Source of the DNA: Allacma fusca
Lineage: Eukaryota; Arthropoda; Collembola; Symphypleona; Sminthuridae
Reading direction: 5' to 3'
Assembly: GCA_947179485.1 (NCBI GenBank)
Contig: OX359248.1
Location: 50,106,386 to 50,170,385 of the forward strand
DNA: 64,000 nt
This document shows, one piece after another, positions 1-64,000 of this stretch. Below the pieces are notes generated by a model. It saw only the letters and a list, made by a program, of their open reading frames with translations. It did not search any database and had not been told where the DNA came from. Each line of letters starts with the position of its first letter. The first letter of the stretch is position 1. The position numbers were made by a program, and so were the translations under genes.

Positions 1-3000
1 AATTAGTTTCCCAAATATACCTCTTCTGTCGTAGTCATTGAATCAAAGCCCTGAATCTTTCATCCCAAAAATTTCAATCACGTCAAGGCACATTCAAGGA
101 TGAAGTCCAGCTTCTTTATGAAGGCGTCTCGGGAAGAAAGCAAAATTTGGGGTCGTTTCTTATGAGCAAAAAAAATATTAAGGCTAAAAAATTTCATGCC
201 GCAAATTTTGTGCAAATTCGGCGTCAATCCTGTGTAAATTTGGAGTAACTTTTGCGTAAATTTAGAGTAAATCTTGATTAAATTTGGAGTTAATCTTTAT
301 TAAATTTGGAGTAACTTTTGCGTAAATTTAGAGTAAATCTTGCTTAAATTTGGAGTTAATCTTTATTAAATTTGGAGTATATTTTGCGTAAATTTAGAGT
401 AAATCCTGTGTAAATTTGGAGTATATTTTGCGTAAATTTAGAGTAAATCCTGTGTAAATTTGGAGTAAATATTGTGTAAATTTGGAGTAAATCCTGTGTA
501 AATTTGGAGTAAATATTGCGTAAATTTGGAGTAAATATTGCGTAAATTTGGAGTAAATATTGCGTAAATTTGGAGTATATTTTGCGTAAATCTGGAATAA
601 ATCTTGAGTAAATCTTGAGTAAATTTGTAGTAAATCTTGAGTAAATTTGTAGTAAATCTTGAGTACATTTGGAGTAAATTTTAAGCAAATTTCTTCCCGT
701 ATGTATGAAACGCCTTAAAAAAGGGATCTTATAACGAGAGCAGACTGCACATTTGAAATTGATCCCCAAAATTTGTCTTCATAGGGTTTGGACCTTTCCC
801 ACATGAAACGGGGTGTTTTTAATTAAGGGACTTTAATAAGTGAGCCCGCTACGGGGTACTTTTGATAAAAGGGCGGGAAACCACAATTTCAAATAAGATT
901 CTCTGGATAAAGCTCTGCTATTTTCAGCTCCCGAAATGCGTCATCTTCACAGACTTGGCTCACCGCCTGTGATCATATGGGAGGACTGCAATAAACACAA
1001 TTGTACTTTCTTTGTATTTCAACCCTGAAAATTTCTGGAAGAACTCTTTGAACTTGATTGCGTAAAACGTGGTTGGACAGTTAGACTAGCATTGTTGGGA
1101 AATCATCAAAGGAGCGGCCTTGAGGGGTTATAGACCTCGGGAGACGCTCCGAAAATTAAGATTATTTAGGGATTCCCATTCAGAGAGGGATTTGAGAAGT
1201 TGGCATTAACAAGCGCATTATTGGAAGGAGTTCGGATGGATAAAAGATGCGGATTTCCAGAAACTTTCCTTACAAGGGCCGTTTCCCTACTAATGAGGGC
1301 GGAGAGGAAGCCGAGGCGGTTCCTTTCTTTTCTCCTCCTTTTACATGAGGACCTTCAGGCAAAATTAGGATATTTGTGGAAAAAAAAACGCAAAAGATTT
1401 TTTTTTGACGTAGGTTTATTTTTCCTGCAGGTAGGAAATCTTTGGTAATTCCACGGTCCCTTGTAACGAGACTTTTTGCTGTAGCATATTAATAATTTGC
1501 GAGAATAATTTTTATGGAGAGTGTACATAAGGGCAGCTCAAATATACTGCAATTTTAGGGATAATAAAACGGCACCTCCAGGAGCGACATCTGTCTCGGG
1601 GGGAACCATTAAGGGCCTTAAAATTTCTCTCATTATGAAAGAGAGGTTCATGCGGGGGTTCGGAAAACCCGTTTTTAATCTATATGGCTCATTTTGAAAA
1701 TGCTGAGTACAGTAACTGACTTTGGAACAGCCCCCTTGGGTCCAGTAGCAAAACCTGAGGAGGGAGCTTGATCAATGAAGAATTATATTTATTACGGGTC
1801 CAGGATCAGTGATGAAGCGGAAAATTTCACAGGAATGGAGTAATGCCAGATTTATAGTTTAGTCTCGGGATATAACCACCTTTGAAGTTCCGTTTAAACC
1901 AATGGAGATTTTTGGGGAACAAGAAATCCTTGAAAATTTTTCCTAACTATAAAAAAAATTTTAAACTATTAACGAAATTTTGACCCGCAAAAATTTAAGA
2001 ATTAGAATTGTGTATAATTCCAACGAAATTTTGACCGGCAAAAATTTTATAATTAGAATTGTGTATAATTCCGCGCCATCTATTAAATTTGTTACTGATT
2101 TTCTTCCAAAAAAAAATGTCTAAAGGTGCAGTTTTCTTTCAAAAATTTTACAAATTAAAAAAAAAAGAATTTACAAATTTTCAATGCAAACATGAAACCC
2201 CCATTAAAATCTCATATTAAAAAATATGCGAGTTTCAAAACCATTGAGTGCCGAATTATGGGAGTCTTTTGGGGAAATGATCCATGAAATAAGAATTCGT
2301 CCTCATCAGTATTATTTATTTCGTTCCCAAAGGTAAGACTTACAAATTCAGCTTCCACTGGAGTAAACGCTAACAAATCTACAATACAAATCACATGGAT
2401 ATTAATTTAACAAGAATTAATTCCCAAGATCATTTCAAATCTCAACCACAATATATGGGCATTTTAGTACAGAAATGTAGGGAATATTTCCGGGAAATAT
2501 TTCAAGTAGAAATTTCTATGCAAACTCTAAATAATGTAGAACTATAATTATATAATCACGAATTGCATATGTATCAAGTTAAAGGTGTCAGAAGCATTTC
2601 TACTTGCTTATAGCCCATACCCAAGACAATTCCTAAAAAAATCCAATTTTTGTAATAATTTTTCCAAATTTGTCAGAAAAATTTTAATTGGCCCTTTACA
2701 GGTTCACTGTTCGTTAAATGTTAAAGTTTCGGGTCACATGTGCATATGGGCAAAATTTTTAAATGCTAAAATCTGGAAAATCTGGAAAAATGTAATTTCT
2801 GTTTTCAGTCCATTTTTGTTCTTAATTTCTTAAAACTGTTAATTGACCTGAGGGACCAAAAATATGACCTAGGTCAATAAGGGTCACGTGAGAAAATCGG
2901 CAGGAAAATTGTCTACAAATTGGGGGAAACTGAAACTATTTAAAATGCTTTTCTTTGCGTAAGGACCAAAGGGGGGGGGGAATGCTTCCTGACACCTTGT

Positions 3001-3188
3001 ACATGCAAGGGTACATATGTACATATATAGTATGTATGCGTGCTAGGTCTCCCTGTACATCATGATCTAATGTGAAGTCTCTGCCTTTTGATAACAATGA
3101 CAAGTTGTTGGTATAAATAAAGGTAATTATAAATTATGTCTACAAAAGGCAAATCAATGGATTTATAGAGATTTGTCTCCTTTGAAAA
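1..3188. other. 3' flank of the Dscam gene, no gene recognised
   Basis: AT-rich sequence with a 22-bp minisatellite near 230-690, a G-run near 2971-2980 and a TACATA-rich stretch near 3010-3035. The open frames here (for example 1200-1448 and 2585-2833) are short, of low complexity and lack recognisable domains or splice context. Part may belong to the Dscam 3' UTR. Confidence 0.5.
230..690. repeat. 22-bp minisatellite (11-bp sub-unit)
   Basis: Tandem units built on GTAAATTTGGAGTAAATATT, about 22 bp, with an 11-bp half-unit still visible (GTAAATCTTGA). Copies differ at a few positions. It makes overlapping minus-strand frames of 76 and 137 residues that are repeat products. Confidence 0.9.
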
Positions 3189-3194
3189 TTTATT
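3189..3194 (-). terminator. Candidate polyadenylation signal AATAAA
   Basis: The minus strand reads AATAAA about 145 bases after the Dscam stop codon. It is the first canonical hexamer I find downstream of that stop, so it is a plausible end for the 3' UTR. It may also be chance in AT-rich DNA. Confidence 0.4.
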
Positions 3195-3338
3195 ATCACA
3201 GCCATAAATTCAATGTAAATGTTGGATTTGGTTTGTGTGTCTCAATTACCAAATGGATCATATTACATATGGTGAATCAGCGTAGAGCTCCTGGCCTCAA
3301 GTCCTTTTGTGAGGGCCGCATGTTTGGTTTGAGAGGGA

Positions 3339-3528
3339 TTAGACAGCAATGGAGTAGTCACTGTCGTGTAAACGATGCCGCGTGGGATTCCTCTTTGAAC
3401 GAACGTTCCCTCCGGCAAGTGGCTGATTAGGAAGCACATCCAGACCCTTTTGTTTTTCTTCCTCTTCCAAGGGTTTGCTCACTCTACCAGCGTCTTTGAT
3501 GCGTCTGCTGCGCTCCATCGTGCTCCCA
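3339..3528 (-). CDS. Dscam: Dscam terminal exon: C-terminus with PDZ-ligand-like end
   Basis: 190 bp including the stop TAA at 3339-3341. The acceptor is GACTATTACAG. One base completes a serine codon, then GSTMERSRRIKDAGRVSKP, a charged region LEEEEKQKG, a basic region RSKRNPTRHRLH and the end DSDYSIAV. Fly Dscam1 ends DTMAV, so both finish in hydrophobic-x-hydrophobic, the class II PDZ ligand pattern. No methionine-started open frame marks this exon. Further small exons in the 4.56-kb intron before it cannot be excluded. Confidence 0.86.
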
Positions 3529-6500
3529 CTGTAATAGTCAAAGGGTGAAAGTTGTTAGTCTTTCTCAAGTCTAATATTTCCTAGTCTCTTAATTCACACC
3601 CACATTTAATTTGGCACGATTTTAAATTCAAGACTCAAGTCTGAGAATGTAAGGCGTTGGAGCTGTGTTCAAATATTCATTCAGGATTTTTTACAATAGG
3701 GCTTGACCGAAACTGGGCCAAGGTAATTTTTAAAGGAGTTTTCTTTTTACAATGAATCAAAGTTTGGAAGGGGTCAAGTTGTCAAAATCGTGTTAAAGGA
3801 AGATGAAATTTGGGTCAAAATACGGAATGGTTTGGGTCAAGTTCAAGGATAAAATTAGACCGGGTAAAAAGTCTAGTTATTGTTCTTGGCAAGATTTGGG
3901 TCAATTTTTAGGTCAACTCAAGTTGGTACAAAATTTGGGTCAATTTTTAGGTCAACTCAAGTTGGTTCAAAATTTGGGTCAATTTTTAGGTCAACTCAAG
4001 TTGGTTCAAAATTTGGGTCAAACTTTGTTCAAAATCAGCTAGGTCAAATTTTGATCAAATTCAGCTAAGTTAACGTTTGATAAAATTCGGGTAGGTCAAG
4101 TGTCGGATCAAATATTAATTAAATTTAGCTAAATAAAGTTTTAGATCAATTTCGGATCAAATTCCATTAAGAAATTGTTCAGATGAATTCCGGATTAAAT
4201 CCCGGTAAGCGATGTTTCGGGTCAATTTTTGAACTAACTTCAGCTAGGTCAATTTTTGTACCAAATTCCGGTAGGTCATTTTTCGGTAAATTTGTTCCCA
4301 ATTTGTGTACGTCATTTTTCGGTAAATTTGTTCCCAATTTGTGTACGTCATTTTTCGGTAAATTTGTTCCCAATTTGTGTACGTCATTTTTCGGTAAATT
4401 TGTTCCCAATTTGTGTACGTCATTTTTCGGTAAATTTGTTCCCAATTTATGTACGTCATTTTTCGGTAAATTTGTTCCCAATTTGTGTACGTCATTTTTC
4501 GGTAAATTTGTTCCCAATTTGTGTACGTCATTTTTCGGTAAATATTTTTACAAAAATTGGGTACGTCAATTTTTCCCATTTTGTGTGTCAAATTTGAGTG
4601 ATGTTTTCCATCGAATTCTGCTTTGTCAAATTTTGGATCAAAGGTTATGTCAAGTTTTGTGTCGGATTCCGTTAGGTTTAAATTCTTACGTTAGTATCTA
4701 AATTCAAGGAGGAAGTTGCAGTTGAACTGTATTAAAATAAAGTAGTATAACCCATGGAGAATTTAATTCCTATCGGATTTTGTAACTACTTGTAGTTCCA
4801 CCGGAGCCCTACATCCCACGGACAGGGGAAAGTTTTGTACATAAAATCATTTCCCATAAGCTCACTTTCTTTCCAGGAATAACAAATTCTGTTACAAATG
4901 GCATGAACCCATTGTTCATATTACCTTTGAAGTGAACTTCAAAGGAAAATTGTATTGAATATCTGCTAATTGTACAAATCCCTTGCATGGAATAGACAAC
5001 TTGATCAAATAAGCCCCGACGCTTAGTTATCACTCTCAATGCCCATGTAATTATTCCAAGTCACAAGTTCAATACACAAGGGCAGAAAGAGCCTAAGCAC
5101 TACAAACGAGGAACGAGTCCAAGGATGAACTTCATTCTCTTTCAATTCCTCTCAAACAAAATACTTTTAACTTTCCCAAAGTTAGCATACACATTGTATT
5201 CAAATGCAAATATTTGCCCCTTTTACATTAAACCCGTGCCTTTTCACAAGCTCAAAGTAAATGATCCCTCCATAATGTAACAAATCCACAGTTCCCTCCA
5301 AATATAAGAGCACCTCTGGATTTTACCTCCCAATTTTTAACACACTCGTTTTTACAATAAAGACTTACAATAACAAATTCTGCAATTTTCCCATACAAAG
5401 AAATTCCTCCCAACGCATCTATAAATTTTGGGTTAGCGGGACAGAAAAATTTTAGAAAAATCTGGAACAAAATTTTCTTAAAAATTTGGTGGTAAATGTT
5501 TTCACGAGTCTGTGTAAATTTTCAACGGGGATATGAAATTTTCCTGGCACCCGCTGGAATTAACATGGGAAACATTTTTAACATCTGGAGGTGGATATAT
5601 TTGATGGTCATTAATTTGAATAAAAATAGATTAGGATATGGAAATATATTCCCCCTTAAAACCTCGGGATCTGGCGGGTTACCAAACTCCGAAATAATTC
5701 ATTAGGAGAGAAAATAGGACGGAATTAGTTAACACTAATGTTTGGACTTCATTGGGGACCAATATCTATTTTCCAGAGGAAAATAGCAAACACACACTTG
5801 GAATTCAAATCCACCCGAATTTGACTCCCATGGGATCCTTACCATTACCATAATACAAAGTGTCCGGATCATTAAACAAATTCAGGAGCCGGGAATTCAA
5901 GGAAGAGGAAAAGATGAAAGGGAAACCTCATATGAATTAGCTACCTTCATTTAAAACCTCCAAAGTTTTCGGTTTCATTGGGGATAAAAATGACTTGTAA
6001 CTCAATCCTTGGGATTACTTCCCTCTTTATTTTCCCGATCCTTGTAATCACTCCAGTCCCTGTTCCTTTGGTATCCCTGTCAGGGCCAATCAAAGCCTGC
6101 CGTCTGAAGTTTATACTCGTGGTAACCAAACCCCTTATAAAAAAATCTGGAAAAGTTGTTTTCCTCCAAAATTTTTGTCTCTGCTTTTTTCTGTAAACAA
6201 AAACATTTCTGCAAACAAAATTTCTTCTGCAAACAAATTTTTTTTCCTCCAAAATGTTTGTCTCTGCTTTTTTCTGTAAACAAAAACATTTCTGCAAAAA
6301 ACATTTCTTCTGCAAACAAAATGTTTTCCTCCAAAATTTTTGTCTCTGCTTTTTTCTGTCAACAAAAAAATTTCTGCAAACAAAATTTCTTCTGCAAACA
6401 AATTTTTTTTCCTCCAAAATTTTTGTCTCTGCTTTTTTCTGTAAACAAAAACATTTATGCAAAAAAACATTTCGTCTGCAAACAAAATTTTTTCCTCCAA

Positions 6501-9500
6501 AATTTTTGTCTCTGCTTTTTTCTGTAAACAAAAACATTTCTGCAAACAAAATTTTTTCCTCCAAAATTTTCGTCTCTGCTTTTTTCTGTAAACAAAAACA
6601 TTTCTGCAAACAAAATTTCGTCTGCAAACAAAATTTTTTCCTCCAAAATTTTTGTCTCTGCTTTTTTCTGTAAACAAAAACATTTCTGCAAACAAAATTT
6701 TTTCCTCCAAAATTTTCGTCTCTGCTTTTTTCTGTAAACAAAAACATTTCTGCAAACAAAATTTCTTCTGCAAACAAATTTTCTTTCCTCCAAAATTTTT
6801 GTCTCTGCTTTTTTCTGTAAACAAAAACATTTCTGCAAAAACACATTTCTTCTGCAAACAAAATTTTTTCCTCCAAAAAATTTTTTTCTTTCAAAATCAG
6901 ACCTCCTTAGAATTTTATTACAAGTAGATTCCATTCTGTATTTCCTTCATGTGAGGTGTACCCATGACTGGTCCCATAACTCCATTAAGAAATGACTGAA
7001 TGGGAAAAGCTACGACTCTAACAGAGACAATGAAATTTCCGTCCTGGCCCAACTACCCCGAAAACGGCAGGGAGTAATTTAATACAGAAAATTGCAAAGG
7101 ATTTCGCAAAAGCACCACATCCTCCAATCATGTTTCACCAGAACCCCGTCTCACAAAGCCCGTCCAATGGCATTCCCCCGAATTTCCATAAATGACATTG
7201 ACAATGCCCCTAAATTTAATTACAACCCCGTAATTTCAAAGGTAGAATCAACGGCCTGGCCTGTATTTACATTTAATGATATTACTCTCCGATGCAGATT
7301 TTTTTTCCGATTCGACTCCGACGACGCATCGCTGAGGACACAAAAACACAAAAACCTCACCAGGGGTGGACAACACAAGGTGGCAAAATGGGGGAATGGG
7401 AAGACACACACATTTTAATTAATCCCAACATTTCACACTCTAGATTATTTTTAGTCCCCGTATACGAGCTTAGAATTTTTGTAGTCTTCAGAACTGCCCT
7501 AAATGTACATATGTACATATGCACATACATACGTATACATAGAACCGTACAAACCCTACTCCAATCTTCATGTAATTACTATTATGTGCCTGCACACGCT
7601 ACACTGAAATATGATGTGACTCATTATTAATTTAAGCTCGAGCGAATAAACATATCTCTTGCTATTCTTCCTCCCGCTCTTGAGCCATTAACTTTTCACA
7701 TCATTCTCACTTCCCATCTCCTTTTCCCTCTCAATGCTTATATTGTGATGATGGGCTTTACGAAACATTGAACTCCTCCTTTTTCCTTTTGACGTGCATG
7801 CCTTTTTAGAAAATGTCTCTTTCCAGGAATCCTTCTGCTCTCACTGATACCATTGATTTTTCGAGTAAGATATTTTTCAAAAGGCCAACAAAAATTTTGT
7901 TGGACATAATTCAGGGACAAAATTCCGGGATTGAAGAAGAAATTGCGATTTTTTCAAAGTGAGGACAGTCCAATTTACTAAAGGGACTGTGCTGGGACGG
8001 GATTTTTTCCCATGTGTTTTTTTAGATACATACATACATACGTGGGTGCTTACGGAAGGGACTGAGGATTAGAATGAGAGAGACTCACCTTACTTTTTTA
8101 GAGTGTGAGGAGACCCGTTTTTTGGAGGATGACAAGTGTTTGTTGGGATGATGAAGAGGGGGGGACGTTTCAGGCGAACTACTATCTTCCCTCAATTCCA
8201 GTCCGGGGAAGCTCCGAGGATTGTTATAATTATTGCTCGTATCGGGAAGGATGGCTGATGGAGTGGGAAGGATGGCTCCGGCCTTCGTCTCCATGCAAGG
8301 GAATGAGAGATGATGACTCTGATGAAGGATAGTTTGGTGAGGGAAATGACTCTGAAGACGGAGTTGGGGCGTGTGAGCCGAGTTACTACGACCATTATTA
8401 CTTTTTTTTGTCTCAATAACTGGCGTGGTGAGGGGGAGAGCGGAGTAGCGGAGCCCTTCCTCAGAGCCCGTGTCATCATCATCCTCCTCCTCCTCCTCCT
8501 CATCAACATCTTCCTCATCTTCCGAGCCCAGGCCGGATTTTCTCCGCCGGACCCATCTGTCTCCGTAAATTGCGGAAGACGTCTCCAATCTCGGGTCCCC
8601 ACGAATCCCACTGTACGTTTGCTGTTGCATCACATCATAGAATTTCGGAACCACGATGTCTTGACTAAAGCCCTCCTCATGGAATTTTTTGAGGGGGTCC
8701 GAGAGCTGGAATGTGGCGTATGGAGAGATGTCTTCCATCTCAGGGAACATCCCCGTGTCCACACGATTTGTTCCTTAAATTCAAATAAAAATAATTACAA
8801 TAGATGTACAATTTCTGGAGCACTTCCTCTCTGCAGGGATAAAAATCAACGGGGACCTCGTTGCAAGGGTCTTCCTTCAGAATAGCCTCCTTTGGATGTA
8901 GAATTTTGTAAGTGCCAAAAATAAATTTAGTTTCACAGTGCCCCAAATCAAAAATAATTATTAAAGACCAGCATTTATTACCCAACAATATTTGAGCAGG
9001 AGAAAATATTTGGGGAGTAATTTTTCAAAAACATAATTTTTCAAAAACATAATTTTTTCTCGGAAATTTTTTCTCAGAAATTTTTTCTTAGAAATAAAAA
9101 ATTAAGCTGTGGAGTCAACCTGTACTGGAATTGTATAAAAATTTGAGAAAATTAAGAAATTTTGCCCGTATTTTATAAGCAAAAGCCCTGTTTACTATTA
9201 AATTTGTTATGGAAATATCCGCGAGGAAATTATGGCAAGTGGATCTCATCTTTACTAAGAAGACCTTGGATGGAAATTTATTTTCCCAGAGTTTGGTTCC
9301 CATAATTTCCGACAATGACCCCCCCCCACACCACACACACGTATAATGTGGCATTAAATTTCTAGAGAGGAGGACAAAGTTTTAGGGGGAAGGGGTGAAA
9401 AGTGTGGGATGTCGTGACGGATCAAAAAATCCCCTTCAAAAAAAAAAAAAAAAAAGTTTAGGAACAGCAAAACCGTTAGGTTACAAGGGAACTTGTGTCA

Positions 9501-12500
9501 TGCAATATTCCCCAAATTTTTTTTATAGACTTGAACATAACACACGCTATATTTTTCCTATATGAGAGGAAAACGTGAGGGAAATAAAACTTGTATGATG
9601 GATTGTGATTTATCATGATGACATTACTCGCATATTACCCTTAAATTCAAGGAGATACTTATTTTTCACTCCAAATCCACTCCTGCCTCCGTACAAGCAA
9701 TCTATCCATCATTTCCCCAGGGATTTTCAAAATTCCTTCAAAATAATTCCCTCTGGCTCCTCCCTTCCCCTAGCTTTCCATATTAGTAGTCTGGAATCTC
9801 AAATTGAAATTGTATTTGCAAAAAATTCCGGGGGAAATTTTATTCCAAAGTTGAGAATGAGAATTTTAAAGGGGATTTAACATGGGGATTTTAAGATTTC
9901 ACGTACTCCCCCCTTTTGCATTTTTTTGACCATATGGGATTATATTGTGGGAAAATTTCTCAGAAATTATTTTTAAGCATTAGCCATAATTAAGAGTCCG
10001 TTTCTGATGGGACTGGAGTCAAACCCGTTATTATTTTCAAATGAGCTGGTTACAGATTGCTAAGGAGAGAAATTACCTTGAGCAAGAAATAATGAGGGTT
10101 ATGACATGACTCAAAACCCATTACACATTAGAGCCTCTGATTGGGCAGAGGTAATGAAAATGATGAGTGCACTATATAGAAGCTTACCTATTGTATTAGG
10201 ATGGAAAGGCGGGCATGGCAGGGTGGAGTAGAGTTGCTCTCTGTAAGGGAAGTCTCCTTTGGAGTCAGTCGGTCCCTCGTAGTGGGGCAACGGGCGGGGA
10301 TTCCTATTGGCTAGATTCGACATATGATCCACAACTCTCCCTGCAAAACACAACAACATGCGTCAACAAAATAAATACAATCCAGAAATTTTAACACTGT
10401 AATTTTTCAAGCTCAATAAATTCCCCATTTCATAGAAACAAAATAGAAAAATAGGGTAAGAAATGATTTTTTAAAAACCTAAAATTTTTTTTAAAATACC
10501 TCACGGTACAGGTAAAATTCTTAAAGTATGTTTCCAGTCTCAGGAATAATTATTTCCCAATGAAGCAAAATATTTTGTTACCTTGGCGATTGCGGTTTCA
10601 ATCAATTTCATATCAAATTCAGAAGCCTACAGCATTATTTACCATTTTTTGCATGACATATTCAAATTTTTTAGAAGTTCCCGGTCATTACGTTTTTCAT
10701 TTGTTACAGCTTTCTTGAGCTTATTTGTTACAGTATTTGAATTTCAGTCTTTTGAAAAAAATTAGCACAAAATTTGTTTTGAGAAGAGAAATATGTAGAT
10801 ACTATTTCAATTACTATTTGCCTGCTTATATATGCTATATAAATGTTTTGTTGCATGCCATACATAATTATATGTATATGTGTGTACATATGCTGGAATA
10901 AATATGTAGATATCCATCATGTACTTTGACAATACAATCGGATTAAGCATGGACGAGGGGGTTCGGATCCTAATCGCCTAGAAACGAAACATTTTACATT
11001 GTCGAGAATTTGTCTTTTGTGAATTCCCGCTAATTTACATGTACATTCACTTACACAAATCCCTCGGGCAGTAACAATATGCTGAAATAATAATTTTGAA
11101 AATGCAGAGTAGATACTTGCAATTGAGGGGAGAGGACGCAAGTTAGTCAAGAATAGCAGCAAATTGTGTTACAGAGAGAGATTAGGATCTCTCGGTTGGG
11201 ACTCGATGGACGAAAGGGGTAGAAAAATGTATTTCGTGGAGACGTACAAAGTCCTTAATAACCGCTATGATTTTCACCCAGATAGTTTATTTAAATTTTA
11301 TACGAATGGTAGCAAATTGCAAAACCAAAGTTCAAAGGTCAAATCCGGCAAGATCTCATTACAGTGTGTGATAAATGGCTGAGTTAAGTAAAATTATATG
11401 AGAGTGTGTCCGCATATATAAAATGGTATTACTAGAAGTAATGTGTAATCATGACCTGATTTTGTGATCAAAAGCCGCTTAGGCTCAGTATCCGTAATTT
11501 GAATAAATAAATAAATAAATAAATACATAAATAACTAAATAAATAAATACTGTAATATAGGTTGAGTTTTTTGATTTTATATATTGTGGTTTTGTAAAAA
11601 CAAACCACAGTTCAGCAGATTTGCAATAACAAAAACAATCACAACAGCAAAAGTACGATGCAGAATCATAAATAAAAAATCCATACAAAATTTAACTTCT
11701 AAATTTAAAATAAATTGAACACCGGTTCCTGCCAAAATTGAAAATCGACTAAAACTTGAATTTCGATTAGCATGTATTTCGATTCAAAACCTGAATTTCG
11801 ATTCGAATCTGGATTTCGATTCGAATTTGAATTTCGATTCGAATCTGAATTTCGATTCGAATCTGAATTTCGATTCGAATCTGAATTTCGATTTGAATCT
11901 GGATTTCGATTCGAATCTGAATTTCGATTCGAATCTGGATTTCGATTCGAATTTGAATTTCGATTTGAATCTGGATTTCGATTCGAATCTGAATTTCGAT
12001 TTGAATCTGGATTTCGATTAGAATTCGAATTTCGATGCACATCTTTGCCTAAATTTTAAAAACCCATTACATCTTCACACTGTCATTTGCAAGCCCAGCC
12101 AAGAACCATGGATGGTGCAACTTAATATGAAATCTCTTATCCTTGGCCTGCAAGCAAGTATTCAAGGTTTTCTGTTCCCCTTCCACTCTGCATACGTTCC
12201 AGATCCTAAATTAGAACTTAATTATGAAACAGCTTGAAAAATGAAATCATTTGCATGATGCAACACTACAATGTGTGAAAGCCTCCAAAGGGAAGAAATC
12301 GCCTGGAAAACTTGGCATAGGAATCCCTTGAAATTGAGACAGCAAATTGTTCTACTAAAGTGGACCGCTACAACAAGACTCCACAGTACTGGCCCTCATT
12401 ACAAAATCCCTGGAAGATTTATCTCCTTAAGACGAAGGGAAGCGCAGGCCGTCGCAGGCCGCACTGTGAAAGCCTAATGAGAATAAATTATTTCCATGTT

Positions 12501-15500
12501 CCGAAATTTGTTTGAACTCTGGACGCTTTATGGAGATGAAGGCTCGCACGAGCGTAAAATCTGGAGCTATTTCCCTCGAAAACAGTTTTCACTGGAAGAC
12601 GGGCACAATCACAGGGTCATTATATAATTACTCGAGAGCATTTAAATCCTAGCAAGGCCACGCAGTTGTTTCCCTGTGCCCATTGTCCCATGAACTTCTG
12701 GGGAGATGTGAGTGACCTCATTATTGTGAAAGTCATTGGCGGAACCATTACTTGAAAGGAGCCAGGGCTTGAGACAAAGGTGAAACCACCATTCCACATA
12801 ATTCCAACCAAATTGTTATTGTAGGAATCATTCCTGGCATTAATTATATGGCTCCTGAATTACAGTCAACTCTCATCTGCACAGCGCCCCTTAAAAAAAT
12901 CTACTAATTTTTCCTACAAATCCTATGCTTTTGTACGGGAAAAATATTCAGTGCATATTTTTGTATCAGCAGATTTGTTGACATGGCTGTTATAAAGAGA
13001 TTTTATTGTATGCAAAAATTAAGGTTATAAAAAAAAATTGATTGTATGAAAGTCGTATAGTTTGAGGCTTGGCTGTGTTTTAAAATATGGCAATTTAAGA
13101 TAGAAATATATGGACGGAAAAAGAATCTGGAGGGACCCCGTACACTGGGTTTTGAGAGTGGAAGGAGCCTGTGAATGGGGAAAAGTGATGCGATTAAAAA
13201 TAAAACTCACGGGTTTTCCAGTACGCGAGAACGGACGCAAATGCAGCAATCACAGCAAGCCCAGCAATGATGACGGGGATGATAAGAGTGAGATTGGCGT
13301 AGAAAGGAGAGTAATCTCGGACCATGTTCTTCGTTGTAACGTCCACAGCTGGCATTTCTACACAAAATAAAAACCCACAATTTTAAACATTACCATAATT
13401 ATGTCCTCCATCCTCCAAACGAGAGACATCAAAATCCAGGACAATGCTAATGAGGCTTTAACATTCCCTATAAGAACATTCAAATAGTAGTATATGTAGA
13501 TATGTACAGGCTATAAGAAACCCTTTATAGAAAAAAATCGTCGGTTAAATGATTAGCGGGACGGGAATATATGACACAATTTGTTTACGTAAGGAACATT
13601 TAAACAGTGTATTTTAATTTTGGCTCGAGTCAAAAACTTTGGATAGGTTTTAGAAGAATACAAATTCGAATGAAGGACTGTTTTAATTATTAACTCAATT
13701 AAAGACTAGTTACCTTGAAGGGGTACAAAGCCAAAGTTTCAATAGAACAGTTCTAATCGTAATCTAGCTGTTTTTAATGGTAATGCCCTTAATGAACGTA
13801 GTGTACTGACCTTATTTAGAAAAATCATTGACCTACTGACCTTAATCAGAAACATCATTGACCTAAATTAGGAAAATCATTGACCTACTGACCTAAATCA
13901 GAAAAATCATTGACCGAAATTAGGAAAATCATTGACCTACTGACCTTAATCGGAAACATCATTGACCTAAATTAGGAAAATTATTGACCTACAGACCTTG
14001 ATCAGAAAAATCATTGACCGTAATTAGGAAAATCATTGACCTACTGACCTAAATCAGAATAATCATTGAACTATTGACCTAAATCAGAAAAAATATTGAA
14101 ATTAATTAGAAAAATCGTTGACCTACTGACCTTAATCAAAACAAGAATCATTGATCTACTTACCTTAATCGAAAAAATCATTGACCTACTGAGTTTTATC
14201 AGAAATATCATTGATCTTAATTGGAAAATTATTGACCTACTGACCTTACTCAGAAAAATCATTGACCTAGATTAGAAAAATCATTGACCTAGATTAGAAA
14301 AATCATTGACCTAGATTAGAAAAATCATTGACCTAGATTAGAAAAATCATTGACCTAGATTAGAAAAATCATTGACCTAGATTAGAAAAATCATTGACCT
14401 AGATTAGAAAAATCATTGACCTAGATTAGAAAAATCATTGACCTAGATTAGAAAAATCATTGACCTAGATTAGAAAAATCATTGACCTAGATTAGAAAAA
14501 TCATTGACCTAGATTAGAAAAATCATTGACCTAGATTAGAAAAATCATTGACCTAGATTAGAAAAATCATTGACCTAGATTAGAAAAATCATTGACCTAG
14601 ATTAGAAAAATCATTGACCTAGATTAGAAAAATCATTGACCTAGATTAGAAAAATCATTGACCTAGATTAGAAAAATCATTGACCTAGATTAGAAAAATC
14701 ATTGACCTAGATTAGAAAAATCATTGACCTAGATTAGAAAAATTATTGACCTAGATTAGAAAAATTATTGACCTAGATTAGAAAAATTATTGACCTAGAT
14801 TAGAAAAATTATTGACCTAGATTAGAAAAATCATTGACCTTGATTAGAAAATCACTGACGTGCTGACCATAATTAAAAAATCTTTGACCCAATGACCTTA
14901 ATAAAAAAATCATTCTTCGAATTTCTAATTAATGCTTTTAATTATAGTTTTTTGACATATTGCTCTCGGTAGAAATATCGTTAAACTATTGAAATTTGGA
15001 CAAAGAATTTTACGGTGCTCTGATTTGGAAACCCAGTGACCTTAATTCAACATGATTGATTTAATTGCTTAATTGGAAAAATCGTTCACCGTTTGAAAAT
15101 TGGAAAAATTATTGACCCGTAGAAGTTAATTTCAAAACTCTTGGACCTATTAGCTTTTAAGCAAATGAGCGACTCCTGCCCAACAAGTATAGTTCTTAAC
15201 CAATTGACCTACTGAACTTTTTTTGAAATATTTTTGAACTTTTGACCTAGAACAAAATCATTGAATTCATCTTATTTAAAGATTCCGCTGTCCTGTTGAC
15301 CTGAATTTTAGAATCCTTGACTTTTCGATTGTAAACAAATTAAAAAATCTTTAACCAATTAACCAAAAACAAATATTTCGGGCTGAAACAGTGTCTCTAT
15401 GAAAATATATAGAACTACTATCCAACAATTAAAAATTCGTCGTAATTCCTGATCCCTACTGGGAATATCGTTGATTAATTGACCTGAATTGGGACATTTA

Positions 15501-18500
15501 TTGACCTACTCTTTTTTAATTGAAATATTGCTAGATTATTGACCCACAATTGAAAAATCATTGAGCTGCTGCCCTTTGATGAAAACAAGTAGCGATATAT
15601 TGACCCTCCTTGAACAAAATTACTTGACCCATTTTGACCTAAGATTTACAAACATTTTTGACCTTAATTTTACCCAACCATAAATTTTTTTTGCAAAATG
15701 TTATATTCAAAATTTGACCTGGCTCGCTTAGGCAAATATCTAATCCAAATGGGGTCGCACTGCACCCCATACTCAAGTAAAATCTCAGCTGTAATACTCT
15801 ACGCTATAAAATTTACCTGACCCCCATTTGACCCAAATTAAACCCAATCCTGCCCTTAGCTCTAACTCCATTGTTAACAAGCATTCCCAAGTCTCACTCA
15901 CTCTGGCCAGGGCGCTTCACAAAGGATTTATGTCAATTGGTCGGAAAAGGGCTATATGCACAAAATATGCGGGAATTTTCAAACATTTGAAAAATTCCTC
16001 AGCAAATGAAAAGGTCCCTAATATAATATGACGGTGACTCCCATATTTTGAAGAGGAGAGTGTAATTATAATTGATAAAAAGATTCCTTGAATAGCTTCC
16101 TTGATGACATACCTCCGTATCGATTGAGGGTGACAAAAGAGAATCGAGCCGTGTTCGAAGCGGAGTATCCAAATGTTGTGATAAGAATCTCATACGACGT
16201 TCCTTCCTTCAGACCTCCCATTGAATGCTCATTTCTGAACGGGATTTGCTCCTCTTTCCCTGCTTCAATGAATTTAATGGAAAAATCCTTACAGTTCAAC
16301 AAAATCAATCAGTTCCACAAGAAAAAAACACAGTACACATAAAAAAAAACCCCAAAGGAAAACTTTTTTTTAGAACAAATCCTGGAGCCCCCAAAAAAGG
16401 ATAAATTTGATGGAGTCAAAAATAAAGAAGAATTTCTTTTGAAACAAATCTCAATTGAAATTGCCTCTTTTAGAAGGATCCTTCGTAACAAACTCAATAC
16501 TGAATCAACTTTTTCTCTTTCAAATGTCCTCAATACGTCCGTATCTGTTAGCACAGGTAATCTCAAAGTTCACAGAATACAATAATAAGAGAATCCACTA
16601 CTTCCAGAGTCTTCCACACATTCTGTGCACAAAGTCCCTCAAATCATTTCCTCCCTCAATACATTTAGAAAATTAACGCTTTTTAAAAATATTTGCATCT
16701 TCAAAATTTTAAAAAACATCTACATTTTCGTCTTAAAATTTTTTTAAAACATCTACATTTTGGTCTTAAAAATTTTAAAAACATTCACAATTTCGTCTTC
16801 AAAATTTTAAAACAATTCATATTTTCGTCTTTAAAATTGTAAAAACATTTGCGTCATTAAAATTTTAAAAACATTTTCGTCTTAAAAATTTTAAAAACAT
16901 TTACATTTTCGTCTTCAAAATTTTAAAAAACATTTACATTTTCGTCTTCAAAATTTTAAAAAACATTTACATTTTCGTCACATAAGATTTTAAAAACAAA
17001 TTACGCTAAACGGGAATTTCAAATACAATGTGCAATTTATGACGCTACAACGGACCCTTTTAGAAAGACTGCCGGGAAGATTTGAAACGAGTCTGAAAGC
17101 CAATAGGAACTAGCAAAAAGGACTCACCAGGCAGCCAATCAGGGAGCTGGCTTTCCCGAATCGACACTGAGAAAGACGTTGTGGGACAGAGGCTGGTGTT
17201 GCTATTGAGAGCGTACAAACTGAGCCGGACCGAGGTTGAATTGACAAGGAGCACTTCCTGGGGCGGGGGCATTTGAGCAATCTGATGAGTCACGTGAACA
17301 CTCATCAGTGTGGAATCCCCACTACTCCCTGCATCATTATACGCCGACATGTACACATTCAAGATGGAGCCACAGGGGCAGTTCTGGAATTCAAAAAAAA
17401 ATACTTTTTTTAAAAACGGAAACGTTGCTAAATTTTGTAAACCATACAAATCCTCCTGATTAAAACAGCACCAGTTGACATTACGGGCAACTCGCGAATG
17501 TTTTTAAAAAAAAAATTTCAAGGAGAGAAAAATAAAGGAACATCTTGGGACGGTCTGTCAACAAGAGTTAATGCCATGCGTGGAGAGAATTTGCAATATT
17601 TTTCCCAGAATATTATAAACCCCATTTAATTAACTCATTTCTCATTGAATCCCCTGCAGGGTTATCCTACGCTATTTACTCATACGACTCAATCTAGTTC
17701 CTCTAAAATATTTACATTTTATGCGTACATTTTTATAAAGTACGGACGGAATTTTCGAGTAATATTCCTTCTTCTGAGAAAAAACCTTCGATTTATTCCC
17801 ACCATTATGAGCTAACGAAGATCCTGCTATTTATAAACACTCATCCCACACAAGGTGCTTCTACTGTGACGGGTCCCATTCTGAAATACAAATACGTGGG
17901 ACCATAAAGGGAACACAATGTCTTGTTAGAAAGAACCCTCGGAGACATGCTTGAAATATTTAGCAAGGGATGATATAAAAGGGACAGGAGAAGATCCGCA
18001 TCTTTGATCCCATCTCCTACAAGGGACTCCCCATTGGAAAACATGCGGCGTGCTTGGGCTTATACAGACGCTTGTCACGCCGTATTTACTCCATCCATAT
18101 CATCTCAACTTGAGAAATTCCTCCAACCACCCACATCATCCTTCAACGTCCTCAAAGTTTTGACATGATTTCCTCCCCGAAAACAACGGCACTTGTAAAT
18201 GTCTCCGTTATTAGCATCGATTTACTGTCCTGATAAAACTTCACAACTGTCACATCCCCACCCTCAGAGCTCTTTATAACGGCGCCCTTAAAATCCAACA
18301 ATCTTACAAAAAATCCTTTATCAAAATCCCCAAGAATCCCTCCAAAAAAATTTTTCTCCCTTCTGATGGAGTCCCTTATAACAAGAGTTGACTGCTCACA
18401 TGCAGATGTGTTTACACTTCCCTACTGTACACACATTAGTATGCAACCTGATGCCTATCCTCACACTTGTTCCACTAAAAAGCACCATTACAACACACAG

Positions 18501-21500
18501 CTTTTAGTTCTCTTCCTATCAAAAGCTCCGGGAGAAAGTCTCGCTATAGCGTCCCTCCCCCTCACTAACAAAACTTCCCTGTTGGCATTTTACTGGAACA
18601 TATATTTACTTAGATACGTAAGCTTTCCCAATTCTGTTGCAAATACGTTAGGAATATTTAAACTCGGACCTCCCTGGGAGAAAAGTCACTGTGCATACAA
18701 ATACTAGCTGCTGTAAAGAAGTTCACTCAATTCTTGTTTTTTCCCCAGGAATTATTCCCTCCACATTCCCCTCATTTAAATTCACATTAGATTTCCCACC
18801 ATGCCCATATATGCACCCAGAATGAGTAAGTAAAAATTTCATACATTTTCTCATCTCCCGTTAAAAAAAGGACTTTTTTCCCCATGCGTTCATTTAAAGG
18901 GAAAAATTAGAATTCCTTTTCTTCCTTTCTCTTGTGCGTTCCGAGGGGAAAAGTGTATATGTGTGTGAGTGTGTGTATATGTGTGTGTGTATGTGTGTGT
19001 GTGTGTGTGTGAGTGTGTGTGTGTATGTGTGTGTGTGCGTCTGAGTGTGTGTGTTTTTTATAGTCACGTCCCAAAGTCCCAGGAACCCTTTGTGGAGCTG
19101 GTTAAAAAAGGGGAATAATACGGAGTTCCGTGGGAGTCCTTACCTTTAAAATAAATGAGTGTACATATGGACGTATGTACATAGACTGAGGGAAATCCCA
19201 GACACGTAGTCCGTAATTCTGTTAAAATTTCCCCAACACTTACTCTCCCCAGTAGAAAATAAAATGAGTCAAGGAAACTACAGACTGTAACAATCCCAAT
19301 GGTTTATTTTCTCATGAGACGAGGGCAAGAAATTCAAAGGGACAAATAACTTTTATTCTCTGATCTTTGTCAGTGATGTGGGGAGTTACCAAAGTATGGA
19401 TTACATATGGACAAATATCATGGAGGAAACGCACGGTGGGGAATATGTCACGTATGAAAAGGGACTTGTGTCAGGAACTGAAGCTCCTACAGAGAGATGA
19501 CGTAGAATGTACAGGGCTGGAGAAAGTATCCGTAGAAAAATGAAGATACAAAATCGGTTTAGCCCTCAGCTATAAATAACTCTTTGACCCAATTTTGGAG
19601 GCTATGTTAAATGTGGGAAAGTGCCCACTGAGAACTAAACACGCTGGTAAGGACAAGTGATACAGAATTCAGTGAAAGCGGACTTTCACCTTAAAGTTGA
19701 GAATTAACTTAAAAATTGTTTTTTATGAATTACATGAACCCTGTAATAATTCATTTTTCAGAAAAAATCTCCTTTAATTATTAACATTAACAAGAGAATT
19801 TTATATAAATATAATAGTTAAATTTTGAGGCTCTTCCTGAGCCTTCCTATAGACCGAGTGTACTCTATTGAAAGCAATTCCTTCATAAATTCTGGGAGCC
19901 TCACATTGTCGCACCTCCCCCGATTTTTCACAAACATTTACATCGCTGGAAACAATTTTTTTTTGTTGCTCACACAGTCAAGAGGGAAAGTTTCTAGTGA
20001 CAGTTTGAATTATGACAAAACTTACCTTTTGAGCGTACTATCCTGTGGGCTTTTTATAGGGGCGGAATATATGTATATATATGTATCTACATATGTATAT
20101 AGTACCTTGTCCACACATGATATATGTACATATAGGTGAGTTAATGGCTTTACTATTGAGTTCCTTTTTTTTGGAAGAGCCCCAAAACTCCATAGCTTTA
20201 TGAAAAACTTCCCACTTTCCTTTGATCCTTTATTTACTCCTAAAGTTCTTCATAAATACAGAAACTTCTATTTATAACTGAAGCCCGAGACAACAATAAA
20301 ATATTTCTGGGAAACTGCTGAAACGAAAAAAAAAATATACGTAGATATGCAAAGTAAGCGGGACATGTGGAACACAAATTTCTGGTCCTAACAGTGCAAT
20401 CTCCCTCCACAACTTTAAGAAAATTAACTCTTTTAAACTGAAAAATATGACAAGGATTCCTGGGAAAAAACGATTTAGGAATTCAATTAATTACCCTCAA
20501 AGTATAATTCTTGGCCGTGGGTAACAAGTCAATTTTCCTCCACTCCTGGATGGAGCCCAAACTCCGGTAAAATACAGTAAATCCCAAGGGAGAGTCATCC
20601 TCGTCCCGAGAGACAGGAACAGTCCAGGACAAAATTATATTCCGATTTTCAAGTCGGAACTCTAAATTGGGCACGGCTGGGACTCCTGCAAATGTTAAAA
20701 AAAATTATAAGCACGTATGGAAAATATGAGTACTTTGTGACGTGGGAAAATTTTGAGATTTTTAGCCCACAAATTTGCAATTTTTTTTTATTTATTTTGG
20801 GGTGAAACAAATACGCTCTTTTGGATGGGATTTTTCATGACAGCAGCGCGTACAAAAAGAGAAAAAAAAGAAGTGTGGATATGCAGGGTTCTCGAAATCA
20901 ATTTTAAATCCGTAGTGTAGAGTATTTTAAAGGAAAATATTTTTTTATTTTTTATTTGTTCAATAGTTTTCATTGACATTTTTAGAAAGTAATGGAAAAT
21001 TTGGCATGGGTACCAAATGGTATGTGGGAGGGTGAGAGAGATTTTGTGGGGTTTTGTACAGGGAGGAGAAGACCCCTGGTTTGGGAACTTATGGTGGGTA
21101 GGAAAGGATGACTGGAATGTGTGGATTTGGGGAAAACATGTGTGAGGATGATATGGGGAGAGGAAGGAAAGGGGCGTGGGAAAGTACAGGGATATTGCCC
21201 GGATGTGTGCTTCAACACGATCGTCCGACTTGAGCAAGAAAGGGGACGAAGAACAAAGTAATAAACGAAGGAAAGCTTGGCAAGGTTTTTTGCAGACCCA
21301 CGCCAGAATCAAAAGATACTTAAGATCAGCACTTGTGACAAAAGTGGAAGGAAATTTACCAGTGTTATGGGAGCAAGTAGCAATGCATTGGCAAAGTCTA
21401 AAGGGGAAAGTAAATTCCGTAGACAAATTATAGAGCTCCTTTCAAACCTCGTGCCGAACTTTATTCAAATTTTGGAGTTTGGTATGTATTCTGGATGTGA

Positions 21501-24500
21501 CCTGTACTTGAACTGAACTTGACCTTAACTTGACCGGAAACAAAATCAGATTATACTTGACCTGGCATGACTTGGATTGGACTTGAGTTGAGCTTGAGCT
21601 CAACTTGTCTTGACCGATCTTCGACTAGACTGGAGTTTGACCTTAACTTGAGTTCACCGACCTTTGACAACACTTGACTGGAACTTTAAATTCAATTTAA
21701 GCTGAATGAATGGAAACATGACTTGAACTTTGTTTCAACTTGACTAGAATAAACGTCAATTTTGGTTTAGCTCGACTTGATCTGAAATAGCCTCACATTG
21801 AATTTATCTTGAATAACTCAACTTAGCCTGAATTATTCTATACTTGAGTTAAACTTAATATTTTCTAAAATAGATTACTGGACCTAAACTTGAATTCAAG
21901 ATTACTGGACCTAAGCTTGAATTGAAGATTACTGGATGTAAACTTGAGTTAAAGATTACTTGACCTAAACTTGAATTGAACTCCACTTGACCTAAACTTG
22001 AATTGAACTCCACTTGACCTAAACTTGAATTGAAATCCACTTGACCTAAACTTGAATTGAACTCCACTTGACCTAAACTTGAATTGAACTCCACTTGACC
22101 TAAACTTGAATTGAACTTCACTTGATCTAAACTTGAATTGAACTCTACTTGACCTAAACTTGAGTTGAAGATTACTTGACCTAAACGTGAGTTGAAGATT
22201 ACTTGACCTAAACGTGAGCTGAACTTCATTTGACCTAAAATGATCGAAAATTGGCCTGAACTTAAATACAACATCACCTAAATGTATTACCAACTCACAA
22301 TATAAATATGGATATATATACTTCATCTAAACCAAGCATGATATTCAATTGCAAAAAATGCCTTCAAATTGACCAAAATTTGATGGAAAAATCGCCCCCA
22401 ATAATAGAAACTGACCTGTACTTGACCTTAATTGACCTCACTTAGAATTAAACTCAAATTCACCTTCACTTGCTTCATGTGAATAACAAATTGACTTGAA
22501 CATAAACCAACATGACATATACCTAATTCACACACAATTTGACCTCCGGTCTTCATAAACTTGACCCAGACTGGCGTTAACTAGGACTTTACTCAGTTTC
22601 CTACTCGACTTGAACTTAATCTAAGAAATATGATGTCATTTTCTTTGGGCTATAAGTTTAGCTAAGATAAAAGGCCAAGTGGAACACAAGAATCACCCTA
22701 ACCTCCTTCTATTACCTTCAATCCTCATTCGAACTATACCCTACCTCTGTATGACCTGCAGCAGTCCATGCTCAAAGGGAACTCTGGTATGGAGAATCAA
22801 TGTGTCAATACTGTTTATGGGAGAGGAAAACTTTGCCCTTTTACATTGACAAAACATCGCCGTCGAGTGAAGCATCATACATTCTCGAGCCTCCTATAAC
22901 TCACCATACACGTACATATAACTGCACTACACCAATACTGTATTTGCTCCAACTATAAGCAGGGATACCGGAAATATTTACCAACCTCCCTAGCCCCCAC
23001 AAAATGTACAGTGACCACGAAACAGCCAATCACCAAGTGTGCACTATCATCCAGATTTTCTTACATTTGTTTCTTTGACCCAAAAACATTTTTGGGTCAC
23101 AAACCTTAAGAAAAGTAAAATGTGTGACCCTCAAAATCCAGAAACGTTAGTAATATTAACTTCAACGATTACATTAAAAAATCTCAATTTTTATACCCCT
23201 GTGACCGGAAATTTTGACCTAGACCAATTAAACAAAAATAACAAAATCAGGCTGGAAAGTTTCCTCAGGGAAACTTACCACGCATATTTCACAATTATTT
23301 CCAACTTGGGCTACAATATAGTTAATTTTAAATTTCGTTAAATTCCTAGATTTTCATCCCATGTTTGACCCTTTTGACCCCGCAAATACTGACCTAGGTC
23401 AATAAAAATATTTCTCCAAAATTTGCGGATTTCAAAGCAATGCTAGTAATCATTATTACAATAATATTTCGTTTCCTCAATACATTTTCCACGTTATTTC
23501 CTGTTTTTGACCCCTCTGACCCGAAATCGTGACCTAGGTCACTGACAAATTACCTAGAATTTCTGAATGGAGCGTTACAACCGGAATGTTTGGAAATGTT
23601 TTGCAATTAGGTCATTCATAGCGACTTTGTTTAATATATTTACTATTTGAAATCCCTTGACCAGGTAGCGCCAGGAAACATTGACCCCTGTGACCGAAAA
23701 TCCTGACCAATGAAAATATTTTCATAAAATTTTGAAGTTTGCACAAAATAAAATATATATTGGTATTATTTTGGAGGAACACAACTATTTTATAAAGCTA
23801 ATAAGGGCTAGAGAAAAAGGTGTAAATATCTCAGCCATCCTTGTTCACGCAGATAAAATATATGAATTAGGTTTACAAGCACGTTCAATATGACGTGCAA
23901 AACTGGGGAAAACAATTTCTACCATAAGATCTGGGATTGGAGATTTTTCTCAGAAGTTTTGGGTGTCGCATATGAAGTAAATATAGAAATGATGGATTCA
24001 TACCTTTGACCTTGAGGGTGTAAGTTACCATGCCATTGACAAGTGCTTGTGTGGCAGGGTCTGGTTGACATGTGTAGTTCCCAGCGTCGGATTTCCTCAC
24101 TGAGACAAATATCAACTCGTTCTGGCCAGGCTTGATGAAGGCATTCCCAGACATTGGCACGGGCTTCCCCCCATTGGTGGTCCATCGAACCATAGGCATG
24201 AACACGGACGAGCTGGCTGGGAGCCCAATCACACCACAATGCAGACTTAGGGCTTGACCTCCGTAGACCTCTATCACTCGAGACTGTCCAACTACTCGTC
24301 CTTCCACTACAACAAAGAATCAAATTCAGGAATAATTATTTGCAAAAAATAAACTACTAAAAATATTCCTACAAGCCTGCTGAGTCTTAAATGCGGAATT
24401 GCCCTTGTCAGAAGAAAAATAATTATTTCAGAAGAGGAATGTTCCAAAATAATTTTTTCCCTAAAGAGTCGGTACTAACGCAAGGGGCTCTCTAATTGGA

Positions 24501-27500
24501 AGGGAAGGAACACCCGATGCGTTATAATAGAGGGAAACCTCGTTATAACGTCCCTTTGAAGGGTTTTATAGGGAAAATTTACATGTACACCCAAAAACGT
24601 TGTCCATAAAAAACCACTATACGGGAAATTTTTTTGAGGTAAAACTTTTTCAACCTAACCATATTTGAAGCCAAAAAATTTCCAACACAATAATTTTCCT
24701 AAAATTTGCTGAATATACATATATGGGACGTAGTTACCCATTGGTGGAGGGGCGAGGACAATTTGAGCGGATGGAGCACTTTCTCCTTTGCTATTTGATG
24801 CCGTCATCCAAAATACATATTTGTGTCTTGTGAGGTCCAATTGGTTCTCCAAAAAATGCACAGCTGATGGTGAGATTTTCCTTTTGCTCTCAAAAGCGTC
24901 CGTTTGCCCTTCAACGATCCTGAAAGTAAAAAAAAAACGTCCCCGTACGCCACATTGTTAACGTACCATAATGTTACACATGACGGGAGAGAGGAAGGTT
25001 TTTTAATGGCTAAACTTTTTATGAGCTTAAGTTATAGCTCAACGTCTGTATATATGCATATTCTTTAAGGTTACCAGGTGACCCATATTATTTTCTCCTC
25101 TGTATAGCCCCGAACAAGTGAAGAATTCAAAACATTTCAAATTTTCTGTGATACAATTTATTTTCTACACTTTATTGAAACAATATTTTGCAATGTTTTT
25201 ATGAAAATTAATTATGTTATTCAATTGTTACTTATATTAAGCACAACTGGGCTGGTTTCCCACGTACAATCCAAAATTTGAATTAAACTGTTGACTAAAT
25301 TGTAAACAAGATTTTTTAAAACATTTTCGGCACGATTTGCAATAACATTTTCAGCACAATTTGCAATAACATTTTCAGCACAATCTGCAATAACATTTTC
25401 AGAAAAATTTGCAAGAAAAATTGTCAGCACAATTTGCAACAAAATTGTCAGCACAATTTGCAACAAAGATGTCAGCACAATTTGCAACAAAATTTTGGAC
25501 ACAATTTGAAACAAAATTTTCAGTACAATTTACAAGGAAATGGTTAGTACCATTTCCACAAAATTTTCCGTACATCTTGCAACAAAATTTTCCGTACAAC
25601 TTGCAACAAAATTTTCCGTACAACTTGCAACAAAATTTTCCTTACAATTTGCAACAAAATTTTCAGTACAATTTACAAGGAAATTTTCCGTACAATTTGC
25701 AACAAAATTTTCCTTACAATTTGCAACAAAATTTTCCTTACAATTTGCAACAAAATTTTCCTTACAATTTGCAACAAAATTTTCCTTACAATTTGCAACA
25801 AAATTTACAGTACAATTTACAAGGAAATTTTCCGTACAATTTACAAGGAAATTTTCCGTACAATTTGCAACAAAATTTTCCGTACAATTTGCAACAAAAT
25901 TTTCCGTACAATTTGCAACAAAATTTTCCGTACAATTTGCAACAAAATTTTCCGTACAATTTGCAACAAAATTTTCCGTACAATTTGCAACAAAATTTTC
26001 CGTACAATTTGCAACAAAATTTTGGACACAATTTGCAACAAAATTTTCAGTTCAATTTACAACAAAATTTTCAGTTCAATTTACAACAAAATTTTCAGTA
26101 CAATTTGCAACAACATTTTCAGTACCATTTGCAATGAAATTTTTAGTAACATCTGCAAAACAATTTTTAGTTAAATTTGCAATAAAATTTGGTTTAAAAT
26201 TTTATTGCAATTTGCTACCGAGTTTGTGGTAAGAAATACTATTTCCGCATCCAAAATATGGGCAATTGACGAGAAAATATTATCGGCTACCTTCTCCTAA
26301 GAGATCGTATATTTTGCACCCGAATTTTCTCTACGGAATACAGACGCATCCAGCCCATATAAGTTTTTTAACACTGTATTTTTGAACCAGCTGGTAAAGA
26401 GGAGCACGAGAGCATGGTAAAAAAGGTTAAACATACCGAAAATAAACTGTGTAATGCGTCAAGACCCCATTGGGCCTTCTCGGAGGAACCCAATTGAGGT
26501 AAACGGACTTCTCACTACTTGCGTATCCCACCACGTCTCCAGGCGAACTTGGAACTGCCAACGTAAAGTATTAATCATGTCATTATTTCCTTACACATGA
26601 ACCTCACATCCTACACATCTCAAAAATTTCCCCCAAAAAACTCTTTAATAAAAATATTACCCGAAAAAATTCATAAAAAATGAAATGCTCAAAAACTTTT
26701 TCATTCCTTTAAAAGTATCCATTATAGGAATATTACACTGTATATGAACATACATCATATTTGTTATTCTTAGCACCAATTCTCTGAATTAGGGTTCATT
26801 GTAACTCCCATAGAGAAACTTTTGTAGGTTGCTCACACCTATTATATATCATCAGGGGCAATGGGAGATTTTTATACATTAAAATTTTACCCCAGCCCTG
26901 ATTGTAACTTACCATCCTCAAGAGTTCTGCAAAATACAGCGGTCCATTCGTAGCTCTCCCCAGCATTGTTGACGGGTGTGATATGAATGCTGTAATTAGT
27001 ATTTGGCATCAATCCACTTAGAACAGTCGTGAGTCCAGAAGTTTGATGAATTTCAGCGAATCCTAAGGTCCCAGAATAATTTCATTAATTCATACCCCTC
27101 AAGGATTTTGTGCGAGAATTTGAATAATTTTATTCTTGTCAAAGAGACATTTTTCATCTCATATTTTCCTCGGAAAAAATTCCGAATGAATATCCCTTTT
27201 GATTGGCATCCATTATTTTGGTGGAGGTTCAATCTGTAAAACCTGTGCTTTGAATTTTTAAAAATAGAGAATGTACAGGGACCCCCTAGTTATTTATCGA
27301 TAATTTTTTTATTCTTTCTTACAAACTCGTGTTTACAATCAAGAGGGGAAAATGTAGATAAAAAACGTGAAAATTATTTGAAAATTGGACGTGAAAATTT
27401 ATGGGCCAAATTTTTAATAACTTTGGAAACCAAATGTATGTATATCAAATTTTGTTTAAAATTGTTTATGCAAAAGAGCTCTGATTTTATTTGGCGGGAA

Positions 27501-30500
27501 AATGTTTTTCAACTTTGTGGGCAAGATTTTGCGGTTAAATTGTTTATTTCGTAAAAAATGTGGGAAAAGGAATGAAATTCAAAAATGGTAGTGAAATTTG
27601 AGATAAATTATGCAACTAAGCATGATAAATGTATTTATACTTGCAGGATCTGTATTGGGTGAGTGAGTAAGGGACGCTGTATTCAATCATTCCCTACAAT
27701 GAATCAGGAGATGAGAAAACCCCTCAGAGTGAAATACAATGGTTGGGTAGAATTTCAATGTCGGATTTGACGAATAGAGGGAAGAAAAAATCGATTATGA
27801 TGAACTTGAGTGTGACAAATTTTGTGTGTAGGTAATACCGGAAATAGATTGACATTTCCTTTCTTTGGATTCCCCCCATTTCAAATGCTTGTCATAGCAT
27901 CCAGTGAGCGGGAAATATTTGTGAATGTGAATGAGTGATGTTGATAGAATTTTCGGGAATGAGAGAAACTCACTGAAACTGGAAGGAGTGATGGGGTAGT
28001 AGACAACTTTGTAGGAATTCACTATTCCATTGGGTAGAGTTGGCGGCTGCCAACTCAGCTGAAGACTTTGGTATGACAAACGGACACAACTTGGCACTCG
28101 AACGGGGCTCCCTGGAACTGTACAAATGAACATTGTCAACATTCCTTATACACTCACTACTACTCAGATGTCGGTACGATACAAAGAATAATTATGACCA
28201 TTTTTTTTCCATGCAACAAAACCTCCTAGAGTTGTGTCACGTGGTATATTAATCAATAAGTCCAAGCTCGTAGAACAGCGTAGAAAATTAGTAACATACA
28301 ACCCATGGTCTGGTTTTGGCAAAGTTAGGTCAAAAAAGGGTCAAGAGCTGAAAAAGTGTAGTCACGTTTTAGTCATGTATTTGCAAAGTTAGGTCAAAAA
28401 CGGGCCAAGAGCTGAAAAAGTGCAGTCACGTTTTAGTCATGTATTTGCAAAGTTAGGTCAAAAACGGGTCAAGAGCTGAAAAAGTGTAGTCACGTTTTAG
28501 TCATGTATTTGCAAAGTTAGGTCAAAAACGGGTCAAGAGCTGAAAAAGTGTAGTCACGTTTTAGTCATGTATTTGCAAAGTTAGGTCAAAAAATGGTCAA
28601 GAGCTGAAAAAGTGTAGTCACGTTTTAGTCATGTATTTGCAAAGTTAGGTCAAAAAAGGGTCAAGAGCTGAAAAAGTGTAGTCACGTTTTAGTCATGTAT
28701 TTTTGCAAAGTTAGGTCAAAAATGGGTCAAGATGTCAAAAAGTGTGGTCACGTATTGGTCCTGTGTTAGCAAAGTTAGGTCAAAAATGGGTCAAGATGTC
28801 AAAAAGTGGGGTCACGTATTGGTCCTGTGTTAGCAAAGTTAGGTCAAAAATGGGTCAAGATGTCGAAAAGTGGGGTCACGTATTGGTCCTGTGTTAGCAA
28901 AGTTTGGTCTAAAGTGGGTCAAGAGCTGAAAAAGTGTAGTCACGTTTAGTCATGTATTGCCAAAGTTAGGTCAAAAATGGGTCATGAGTTGGAAACGTGC
29001 TGTAACATATCCGACAGGTGTTTGCAAATTTAGGTAAAATATGGGTCAAGAGTTTGCAATGTTAGGTCAAGAGTGTGTAAAGTTTAATATATGGGTCACG
29101 AGTTGGCAACGTTGCATCATGTTTGACCCCAACTATGGATTAAGAGTTGGCAAAGTTTGGACAATAATGGGTCAACATAAGATTAAACAAATTCTGGGAC
29201 AAGGCAAGTTTAGTTCAGTTCAAAAATAAGGGTCAAATATGGATGAAGCCATAAGTTTAGTTACTACAAGAAAACAGCAGTCAAAATTTTGAAAACAAGT
29301 ATACTTCGAACGTGAAATTGCTAGTTTCAAAATTCTTGAAACATCCAACAGTAAATCAGTTCAGGTCCCTGCTTTAAATCTGAGATTTATGGAAAACCAA
29401 AAAATCCTCATTCCAACATGTTCTGCTTAATCCTTATGCAAATTTCACCCATGGTTCAAATCTTATCCCATGCAATTAAACTACCATTACAAGAAAACGA
29501 ATGCTCACCATCCTCTAATGTCCTTATAAGTACAGGCTGTGACTTCGGGCCCTCTCCGGCATTGTTCAGGGCCGAGATGTGAATTTCGTACTGAGTGAAG
29601 GGCGCCAGGGCCAGGACTTGGAATTGACAACAGGCGGAAGCCTCACCCTTCATCTCATTTTTCTTGCTCGTACTAATCTGACTACTGATTAAGCTCTCAT
29701 TGAGAGCATAGGAAGAGGCGAAGGAGGCTCCTTCCACAGGCACAATTAAATCTCGCGGCTCCTCATTGGACCTAATCCAAAATTTATTACATCTTAAAAA
29801 TATTTTCTACACTCCCACAAGCCAAAATATACAGAACCCAATTTCCAGCATTCATTTATTCACAGATTAATATTTGTACAATTTATTGAAATAATTTACT
29901 GCTTCCTTACAAATGACTCAGAATGAGAACCCTGTATCCCAATATCACACCATGCATCATTTCCCCAACGACTCCGCTCCAGGAAATTAAGATCCCCTGA
30001 TTTGCCGTTGCACGACCTCGAACCTGTGATAAAAAAATATATTTTTGATATTGCCTCTTATAACCAAAGTGTAAAGCATAGGCTCTCGTCCAGACAAAAA
30101 AGCGATTTCAGAAGAGGAATGTTCCAAAGCCTTTTCTTCACTATTAGGGAAATGCACTTTCATACGCATTTGTTATAGCAAGTTTAAAAAACGTAAGTTT
30201 TTCAAATACAAAAATTTTTCAAAAAAAAAAAAAAAAAAAGTTGTAAAGGTAAACTAACATTGGACGGCGGGGCTGACGGAGGAGAACTGAGGGTCCTCGC
30301 AACAATCTCAGCCGGCGGGCCGTTTCCCGCCGAATTCACTCCCGACACGCGGAAAATATATGTGGAGGACGGGAAGAGATTCTCGATTTTGACTTGAGTC
30401 CGTTCCCCCAAAATGTCCAGGCGCTGGATTGGAAATCCACTTTTGTCGCCTGCTATCGAGTACTCCACGAGGTACGTAATCACTTGGGTTGGAGGGAATG

Positions 30501-33500
30501 CTTCTGGGCTGCCTGTAGATGGCGTTGCGTGTGGCGGGAGCCACACTAGAACCAACTCTCGGGAAGTAATCTCCGATGCACGGAGATCCTCAGGTCGACC
30601 CGGTTTCTCTGCAATTATTTTTAGGAAGTCAGAAATTTCTTTAAAATATACGGAAGTATCTGATTTGAAAATTTGAAATTATAAAGGGTTTATAAAAGCA
30701 CTCTCTTGAGACAATTTGGTTATGACGGTTATTTTAGAAACATTTATGTACATAGCTCATGTTCATGTGGATGGTAGGGGGTGTGGAGGTGCCGTTATAA
30801 CAAGAAAGAGGATATGAGGGTTCTGTTATAAAAAGGTGTGACCTGTAAATATGTAAAAAAAAAAAAAAAAAAAAAATGGAGGTCCTATATGAAGAGGAGG
30901 GACTTTTAGAGAGGGCTGTTATAAAAAGTTTCGACTGTGTATCCAGAAGCAATATGATTAAAATATGTTGGGAAGGATAGGAAAAAGGGATAAAATATAC
31001 CTTCGACCCAGAGCTCGAAAGACTGTGAGACTTTGCCGAGGGAATTATTAGCTGTACATTGATAAATGCCTTTATCCAAGGCTGGGTCCAAATTCTTCAT
31101 CACAAGCGTCACTCTTGATTTCTTTCCCTCGCGGTGCACTAAACTGTAAATTCTGTGAGGGAAAAGTCATTGAATTTTCATGTTACGGTGGATAGTACCT
31201 CTGAGAGGGAGCAATGCATTATAGGGAGGGAGACAAATGTAAATATATACAATGGGACTGTATAGGGAGGAATGGGAGGTTGAGGAGAAATGAAAGGAGT
31301 GGAAAAAGCAATCAGCCTGTGCAATCACAATTCCATCATATGTGTTCCTTCGCATCATCAACACAGATGACTTTGTGGGGAAAAACTCAAGGAAAATATT
31401 GGCAGGAAATATTAAGTGAACACTATTACTTCTATCACTCTTCTGGGACAGTGCTCTGCAAGGAATTCCAATTAGATATTTCCGATCTTGGATCAACACA
31501 TTCGACGGTTGATCGTCCGTTCGAGTGAGCTTTCAGTTTTAAGGGCTGAGTGGGGATCTCAGATTCTAGTTCGAGTGAGGAATGAGGGTGGAGTTGAAGA
31601 GCGGATTTGAATTTGGAGTTTGAGTTTAAAATTGAATTTGGAGTTTGAGTGTAACTTTGAGTTGGGAGTTTGAGTGTAAATTTGAGTTTGAGTGTAAACT
31701 TCAATTTTAAGGTAATTTTAAAGTTAGTGTATGGATTTAAAGCTTGAGTTTCAAGTTTCGTTGCAACGTTAACGTGAGTGTTTGATTTTAAAATTCCATT
31801 GTGATTTTCGAGTGAATGTTTGAGTTTCAAGTTTCATTGCGAAGTTCGAGTGAATGTTTGAGTTTCAAGTTTCATTGCGAAGTTCGAGTGAATGTTTGAG
31901 TTTCAAGTTTCATTGTGAAGTTCGAGTGAATGTTTGAGTTTCAAGTTTCATTGTGAAGTTCGAGTGAATGTTTGAGTTTCAAGTTTCATTGTGAAGTTCG
32001 AGTGAATGTTTGAGTTTCAAGTTTCATTGTGAAGTTCGAGTGAATGTTTGAGTTTCAAGTTTCATTGTGAAGTTCGAGTGAATGTTTGAGTTTCAAGTTT
32101 AAGTAATGTTGAGTTTCAAGTTTAAGTAATGTTGAGTTTCAAGTTTGAGCAAGTGCTTGAGTTTCAAGTTTGAGTTGGTGTTTGAGTTGGTGTTTGAGTT
32201 GGTGTTTGAGTTGGTGTTTGAGTTTCAAGTTTGAGTTGGTGTTTGAGTTTCAAGTTTGAGTTGGTGTTTGAGTTTCAAGTTTGAGTTGGTGTTTGAGTTT
32301 CAAGTTTGAGTTAGTGTGTGAGTTTCAGGTTTGATTTAATGTTTCAAAGTAAACTTCAGTTTTGAGCGTGAGTGTGAACTTGAGTGTGACTTTCGTGTAA
32401 GCATTTAAACTCTAAATTGTACTAGAAATTTGAAGTTCAAATGAAACTTTGACACTCAAAGAGTTTGTATTTGAAATGTAATTTCAGGCTTCAGTTTAAA
32501 GCTCAAGTGAGACTTTGAACTTTAATTTCAAGGAAAAATTTGGAGATGAATTTGGAGGGAGTCTGATGTTTGAGTGAGGGAGCGAGTATTTACGGATACG
32601 ATTACCAAAAAATTTTCACTTGAAGTTTGAGTGTAATCAAGTACTACTGTATCTGCTTAACGAAAACTTGACTTTTGGGTTCTAGTTCCGGTCGAAATTT
32701 TACTTAAAAACTCGTAACTGAGTTTTTCAAACTCGAACAAGAGTTTAGACTCAAACTTTGATCTGCACTTCAAATATTTCAAGCTCAAGTTGTAATTTAC
32801 ACAAAAAGTTCCAGATTCAAGTTCAAGTGTGAGACTGAAAACTGTGAGTTGGTTAGGAGCTGTAGAAAAGAAAGTAGGGATCTTGTGCGGAAGGAGATTT
32901 AGAAAAAGAGAAGAAAAAACCAGAGGATGATTTCCACAATCATTTCCTTTTCCCCTGCCCCAATGTTTTTTTATACATTAGGATTATAGCCAATAAACTG
33001 ACCACACTATATAGTCTTAGCTTCCAATACAACGTAGAGACCAAGTTACCCATGCATGTATATACATACACACACACAAAGGCTCACGGAAGAGCAGACA
33101 ATATTGTCTTAGCGTTTGCTGCATGAGTAATCATTACTTTTCCCTACCTGTTGGCTGGTGAGCTGTCAAAGACATTCGAATCCTTCATCCAAGCCACAGA
33201 CATCGGAGAGTCACCGTGAACTTCACAAGTGACCTCATGTGACTTCCCCTGGCTCACAGACTGTCTCTCCAATGTTTTCGTAAAATACGGCGGCACTATT
33301 TACACAAAGAAACAAAAACTGAAACTTCTCCTTGTAAATCAAATGGAAACATCACGAGTCATTGAATCTCGCTTCGAAAGGCTAATTTAAAGGCTAATGT
33401 ATAGGGTGACCGATATTTGTCTTCCCTAACTCAAAATGAGCTTTGAATGACTTGTATTATTTGACCTCTCTGACCTAGGTCAAGTTCACAATCGGTGGAT

Positions 33501-36500
33501 AACCCAAGGAATTAATATTTTCTTATACTAATTTACAACACAGGATTTTGCCAAAAAATTCTAAAAAAAGAACAGCTTAAAGTTTTGACCAAACCACTGC
33601 TCCAGGTCAAAGGTCAAGTTAAAATAACTTCCTTCTATCAAAACGAAGAATAAACTTTCATACTTTGTGCAAATCTTTACAAAAATTTAAAGCAGGAGTT
33701 GTGAAAACAGAACAACTTAAATGTTTAAGGGTCAAAGTTGAAGGTCATATAATGACCTGACTCAGGGTAATTGCCATAAGCTTCTGAGGCAAATATTTCC
33801 AAGTGCGAGAATCATAATAAGGGTAGTTAAAGTTTACTTTGGCAAAAGGATTTTGTAGGGAGCTGGGTCAAAGTTCAAGGTCAAACGGGTTGAAACAAAA
33901 TGATTTAAGGTCACGCAGCTGAGTTATAAATCCGATCAGTTACACTTTCTAAAATATTTGTCAGGGTCAGGACGAACCTGAAAATAATTAGAGCTCAGCT
34001 ACGCATCCTTAAATTCCAATGCTCTAAAACCAGGTCAAGATTTAAATGTTTGTCAAGGTCAAAGGTCAAAATCATCCGGTCAGAGCGCCAACCGGGCTCG
34101 AAAATAAAAATGTTCCAGTGTAAATTTAAACTATCCAATACTTTTAATCTCAAGGATTTAAACTCTAATTTGTTTCACGAGACTTGACATTGACCTTTGA
34201 CCTATAGGTTATTTACGGTCAAAGTTTTTCGACCCCATAATACCACAAGCAACACATTTCTATTATAATTTGTTTTTCTGCAAGACAGCTAGGTAGGCAA
34301 TTCTTATAAAGGGGCAGCGAGGGAAATTACCTTTGTTTTTAACCCCACGACCTGAAATATTGTCCGAAAATATTGACCCAGATCATTCAAATTTTTTTTT
34401 TAATTTGTTAGACAATTTTTTAAAATTGGGGGGAATTGATTTTGTTTTACTACTGTTTTTCGTTTGGGCTATTTGTGTGAAAAGGTTTTGTGGCATCATG
34501 TACATATGTATGTACATTTACTTTTATTTATATGAAAGATTGAACCTGAAAATACAGGGTTGCAGAAATGTGTGCTGTATTTAAGAGTTGATTTATTTTT
34601 TACCGTTGACATCCAACTGAACAATTTTGGATTCTCCAGGTCCGATGCCATTTTCGATTTTACACATGTACTGGCCTCCGTGATGTTCCTCAGCCTCGAG
34701 AAATATTAGTGAGCCATTGTGGAAAGTTTGGACATTTCCTGAAGGCCAAAGGGTCTCCACAGGACGCCATTTCAATTCCAAGCCATCGCCTGGAAACCAT
34801 TCCAGAGCCAAGACTTAGAACAAGTGAAAAAGTTAACTTTTATTTTGTCCTCCAGTACTATATTAATAGAATTTGGAGGGAATTTATGGAGCTGTATTAT
34901 ATACCTGTGGACTTGAACCAGGAGATGACCGGAGGAGGAACTCCAGAACCAGAACAATGCATTTCCACCTCCTCTCCTCTCGAAACATTCGCATCCAACG
35001 GCTCCCGACTCCATTTCGGACCAACTGCACAAATTTCACCAATTCAAATTTCCAACTCAAACCCATTCTTCCATTATTCATTTCCCTTCACAAATTCTTT
35101 CATATTCAACCCTCTCATAAGACTCACTCAGACAGAGCTGCGATCGAGTAGGGGTATTGCCTCACATTACTATTTACTCCATTCGTACTTGAACTTGACC
35201 ACACTTGAATTTCATTACTCAAGTTAAACTGGTTTAATTTATAATTACTACACTTCACCTGAAATTAATTACAGCTATCTGAATTGAAGCACTAGTTCTG
35301 ACATGTATTTGTGGCCAAACTTCAATTTTACACTTGAAATTTAACTTGACTCAGACTTGAACTTAACCTTAACTCAAAATTCAACTCGATCTGAGATTCA
35401 ACTTGACTTAAAGCTCATCATGACCTGAACTTAACCTAATCTTAAATTTGAGCTTGATCTGAACTTGACCTTGGAAATAACTCAAAATTTGACTTGACCT
35501 GAACTTGACCTTGATTATAATTCCAAATTAATCCTGAATTTAAACAATTCAACGAAAGCTTAACTCAACCCTGGTCAAAAATTCAACTTGATTTAAACTC
35601 AACCTTGTTTCAAACTTAAACTTCACTTGCACTTTAACTTGACCTGAGTCGGACCTTGTCTTAAACTTGAGTTTTTCCATAACTCAAACTTACAAGCGAC
35701 CTGAACACAGCAATGAAATTATATATGCCACTTGACCTAAGCTTAATCCTGACTTATGCTTAACCTTGACATGACCTTAATCTTGACACAAGCTTATACT
35801 TGACATGACCTTAATCCTGACTCAAGGTTAAGCTTGATATAACCTTAATCCTGACTCAAGCTTATACTTGACGTGACCTTAATCCTGACTCAAGCTTTAA
35901 CTTGGCATGACCTTAATCCTGACTCAAGTTTAAACTTGACATGACCTTAATCCTGACTCAAGCTTAAACTTGGCATGACCTTAATCCTGACCTCACTTAG
36001 ACTTGGCACGACCTTAATCCTGACCCCACTTAAACTCAACCTGAACTTAACCTCGACTCAAAATTGAAATAAAAATCCCTTACATTCCAAACCCTGACTT
36101 GACCTATCCTACTCAAACTTGACCCTAATTTGACCCCGCCATAACCTTTTCCCTACCTGCTCACAGCTCTGCCTCATGAAGTCAAATTCAGTCAGAAAAG
36201 ACGCCTGTAACCGCTAAGTCATTACAGAGCGAAATAAGGTTACCACAAGAACCCCTCTGTACACATAACGATAAATAACTAAAAGAGGAAAGAAACCAAG
36301 ATCTCTACCACTAAGAATAATGACTCAATGGAACTGAAAGAAGGAAAATAAGGAGGAACTGAATCTACAGAAACTCAAAAGGCACTTATACAAATCCAGT
36401 AGGGGATTACTCCATTTCAAATTTCAAAGGAGGAAGCTAAAAAAACTACAGAAATAGTGTGTGAGCATGAAACATGTGGAAAATAGTCACAACTTTTTCA

Positions 36501-39500
36501 TTTCCACAGCTCTCTCATTGACAGTTTTCTTCAATAACATTCCCAATTTACATTTAATCAAAGCAATCTCATCAGTCAAAAAAATCTCGGAAAAATTTGA
36601 GCCCCATAAAAAAATCCACTGCCAAAAATTTCTCTCAATCTCAAACAACAAAATTCACCAAAACTTACTCCCATCGATTCTGTGCAAAAAAATCCCATTT
36701 AGTGTATATATACCACTTTTTACAATTATATACGAATGGAGCTACACTACCAAAAATCATCTGCACGAATCTAACGTAGGAAAAGTGAGCATACGAATTT
36801 GGAGTAGACTCTCGTTGTAGCGGCCTCCTTCAAAGCAAAATTCGCTTTGAAAATTTCTTTTGAGGTCAAAATCTTTTGACAACTGCAAACGTCTTGGAAA
36901 ATTATTGTTCCATATGAAGACAAAACCAGATTATAACAAGGGCGTCCGGTATAACGAGAGTATTTTGTGCGCATATATTAATACAGCATTAAATTTAGGT
37001 ATAGGTTTGGCAACAGCAGCAGCAGATACAGCATTGGAAAAATATGTCACCAATGTACAACTCATATGGATGAATAATCAAAAAAACTTTTATTTACAGT
37101 GCAATCTCGCTATATGGGCAAACCATTTAAAATAGGGAAAACACATTTAAAATTTATACACACAATTTTGGAAGACCAATTATTATGTTGCAAATTTTTT
37201 TTGAAAATTTTAGAGATGCTTTCAAAAGGGTCTCCGATTAAAACCATCCTCATGAGGTTTTGATTTTATAGCGAGAGTGGACTGCATCTATAGAAATGCG
37301 GGTACAGGCAGAAAAGGCCATGGCTGGAGACGACGTTCCAATAAAAAGTGTTCCTGAGTGAGAACAACTGTCAGTCAAATTTTACACTAAGAAGAGCGTC
37401 AGCCGGTGAAAAATGAGAAAGCGAAGGGGAAAAATTACTTCAAAAAATACACACATGGTCGAGTAAGGAGCAAAATTTACAGCAAGTTTTCTTTACTTTT
37501 AGGGAACTTGAACGCATGAAAATGTTTTAAGAAGAATACATTTTGAACGCCTTTACAATTAACAAATATTTTTGTAAAAAGTGTTTTCAACTCCCAAATT
37601 TGAAAGACTCCTTTACACACAAAACATTTGTCATTAAACAAAATTTACCACCCTCAAAATTGGGAGACGAAATTTCCAAGAAAATTTGCCACCCCACAAA
37701 ATTTAAACAAATGTGTCCTTTTAAAAATTCCTAGAAAATTTTACCCTCCTAGTATGACCAAGAAAGTTTTGCGCCCCTAAAGTTTTGAAGAAAAATTTAC
37801 GCCCCTACAGTTTCCAAGAAAAATTCGTCCTCCCACAAAATTTCCAAGAAAAATTCGTCCTCCCACAAAATGCCCAAGAAAAATTCGTCTTCTCACAAAA
37901 TATCCAAGAAAAATTGTCCTGTCCTAAAATTTCAAAGAAACCTTTGACCACCCCTAAATTTTTCAAGAAAAATTTTCAAACTCAAAATTTTTAAGGCACG
38001 AAATCTACCGCCCGTAATTTTTGCACTACAATTTACCACCCTAGATAATTTAGAAAACACTTTTATTTTGAAGGAAAAATCTACAAAAGCCCTAGAAATT
38101 TTGAAGAAGCTCACAATGCGCTCTCTAAAATCCTACCCCCAAATTTATCACTATAAAATTGTGGAATACAGAATGTTACAACCAAAATCATCTATTTGCA
38201 GCTTACTAGATCATGTGTGCGTGATTACACACAAATGATTTACAAGAAAGGGATGTACACTGCGCAGAATAAAAAATTCCTTAAATATCTTATTAAAAAT
38301 ATGGGCTCTTATAAAAGCAACTCTGCTCTGGAAATTCATACATATTAGAAATAGGGGGGGGGGTACCATGCGGAAAAAACGGGGATATATTTGAAGTACG
38401 GGGAAATACTGATGCTGAAGTTCTGAGGTGAGCGAGACTCCATGGGCTGTGGAGTTTGAGGAGATGTTTTCAAGTCCCGTATCGATGGTCACAGTATATG
38501 TACATACTTGCTTCGTACAAAAATCTATTTTTTATTTTAGGCATCAAAAAACCAGCAAAATACAAAAAAATCAAAAAATAACGATGCCTCAAAAAACAGT
38601 ATATCAATTAATATGAGAGTATTGACAATTTAAGGGTATTTTATTTCAAAGTGAAAATATAAAATAGTGCTTGAAACTTAAAAACCAAAAATTTTCGAAA
38701 GTAGCTACAAACTAAAAATTATCGAAATTCTAAGACATTTACTTGAAATTATACCAAAAAAATTAACTAGGTTAAATTTTTATCCAGAAATCTCTACTGG
38801 GAAAATTTTTCTTTCAAGAACAGATAGGATATGGGAAAATTCACAAGGTTTGGAAAATGTTCGAAATTTTAAATTTTATGGGTAAAAAAATTTGAGGGCA
38901 GAAAAAAAAATTAATGTAAATTTTAGAACTACTTATGAGAAAGCATTTTTTGACGGAGCCTCTTGTAATTCTTACCTTGGACGAGAAGCTTAGAGGTATA
39001 GGAAACTTGGGATGCGGGATTAGAAGCGAGACATGAGTACTCTCCCGTGTGATCGGAAGTGAGAAAAGAGAATTGAAGGACTCGGGACCAAGGGTCCAGG
39101 GAAGTGATGGAGATGTTCGGGATGTTAAATCCCACTTTGTCATGCTCCAACTCCAGGGGACTGTGGTCTTTGAAAAAGGAAAAGGAAATGGGCAAGTCTC
39201 CTTGGGACACCCCACAAACCAGTCTGGACCGAGCCCCTTCTTTTAGACCTTCTTGAAATGCGAAAGGCTCTATTTTTACGGGAACTATAAGAGAAACAGA
39301 GAAATAGACAAAACTCAAGAAAAGCCAAAACTTACACCAATCTTAGAGTTGAGTGACAGAATCGCCAGTCGAGAGGGAGGGACAGAGAGAGAGAGAGAGA
39401 CAGGGAAGATAAATTATTGCAACAACGAAGTCAAATGACCAGAGGGAAAAAAATCCCATTGAAAATAAGTCATTAATCAAATCTCACAAATTATTATTTT

Positions 39501-42500
39501 GCGGGGGACAAAACACTGGAAATTATATAAAGGGAACAAATTATCACAGCGGAGTAAGAAAACGGTTCGAAGGTTAGTAATGCATTTTGAATGCTGCTGT
39601 ACGCACGCTATATAGTCATAACACAAATATTAATATTACACAAACCATTTTACCATCACAAGACATTCATGGACATACAAATATACGTCCGGACACAATG
39701 CTAGGATTACTCAATTATTTTTGTATCCAAAAAATACAGGCCTCATATGCACATTGACATTTGCTCGGAGCATTGGGGAACGTCCATAAATAATTTTTGG
39801 GGCAAAAGGATATTTGAAATTGGAGCCATTTTTTTATACGCATGGAGGCAGAAGAGGGTATTTAAAAACAAAGGCGGCCTCAATGGTTTTTCATATTTTC
39901 AGGCATGAATGTTTTTGAAACAATATTCTAGACCTAAAATTTTTTTTGTATTTCCATGCCTCAATTGCAATCAAATATTCCCGCTTCAACTGATTTTCCA
40001 AATTTGCACGCCTAAATGGTTTTTTAAAATTTGAAGTAATTACTCGATGGTTGTTCCGAATTTGCACGCCTCATTAATTATTTCTCATATTTCTACGCTT
40101 AATTGTTTTTTAAACAATTGTAGGCCTCAAATATTTTTTCAGATTTCCATGCCTCAATTACAATTCTGAACTTTTACGCCTCAAGTGTTTTTCCAAATTT
40201 GCAAGTCTAAATGTTTTTTTTAAATTTGGAAGCCTAAATGGTTTTTTCAAAATTTGCAAGACTAAATGGTTTTTTCCAAATTTGCAAGCCTAGATGGTTT
40301 TTTCCAAATTTTCAAGCCTAGTTGGTTTTTCCAAATTTGCAAGCCTAAATGGTTTTTTCCAAATTTGCAAGCCTAAATGGGTTTTTCCAAATTTGCAAGC
40401 CTAGATGGTTTTTTCTAAATTTGCAAGCCTAGTTGGTTTTTTCCAAATTTGCAAGCCTAAATGGTTTTTTCCAAATTTGCAAGCCTAAATGGTGTTTTCC
40501 AAATTTGCAGGACGCAAAGGTTATTCAAAATTTGCACGCCTCAATAACTATTTTCATATTTCATGGCCTCAATGGTTTTTTCCAAATTTGATCTCAAATG
40601 GGTTTTTTAATTTGCCTCAATTATTATTTGTACACGCTCCCACCTTTACTCATCTAAATCTAATTTGGAACACACCCATTCAGAAAAACAAGATGATTAT
40701 TCTCCTCACTCACCCCCAATCAGTCACACTGGCAAATAAATACATTCAAAATGTAATCCTCTAATCTAGAGCATGTAAACTTATAAAAAAACTAGCAAAT
40801 ATAATTTAGTTACATTGACATTAGTATTAGAAGGGTGCGTCAAATTTTTATGAGTGATAGCCCCGTCCATTAATCATTGAGTAGAGAGTTTTCGGAAGAA
40901 TTAACCTACATTGAAAATGGACATTTCCACATGGTTCATCTCAAACAAGGGGGTGTTTACAGTTTGAGGTTAGGATAGGTCCCTATTTTTTCACACAATT
41001 TTATTTTAATACCGAGAACAGTAAGCTCATGGGAGCGGGCGACTGTGGAAATAGCATCCGAGGCGGTGCATGTGTACACTCCGGCATGGGACGGTTTTAC
41101 GGAAGCTATGCTCAGCAGGCTGGTGAATCCATCCGTGTCCAGAACATTGAAAGGGGCCGCGGACTCAGTTGCCTTTTTTTCCTCCGGTGAATTTTTTTCA
41201 TGAGTAAAATGTTTTCCTGCGGGTCCTTTGGACCATTTGAGGGTCCCCAGACCGGAGCTGAGGGAGCAGACGAGGGTGACCCGCTCCTCTTCCACCACCC
41301 GACCTTTCTCTGGGAACGGGGCTATGCGCAGGGGCGCTGTGAATGGGTTTGCAATTTCCTTATCATTTTTTACGTACTCTTCTTTTTCTATTAAGGTGGG
41401 GGGGGGTGGACAAATTCCTGGGTATGTGTTTAAACTTTGAAAATAATTCCCAAACTTTTTTTAGAATTCCAATTCCGGGAAAACAGCCTGTTTTAGAAAA
41501 TTTGCCAAAATCTAGAAATTTTCCTATTTCAGGAAATTTCCTATAATCTAGAAGTTTTCCTAATTCAGGAATTTTTCCAGAACCTAGAAATTTTCCATAT
41601 TTAGAAAATTTCCAAAATCTAGACATTTTTCAAATTCAGGAAATTGGTCAAAATCTATAAATTTTCCAAATTCAGGAAATTTCTCAGAATCTAGACATTT
41701 TTCAATTTCAGGAAGTTTTCCGAATTCAAGAAATTTTCCAAATTTAAGAACTGTTAATTTTCCAAATTCAGGAAAATTCCCAAATTTAAGAAATGTTAAT
41801 TTTCCAAATTCAGGAAAATTCCCAAATTTAAGAAATGTAAATTTTCCGAATTCAGGAAGTTTTCCAATTTTAAGGAATCTCAACTTTCAGAATTCAGGAA
41901 ATATTCCAATTTCAAGAAATATCTCATAAAACTCACGAAATCTGAGGAAATTCGCAAGTTTTGAGTATTTTGCGCAGTAATGAAAAATATACACCATTTA
42001 AAATTTTTATAATTGTCAAAAATTTTCCTTTTGACCAAATTTTCTATTCAAAAAGTGACAACTTTTTCTGAAATGACTCCTTATATTGTTACCCATTTTC
42101 GGAATTTCGGAGGCCGAGAATTTGGAATTTTTTCCACCCCCGAACCATTGAACTAAATTGTCCCTCATAAAAATGACTGGAATTTATTCTTAGACACCCA
42201 ACGGTCATTTACGAGCTGGTACAGTCTCTATACACATGGCTTTATACGGAGCTACAGACACGGGGAACCTTTATATATAGATAAAAATAAAATGTTATTT
42301 TCTTTTACTCTCATGTACTCCGGCCTCAATCTTACCCACAACATTAACTTGAATCTCCCGACGTGCTATCCGGCCCTGGGAGTCCCATGCGGAGCAAATG
42401 TAAGAACCACCATCCGAGCTCCGCTCCACTGAAGTAATGGTCAGCGTTCCATTTGATCCCACGCGTTGCCGTTGATTCAGAGGAAGCTTCAAACCATCTG

Positions 42501-45500
42501 CAGACGCAACAAAAAGACCCAAATGAAATCCAATGGCATGTACTATTTTCACCGTCCACATTTTCCCCCTCACAAACGATAACACCACTAAATGCTAAAT
42601 ACGTACATGCCCGCTCCCCACCCCCTTTATAACGGCCCCCCCCCCAAAATATCCAAATGTTAATGACTTATATGATCGCAGACTGATGCAAACAGCATGA
42701 ATAGCGAGGGGCTAAATCATGAGACGTGTAAAAAAGCTGACAATAAATATCTTCAGTTTTCTTAGGAGGTCCATTATACGAATAGTCTACTGTACTTGTA
42801 TGTACATGCATAGATATGTATAGGGACAGAGTGGGTGTATAAGTGAGTGAGCGGTCGTAAAAATTGCTTTATACTTGCATTTTTCAGGAATGCATAATGC
42901 ATATGAGCTAAGGCATATTAGACTCATATGGCTTAGCCCATGTTACAGGATAGCTTACAAATATCCCTCAAAATATTTTATTGGTAACGCAAATTTTGAC
43001 CCAGGTCAGGTGACACATGTCAAAGGTCATGGTTAATAAGAATAAATGAAGAGCCTGAAGAATCTTTTGGAAAGCAAACTATTTATGGGAATTGAGAATG
43101 AAGGTTGACTGGTGAGTTTGATTTGACCTCAGGTCAAAGGTCAAGGTCATTGGAGAGAATGAAAGACAAGTATTAATTTTTCGCTTATTTGAAACTAGTC
43201 GTAAAAACTAGAGAATATTTTAGGAATCTTGCTTCCAATTTTGGCCTCACAATAAAAATCATTGGGTCAAAGGTCAGGGGTCAAGAATGAAAGGCACTTT
43301 CAGATGCAAAATTAAAGCTAATTTTCAATCTGCTGTGTAAAAATCCGGGTGATTCAATTGGACGGACAAGGGACAAATAGGTGAATTATTTATAGTTTTG
43401 AAATTTTAGGAAAATGACCTGGGTCAAAGGTCAAATATTGGAAAGTATGTACAATTACCCACTTTGAAATATAATTTTGTGCACCATCAACCTGGAATTA
43501 AAAACAAGTTGGAATAATTGACCTGGTGACCTTGAAATTTGACCTGGGTCATTCGTAAAATAAATGTTAGGATTGTCTAACGCCATATTAGTGTGGCTTT
43601 GGATGGCTGGTAAATGGGCTGAAAATGCGTGGTCACCGTGTGGCTTGGCGGAGAAAATTGAAAAAAAGAAGGAACTCTATTTAAGGGGGAATTTATTCCC
43701 GGTGTATTTTTTCTTGGTGCTTAATATTTGATGTAGTTGGCTGACCATTGGGTTTATACTGTGGGAGTGCGGAGAATCCATAAAACGCTTGCTTGGCTCG
43801 CTCCGAGAGATATCCACAATAACAGTAGTTAATGGTCAACTAAGCCGAAATGAGCGTCATAAAACTACGCGTGTGGGTAATCCAATGTGCACACTCGAGA
43901 TGGACGTACCTTTTTCCCAGGAAATTCCAGCAATGGGGTAGCCCGAGACGGGACATTGGATCTCCAGGAATTCTCCTCCGATAGCAACCACAGGTGGAAC
44001 AACTCGGACCCACGGAGCCCCTATTATTAACACAGTCCCACAATCCCTTCAACTTCCCCCATAAATCCACCACCAACTTTCCACACATCAGATTATCTCC
44101 AGACCTTCCCTTTATGTACCTCAACTCAAGGCCAAACTTTTAGAGGAAAACTCCAGAGAAATTATTATTTCAAAAGACCACATTCAATTTTTAAACTACA
44201 CCCATATTTTCTCATGTTGCAAATGCATGTAATGTAAATTGTACTTGCACAATTGTTTATGCGGCGTATCGACCGTTAGGAATCCAAACGGAACATGTGC
44301 AAAATGTGGCAATAACTCTTGTCAAAACCTGAATCGAAACTTCAATTTAAACCTCCGTCAAAGCATAAATCGAAACTTCAATTTAAATGTGAATAGAAAA
44401 TCTAAACTTGAAATTAGTCTTGAATCGAAACTTAAGATTACTCTGGAATCGAAAACTTGAACTCGAACTCAGACTTGAATCAAAACTTTAACTTTAGCAT
44501 AAAATAGAATTGAAAACTTAAACTTGGAATAAGACTTGAATCGAAACCTGAACTTAAACTTGAAATAAGACTTGAATAGAAACCTGAACTTAAACTTGGA
44601 ATAATACTTGAATAGAAACCTGAGCTTAAACTTGGAATAAGACTTGAATAGAAACCTGAGCTTAAACTTGGAATAAGACTTGAATCGAAACCTGAGCTTA
44701 AACTTGGAATAAGACTTGAATCGAAACCTGAGCTTAAACTTGGAATAAGACTTGAATCGAAACCTGAGCTTAAACTTGGAATAAGACTTGAATCGAAACC
44801 TGAGCTTAAACTTGGAATAAGACTTGAATCGAAACCTGAGCTTAAACTTGAATCGAAAACTTGAATCGAAACCTGAGCTTAAACTTGAATCGAAAACTTG
44901 AATCGAAACCTGAGCTTAAACTTGAATCGAAAACTTGAATCGAAACCTGAGCTTAAACTTGAATCGAAAACTTGAATCGAAACCTGAGCTTAAACTTGAA
45001 TCGAAAACTTGAATCGAAACCTGAGCTTAAACTTTAATCGAAAACTTGAACTTAAACTCAGGCTTGAATCAAAAACTTGAACTTGGACCCAGACTTGAAT
45101 CGAAAACTTGAAGTGAACCTTGAATGGAAAACTTGAACTTGGACCCAGACTTGAATCGAAAACTTGAAGTGAACCTTGAATGGAAAACTTGAACTTGAAC
45201 TCAGACTTGAATCGAAACTCGAATCAAAATTAAAACTCAACCTTAAACTTGAAACTGAACCCTTACCATGCAGATTTTAAGTTAACACTTCCTCCTTCCC
45301 TTTATTTTGCTACACATCCCCTTAAAGACTAAAAACAATTGAACAAGTACTAAAAGGAAAGGAGTCTGGAAATAATCTGAAAGTTCCGGATGGTTCACTG
45401 GAATTCAATAATAATTATTCTAGAAAACAGCCAACCACAAAGCTTCCCAAGTTTCTCACCGTAAATGTTGAGCCTGGAAAGAAAATATAAAATTTTTATT

Positions 45501-48500
45501 TTAATTAGTACAAAATACACTTAAATTTGAAGGGAAACTTCCCTTATGACTTTTAATCTCATATTCAAATAATAAGCCTATCCCATTGAAGTAGACGGTC
45601 AATTAAAAACCCACGGACTCTACAAGACGCTTCCGAGACGTTGATGTTTAGGAAGCTTCTAAATAATTCCACACATAAATAATTCCAGACATAAATAATT
45701 CCTCACCTGGCGGAATGCCTCACAGTAGCCACAGTATTGCTGGCAGTGCAAGAGTACAGACCTCCGTCCTCCACCCTCGTCCCACTCACGTTATAGTAGC
45801 TTATCATATCCCCGTGTGACGTCACATGGTCCCCCAAAATTATTCTAAAAGTCATAAATTCCATCAAATTACATTTCCCCCGTCACACAAGTCCCTATTA
45901 ATTTGTCAAAAACCATCTTTTCCAGGAGACGCCTTTAACAAGAAACAGCACTCTCACATAGCCCCATTATCCTTAAATACAAGCGTTTCACTTTGCCCCA
46001 ATTTGCAAAAAAAAAAATTTAAATTTTCGAAACTTTCCCCCGAAATATCCGGAAATTTTACGTACAATTTCGGACCTTCCATATAAAGGCTCAGCCCTTT
46101 TTCATAGGCTCCAACATGTCTCCTTATAAAGGAGTTGGACTGTAATAATTAGATACAAGGATGCAGGTTTTAACGTGCAAAGACAGACACGTATCTATTT
46201 ACATGGGGTAAATGCAACTGATGATTTCCTCTTTTTTATGAGAGACACTAAGATTGGATGTGAGCCGTTAAGAGTCATAAAACTCCCTTAATACGTCCTA
46301 CTGAATTTCCAATGCATGCTCTACATTTCCCCTTCACTAGATTTCTATCAAGTCCAGAAAAAAAATCGTTTTTCCCAAGGACGAGCCCCAAATCGCCATG
46401 TTTTTCCCTTTGGTCACGTTCCCTATTTTTATCTCTCACTTCTTTTCAAAAACAAGAATCAGAACCATGGCGTCCCATTACATGTGTATATATACATACA
46501 TAGAGGAAAATCATTTTTAATCTATATAAGAAAAAAATATCTTGAACAAAATCTAGGCATGAGTCAGTCCTAAGAAGTGAAAGAACCTCTGGAGATGAGC
46601 ACGTCCATTATCCCAAAGAACCTTTCGCTTTCAGATGGAAAATCCTCTGGGGAGGAGAAAACTCGAGGGAAAATATTTACGTGAATTTATAATAATTGCG
46701 TATGTATGTACAGGGTGACAGTAGAAATTTTGGGGGAGGGTTATATAACATGTAGGCTTTGATAAGCGGGGCGGACTGTATCCAGGGGATCTTCGACGTT
46801 CCATTGAAGTTTGAGGATGTGCGTGGACTGGCTCATTGGATCATGTGTAATAAAATGGATTTGGGAAATGTACATTAGAAAAGTGTAGGTTGTAAATGTA
46901 CAGACGTAAACCATTACCTAGGATCAGGGACGGGGAGAAATCCGTCGATTGTCCAGAGGATTTTGGGAAGGGGATATCCGGAGTGGAAGACACACCGGAG
47001 TGAAATATCGGGACCAGGCCCGCCCAAAGTTTGGTCGAGAAATCCGAGGAGAAGTCTTGGAGGAGAATCTGAGCTCATTGAAAAGTGCAAAAGTTTACAA
47101 TTATTGCCCACATTTCCAAAGCCCACTAGCAAAACAGAAAAAAAAGACTTTCGCATATATGTATATCCCGGGACTGAGTCTAAACTTTTTCCGGGAAAAA
47201 AACATTTCAAATCGGAGTTAGCCCTGGTCCAAATGAAAGGGAAAAAAACTTGAATAAACTATGGAAACTTGGAAAGTGAAGGAGTGTGGGAACGTCGTGG
47301 TGTGAAAGTCGTGGGAGGAAAGTGTGAGGAAATGTGAGCACGGGCTGTAATCCCAATATCACTCACAATCAGCATTCCATGTATGAGGTGGATGGAAAAT
47401 AAAGTTAGAGAGGTGGGGTTCTTTCAAATATTTTGTAGGGATTTTTAACATTGTTCAAATCTCTGCAATATTTTAAGGGCAAATTACAGTTTAGTGGAGT
47501 GAACTCTGGGTCGAATTTTGGTCAAATCTGGGTTAGTCAAATTTTGGTCAAGCCTGAGTTGGTTAAATTTTGGTCAAATCTGAGTTCGTCAAGTTTTGGT
47601 AAAGTGTGGGTTAGTCAAATTTTGGTCAAGTCTGTGTTCGTCAGATTTTGGCCAAGTATGGGTTGATTAAATTTTGATCAAACAAGGGTCAAGTTTTGGT
47701 TGAATTTTAGCCGTGGGTCAAATTTTGTTCAAATTAGTAGCTTAAGGCTACTACTTTGTAGTATTACTGAGGAGTATTAGTAATTTTGTTACCCGTGCCC
47801 TTAAGCTCAATAATTTCGAGGCCATAATGGGGTCAAATTTTGATCAAATTAGTAGTCATTGCGATCACTAGATAAACTAATGCTCAGGTCAAGAAGATTG
47901 GGTCAACGAGAGTTCAATTTTGGTCTGGTATGGAGTAAATCTTGGTCGAGTAATTTTGGTAAAATGTCGATTAAATTTTGGTCAAGTATGGGTCAAATTT
48001 TGTTCAAATGTGGATTAAATTTTGGTCAAGTATGGGTCAAATTTTGTTCAAATGTGGATTAAATTTTGGTCAAGTATGGGTCAAATTTTGTTCAAATGTG
48101 GATTAAATTTTGGTCAAGTATGGATCAAATTTTGTTTAAATGTGGATTAAATTTTGGTCAAGTATGGGTCAAATTTTGTTCAAATGTGGATCAAATTTTG
48201 GTCAAGTATGGATCAAATTTTGTTCAAATGTGGATCAAATTTTGGTCAAGTATGGATCAAATTTTGTTCAAGTATGGATCAAATTTTGGTCAAGTATGGA
48301 TCAAATTTTGGTCATGTCTCGATCAAATTATAGCCTAGTATGGGCCAAATTTTGGTCAAGTGAATTAAATTTTACTGAAGTTACTTTCTTGTGAAGTTTA
48401 ATGGGGTCTAGAAGCATTAGTAATATTGTTCCCCGTGACTGGCGATCAGGTCAATAATTTCTTGTCACTTCAAGAGTCCAGTTCGGGTCAAGTGCGGGTC

Positions 48501-51500
48501 AAATATAGGTCATGTGCAAAAAATATCAAGTTAAAGCCCCAAGCATGAAAAAAATGAAAAAACTTGAATCAACCACAATATTTGGACGAGTCCCCAGGAA
48601 TGAAACTGTGCCACCAGGAGCAGCCACTACCACATATACATATGTACATACGTACAAATATGTACATCCCACGTAAAAATTACGCCTAACCTGCAAGTTG
48701 AAGTCTGAGAGCACTTTGAGCGGATTCCCTCTCCTTCCTGCCGAAGCACTGGTAAATTCCTTGGTCTTCCCTCTGGATTTGAGAAATCTATGCATTTAAA
48801 TTGAAAAGATAATGTATGAAATAATGAAAGCATTTGGATAAAGGAGGCGTCTCAAACATAATAGTGATACACTTTAACCCTTTTAAGCCTCGCGGAGAAC
48901 TCCACATTCTTATTCCCATTCAATGCGAAAAGGAGAACAGAGGACTTACAGTCCAGTCTGGGTATAACAACCCCTTTTATAAAACCATTTCGCCAGATAT
49001 ACAGAGTCACAATTTCCCTCCGTATAAAAACAAGTCATATTTTGAGCACTTATTGCAAGAGAGCCGCTACAGCAAGACTCCACAAGGCATAATGAGAAAC
49101 TCTACTAAATTTCCTCCAACACTGACACACACACACACACACACACTACTCGAAGAAAATGAGAATTGAAAAAGAGCCGACACTTCTCTGAAAATGAGAA
49201 TTAGCTTGGAAAATCCTCCTGTCAATTTACATTAACTGTTGAGTCGTATTTTATATATTAGATTTGGCCCATATAATTACATTGGAAATACATATGCATC
49301 CCAGAACGCCTTCAGCCCATTCATGGACTTGAAAGGACCCACTCTCAACTCTCTTACTTAAGCCATTCAAAGCCCCGGACAAAGGATTTAGAGACAGTTC
49401 CTTCCAATTTCCCCACAACCAGTTCCCATTCCCGAGTCTCTCAAAACCCACACTTTTCAAATAATTCCTAAAAAACCAAGAGTCTAGTCCGTAGCTCTTG
49501 AAATAAACTCCCCTCTTCATGTACAAGACCCCTGTTAAAAGGAAAGCAGAATGGACAAAATGGGTCAAAATATTTCTCAAATTTTGACTAAACAAACCCA
49601 TATTTTTTTTACAGACACACACACACACATGCAATACCATTACAAGAGAAAGTTTTGTCTCTCCCAGCCCCTTTGTATTTACAAGACTTCACTGTAAGTC
49701 TCCCTTCCCAATGCCTACATTTGTCCTGGTTCACATCTAGACTCCACACTATTTAGTACATCCACAGAAAAATTAAATAATGCAAGTGAAAAATGAACCG
49801 TCATTAATTAAAGCTATTCCCAGGATTTAGTAAATTTAAAAAGCGTAGAAAAATACCACTTTTAAGATCCTCACAGGGACAGGGAGCACAAGCAAGGACA
49901 CAAGGCAGAATTAACTCTTGGAGAACTTTGGAGAAAGGTGAGAAAAATTGGGAAGAAAGAAATGTGTATGTAGGTATCTACATATAAGGACTGGGACAAT
50001 ATAGGAGAAAGTAGAATTTGTGAAGTGGTGTAAGCTTATAGGAAGGAGCTGGAGAAAGCAAAAGTTTTAGTGTGCATCTTCATGGGTTCAGCAGAGCTAT
50101 AGGGAGCTATCCATTCCAAGGATTTTGTTATATTTTCTCAGAGATGTAACCTCATTTGAAGTTTCCCTGCATTGTGTTCGTCCGTATTCTCATGTGGCTG
50201 GGGAAATTTAAGCTGTCCTTACTTCCTACAGAGTCAGCTATTGTTATCAAGTTATGGCTCAAACAAAAGCGGGAATTGTTTGCAAGTAGGAATTCTTTCA
50301 GGGACATAGTTCTTCAGGAGAATACAAGTCAAATATATAAAACTATTTATTGTCGCACATTAATTATTTTTTGTATTATTTATTCTTAAATGCAAACAAG
50401 TAGTAGACGCACCTTTTTTAACTAGTGAAAGTAGGGAAAGCATTAAAATATTTAAAAGCAGTGAAAGTGGTGAAAGTAGTGAAAGTAGTGAAAGTGGTTT
50501 AAGCGGTGAAAGTAGTGAAAAGGGTGAAAGTGGCGAAAACATCAAAAAATGAGAAAGTAGTAAGTCTCAAAATGTATGAAAGTATTAAAAACAGTGAAAG
50601 CTTCAAAATTTGTAAAAACTGAAAATAATGAAAGTACGAAAATTCAATAAATTTGTGAAAACATGAAAATAATGAACACGGAAATTTGTGAACGCAAATT
50701 TTATGAAACTTGTGTGAGCCCCAATATTCGTCATAACAGGGAAAATGACAAAATTACTGAAAGCAGTGAAAGCACCTTAGTTGATGAAATTAGTGAAAAC
50801 AAGACAAACGTCCAAATTCGTGTTCGAGAAAGCACGCCAAAAAAATGCGCACCAAAATTTATGAAAGCAGTGAAAACATTAAAAATTGTAAAAGTAATGA
50901 GAAGTGTAAGGACGAAATTGAGAGAAACGAGTGAAAGCACTGAAAGTGGAGAAAGTTGAGAGAAAGTGATTTAGTCACCTGAAGGACGTTGTTTGAAAGG
51001 AGTCGAAATCGTCCTCCCGGATTGATAACATTATTATCCTTATACCATGTAATGGTGACGGGGAGGTCGGAGGACGTGGTGCAGACAATATCCGCGGAGG
51101 CACCCAGTGGCGATTTATCCTGATTAATGGTAACTTTCACCGAGAAAGAGTCCCCACTCACTCGCACGTGGTACTCCACGTGGTTCACGTCCCCACTCGA
51201 GGAGTTGGGCTTCGGATACGAGCACCTGTACTGTCCACTGTGAGCTCTCCGGCTCTTCACTATCACCAATGAGTTCCCCACTTTCACCACGTATTTGTCC
51301 ATTAAAAAACTAACCAGCTCTAACCACGCTCCCCCGTTGAACTTCTCCCACCTGCAAGCACGCAAACCCATCCCATTACAATCATCCGCAATCATCTACA
51401 ATGCCTTCTTCAAATCCAAAGCTTTCGCTTAATTGCCAAAGCCCCTCTTAAAATTTATAAAATTTTACTCCGTAAATAAAGCTTTAAAATAGAAACCCCA

Positions 51501-54500
51501 TAAAGATTTTAGTAAAAATTTGTAAATAAATATTTTGAAGATATAAGTAATTTCAATTTGAAATTTCCCACTCAAATTATTGACAAAAACTCTTGTTTTT
51601 TTGTATAAACTTTGGATAATATTACCAACAAAATTTTGCAAATATTTGCTAGAAATCCAAAATTTTTTTATGCTATGCAAACAAAAATTAATTGAATTGG
51701 TTTAACTGCCTGAAGCAATTTTTACTCCACGTCAGCTCTCCCGTCGCCCCACGACGTCGTCCCCGTTTTTGACAAATACTTTTTAAAGCTTTAGGATAAA
51801 AAAAATGTGCAGTTGCATTTGATCAAGTTTGGATTGGAAAAATCCCGGGAGACTCAAAATGGTTATAAGAAAGTGAATAATAGAGAAAAAAAAGTGTAGT
51901 ACACAATGTTGGAGTCTTTTGGAGCGGAACAGGAGCTGAAGGGCGACATGAGAGAAGAAAAATTAATCAAAGGGAGTCAAAGGGCCGTTTAAACTGGGAT
52001 TTTTCTCCGCTTTTATTGAAATTGCCAGGTTAAATCAATTTTGAGACGTTGGGGTGATAAATCATGAAATGTAATTCATACCTGACAGATGAAGATAAAT
52101 ATCCGCCAACACAATGCAAAATCACAGGCTCGCCTTCGTGAACCACTACAGGGTCGGGGTAGCGCTCGAGTAACGTGGGCCCGGGCAACTCCATCGTAGT
52201 TTCTGCAAAATCATCAAGTATTTATGATACATCAGTACCTTTCAGTCTGTACGCACTACGTTCTTAACTATACAGTCAGTTCCCACTATATATAACGGGA
52301 CCTTCTCATAACATCGTTTTTATATGATCCCCGACTCCTACAAATGTCTACTGACCAAAATTTGTAAATCTTAAAATAACTGGAGTACACAGTTTTTTTA
52401 TAACGTCTGCCGTTAAAAGAACCTGTACTGCGTTTACGGAGTACAGTACAAATTGGGGAAACCTTTTGGCATAATTTTTAAGCAGGTTATTTTTCCTAAT
52501 GGTTGGCTTCGGTAGCCGATTATAGGTGAGCTTTTGTAAGGCGTGTGACTGTACGTGCGAAGCTCATACACTGAATTAGATCACATGAGAGTTCCCCTAA
52601 ACATATATCATGCTGCAACGAGATAACGTTTCTATGAGGACGGACTACAATACCATTATTTGGGCTTTGATTTGTGGCACTCGATATTTTTCATTTTAGG
52701 ATTTTTTCTGAGAGCATTTTTGATAAGCGAGGTTTAGGTGGGATGAAGTACACTCCTGCTATTTAGGACAACCTTGCAAGGCTGGGGTTAATAAAGAGGG
52801 TTCTGGGAAATATTATTTTGCTGAATTTTTTTATACGTTTTGCTACAGTTTTTGTGACAATTTTTGTTGCAAAGCTTCCGGTAATAATTTTGGTTTAAAA
52901 TGTTTTGGTAAATCTGGGGCAAATCTTCTGGTAATTCTGGTTAAAAATCCTTTGGTAGTTCTGGTTGCAAATGTTTTGGCAATTGTGGTTGCAAATCTTC
53001 TGGCAAGCGTGGTTGCAAATCTTCTGGCAATTGTGGTTGCAAATCTTCTGGCAATTCTGGTTGCAAATCTTCTGGCAATTCTGGTTGAAAATCTTCTGGC
53101 AATTCTGGTTGCAAATCTTCAGGCAATTCTGGTTGCAAATTTGCTGTAATTCTGGTGGAGAAATTTTTACAAATTTGTTCGCAGATTTTGTAGTAAATTT
53201 GTTTGGAAATTCCTTGATAAACTCGGTTTTAATCTTGTAGTCAATTTTATTGTGAACCTTATGGCGTTGCAAATTGTGTTGGAGCATGTAATTATTTACA
53301 TTGTACTGTACGCATTGTAATTTGCAATGGGCTGTTTCTTGTTTTGAAACTGGGATTGTATGAGAAGTTAAATTTGGTGTGCCGTAATAGGGTTACTGTT
53401 TGGGTGATTGTCTCCTGTACATAAGGGACTTATGTTCCGCTTGAAACGACAAGGGAAAGTTTTTGTTGGCTCGGTTGCAAGTGCTATCGTAATTAATGGG
53501 GGGTTGTCATGCTGTATCTCCGCCTCGGACGAAAGGAACATGTCAAAACTAAAGTGGAACATGGAAGTTGAGTGTTGGAAGAGTCAAGACGTACAAGTGA
53601 GTTGGAGTGAGGTAATACATCTTTTTTAAAAACTCCACTGTGTATATGTACACACACACAAGTGAATTCAATTGACAAAAGGGTAGACGTTACATGGGAT
53701 AGTGGGATGAAAATGTGAAGGGAGCGCAATGACAAAGCCTGGGCAACGCATTCCCAGGAAAACAACTTCTAAGATCCACGCTCCATATATGAATCCTTCC
53801 AGCTCCTCACGAGTCACGAACAATTTCCCTTTCATTATTCAAGTGAACCTTTTATTTTTCGGACAAGTTTCCACTCGATATTTTATTCCAAGTGTGATTT
53901 TGGGACTTGAGCGAGCTTGCTGACTTTAAATCCATGATTATACCAACAACTGATGCCTGAAACTCAAGTCTAAACTTGAATTTGTATCCCAAATCTAAAC
54001 TTGAATTTGTATCCTAAATCTAAACTTGAATTTGTATCCCAAATCTAAACTTGAATTTGTATCCCAAATCTAAACTTGAATTTGTATCCAAATCTAAACT
54101 TGAATTTGTATCCCAAATCTAAACTTGAATTTGTATCCCAAATCTAAACTTGAATTTGTATCCCAAACCTAAACTTGAATTTGTATCCCAAATCTAAACT
54201 TGAATTTGTATCCCAAATCTAAACTTGAATTTGTATCCTAAACCTAAACTTGAATTTGTATCCTAAACCTAAACTTGAATTTGTATCCTAAACCTAAACT
54301 TGAATTTGTATCCTAAACCTAAACTTGAATTTGTATCCCAAATCTAAACTTGAATGTGTATCCCAAATCTAAACTTGAATTTGTATCCCAAATCTAAACT
54401 TGAATTTGTATCCCAAATCTAAACTTGAATTTGAAACTCAAATCTAAACTTGACTTTGAAACTTAGATCAACCCTTGAACTTGAAACCAAATCTAAACTT

Positions 54501-57500
54501 GACTTTGAAACTTAGATCAACACTTGAACTTGAAACTCAAATTGAGATTCGGACTTCATGCAAACTCAAGTCTACACCCAAACTTAAAACTCAAATTCAG
54601 ACTAAAAATTAAACTTGAACTTGAAATGAGGATTTGAACTTGAAGATAAAAATTAATTTTCACAGAAGCTTATCACTACCTTTGCAGTAAAAGGTAATCC
54701 CCTCTAGCAACTCCTAGCCAGATGCAAAGATCGGACCCATCCCGACCTCACTTTGAGATAGTGTATGTTTTGGAGTGAGAGATGAAGTGTGGAAGTGTGT
54801 GTGTAGAGCGGTAGCTATCCATTTGTCATAGTGTGTCATCGTGGTGTCATATCATTTTTATTTGGCGGAGAAAGGAGAATTCATGTATAGAGTTGGTTCT
54901 ATGACCAACTATGAACCTTCCTCCTGAGAACGAGAGAATCGGAGTGAGGAAGTAGTTTCTGAGCCGTAGGCCCATCAAATAATGCTCCTCTCCAGAGAGA
55001 AACAGTCTATCGTCACAAATACAAACATTGTGTACATGACAGTACATACAACAATATGCTCTATTACGTACTCCAGGGACGGCCCTACCTTCTAAACTTA
55101 TTGCAGAGTATTAGAGCAGGAGTGTGGGAAAAAATCTGGGAGGCTCTCCCTACACACACACACACACAGTCCCCTAATGCATTATTGCTGCTAACAGGGC
55201 CCGAGTCATAGTTAACTCTCCAGTCTGTTGCGAGGCGATAAGTATTGATTTATAGACTCTCTCCATTTTCCACTTTTTTCCAATCCCAAAACATGCATAA
55301 CTCAATGGCATTTGAACAAAGTCATCTCTTTCCTCCGCTCTCTCCATCACAAAAAACTTCATCTTCCTCACACTTCACACACTTGTTCCTTTTAATCGAT
55401 TCCAACAATCAAGTACGTTTCCTAAAAGCCCCACTTCTTTTCCCAAGAATCCACAAATGGTTTACGTACACGTAAGAAAGTAAGCGCTATTTATGATTCC
55501 ATATGTACTTTCAATCATTTTCAACGCAACCATACACCGGATCGTTTACAAATTACATTATGCAGTATGAGTGTGTTAACATTCTTCTCAAAATTTACAT
55601 TTAACGTTGTTTTCTAAACATACGACAACTGAATGATTGGTCGCAGACAACATCTGTAGCATTGATCACAGGCGACAGTAATAACATTGGTCACCGCAGC
55701 AAACAACTTTACCATTGGCCTCAATATACAAGTTTAACGTTCGTCCCAGATAGCAACTTAAACGTTGGTCACAGACAACAACTTTAACGTTGGTCAAAGG
55801 CAAAAACTATAACGTTGGTCAAAGGCAACAACTTTACCATTGGTCTCAATCTACAAGTTTAACGTTGGTCACAGACAACAACTTTAACGTTGTTCAAAGA
55901 CAACAACTTTAACGTTGTTCAAAGACAACAACCTTAACGTTGTTCAAAGACAACAACTTTAACGTTGGTCAAAGGCAACAACTTTACCATTGGTCTCAAT
56001 CTACAAGTTTAACGTTGGTCACAGACAACAACTTTAACGTTGTTCAAAGACAACAACTTTAACGTTGTTCAAAGACAACAACTTTAACTTTGTTCAAAGA
56101 CAACAACTTTAACGTTGTTCAAAGACAACAACTTTAACGTTGTTCAAAGACAACAACTTTAACGTTGTTCAAAGACAACAACTTTAACGTTGTTCAAAGA
56201 CAACAACTTTAACGTTGTTAAAAGACAACAACTTTAACGTTGTTCAAAGACAACAACTTTAACGTTGTTCAAAAACAACAACTTTAACGTTGGTCTCAGA
56301 CAATGACTATAGTATTGCTCACAGACAACAACTTTAACGTTGTTCAAAGACAACAACTTTAACGTTGTTCAAAGACAACAACTTTAACGTTGTTCAAAGA
56401 CAACAACTTTAACGTTGTTCAAAGACAACAACTTTAACGTTGTTCAAAGACAACAACTTTAACGTTGTTCAAAGACAACAACTTTAACGTTGTTCAAAGA
56501 CAACAACTTTAACGTTGTTCAAAGACAACAACTTTAACGTTGTTCAAAGACAACAACTTTAACGTTGTTCAAAGACAACAACTTTAACGTTGTTCAAAGA
56601 CAACAACTTTAACGTTGTTCAAAGACAACAACTTTAACGTTGTTCAAAGACAACAACTTTAACGTTGGTCACAGACAGCAGCTTTAACGTTGGTCTCAGA
56701 CAATGACTATAGTATTGGTCACAGACAACAACTTTAACGTTGGTCTCAACCTACAACTTTAACGTTGGTCACAACCTGTAATTTTAAATTTGGTCTCAAC
56801 ATACAACTTCAATATTGGTCTCAATCTGCAACTTTAACATTGGCATCGATCTGGAACTATAACGTTGACCACAGCCAACAACAATTTTAACATTGGTCTC
56901 CATCCTTTTCGTTAACATTGTACTCAATAAAAACTTGCCCAGCGTGCCCTTTCAACTACTAAACCGCTTAATTTTCCTTCTAGCCCAACCCACCCACCCC
57001 TTAAAATCCCCCCAGAAATTATTTGTGCCAGGCCCTTTTTGACTCCTAAGGTACACGCATATGTATGTGTTATTAATATAAAAAATCCCCCTTCATTCAA
57101 ACGTCCGTACACACTCCCATAATTACAGTGAATATACAAATGAACCCCCGCATTACAATTCTATATTTTATAACAGCACTCAACTAAATGCATCTCATAG
57201 GAACTACACAAGCTGAGATGGAGCACTCAACAGTAATCAGGATACTCCCGAACGTTTGGAAATATCCAAGTAATAACGAGGGCATTCCCGGAACGTAATA
57301 AAGTAAATAAAATCCTCCTCTCCCAAAGCTTCACTTTCAGCTTCACTAAATATAGATAGCTCTCTACGTTACTCACAATCAGCGCCGTATGCAGTTCGCT
57401 TTTATAGGAAATTTTATTGGAACAAATTTTGATGACAATATCAGCCCTCATTAAAATACTCTTTTATACCTACATAAATATACCCACTCCTATAAAACTT

Positions 57501-60382
57501 GATAACTTCAAATTATCCTACTCCCCCAAAGTTTTAAAACTACTCCAGAAAAACTTTCACTCCCTCAGCGAATTTTTCATTCCCAATAAATAGAATTCTT
57601 CAGAGTATAGTCAATTATGAAGTAAAACCTCAATACACAAGATCCCACTTTTAAATAAATACAAACCAAACTAATTAAATCCAGAAATTAATTTTTAAAA
57701 AATATGCAAACCAATTTAAATAATACTTTTAAAATTTGACTCAAACTGTTGATTTTTTTAACCTGAAAAAGTGAAGAAAAAAGGCGGACTCTGGATTTCT
57801 TGTCTGGTGAGTTTGTGACGCGTGTAACAGATGATTTTTGCTCGAGAGTCTTCGGACTGAAGTCGATCTACGATCAGATCTCCGTTGGGAAGTAAATGGA
57901 ATCGGCCCCCTCGCTCACCTGCAATCATAAAATCACATTATTTCAAAATTACATTTTGACAACCTTCATGTTTTTGTCACCCCCTCAACAATTCCCATTG
58001 ACGTAAAAAATTCCCTAGGATTATTCTATATTTTGTGAAATATCTCACATGGACCCTTTTGCATTTCAATGAAATTTCTTTTCCCTTTGGACGTAAAACT
58101 CACATGGACGATTTTGCTTCAAATTGAAATTCTGTCCAGAGCATTTTCCCTCGTCACCCTCAACAATACTCAGAACTAATGTGAGAAAAGCGGAGATTTG
58201 AGGGAAGGAATTTAAGAATAGACATTCCCCATGACCTCTATCTTTATAAGGCTATATCGTTAGCCTTTGAAGTAGCATTTGAGAATGTGAGATTTCCTAG
58301 GACTGGGTGGAAATGGGTAAGTTAAAAAAAAACTTGTTCCGTCTTCACATCCTGTGACATGTTTATTGGGAGCTCTGACTTGTGATAGTAAAATTTATGC
58401 GCTCACTTTTTGACCCCCGCAACGTAAATACGTATAAATTTCGGAAGACACGCGGCCTCCCAAACATTATCTCTCAAATCTTTCCCTTTTCTTACCACCA
58501 AAATGTCCTTGTCCCGACGAGCCCAGTACAGTCCAACCCCATTATACTGCACCCCCTCCTTTCACAATAATGCCAAAATTTGCTCAAACTCAACCCTCAA
58601 ATTCCAGTCTTCTCCAAATTTTTATACAGTAACTGTAATTTTGAAAAAAGGGTTTTAAAAAAAGGGTTCATGAAATCCCTCAAAATTTTAGCGTAATGGG
58701 GCTCCGCAAAATTTTACAAATAGACATTCTGAAAATTTCTGAACTTTAAAACGTTTCAACTTCTGCGGAAATTATAAACATCCTAAAATTTATTTGCTTT
58801 ACTTTAAAAACGAAAAAAATATATTTCCCTAGAATTAATTTAAAATTGCCAGAAATTTTAGAAATTTTTTAGCCCTTAATGTTTTTTTTTCACTTGCAAC
58901 CTTAAAATTTTCGTTACAATATTTATGACTAAGCATGTAAGAATTTTGAAGACTTTCTTATTCCTACCCCAGTTATTTTTGATTGTGTTTCGTCCCAAAC
59001 AGGAGGGGTCCACTGTACTGGGTTTTACGCTCCATTTATGCAGATTTCGGGAGAAAAGGCGGGAGAGTCCTGAACGAGAGAGAAAGAGAGATTTGACTCC
59101 ATCCATTATCCCAATAAATCATCCGCCTTTACCTTCCCCACATTTACGGTCTTCAGGTCTCAATTCAACTTCCAAACGGAATGTATAAAGTCACAAAAAA
59201 AAAAAAAATTTGGAGGAGAGTAACTTTATATAACTCCACACAAGAAGCCCGGAATGTCTTCTCTCTTTCCTCCCGCCCAAAATCCTCCGCATTTATATTC
59301 ACAAGACCGGGAAAATCTCTGGAATTTAAGCGTCGCTTTCTGGGACTCGAATTACGTACAGTCCTCACTCCATACTACACCCAGGCTCTAAAACATCTCC
59401 TAACGTTCGTACATACATCCCTTAATTTTGAACAGGGAAATATACGCAATCCTTCCAGTTGGGCTCAAATTCCTAATTTTTCTTTGCATTTTAAAAAGAG
59501 ACATTGAAGGCCTTCGTCCCTCTTGGCTTAGCCCTGAGGTGCTGTAGTAACAAGATTTAACTGTGAGAACTTCATGACTTCCCTCTCTCCGGCCAACTCA
59601 TGGAAGTTCCTTCCTATCCCATGACTTTTGAATAGCTCCCAAGCCTTAAGATAGCCTTTCACAAAGAAGATGGATGGGGAAAGGAGAGGATGATAGCGGA
59701 GTTGCAAAGGCTCTGTCTTTACACGCAGTCAGACCATTTTATCCAGACATCCCTCAAAATTACAATTTATTCTAGTAAATCAATACAGGCCATCCACAGC
59801 ATTACCAGTCCCTCCCTGGTCCATATAAGAAATTAATTCTTCAATATTTGATTCCCCTAATTTGTGGCAGACTCTTTTCTGAACGCTCTCAAATTTATTT
59901 CTAACTAAATAGTGAAGATCCCCAATCGCATGTTTGGATCTGTCCCCCAAAAGTAAGGGATTTAAATGTTTTGGTAAAATCTTACAATTATTAGACATAA
60001 CACTAAATTGCAGATTTTTTTTTTTTTTTTTTTTTTTTTGAAGGACGTAATAAATACAGGACGTAATGCATTATGAATCACAAGGTATTCAGTGTGTTTG
60101 AAGGATGTAAATAAATTGTTGGGAATAATAAAAGAATTTTTTACGGGTGGCCGGGATGGAAAATTGAAGTAATAATAATTATATTTTGTGACTTACCCGC
60201 AATGGAGTGTGGTTTGAGGGCGAGATGATGTTGGTCCCATTTCCAGCCCACAACTTCAATAAAATTTCTTCCGCCGCCAATCAGGTCGATTTCACACTTG
60301 AGTAAAATTGGAGACGTCCTCTGTCTCATTGTGGGCTCCGCAGGCTCTGACCTCACTCGAGCCACCCACTGTTGAGCCACAA
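3339..60382 (-). CDS. Dscam: Dscam-family Ig/FN3 cell-adhesion receptor (5'-partial, about 31 exons)
   Basis: Single-pass surface receptor of the Dscam family, used for homophilic recognition in neurite self-avoidance and targeting. Thirty-one exons on the minus strand were joined by hand; each has an AG acceptor and GT donor, and each exon length fits the phases of its neighbours. Domains in order are Ig2-Ig9, FN3 1-4, Ig10, FN3 5-6, a transmembrane helix and a tail, which is the Dscam order (Ig10 between FN4 and FN5 is diagnostic). Local matches include LNIYG at the Ig5/Ig6 border, PYATFQL in the tail and a short hydrophobic C-terminus. With one Ig7 exon the visible part is about 1,937 residues; Drosophila Dscam1 is about 2,000. 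Ig1, the signal peptide and the promoter are missing. The two Ig7 exons and single Ig2/Ig3 exons point to a Dscam2/Dscam-L2-type paralogue; that subtype is inference. Confidence 0.95.
3690..4140. repeat. 39-bp minisatellite, GGTCAA-rich
   Basis: The core at about 3890-4035 repeats a 39-bp unit containing TTTTTAGGTCAACTCAAG and TTCAAAATTTGGGTCAA. The flanks are degenerate relatives. It lies in the last intron of the Dscam gene. Confidence 0.85.
4180..4690. repeat. 36-bp minisatellite, about 8 near-identical copies
   Basis: Core at about 4273-4543, with unit words GTACGTCATTTTTCGG and TTTGTTCCCAATTTG. Since 36 is a multiple of three, several frames on both strands stay open as 12-residue repeats (for example FFGKFVPNLCTS). 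These are not genes. Confidence 0.92.
4700..5940. other. Intron stretch without recognised features
   Basis: Part of the last Dscam intron. Unique-looking AT-rich DNA with short unsupported frames on both strands; no splice-bounded coding block was found. Confidence 0.5.
6160..6880. repeat. Long-unit minisatellite (about 60-80 bp), TTTTTCTGTAAACAAA type
   Basis: Repeats of CCTCCAAAATTTTTGTCTC, then TGCTTTTTTCTGTAAAC and AAAAACATTTCTGCAAAC, about 10 copies with variable numbers of a TTCTGCAAACAAA sub-unit. It opens frames of up to 315 residues (K/F/C-rich on minus), which are artefacts of the repeat. Confidence 0.9.
6900..8088. other. Intron stretch between the last two Dscam exons
   Basis: No coding block that fits the Dscam phases. 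It contains a TACATATGTACATA-like simple stretch near 7503-7545 and CT-rich patches near 7660-7735. A possible small exon near 7291-7337 was considered and rejected on phase. Confidence 0.45.
8089..8773 (-). CDS. Dscam: Dscam exon: cytoplasmic tail, main part
   Basis: 685 bp, 227 full codons. Near the start is PEMEDISPYATFQL; fly Dscam has MEDEICPYATFHL, a strong family match. It continues with QQQTYSGIRGDPRLE, then an acidic run (EDEEDVDEEEEEEDDDD) encoded by GAG/GAT triplets at about 8470-8530, and a serine/proline/histidine-rich part ending SHSKKV. The exon stops at AAG|GTGAGT, a near-perfect donor. If unspliced, the frame ends at once with R and a TGA inside the donor, giving a shorter tail. 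Confidence 0.9.
8774..10187. other. Dscam intron, low-complexity patches only
   Basis: Contains short direct repeats of TTTTTCAAAAACATAA and TCGGAAATTTTTTCTC near 9020-9095, and a poly-A run near 9438-9455. No exon recognised. Confidence 0.45.
10188..10340 (-). CDS. Dscam: Dscam exon: cytoplasmic tail, proximal part
   Basis: 153 bp, phase 1 to 1. It encodes RVVDHMSNLANRNPRPLPH, a proline/arginine stretch that could serve as an SH3 ligand (fly has PPNRKLPPVPG here). It continues with FPYREQLYSTLPCPPFHPN, where YSTL fits a Y-x-x-hydrophobic sorting motif. Both functional readings are inference. The donor is ATAG|GTAAGC. Confidence 0.88.
11485..11550. repeat. AAAT tetranucleotide microsatellite
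   Basis: About 14 copies of AAAT with minor interruptions in the intron before the transmembrane exon. The rest of 10341-11480 and 11560-11750 shows nothing recognisable. Confidence 0.9.
11755..12040. repeat. 18-bp minisatellite (GATTCGAATCTGAATTTC)
   Basis: About 15 copies of an 18-bp unit, itself close to a 9-bp duplication. TTCGAA gives each unit a palindromic centre. It is a multiple of three, so repetitive frames open on both strands (SDSNRNP, RFESEF); these are not genes. Confidence 0.92.
12060..13210. other. Dscam intron, no recognised feature
   Basis: Unique-looking AT-rich DNA between the 18-bp array and the transmembrane exon. Short frames lack domains and suitable splice borders. 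Confidence 0.4.
13211..13357 (-). CDS. Dscam: Dscam exon: juxtamembrane and transmembrane segment
   Basis: 147 bp, phase 1 to 1. An extracellular stalk (MPAVDVTTKNMVRDYSP) leads to about 24 hydrophobic residues starting ANLTLIIPVIIAG and ending ASVLAY. The stop-transfer WKTRR follows and is completed by the next exon. This corresponds to the fly transmembrane segment LNLVVPVVAALLVIII. The donor is ACCC|GTGAGT. Confidence 0.94.
13800..14900. repeat. 22-bp minisatellite ATTGACCTAGATTAGAAAAA, about 26 clean copies
   Basis: The core at about 14255-14850 is almost identical copy to copy. It is preceded by a degenerate zone (13800-14250) of related ATTGACCTACTGACCTTAAT units and followed by decayed TTGACC-containing remnants as far as about 15700. 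This looks like an older array with a recently homogenised centre. Confidence 0.93.
16113..16259 (-). CDS. Dscam: Dscam exon: FN3-6, C-terminal part
   Basis: 147 bp, phase 1 to 1. It encodes GKEEQIPFRNEHSMGGLKE, then GTSYEILITTFGYSASNTA and ends TLNRYGE. Fly has ATWYNLRITAHNSAGFTVA. The acceptor GAAGCAG was chosen over an earlier AG because it gives the WLPG|KEEQ join in frame. Confidence 0.91.
16690..17000. repeat. About 31-bp degenerate minisatellite
   Basis: Units contain ACATTTACATTTTCGTC and TTAAAATTTTAAAA, about 9 to 10 copies of uneven length, in the 868-bp intron between the two FN3-6 exons. Confidence 0.85.
17128..17383 (-). CDS. Dscam: Dscam exon: FN3-5 C-part plus FN3-6 N-part
   Basis: 256 bp, phase 0 to 1. 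It starts NCPCGSILNVYMSAYNDAG, matching fly LLCGSRYQVYATGFNNIG, including the cysteine-glycine-serine. FN3-6 follows with QEVLLVNSTSVRLSLYAL, then SLCPTTSFSVSIRESQL. The acceptor is AATTCCAG and the donor CCTG|GTGAGT. Confidence 0.93.
17384..20494. other. Large Dscam intron, no exon seen
   Basis: 3.1 kb containing a GT microsatellite (18955-19055), TACATA-rich stretches near 19160-19185 and 20070-20135, and one copy of the TTATAACAAGAGTTGACTG word near 18378. Open frames are short and unsupported. Confidence 0.45.
18955..19055. repeat. GT microsatellite with interruptions
   Basis: About 100 bp of GT dinucleotides broken by GA, TA and GC steps. Likely length-polymorphic. Confidence 0.95.
20495..20685 (-). 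CDS. Dscam: Dscam exon: FN3-5, N-terminal part
   Basis: 191 bp. It reads VPAVPNLEFRLENRNIIL, the FN3 tryptophan ILSWTVPVSRDEDDSPL, then GFTVFYRSLGSIQEWRK and ends NYTLR. Fly FN5 has PLHGYTLHYKPEFGEWE. It ends in phase 0 at AGG|GTAATT. Confidence 0.92.
21500..22640. repeat. 27-bp minisatellite, CTTGACCTAAACTTGAATTG
   Basis: The core at about 21880-22240 has around 13 copies ending in variants such as AACTCCA or AAGATTA. Outer parts are strongly diverged TTGACCT/ACTTGAA sequence. It lies in the intron between Ig10 and FN3-5. Confidence 0.9.
22650..24003. other. Dscam intron with TGACCTAGGTCA patches
   Basis: No exon recognised. Near 23200-23710 there are several TGACC/GGTCA words, including near-palindromes TGACCTAGGTCA at about 23392 and 23531, similar to patches in other introns. 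Confidence 0.6.
24004..24306 (-). CDS. Dscam: Dscam exon: Ig10
   Basis: 303 bp, a whole Ig domain in one exon between FN3-4 and FN3-5, the placement that defines Dscam. It encodes VEGRVVGQSRVIEVYGGQ, first cysteine SLHCGVIG, tryptophan MVRWTTNGG, and second cysteine DAGNYTCQPD, ending YTLKVKG. The acceptor is TTGTTGTAG and the donor AAAG|GTATGA. Confidence 0.94.
24738..24919 (-). CDS. Dscam: Dscam exon: FN3-4, C-terminal half
   Basis: 182 bp. It reads IVEGQTDAFESKRKISPS, then HKYVFWMTASNSKGESAPS and ends APPPM. Fly has KPYEFWVTASTTIGEGQQS, so the unusual FW-M/V-TAS motif is conserved. The donor is AATGG|GTAACT. It joins the Ig10 exon as PPPM|VEGR. Confidence 0.93.
25310..26215. repeat. 24-bp minisatellite CAACAAAATTTTCCGTACAA, about 35 copies
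   Basis: The unit of 24 bp (8 codons) varies mainly at CCGTAC/CCTTAC/CAGTAC. All three plus frames and some minus frames stay open for long distances, producing frames of 242 and 230 residues (QNFPYNLQ, TKFSVQFA). It sits in an intron of the opposite strand and has no gene signals, so it is a repeat. Confidence 0.93.
26437..26554 (-). CDS. Dscam: Dscam exon: FN3-4, N-terminal half
   Basis: 118 bp. It encodes VPSSPGDVVGYASSEKSV, then YLNWVPPRRPNGVLTHYTV; fly FN4 is SWRPPAQPNGIITQYTVYSK. It ends with two bases of an arginine codon (YFR) at CG|GTATGT. The next exon supplies the third base. Confidence 0.93.
26913..27062 (-). CDS. Dscam: Dscam exon: FN3-3, C-terminal half
   Basis: 150 bp, phase 1 to 1. 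It reads FAEIHQTSGLTTVLSGL, then PNTNYSIHITPVNNAGESY and ends FCRTLED. Fly has DTVLHGLKKYTNYTMQVLA at this place. The acceptor is CCTTAG and the donor GATG|GTAAGT. Confidence 0.91.
27974..28117 (-). CDS. Dscam: Dscam exon: FN3-3, N-terminal half
   Basis: 144 bp, phase 1 to 1. It encodes VPGSPVRVPSCVRLSYQSL, the FN3 tryptophan LQLSWQPPT, then NGIVNSYKVVYYPITP. Fly FN3-3 has NGVIKTYKVVYAPSDE, a very close match. The donor is TTTCA|GTGAGT. Confidence 0.93.
28310..29230. repeat. 64-bp minisatellite, GCAAAGTTAGGTCAAAA
   Basis: Core at about 28318-28930, with roughly 9 copies. Unit words are GCAAAGTTAGGTCAAAAAC, GGTCAAGAGCTGAAAAAG and TAGTCACGTTTTAGTCATG. Two sub-families alternate in blocks (GTATTTGC and GTGTTAGC ends), suggesting stepwise duplication. 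Decayed copies continue to 29230. Confidence 0.92.
29509..29771 (-). CDS. Dscam: Dscam exon: FN3-2, C-terminal part
   Basis: 263 bp. It reads SNEEPRDLIVPVEGAS, then FQVLALAPFTQYEIHISAL and NNAGEGPKSQPVLIRTLED. The last part is the FN3 G-strand motif (fly YSVVIQAFNKIGAGPLSE). A loop with CCQ adds extra cysteines near LACCQ-like sequence (EASACCQF), not standard for FN3. The donor is GATG|GTGAGC. Confidence 0.91.
29911..30023 (-). CDS. Dscam: Dscam exon: FN3-2, N-terminal part
   Basis: 113 bp, phase 0 to 2. It encodes VRGRATANQGILISWSG, then MMHGVILGYRVLILSHL; fly FN2 has RVTWKPP...NGEILGYYVGYK. The donor CATTT|GTAAGG was chosen because it is strong and leaves two bases that complete a leucine codon with the next exon. 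Confidence 0.86.
30259..30608 (-). CDS. Dscam: Dscam exon: FN3-1
   Basis: 350 bp, covering all of the first fibronectin type III domain. It starts KPGRPEDLRASEI, has the FN3 core tryptophan in LVLVWLPPH, and ends with STYIFRVSGVNSAGNGPP, the usual Y-x-V-x-A-x-N-x-x-G pattern. A proline/serine-rich tail SSPPSAPPSN begins FN3-2. The donor AAT|GTTAGT is less common but keeps phase 0 with the next exon. Confidence 0.92.
31001..31152 (-). CDS. Dscam: Dscam exon: Ig9, C-terminal half
   Basis: 152 bp. It reads IYSLVHREGKKSRVTLVM, then DKGIYQCTANNSLGKVSQS and ends ELWVE. The second Ig9 cysteine is in YQCTANN. The acceptor is CCTCACAG and the donor GAAG|GTATAT. It joins directly to FN3-1 as WVE|EKPGRP. 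Confidence 0.92.
31545..32420. repeat. Composite minisatellite: 38-bp then 26- and 12-bp units
   Basis: At 31800-32095 a 38-bp unit (GTTCGAGTGAATGTTTGAG, TTTCAAGTTTCATTGTGAA) repeats about 8 times. It passes into units of GTTGGTGTTTGA (12 bp) and a 26-bp form with TTTCAAGTTTGA near 32150-32310. All forms share GTTTGAGTTTCAAGTTT. It lies in the intron within Ig9. Confidence 0.92.
33148..33295 (-). CDS. Dscam: Dscam exon: Ig9, N-terminal half
   Basis: 148 bp. It encodes VPPYFTKTLERQSVSQG, then VTCEVHGDSPMSVAWMKDS, with first cysteine and core tryptophan of Ig9. The fly sequence is APPEFTEKLRNQTARRGE. It ends with two bases of an arginine codon (ANR) at a CAACAG|GTAGGG donor. Confidence 0.93.
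33400..34400. other. AGGTCA-rich intron patch
   Basis: The 1.3-kb intron between Ig9 and Ig8 carries more than ten GGTCA/TGACC words, including TGACCTAGGTCAA near 33470, AGGTCAAAGGTCAA near 33605 and TCAAGGTCAAAGGTCAAAA near 34057. It has no clear tandem period. Confidence 0.7.
34604..34789 (-). CDS. Dscam: Dscam exon: Ig8, C-terminal half
   Basis: 186 bp, phase 1 to 1. It reads DGLELKWRPVETLWPS, then HNGSLIFLEAEEHHGGQY and MCKIENGIGPGES. The second Ig8 cysteine lies in YMCKIENGIG (fly YLCEAINGIGSG). I chose the acceptor TTCCAG|GCGATG over an AG further upstream because it restores the STG|DGL join. Confidence 0.91.
34905..35024 (-). CDS. Dscam: Dscam exon: Ig8, N-terminal half
   Basis: 120 bp, phase 1 to 1. 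It encodes VGPKWSREPLDANVSRGEE, then MHCSGSGVPPPVISWFKST. The fly equivalent is PPRWILEPTDKAFAQGSD and ECKADGFPKPQVTWKK. The acceptor is TTGTGCAG and the donor ACAG|GTATAT. The intron to the next exon is only 115 bp. Confidence 0.93.
35180..36140. repeat. 34-bp and degenerate ACTTGACCT minisatellite
   Basis: The core at about 35760-36010 repeats a 34-bp unit containing ATGACCTTAATCCTGACTC and AAGCTTAAACTTG. The 35180-35750 part is a diverged mixture of ACTTGACCTGAACTTGACC words. It lies in the intron between Ig8 and Ig7B. Confidence 0.85.
36150..37740. other. Dscam intron between Ig8 and Ig7B, no exon seen
   Basis: Holds three copies of the TATAACGAGAG-type word (near 36806, 36930 and 37264) and short unsupported frames. 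No further Ig7-like exon was found here. Confidence 0.5.
37740..38060. repeat. 30-bp minisatellite, CCAAGAAAAATTCGTCCT
   Basis: About 8 copies of a 30-bp unit (CCAAGAAAAATTCGTCCTCC then CACAAAAT), clean in the middle and decayed at both ends. The plus frame of 69 residues here is a repeat product. Confidence 0.85.
38976..39284 (-). CDS. Dscam: Dscam Ig7 exon B (whole domain; probable alternative exon)
   Basis: 309 bp, phase 1 to 1, again a whole Ig7-type domain in one exon. It begins VPVKIEPFAFQEGLKEG, then RLVCGVSQGDLPISF, and ends EYSCLASNPASQ and LLVQ. The DLPI and PFAF words match Ig7 of Dscam proteins. The usual core tryptophan appears replaced by phenylalanine (SFSFFKDH). Splice sites are strong: acceptor TTTCTCTTATAG and donor CAAG|GTAAGA. 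The last G joins the Ig8 exon to give valine. Confidence 0.9.
39375..39402. repeat. GA-rich microsatellite beside exon Ig7B
   Basis: AGAGGGAGGGACAGAGAG followed by GA repeats, about 90 bases upstream of the Ig7B acceptor on the minus strand. In the transcript this is a CU-rich tract, so it could bind polypyrimidine factors; that is inference. Confidence 0.7.
39890..40640. repeat. 28-bp minisatellite between the two Ig7 exons
   Basis: The core at about 40200-40500 has around 11 copies of a unit with TTTTTCCAAATTTGCAAGCC and TAAATGG. It fills much of the 1.73-kb intron between exons 7A and 7B. Its outer parts are diverged (AATTTGCACGCCTCAA). Confidence 0.9.
41013..41336 (-). CDS. Dscam: Dscam Ig7 exon A (whole domain; probable alternative exon)
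   Basis: 324 bp, a complete Ig domain in one exon, phase 1 to 1. It begins APLRIAPFPEKG, the Ig7 signature (fly PQIVPFAYEDL). The first cysteine is TLVCSLSSG, the core tryptophan LKWSKG and the second cysteine GVYTCTASD; it ends HELTVL. A lysine/glutamate-rich loop (EKNSPEEKKATE) precedes the later strands. The splice sites look weak: the acceptor follows a purine-rich stretch (AAATTGCAAACCCATTCACAG) and the donor is CTCG|GTATTA. It lies upstream of exon 7B. Either both are used in series (ten N-terminal Igs, unusual) or they are mutually exclusive; I favour the latter. Confidence 0.88.
41440..41960. repeat. Degenerate minisatellite, TTTTCCAAATTCAGGAAAT
   Basis: Mixed units of roughly 20-40 bp sharing TTCAGGAAATTTTCC and ATCTAGAAATTTTCC, about 100 bases upstream of the Ig7A acceptor. 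It opens minus frames with an E/F/G/K repeat (EFGKLTF), which are not genes. A run of nine G on the plus strand lies near 41399-41407. Confidence 0.85.
42336..42497 (-). CDS. Dscam: Dscam exon: Ig6, C-terminal half
   Basis: 162 bp, phase 1 to 1. It reads DGLKLPLNQRQRVGSNGTL, then TSVERSSDGGSYICSAWDS and ends QVNVV. The fly match is RALPINRKQKVFPNGTL and ENVERNSDQATYTC. The exon can join either Ig7 exon in frame, because both begin with two bases completing the codon opened by its final G. Confidence 0.94.
42960..43560. other. AGGTCA-rich intron patch
   Basis: Carries many direct half-sites, such as AGGTCAAAGGTCAAGGTCA at about 43132-43150, GGGTCAAAGGTCAGGGGTCA near 43263, and CTGGGTCAAAGGTCAAA near 43418. 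No tandem period; it resembles the patch at 33400-34400. Confidence 0.7.
43910..44020 (-). CDS. Dscam: Dscam exon: Ig6, N-terminal half
   Basis: 111 bp, phase 1 to 1. It encodes APWVRVVPPVVAIGGEFLE, then IQCPVSGYPIAGISWEK. The fly sequence here is TCPVAGYPIDSIVWERD, an easily recognised match. The first cysteine and core tryptophan of Ig6 are present. The donor is AAAG|GTACGT. Confidence 0.94.
44310..45270. repeat. 36/37-bp minisatellite, GAATCGAAACCTGAGCTT
   Basis: Two blocks: first a 36-bp unit with AAACTTGGAATAAGACTTG (about 44560-44840), then a 37-bp unit with AAACTTGAATCGAAAACTTG (about 44840-45040), both sharing GAATCGAAACCTGAGCTT. Ends are diverged. It lies in the intron between the microexon and Ig6. 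Confidence 0.92.
45460..45473 (-). CDS. Dscam: Dscam 14-base microexon (Ig5/Ig6 linker)
   Basis: Only 14 bases, bounded by TTTCCAG upstream and GTGAGA downstream on the minus strand. It supplies one base of an arginine codon, four residues LNIY, and the first base of a glycine codon, giving R-LNIY-G. Dscam proteins have AKLNVYG exactly here, so the exon is needed for the normal linker. A TACTAAT branch-point-like word lies about 30 bases before the acceptor. Skipping it would shift the frame (14 is not a multiple of 3). Confidence 0.88.
45707..45844 (-). CDS. Dscam: Dscam exon: Ig5, C-terminal half
   Basis: 138 bp. It encodes IILGDHVTSHGDMISYYNV followed by DGGLYSCTASNTVA, with the second Ig5 cysteine in LYSC. 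Fly Dscam has QYVTVNGDVVSYLNI and DGGLYKCIAKSKVG at this place. It ends HSA plus AG, so the arginine codon is completed by the 14-base microexon. Confidence 0.93.
46918..47068 (-). CDS. Dscam: Dscam exon: Ig5, N-terminal half
   Basis: 151 bp. It reads DSPPRLLLGFLDQT, then SLRCVFHSGYPLPKILW and TIDGFLPVPDPR. These give the first Ig5 cysteine and core tryptophan, and match the Dscam layout DPPVI...LKC...PTPEISW. It ends on two bases of an arginine codon; the donor is CCTAG|GTAATG. Confidence 0.93.
47495..48400. repeat. 44-bp minisatellite, GGTCAAGTATGGGTCAAATT
   Basis: The core at about 47960-48310 repeats a 44-bp unit (GGTCAAGTATGGGTCAAA, TTTTGTTCAAATGTGGAT), with a 22-bp half-unit still recognisable. 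Upstream 47500-47720 holds diverged GTCAAATTTTGGTCAA units. Confidence 0.9.
48691..48787 (-). CDS. Dscam: Dscam exon: Ig4, C-terminal half
   Basis: 97 bp, phase 0 to 1. It encodes ISQIQREDQGIYQCFGRK and RESAQSALRLQLA, which parallels the fly Dscam Ig4 end (KKEDKGMYQCFVRND, then ESAEASAELKL). The Ig4 second cysteine is in IYQCFG. The acceptor is GCATAG and the donor GCAG|GTTAGG. Confidence 0.92.
49125..49147. repeat. CA microsatellite
   Basis: About 11 CA dinucleotides. Shorter CA runs lie near 49615 and 55151-55168. The surrounding 48788-50400 intron shows no exon. Confidence 0.95.
50400..50965. repeat. Degenerate 9-bp repeat (GTGAAAGTA)
   Basis: Dense GTGAAAGTA/GTGAAAGTG copies near 50460-50540, thinning into AGTGAAAAC words up to the donor of the Ig3/Ig4 exon at 50979. 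On the sense strand it is a CU-rich stretch just inside the intron. Confidence 0.8.
50979..51351 (-). CDS. Dscam: Dscam exon: Ig3 C-half plus Ig4 N-half
   Basis: 373 bp. The first part finishes Ig3 with core tryptophan WEKF and second cysteine SGQYRCSYP. It then enters Ig4 with ADIVCTTSS and the tryptophan ITWYKDN. It ends in phase 0 at NVLQ|GTGACT. Unlike most domain borders here, the Ig3/Ig4 border is not interrupted by an intron. Confidence 0.93.
52082..52202 (-). CDS. Dscam: Dscam exon: Ig3, N-terminal half
   Basis: 121 bp. It starts TTMELPGPTLLERYPDP and carries the first Ig3 cysteine in PVILHCVGGY. The acceptor is TTTTGCAG and the donor is GTCAG|GTATGA. It ends with two bases of an arginine codon that the next exon completes (SVR|WEKF). 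This is the domain that is hypervariable in Drosophila Dscam1 (exon 6 array); no second copy is seen nearby. Confidence 0.9.
52890..53200. repeat. 24-bp minisatellite, GTTGCAAATCTTCTGGCAAT
   Basis: About 9 copies of a 24-bp unit; because it is 8 codons long, frames on both strands stay open (QPELPEDL on minus). It lies in the largest Dscam intron, between Ig3 and Ig2. Confidence 0.92.
53955..54660. repeat. 25-bp minisatellite, AATCTAAACTTGAATTTGTA
   Basis: The core at about 53990-54430 has around 18 copies ending TCCCA or TCCTA; two variant types occur in runs (AATCTAAAC and AACCTAAAC), which suggests local spread. Diverged ACTTGAA units follow to 54660. Confidence 0.92.
54670..55615. other. 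Intron stretch without recognised features
   Basis: Between two arrays in the Ig2-Ig3 intron. Has a short CA run (55151-55168) and unsupported short frames on both strands. I looked for extra half-Ig exons here and saw none. Confidence 0.45.
55620..56910. repeat. 25-bp minisatellite AACGTTGTTCAAAGACAACA, about 35+ copies
   Basis: One of the longest arrays here. The unit has the palindrome AACGTT and a TTGTT...AACAA inverted pair, so each copy can fold. Copies at 56020-56270 and 56340-56650 are almost identical, separated by a variant block (GGTCTCAGACAATGACTATA). No unique spacers, so this is not CRISPR. Confidence 0.93.
56920..57762. other. Intron stretch before the Ig2 C-half exon
   Basis: AT-rich, no recognisable coding block; short minus frames lack Ig features and phase-compatible borders. 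Confidence 0.4.
57763..57918 (-). CDS. Dscam: Dscam exon: Ig2, C-terminal half
   Basis: 156 bp, phase 1 to 1. It reads ERGGRFHLLPNGDL, then the second Ig2 cysteine in KIICYTRHKLT, which closely parallels the Dscam pattern LPSGEL...CRTKHRLT. It joins the previous exon as SIAG|ERGG. The donor TCAG|GTTAAA is slightly unusual but phase-compatible with the next exon. Confidence 0.88.
57919..60196. other. Intron within Ig2
   Basis: 2.28 kb between the two Ig2 exons, where a Dscam1-type gene would be expected to carry alternative half-Ig2 exons. I see no repeated coding block, only AT-rich DNA, a poly-T run (60018-60040) and short frames. Confidence 0.5.
60197..60382 (-). CDS. Dscam: Dscam exon: Ig2, N-terminal half
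   Basis: First exon seen, 186 bp, phase 1 at both ends. It encodes VAQQWVARV at the Ig1/Ig2 border (compare VVSQSYE in fly Dscam), then the first Ig cysteine in LLKCEI and the core tryptophan region VVGWKWDQ. The acceptor follows a long CT-rich tract (about 60384-60420). The donor is GCGG|GTAAGT. This half-domain corresponds to variable exon 4 of Drosophila Dscam1, but only one copy is visible here. Confidence 0.9.
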
Positions 60383-61689
60383 CTGAGAGGGGGGAGGTGG
60401 AGAGAGAGAGAGAAAAAAATAAAACAAGGCGACAAAAATATTTAATAGCATGTTTTACAGCATTTGGGACGTTTAATGAAATTGGGTTTAATTAATGGGA
60501 GGGAATTATTCCAAGGGAAGTTTAATTAACCCGGTGTAAATTAGTGCCCTTAATTTCCCTCGGCACTCAACGACTCACACCACCCTCGCAATAAACTCAC
60601 AATTCTCTCATTGTTTTCAGCTTCAGTTATTAATTAGAAGTTAGGTCTAGTACAGTCAAAGCTCCTTAGGGCAGACCCATTTAGAATTGCCAAAAGAATT
60701 TAATTAGCGAGGATTTGACAAGGAGAAAAATTAACGTCGTGAATGGGAACGTGCCAAATATTTTCACTCCTATTGGGAAAAGGCTCGTATTGGGGAATAA
60801 AATTAGGGAGTCTGTCATAGTAAGAGTACACTGTAGGGACACGATATGTACATACTACATAATCCCCCTGAAATGATACTGGATTTTACATTTGTCACAA
60901 TCTTTTGTTCATGCTCAATTGCATTTTTGCTTCTTTTTAAAAGTTACTGGACTCACAAGGGAGGCTTCTCGGAGCGTCTTTTTTAAAGGAAGACGTGGAA
61001 TTGAAAATAAAGTAATAGATTCGTAAGAAGGTTTTTATCCGGATATAGCGTGGGTGAAGAGGAAAAATAGTGTAGAAATTTGTAGCTAAATAGAAGTGAA
61101 TTTGTAAAAAGAGGGGATGTGTCAATAGGATATAAAATTGTGGTAACATTTGGGGGATAGTATTTTATAGCACTGGAGATTTTTGAGACCTTTGAGTAGG
61201 AAACGTTTGGAAGTGCTCCCCTTGAGAGGTATTTTATTTGGCGATAGGAAGAGAGTTTTGAAGAGTAAGGAGTCTCGAGAGGAGAAAAATGTTTGTAAAT
61301 AAAGAAAGGACAAATTGAAATTAAATGCCTTGATCGTATGAAGTTTTATGTGTTTCAGGTTCCTTTTCACACGTCATAAGAGCCACAGAGGGGACTGATA
61401 CAATAGGAAGCTATATTGATCTGCACACAATTTAAAATAAGCGGATCAAAGGCTTTAGCTCCTCATCGCTCTCTTACGCTTAGAAACTCCATACCTTTGA
61501 TCCATCTGAATGTAAGATCATGTCTAGTGTAACCCTTTTTGGTGCCATTTAGCTGGAGAGGATTCTATTCTCCTAACTTATTTCTACCAAGGTGGATAGG
61601 CTCCCTTCAATTTTTTTACCGGTCGTAGCTTCCTTCTCACACAAATTGGTGTGGAGTCAAGTCGTTGGGGCAAGAGCTCTGCTCAACCT

Positions 61690-62300
61690 CCGAGTTTTTG
61701 TGGGGTCAAACGAAGATGAACGGGTCAATTTTGAGTTTAGGGTCAATTCCTGGTAAGGCTTGAGTGAGGATTAACTGTGTGGTCCATTTTGGAAATTGGT
61801 CTAATTAGGGTCAAAGAGGTTCAGATCAAAGTAGGGTCAAAGAGGTTTAGGTCAAAATAGGGTCAAAGAGGTTCAGATCAAAGTAGGGTCAAAGAGGTTT
61901 AGGTCAAAATAGGGTCAAAGAGGTTCAGATCAAAATAGGGTCAAAGAGGTTTAGGTCAAAATAGGGTCAAAGAGGTTCAGGTCAAACTGGTATTAAGGGC
62001 GTATAGATCAAAATCGGGTCAAAAACGTTTAGGTCAAAATGAAAACATAGTGTTGGGTCAAAACAAGGTCAAAGAGTTTCAGGTCTATTCCAACCCAATT
62101 TGGAAGATTCGAAAGATTTGTGGCCTTGCATAATTTAGGTCCTAGAGAGGGTCATTGTCAAAGATTTCATCAGAGTGCCGGTCGAAATGTGAAAATTTTT
62201 AAGCATTCAAATTGGGTCAATTTAAAAATGAGGTTAAAGATTTGACGCAATTAGGACCAAAACGGGGCCATACATTAGTGTTCAAAAGGGGTCCACATAT
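61690..62300. repeat. 26-bp minisatellite, GGTCAAAGAGGTTCAGATCA
   Basis: The core at about 61807-61990 has around 7 copies, alternating CAGATCAAA and TAGGTCAAA forms, which gives a 52-bp higher-order pattern. Diverged GGTCAA sequence flanks it. Confidence 0.9.
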
Positions 62301-63179
62301 TTTTAAAAAGTGTGATTTGAAGTGGTCGACGTAAGTATGTTTTGGAGTGGGAATTTTTTTTGAAGTTGATCTTATTTTTTAGGTCCTGGTCGGAGCGATA
62401 TTCTGGTGAGAATAGGTAGATGCCTTGGCTGAAGTTGTGCCTTTTAAGTATTGGAAGAAGTGAGAGTTAAGGAAGAGCGGGCATTAGGGCTCCGATAAGA
62501 GCGGAACTTTGACACTAAAAATGAAGGAAATGTGAGGAAGGGTAAAAGGGCGGAATGGAAAATGGGGAGAATTTATGGAAAGGTGTGGGAAACAAGACTT
62601 GGGAAAACTTGTTATTTTTCCCTCCTCACCCTCCCCAAAGCTCTGTGTTCGGGCATTGTGACTGGGAAATCGGATACAAGATTACATTTGTCCCGTGTCA
62701 ATGGTAAAGATATGGAGAAAGCGTGAAAATAAGGGACGTGTGTCTTTCCCTGTTTATCTCCGCTCATAAAAGTAACGATGTCGTCGAGAGAGCGTGAGTC
62801 TCCTTGAAAGGAATTAGAGTCAAGTACAATAATGGAATTTGTTCAAGTATGTGTAAGTCATCACCCTGTGGAGCACAAAGACCAAGGCACAATACGCCAG
62901 TCTCTGTAAGTGCTTTTCAAACGACAAACTTTATAATATTCATAAACATTATGTTCCTGGCCTAACGGAGCACTATAAAGTCAAGCAACGACAATAACTC
63001 CCACTCTCTTCTGCTCCCTCGAGATCCCGGACACAGCTCTGCGCGGCTCTTCAATTTCAAAACAATCGTCTCCAACTTCACTCCAATCTTAACTTTCAAG
63101 TAGGAGCTTGATTGGGGTTTAGGAGACAATTTTAGAACTTGTCAAGTATAAGTAAGAGAATTTGTGGGACATGGCTATT

Positions 63180-64000
63180 AGTATCCTTTCAACTTGAACT
63201 GGTAATAAATACATGACTACAACTTGACCTTAACATAAACTTGAACTTGACCTTGACTTGATTTTGAACTGAACTGAAAGTTTCAGTTGGTTTTAACTTA
63301 ACCTTGAGTTTGAAGTTGACCTTAACTTGTCTTAACTTATATTTGACCACTACTTGAACTTGAACTTAAATTTGACCATTACTTGAACTTGAACTTACAT
63401 TTGACCATTACTTGAACTTGAACTTAAAATTGAACTTAACTTGAACTCTTGCTTCAAATTGAACTTAACTTGAACTCTTGCTTCAAATTGAACTTGACTT
63501 GAACTCTTGCTTCAAATTGAACTTAACTTGAACTCTTGCTTCAAATTGAACTTAACTTGAACTCTTGCTTCAAATTGAACTTAACTTGAACTCGTTCTTC
63601 AAATTGGTCGTAAGTTGAACTTAAATTGAATTTGAGCATCAAATTAACCTAAACTTCCTTGACATTCTTGAAAGAATACAATCTGAAGCTTAATTGGTCT
63701 TGAATGTGTATAACATAAAACTAGACACACATGATCTAAAAGACATACTTTACCAAAACTTTGCCCACGCCTTAACTTGATCTTCATCTAAAACTTGGTA
63801 TCTATGCAATTTATCCAAAAGGGGACATTGACTTGCGTGTCACTCAAAACTTGACCTAAAACTTGACCTAAAACTTGACCTAAAACTTGACCTAAAACTT
63901 GACCTAAAACTTGACCTAAAACTTGACCTAAAACTTGACCTAAAACTTGACCTAAAACTTGTCCTAAAACTTGACATAAAACTTGACCTAAAACTTGACA
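63180..64000. repeat. 29-bp then 12-bp ACTTGACCTAAA minisatellite, runs off the window
   Basis: Copies with AACTTGAACTCTTGCTTCAA (about 63430-63600) are followed, after 250 bp of related sequence, by at least 12 copies of ACTTGACCTAAA from about 63847 to the end. The array is cut by the window edge. Confidence 0.92.

Follow-up and report, generated by a model that had tools for sequence, protein, structure and literature searches.

Tandem Ig7-type exons in a springtail Dscam gene (Allacma fusca) and their probable use as alternatives

Introduction

When a gene carries two exons for the same domain, does each transcript choose between them or are both included? The question is raised by a Dscam-type gene of the springtail Allacma fusca. 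Dscam is a nerve-cell recognition gene. The copy considered here lies on the minus strand of the window, the whole stretch of 64,000 nt that was analysed, and coordinates throughout are positions within that window. Its Ig7 is encoded between Ig6 and Ig8, as in the canonical Dscam family, and two exons, 7A and 7B, are found there.

Ig7 is described as a domain that arthropod Dscams, for example those of fly and centipede, vary through mutually exclusive exons (PMC3364881, PMC4244043). In the fly, Dscam2 has a pair of alternative exons for Ig7, giving isoforms A and B (PMC3364881, PMC11292952), and the centipede Strigamia maritima has 40 Dscam genes with 2-5 Ig7 exons, many of them apparently used singly (PMC4244043).

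Position and reading frame of the exons

The two exons and their neighbours are arranged as follows.

43860..44048, minus strand: open frame with the first Ig6 exon
42336..42497, minus strand: second Ig6 exon, the upstream neighbour; ends in phase 1, typed as Ig6 by domain model
41013..41336, minus strand: exon 7A, Ig7-type domain (RIAPF); 324 bp, phase 1-1
38976..39284, minus strand: exon 7B, Ig7-type domain (KIEPF); 309 bp, phase 1-1, Phe in place of the core Trp
34900..35043, minus strand: open frame with the first Ig8 exon, the downstream neighbour; the exon begins at 35024, continuing phase 1
34596..34814, minus strand: open frame with the second Ig8 exon

Exon 7A is flanked by the acceptor TCACAG/CG and the donor CTCG/GTATTA, and exon 7B by TTATAG/TT and CAAG/GTAAGA (the slash marks the exon border). 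The Ig6 exon end at 42336 leaves one codon base and the Ig8 start at 35024 supplies two; therefore, both 7A and 7B are phase 1-1 exons and all joins among Ig6, 7A, 7B and Ig8 are in frame. A sequence-only reading of this DNA had described two tandem phase 1-1 exons of 324 and 309 bp between the same neighbours, and these borders and frames were confirmed. Because every join keeps the frame, transcripts with both exons, or with neither, would also be readable. Mutual exclusion through an intron too short for splicing is ruled out, since 1728 nt separate 7A from 7B.

The remainder of the gene appears to have a long Dscam layout. Pieces of Ig4, Ig5, Ig8 and Ig9 are among the listed matches to domain models, by which Ig6 was also typed; Ig1-3 (with pieces of Ig2 and Ig3), the transmembrane segment and the cytoplasmic tail were assigned by eye only. 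Six frames were tested with Pfam as FN3 candidates: one scored above the FN3 cut-off, three matched below it and two gave no match. At gathering scores, Rfam gave no hit in the window. Three further frames follow downstream of Ig8.

30909..31166, minus strand: open frame encoding the second part of Ig9
30205..30678, minus strand: open frame encoding an FN3 domain, by its position FN3-1 (PF00041, 44.2 bits, cut-off 25)
23888..24319, minus strand: open frame encoding an Ig domain, by its position Ig10 (PF13927, 32.6 bits, cut-off 30)

Domain type of 7A and 7B

Are both exons true Ig7 exons? Models of Ig4-Ig9 that excluded the query itself assigned the right type in 33 of 33 cases, 7A and 7B included. 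With such self-excluded models 7A scored 43.2 bits for Ig7 and at most 17.8 for Ig4, Ig5, Ig6, Ig8 and Ig9, which rules out that it is an Ig6, an Ig8 or a generic Ig domain; 7B scored 78.5 bits for Ig7. In a scan of all six-frame ORFs of at least 18 aa in the window, with an Ig7 model that included both copies, 7A and 7B were the best matches (100.8 and 72.9 bits), and the other ORFs listed reached no more than 26 bits. Thus, the earlier proposal that both exons encode complete Ig7-type domains holds. They are genuine Ig7 exons in tandem, and either one fits between Ig6 and Ig8.

In comparison with known structures, exon 7B matches Dscam Ig7 structures in the PDB. With phmmer, 7A matched seven PDB chains, six of them non-Dscam, and no single stretch passed alone. 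AlphaFold models were built from two-row alignments and used for Foldseek ranking only; both are of low confidence (mean pLDDT 60.3 and 66.6). The four top PDB chains for the low-confidence 7A model are from entries with Ig7-type Dscam domains. NCBIfam gave no match for either exon.

Could 7A be a chance open frame? The self-excluded models and the probability of a stop-free frame rule this out: a stop-free frame of 107 codons has a probability of 0.022 with the base make-up of 7A and of 9e-5 with that of the flanking intron.

Splice sites and exon use

The splice sites of the two exons differ in strength. Exon 7A has weak sites, its acceptor ranking 35th of 37 and its donor 43rd of 45 (the two donors scoring below it may be wrongly framed), whereas the sites of 7B are stronger (4th of 37 and 21st of 45). 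A generic splice-site matrix listed neither 7A site and also missed other exons of the same gene, such as Ig8a. On inspection by eye, the donor of 7A is not of the U12 type.

We favour the reading, with a probability of about 0.6, that a transcript uses either 7A or 7B, so that two isoforms arise which differ in one Ig domain, with 7B as the default and 7A helped by a candidate RNA helix described below. Judging by Dscam1 exon 9, fly Dscam2 and the centipede Dscams, mutually exclusive use is most likely. With one Ig7 exon per transcript there would be two surface isoforms, as in fly Dscam2; the two versions of Ig7 are probably a two-way identity switch, which may act through isoform-specific homophilic binding. 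Exon 7B, with its stronger splice sites, would be the default, and 7A would need help for its inclusion.

The weak sites could instead mean that 7B is constitutive and that 7A is decaying or rarely used. Exon 7A also has the longest end branch among 22 Ig7 rows (4.2; the median is 0.42). However, 7A lies in an open frame of 167 codons, has an undamaged Ig7 signature and keeps both cysteines and the core Trp, and its GC content is exon-like at all three codon positions. Moreover, still lower-scoring acceptors are found at one Ig7 variant of the Dscam1-type array and at the single Ig7 of another locus (C12:3.1 Mb). Decay or rare use of 7A is, in our judgement, unlikely.

Other Dscam loci in the genome

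How do other Dscam genes of Allacma fusca treat Ig7? Six non-hypervariable loci were found, and three of them have two Ig7 domains: the window gene and the loci C5 and C8. A Dscam1-type array with 21 intact Ig7 exons is present at a separate locus (C10:5.4 Mb). At C5 the second Ig7 takes two exons, which is unexpected under a simple one-exon switch.

The possibility of joint inclusion has to be considered in this setting. A protein with both exons would carry eleven Ig domains, of which ten would precede the FN3 block, and two adjacent domains would be Ig7-type. Every join is in frame, the 1728-nt intron suffices for ordinary splicing, 7A and 7B differ strongly in sequence (26% identity), and the two-exon second Ig7 at C5 is unexplained by simple exchange of single exons. 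By contrast, the four Dscam-type genes found outside the doubled loci carry a single Ig7 per transcript, as judged by layout and, for the Dscam1-type array, by analogy with insects. We know of no Dscam with eleven Ig domains, which also counts against joint inclusion, and we regard it as rather unlikely.

If 7A and 7B are used singly, as we favour, a two-state Dscam switch would exist in a springtail whose genome also has a Dscam1-type array. A bolder proposal is that several independent two-state switches (window, C5 and C8) operate in parallel on top of the 21-exon array, and that in the window gene one long-range RNA bridge decides the choice, by looping out 7B and rescuing the weak-site exon. 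We consider this combination quite unlikely.

A candidate RNA helix

What might help the weak exon? Two complementary arms are present in the introns downstream of 7A and of 7B.

40961..40981, minus strand: candidate selector arm, lying 31 nt downstream of the 7A donor; pairs with 36101-36119 (11+8 bp, 2-nt bulge)
36101..36119, minus strand: candidate docking arm, 1078 nt upstream of Ig8 in the 7B-Ig8 intron

This 19-bp helix is a candidate mechanism for the choice of 7A: once its two intronic arms pair, 7A would lie close to Ig8 and 7B would be in the loop. The partner arm is the only other match to the 19-bp pattern in the genome, and there is no third. By helix length, a statistic picked after the pair had been seen, the pairing was equalled at 1 of 400 random positions with the same geometry and at 3 of 1500 positions, two of which represent the same helix. 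Duplex energy disagrees with length: the energy after 7A was equalled by 13 of 150 random window positions and is therefore not rare. A BLAST inverted-repeat scan did not report the pair.

The docking arm adjoins a minisatellite. In docking-site/selector RNA systems two selectors compete for one docking site. The docking 40-mer pairs also with sequence downstream of 7B, forming a longer but interrupted duplex; of 40 shuffles, none matched the weaker of its two energies (after 7A and after 7B). An upstream docking site, in the intron between Ig6 and 7A, beat 60 of 60 shuffles, its pairing leaning on poly-C and A/T-rich stretches. Shuffle controls are lenient here, since the introns themselves contain many minisatellites; random-position controls are fairer. 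By the latter, there is no strong helix after 7B (the best was equalled by 113-133 of 400 positions) and no comparable helix at C5 or C8, where the best one after the first Ig7 was equalled by 39-114 of 400. The same pairing idea applied to the Dscam1-type array, as a positive control, was negative, with 9 of 20 shuffles as good.

Likeness to known systems

The closest parallel is Drosophila Dscam2, which likewise has one pair of Ig7 exons in a Dscam-like gene; a two-isoform switch is the likely outcome here. The likeness is one of layout; 7A and 7B share the low identity given above, and two further loci of the springtail genome have the doubling. In Strigamia maritima, as in Allacma fusca, the Ig7 exon is multiplied at several loci of one genome and Ig2 and Ig3 are not, which for the springtail was seen in part of the loci. 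The centipede is reported to have 60-80 canonical paralogues (PMC4244043), in contrast to six non-hypervariable loci found here, three of them doubled.

The exon 9 cluster of insect Dscam1/Dscam-hv shares with the window gene a whole Ig7 in one phase 1-1 exon. The Dscam1 clusters other than exon 6 are described as having their docking sites in the downstream intron (PMC6071210), which is also the position of the candidate arm. In contrast to the dozens of insect variants, the window gene lacks a large Ig7 array and has two Ig7 exons only, with a single selector that can be named with any confidence. The chelicerate sDscams have a variable Ig7-type Ig1 (PMC4835542), and PDB 7y4x and 7y54 are the best structural match of 7A. 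The sDscams differ in being shortened and in using alternative promoters and cassettes (PMC4835542), whereas the window gene appears to have the long layout.

Origin of the two copies

Is the gene a Dscam2? The sequence-only reading had called it Dscam2-type, and this label found no support. Possession of two Ig7 exons does not discriminate, because two other loci of the genome have them as well, and a tree of seven Dscam loci, all from Allacma fusca and with no named Dscam2 among them, has no supported branch. Two Ig7 exons alone do not justify naming a gene Dscam2.

With three doubled loci in one genome, it can be asked whether the doubling of Ig7 was inherited from one ancestor or was repeated, and whether a two-exon switch needs RNA pairing. 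In the tree of Ig7 rows, 7A and 7B do not group as sisters, though such a grouping is not rejected. Within each doubled locus, a sister relation of the two copies is neither shown nor rejected (AU p 0.086, 0.11 and 0.31). One branch of this tree joins the first C8 copy with the second C5 copy (93/89), that is, in opposite order.

Tandem Ig7 exons and their use

The Dscam gene of the window carries two consecutive Ig7 exons, which lie between an Ig6 exon ending at 42336 and an Ig8 exon starting at 35024:

41336-41013, minus strand: exon 7A, 324 bp
39284-38976, minus strand: exon 7B, 309 bp

The sequence-only reading had described this pair as probable mutually exclusive exons of a Dscam2-type gene, and the pair does exist as described, in its borders, its frame and its Ig7 typing. 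Which forms of the transcript does it allow? All possible joins among Ig6, 7A, 7B and Ig8 keep the frame, so that the 7A-only, 7B-only, double and skipped forms would all be readable; frame by itself does not tell which of the four is made.

A pair of this kind is known from other arthropods. Fly Dscam2 is reported to have two alternative Ig7 exons (PMC3364881) and isoforms with isoform-specific homophilic binding (PMC11292952). For the centipede Strigamia, two to five Ig7 exons have been described in 40 Dscam genes, many of them apparently mutually exclusive (PMC4244043). The window gene likewise has two Ig7 exons and, by analogy, most likely works as these genes do, with 7A and 7B as alternatives. 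The pair itself is real and of a known kind; what is new is that Ig7 is doubled at three loci of one springtail genome, that 7A and 7B are divergent and asymmetric, and that there is a candidate RNA bridge open to testing. A literature search matched 1,212 papers, and among the 12 listed no title deals with Ig7 exons in springtails, which does not prove that there is no such paper. A palindrome holding two times eight genes named Dscam2 has been reported from Folsomia candida (PMC5490193).

Domain identity of 7A and 7B

The two exons are 26% identical, and the pair gave E values of 0.15 and 0.39 in genome searches. By sequence, 7B matches solved Dscam Ig7-type domains in the PDB (the two rows ranked higher are multi-Ig chains without any stretch that passes alone), and it is 40% identical to one Ig7 exon in the Dscam1-type array of the same genome. 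The corresponding search with 7A, the more remote of the two exons, found seven chains, one of them a Dscam, at E 4.5e-4. Domains were typed with models of Ig4 to Ig9 built on this genome's own Dscam loci, each query being excluded from its own model; all 33 of 33 domains were assigned correctly, and 7A scored 43.2 bits on the Ig7 model and at most 17.8 on any other type. When low-confidence structural models were compared with the PDB by Foldseek, the top four places for 7A went to three entries of sDscam (Ig1, reported to correspond to Ig7; PMC4835542) and to human DSCAM Ig7-Ig9, and all of rows 1-10 for 7B were Dscam or sDscam. Exon 7A retains both cysteines and the core tryptophan, at which position 7B has Phe.

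Splice sites and state of 7A

Splice sites were ranked by a leave-one-out model trained on the Dscam exons of this genome, after removal of those that lacked the expected AG or GT. Exon 7B takes rank 4 of 37 with its acceptor and rank 21 of 45 with its donor, against 35 of 37 and 43 of 45 for 7A, where the two donors ranked lower may be misframed. Because the 7B sites outrank the weak sites of 7A, the ranking suggests that 7B is the default exon and 7A an exon requiring help. Judged by its composition, 7A does not look dead: its reading frame is open, and its GC content of 0.56 (introns, 0.31-0.34) is raised at codon positions 1, 2 and 3 alike.

Ig7 copies at other Dscam loci

Is the doubling peculiar to this gene? 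The genome (392.7 Mb, 91 contigs) was surveyed using six proteins and one Ig family as queries, together with the stretches around matches, a design that more diverged loci may have escaped. It holds seven loci with ordered Ig6, Ig7 and Ig8, including the window gene; the other six, given as contig and position, are:

C10:5.4 Mb, plus strand: Dscam1-type gene, array at C10:5418677-5431943 of 22 Ig7 exons, 21 intact and one partial
C12:3.1 Mb: one Ig7
C10:45.2 Mb: one Ig7, split by an intron
C12:32.25 Mb: one Ig7, split by an intron
C8:38.9 Mb, plus strand: two Ig7 exons, 38935819-38936313 (495 bp) and 38937621-38938025 (405 bp)
C5:36.6 Mb, minus strand: 36582424-36584640, two Ig7 domains between Ig6 and Ig8, the first in a single 297-bp exon and the second in exons of 59 and 247 bp

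Ig7 is thus doubled at three of the six non-hypervariable loci (the window, C5 and C8). Both C8 exons have a long low-complexity insert within the Ig fold. Filing the window gene under Dscam2 is unwarranted, as two further loci share the doubling and no branch is supported in a tree of the seven loci.

In an Ig7 tree of 22 rows, 7A has no reliable position; its end branch has a length of 4.2 (median, 0.42). Support is weak (83/87) for a group of 7B with the copies at C12:3.1 and C12:32.25 Mb, and the first C8 copy is united with the second C5 copy at 93/89. Sister pairing of the two copies within a locus is absent from the tree in all three doubled loci and is not rejected (p 0.086, 0.11 and 0.31). 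The doubling may be shared among the loci or may have arisen repeatedly.

Further Ig sequence lies outside the window on the same contig. About 1.1 kb past its end, a frame at C12:50171498-50171689 (minus strand) resembles, by eye, the Ig1 exon of the window gene. More Ig-domain exons occur some 260 kb off, at C12:50428281-50431343 (plus strand), where Ig7 queries gave no match.

A candidate RNA helix

A stretch starting 31 nt past the 7A donor can pair, over 11+8 bp with a 2-nt bulge, with part of the intron that separates 7B from Ig8:

40961-40981: arm after 7A
36101-36119: candidate docking arm in the intron before Ig8

Such a helix would draw 7A to Ig8 and loop 7B out. Docking sites in downstream introns have been described for Dscam clusters other than exon 6 (PMC6071210). 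The pattern GTTTGAG-(0-3 nt)-TAGGATAGG matches the genome at the two arms only; read backwards, it likewise has two matches, so that a count this low is expected by chance. The notable point is that the arms face each other within 5 kb, rather than their low genome count.

The helix length, a statistic picked after the pair had been noticed, is rare: it is equalled at 1 of 400 same-geometry positions and, in a second control, at 3 of 1500, two of the three being this same helix. The duplex energy after 7A is not rare (equalled at 13 of 150). The docking 40-mer can also pair, with interruptions, with the sequence following 7B, where helix length is unremarkable (equalled at 113 to 133 of 400); the weaker of the two energies is better than in 40 of 40 shuffles. 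The helix-length test found no comparable helix at the C5 and C8 loci, and a search of the Dscam1-type array for such pairing found nothing. The chance that the helix is functional is put at no more than one in five.

Minisatellites with periods of 28 to 72 bp fill the introns that flank the Ig7 exons (window positions 35730-36061, 40188-40590 and 41487-41920), and 40 nt past one of these repeats is the candidate docking arm.
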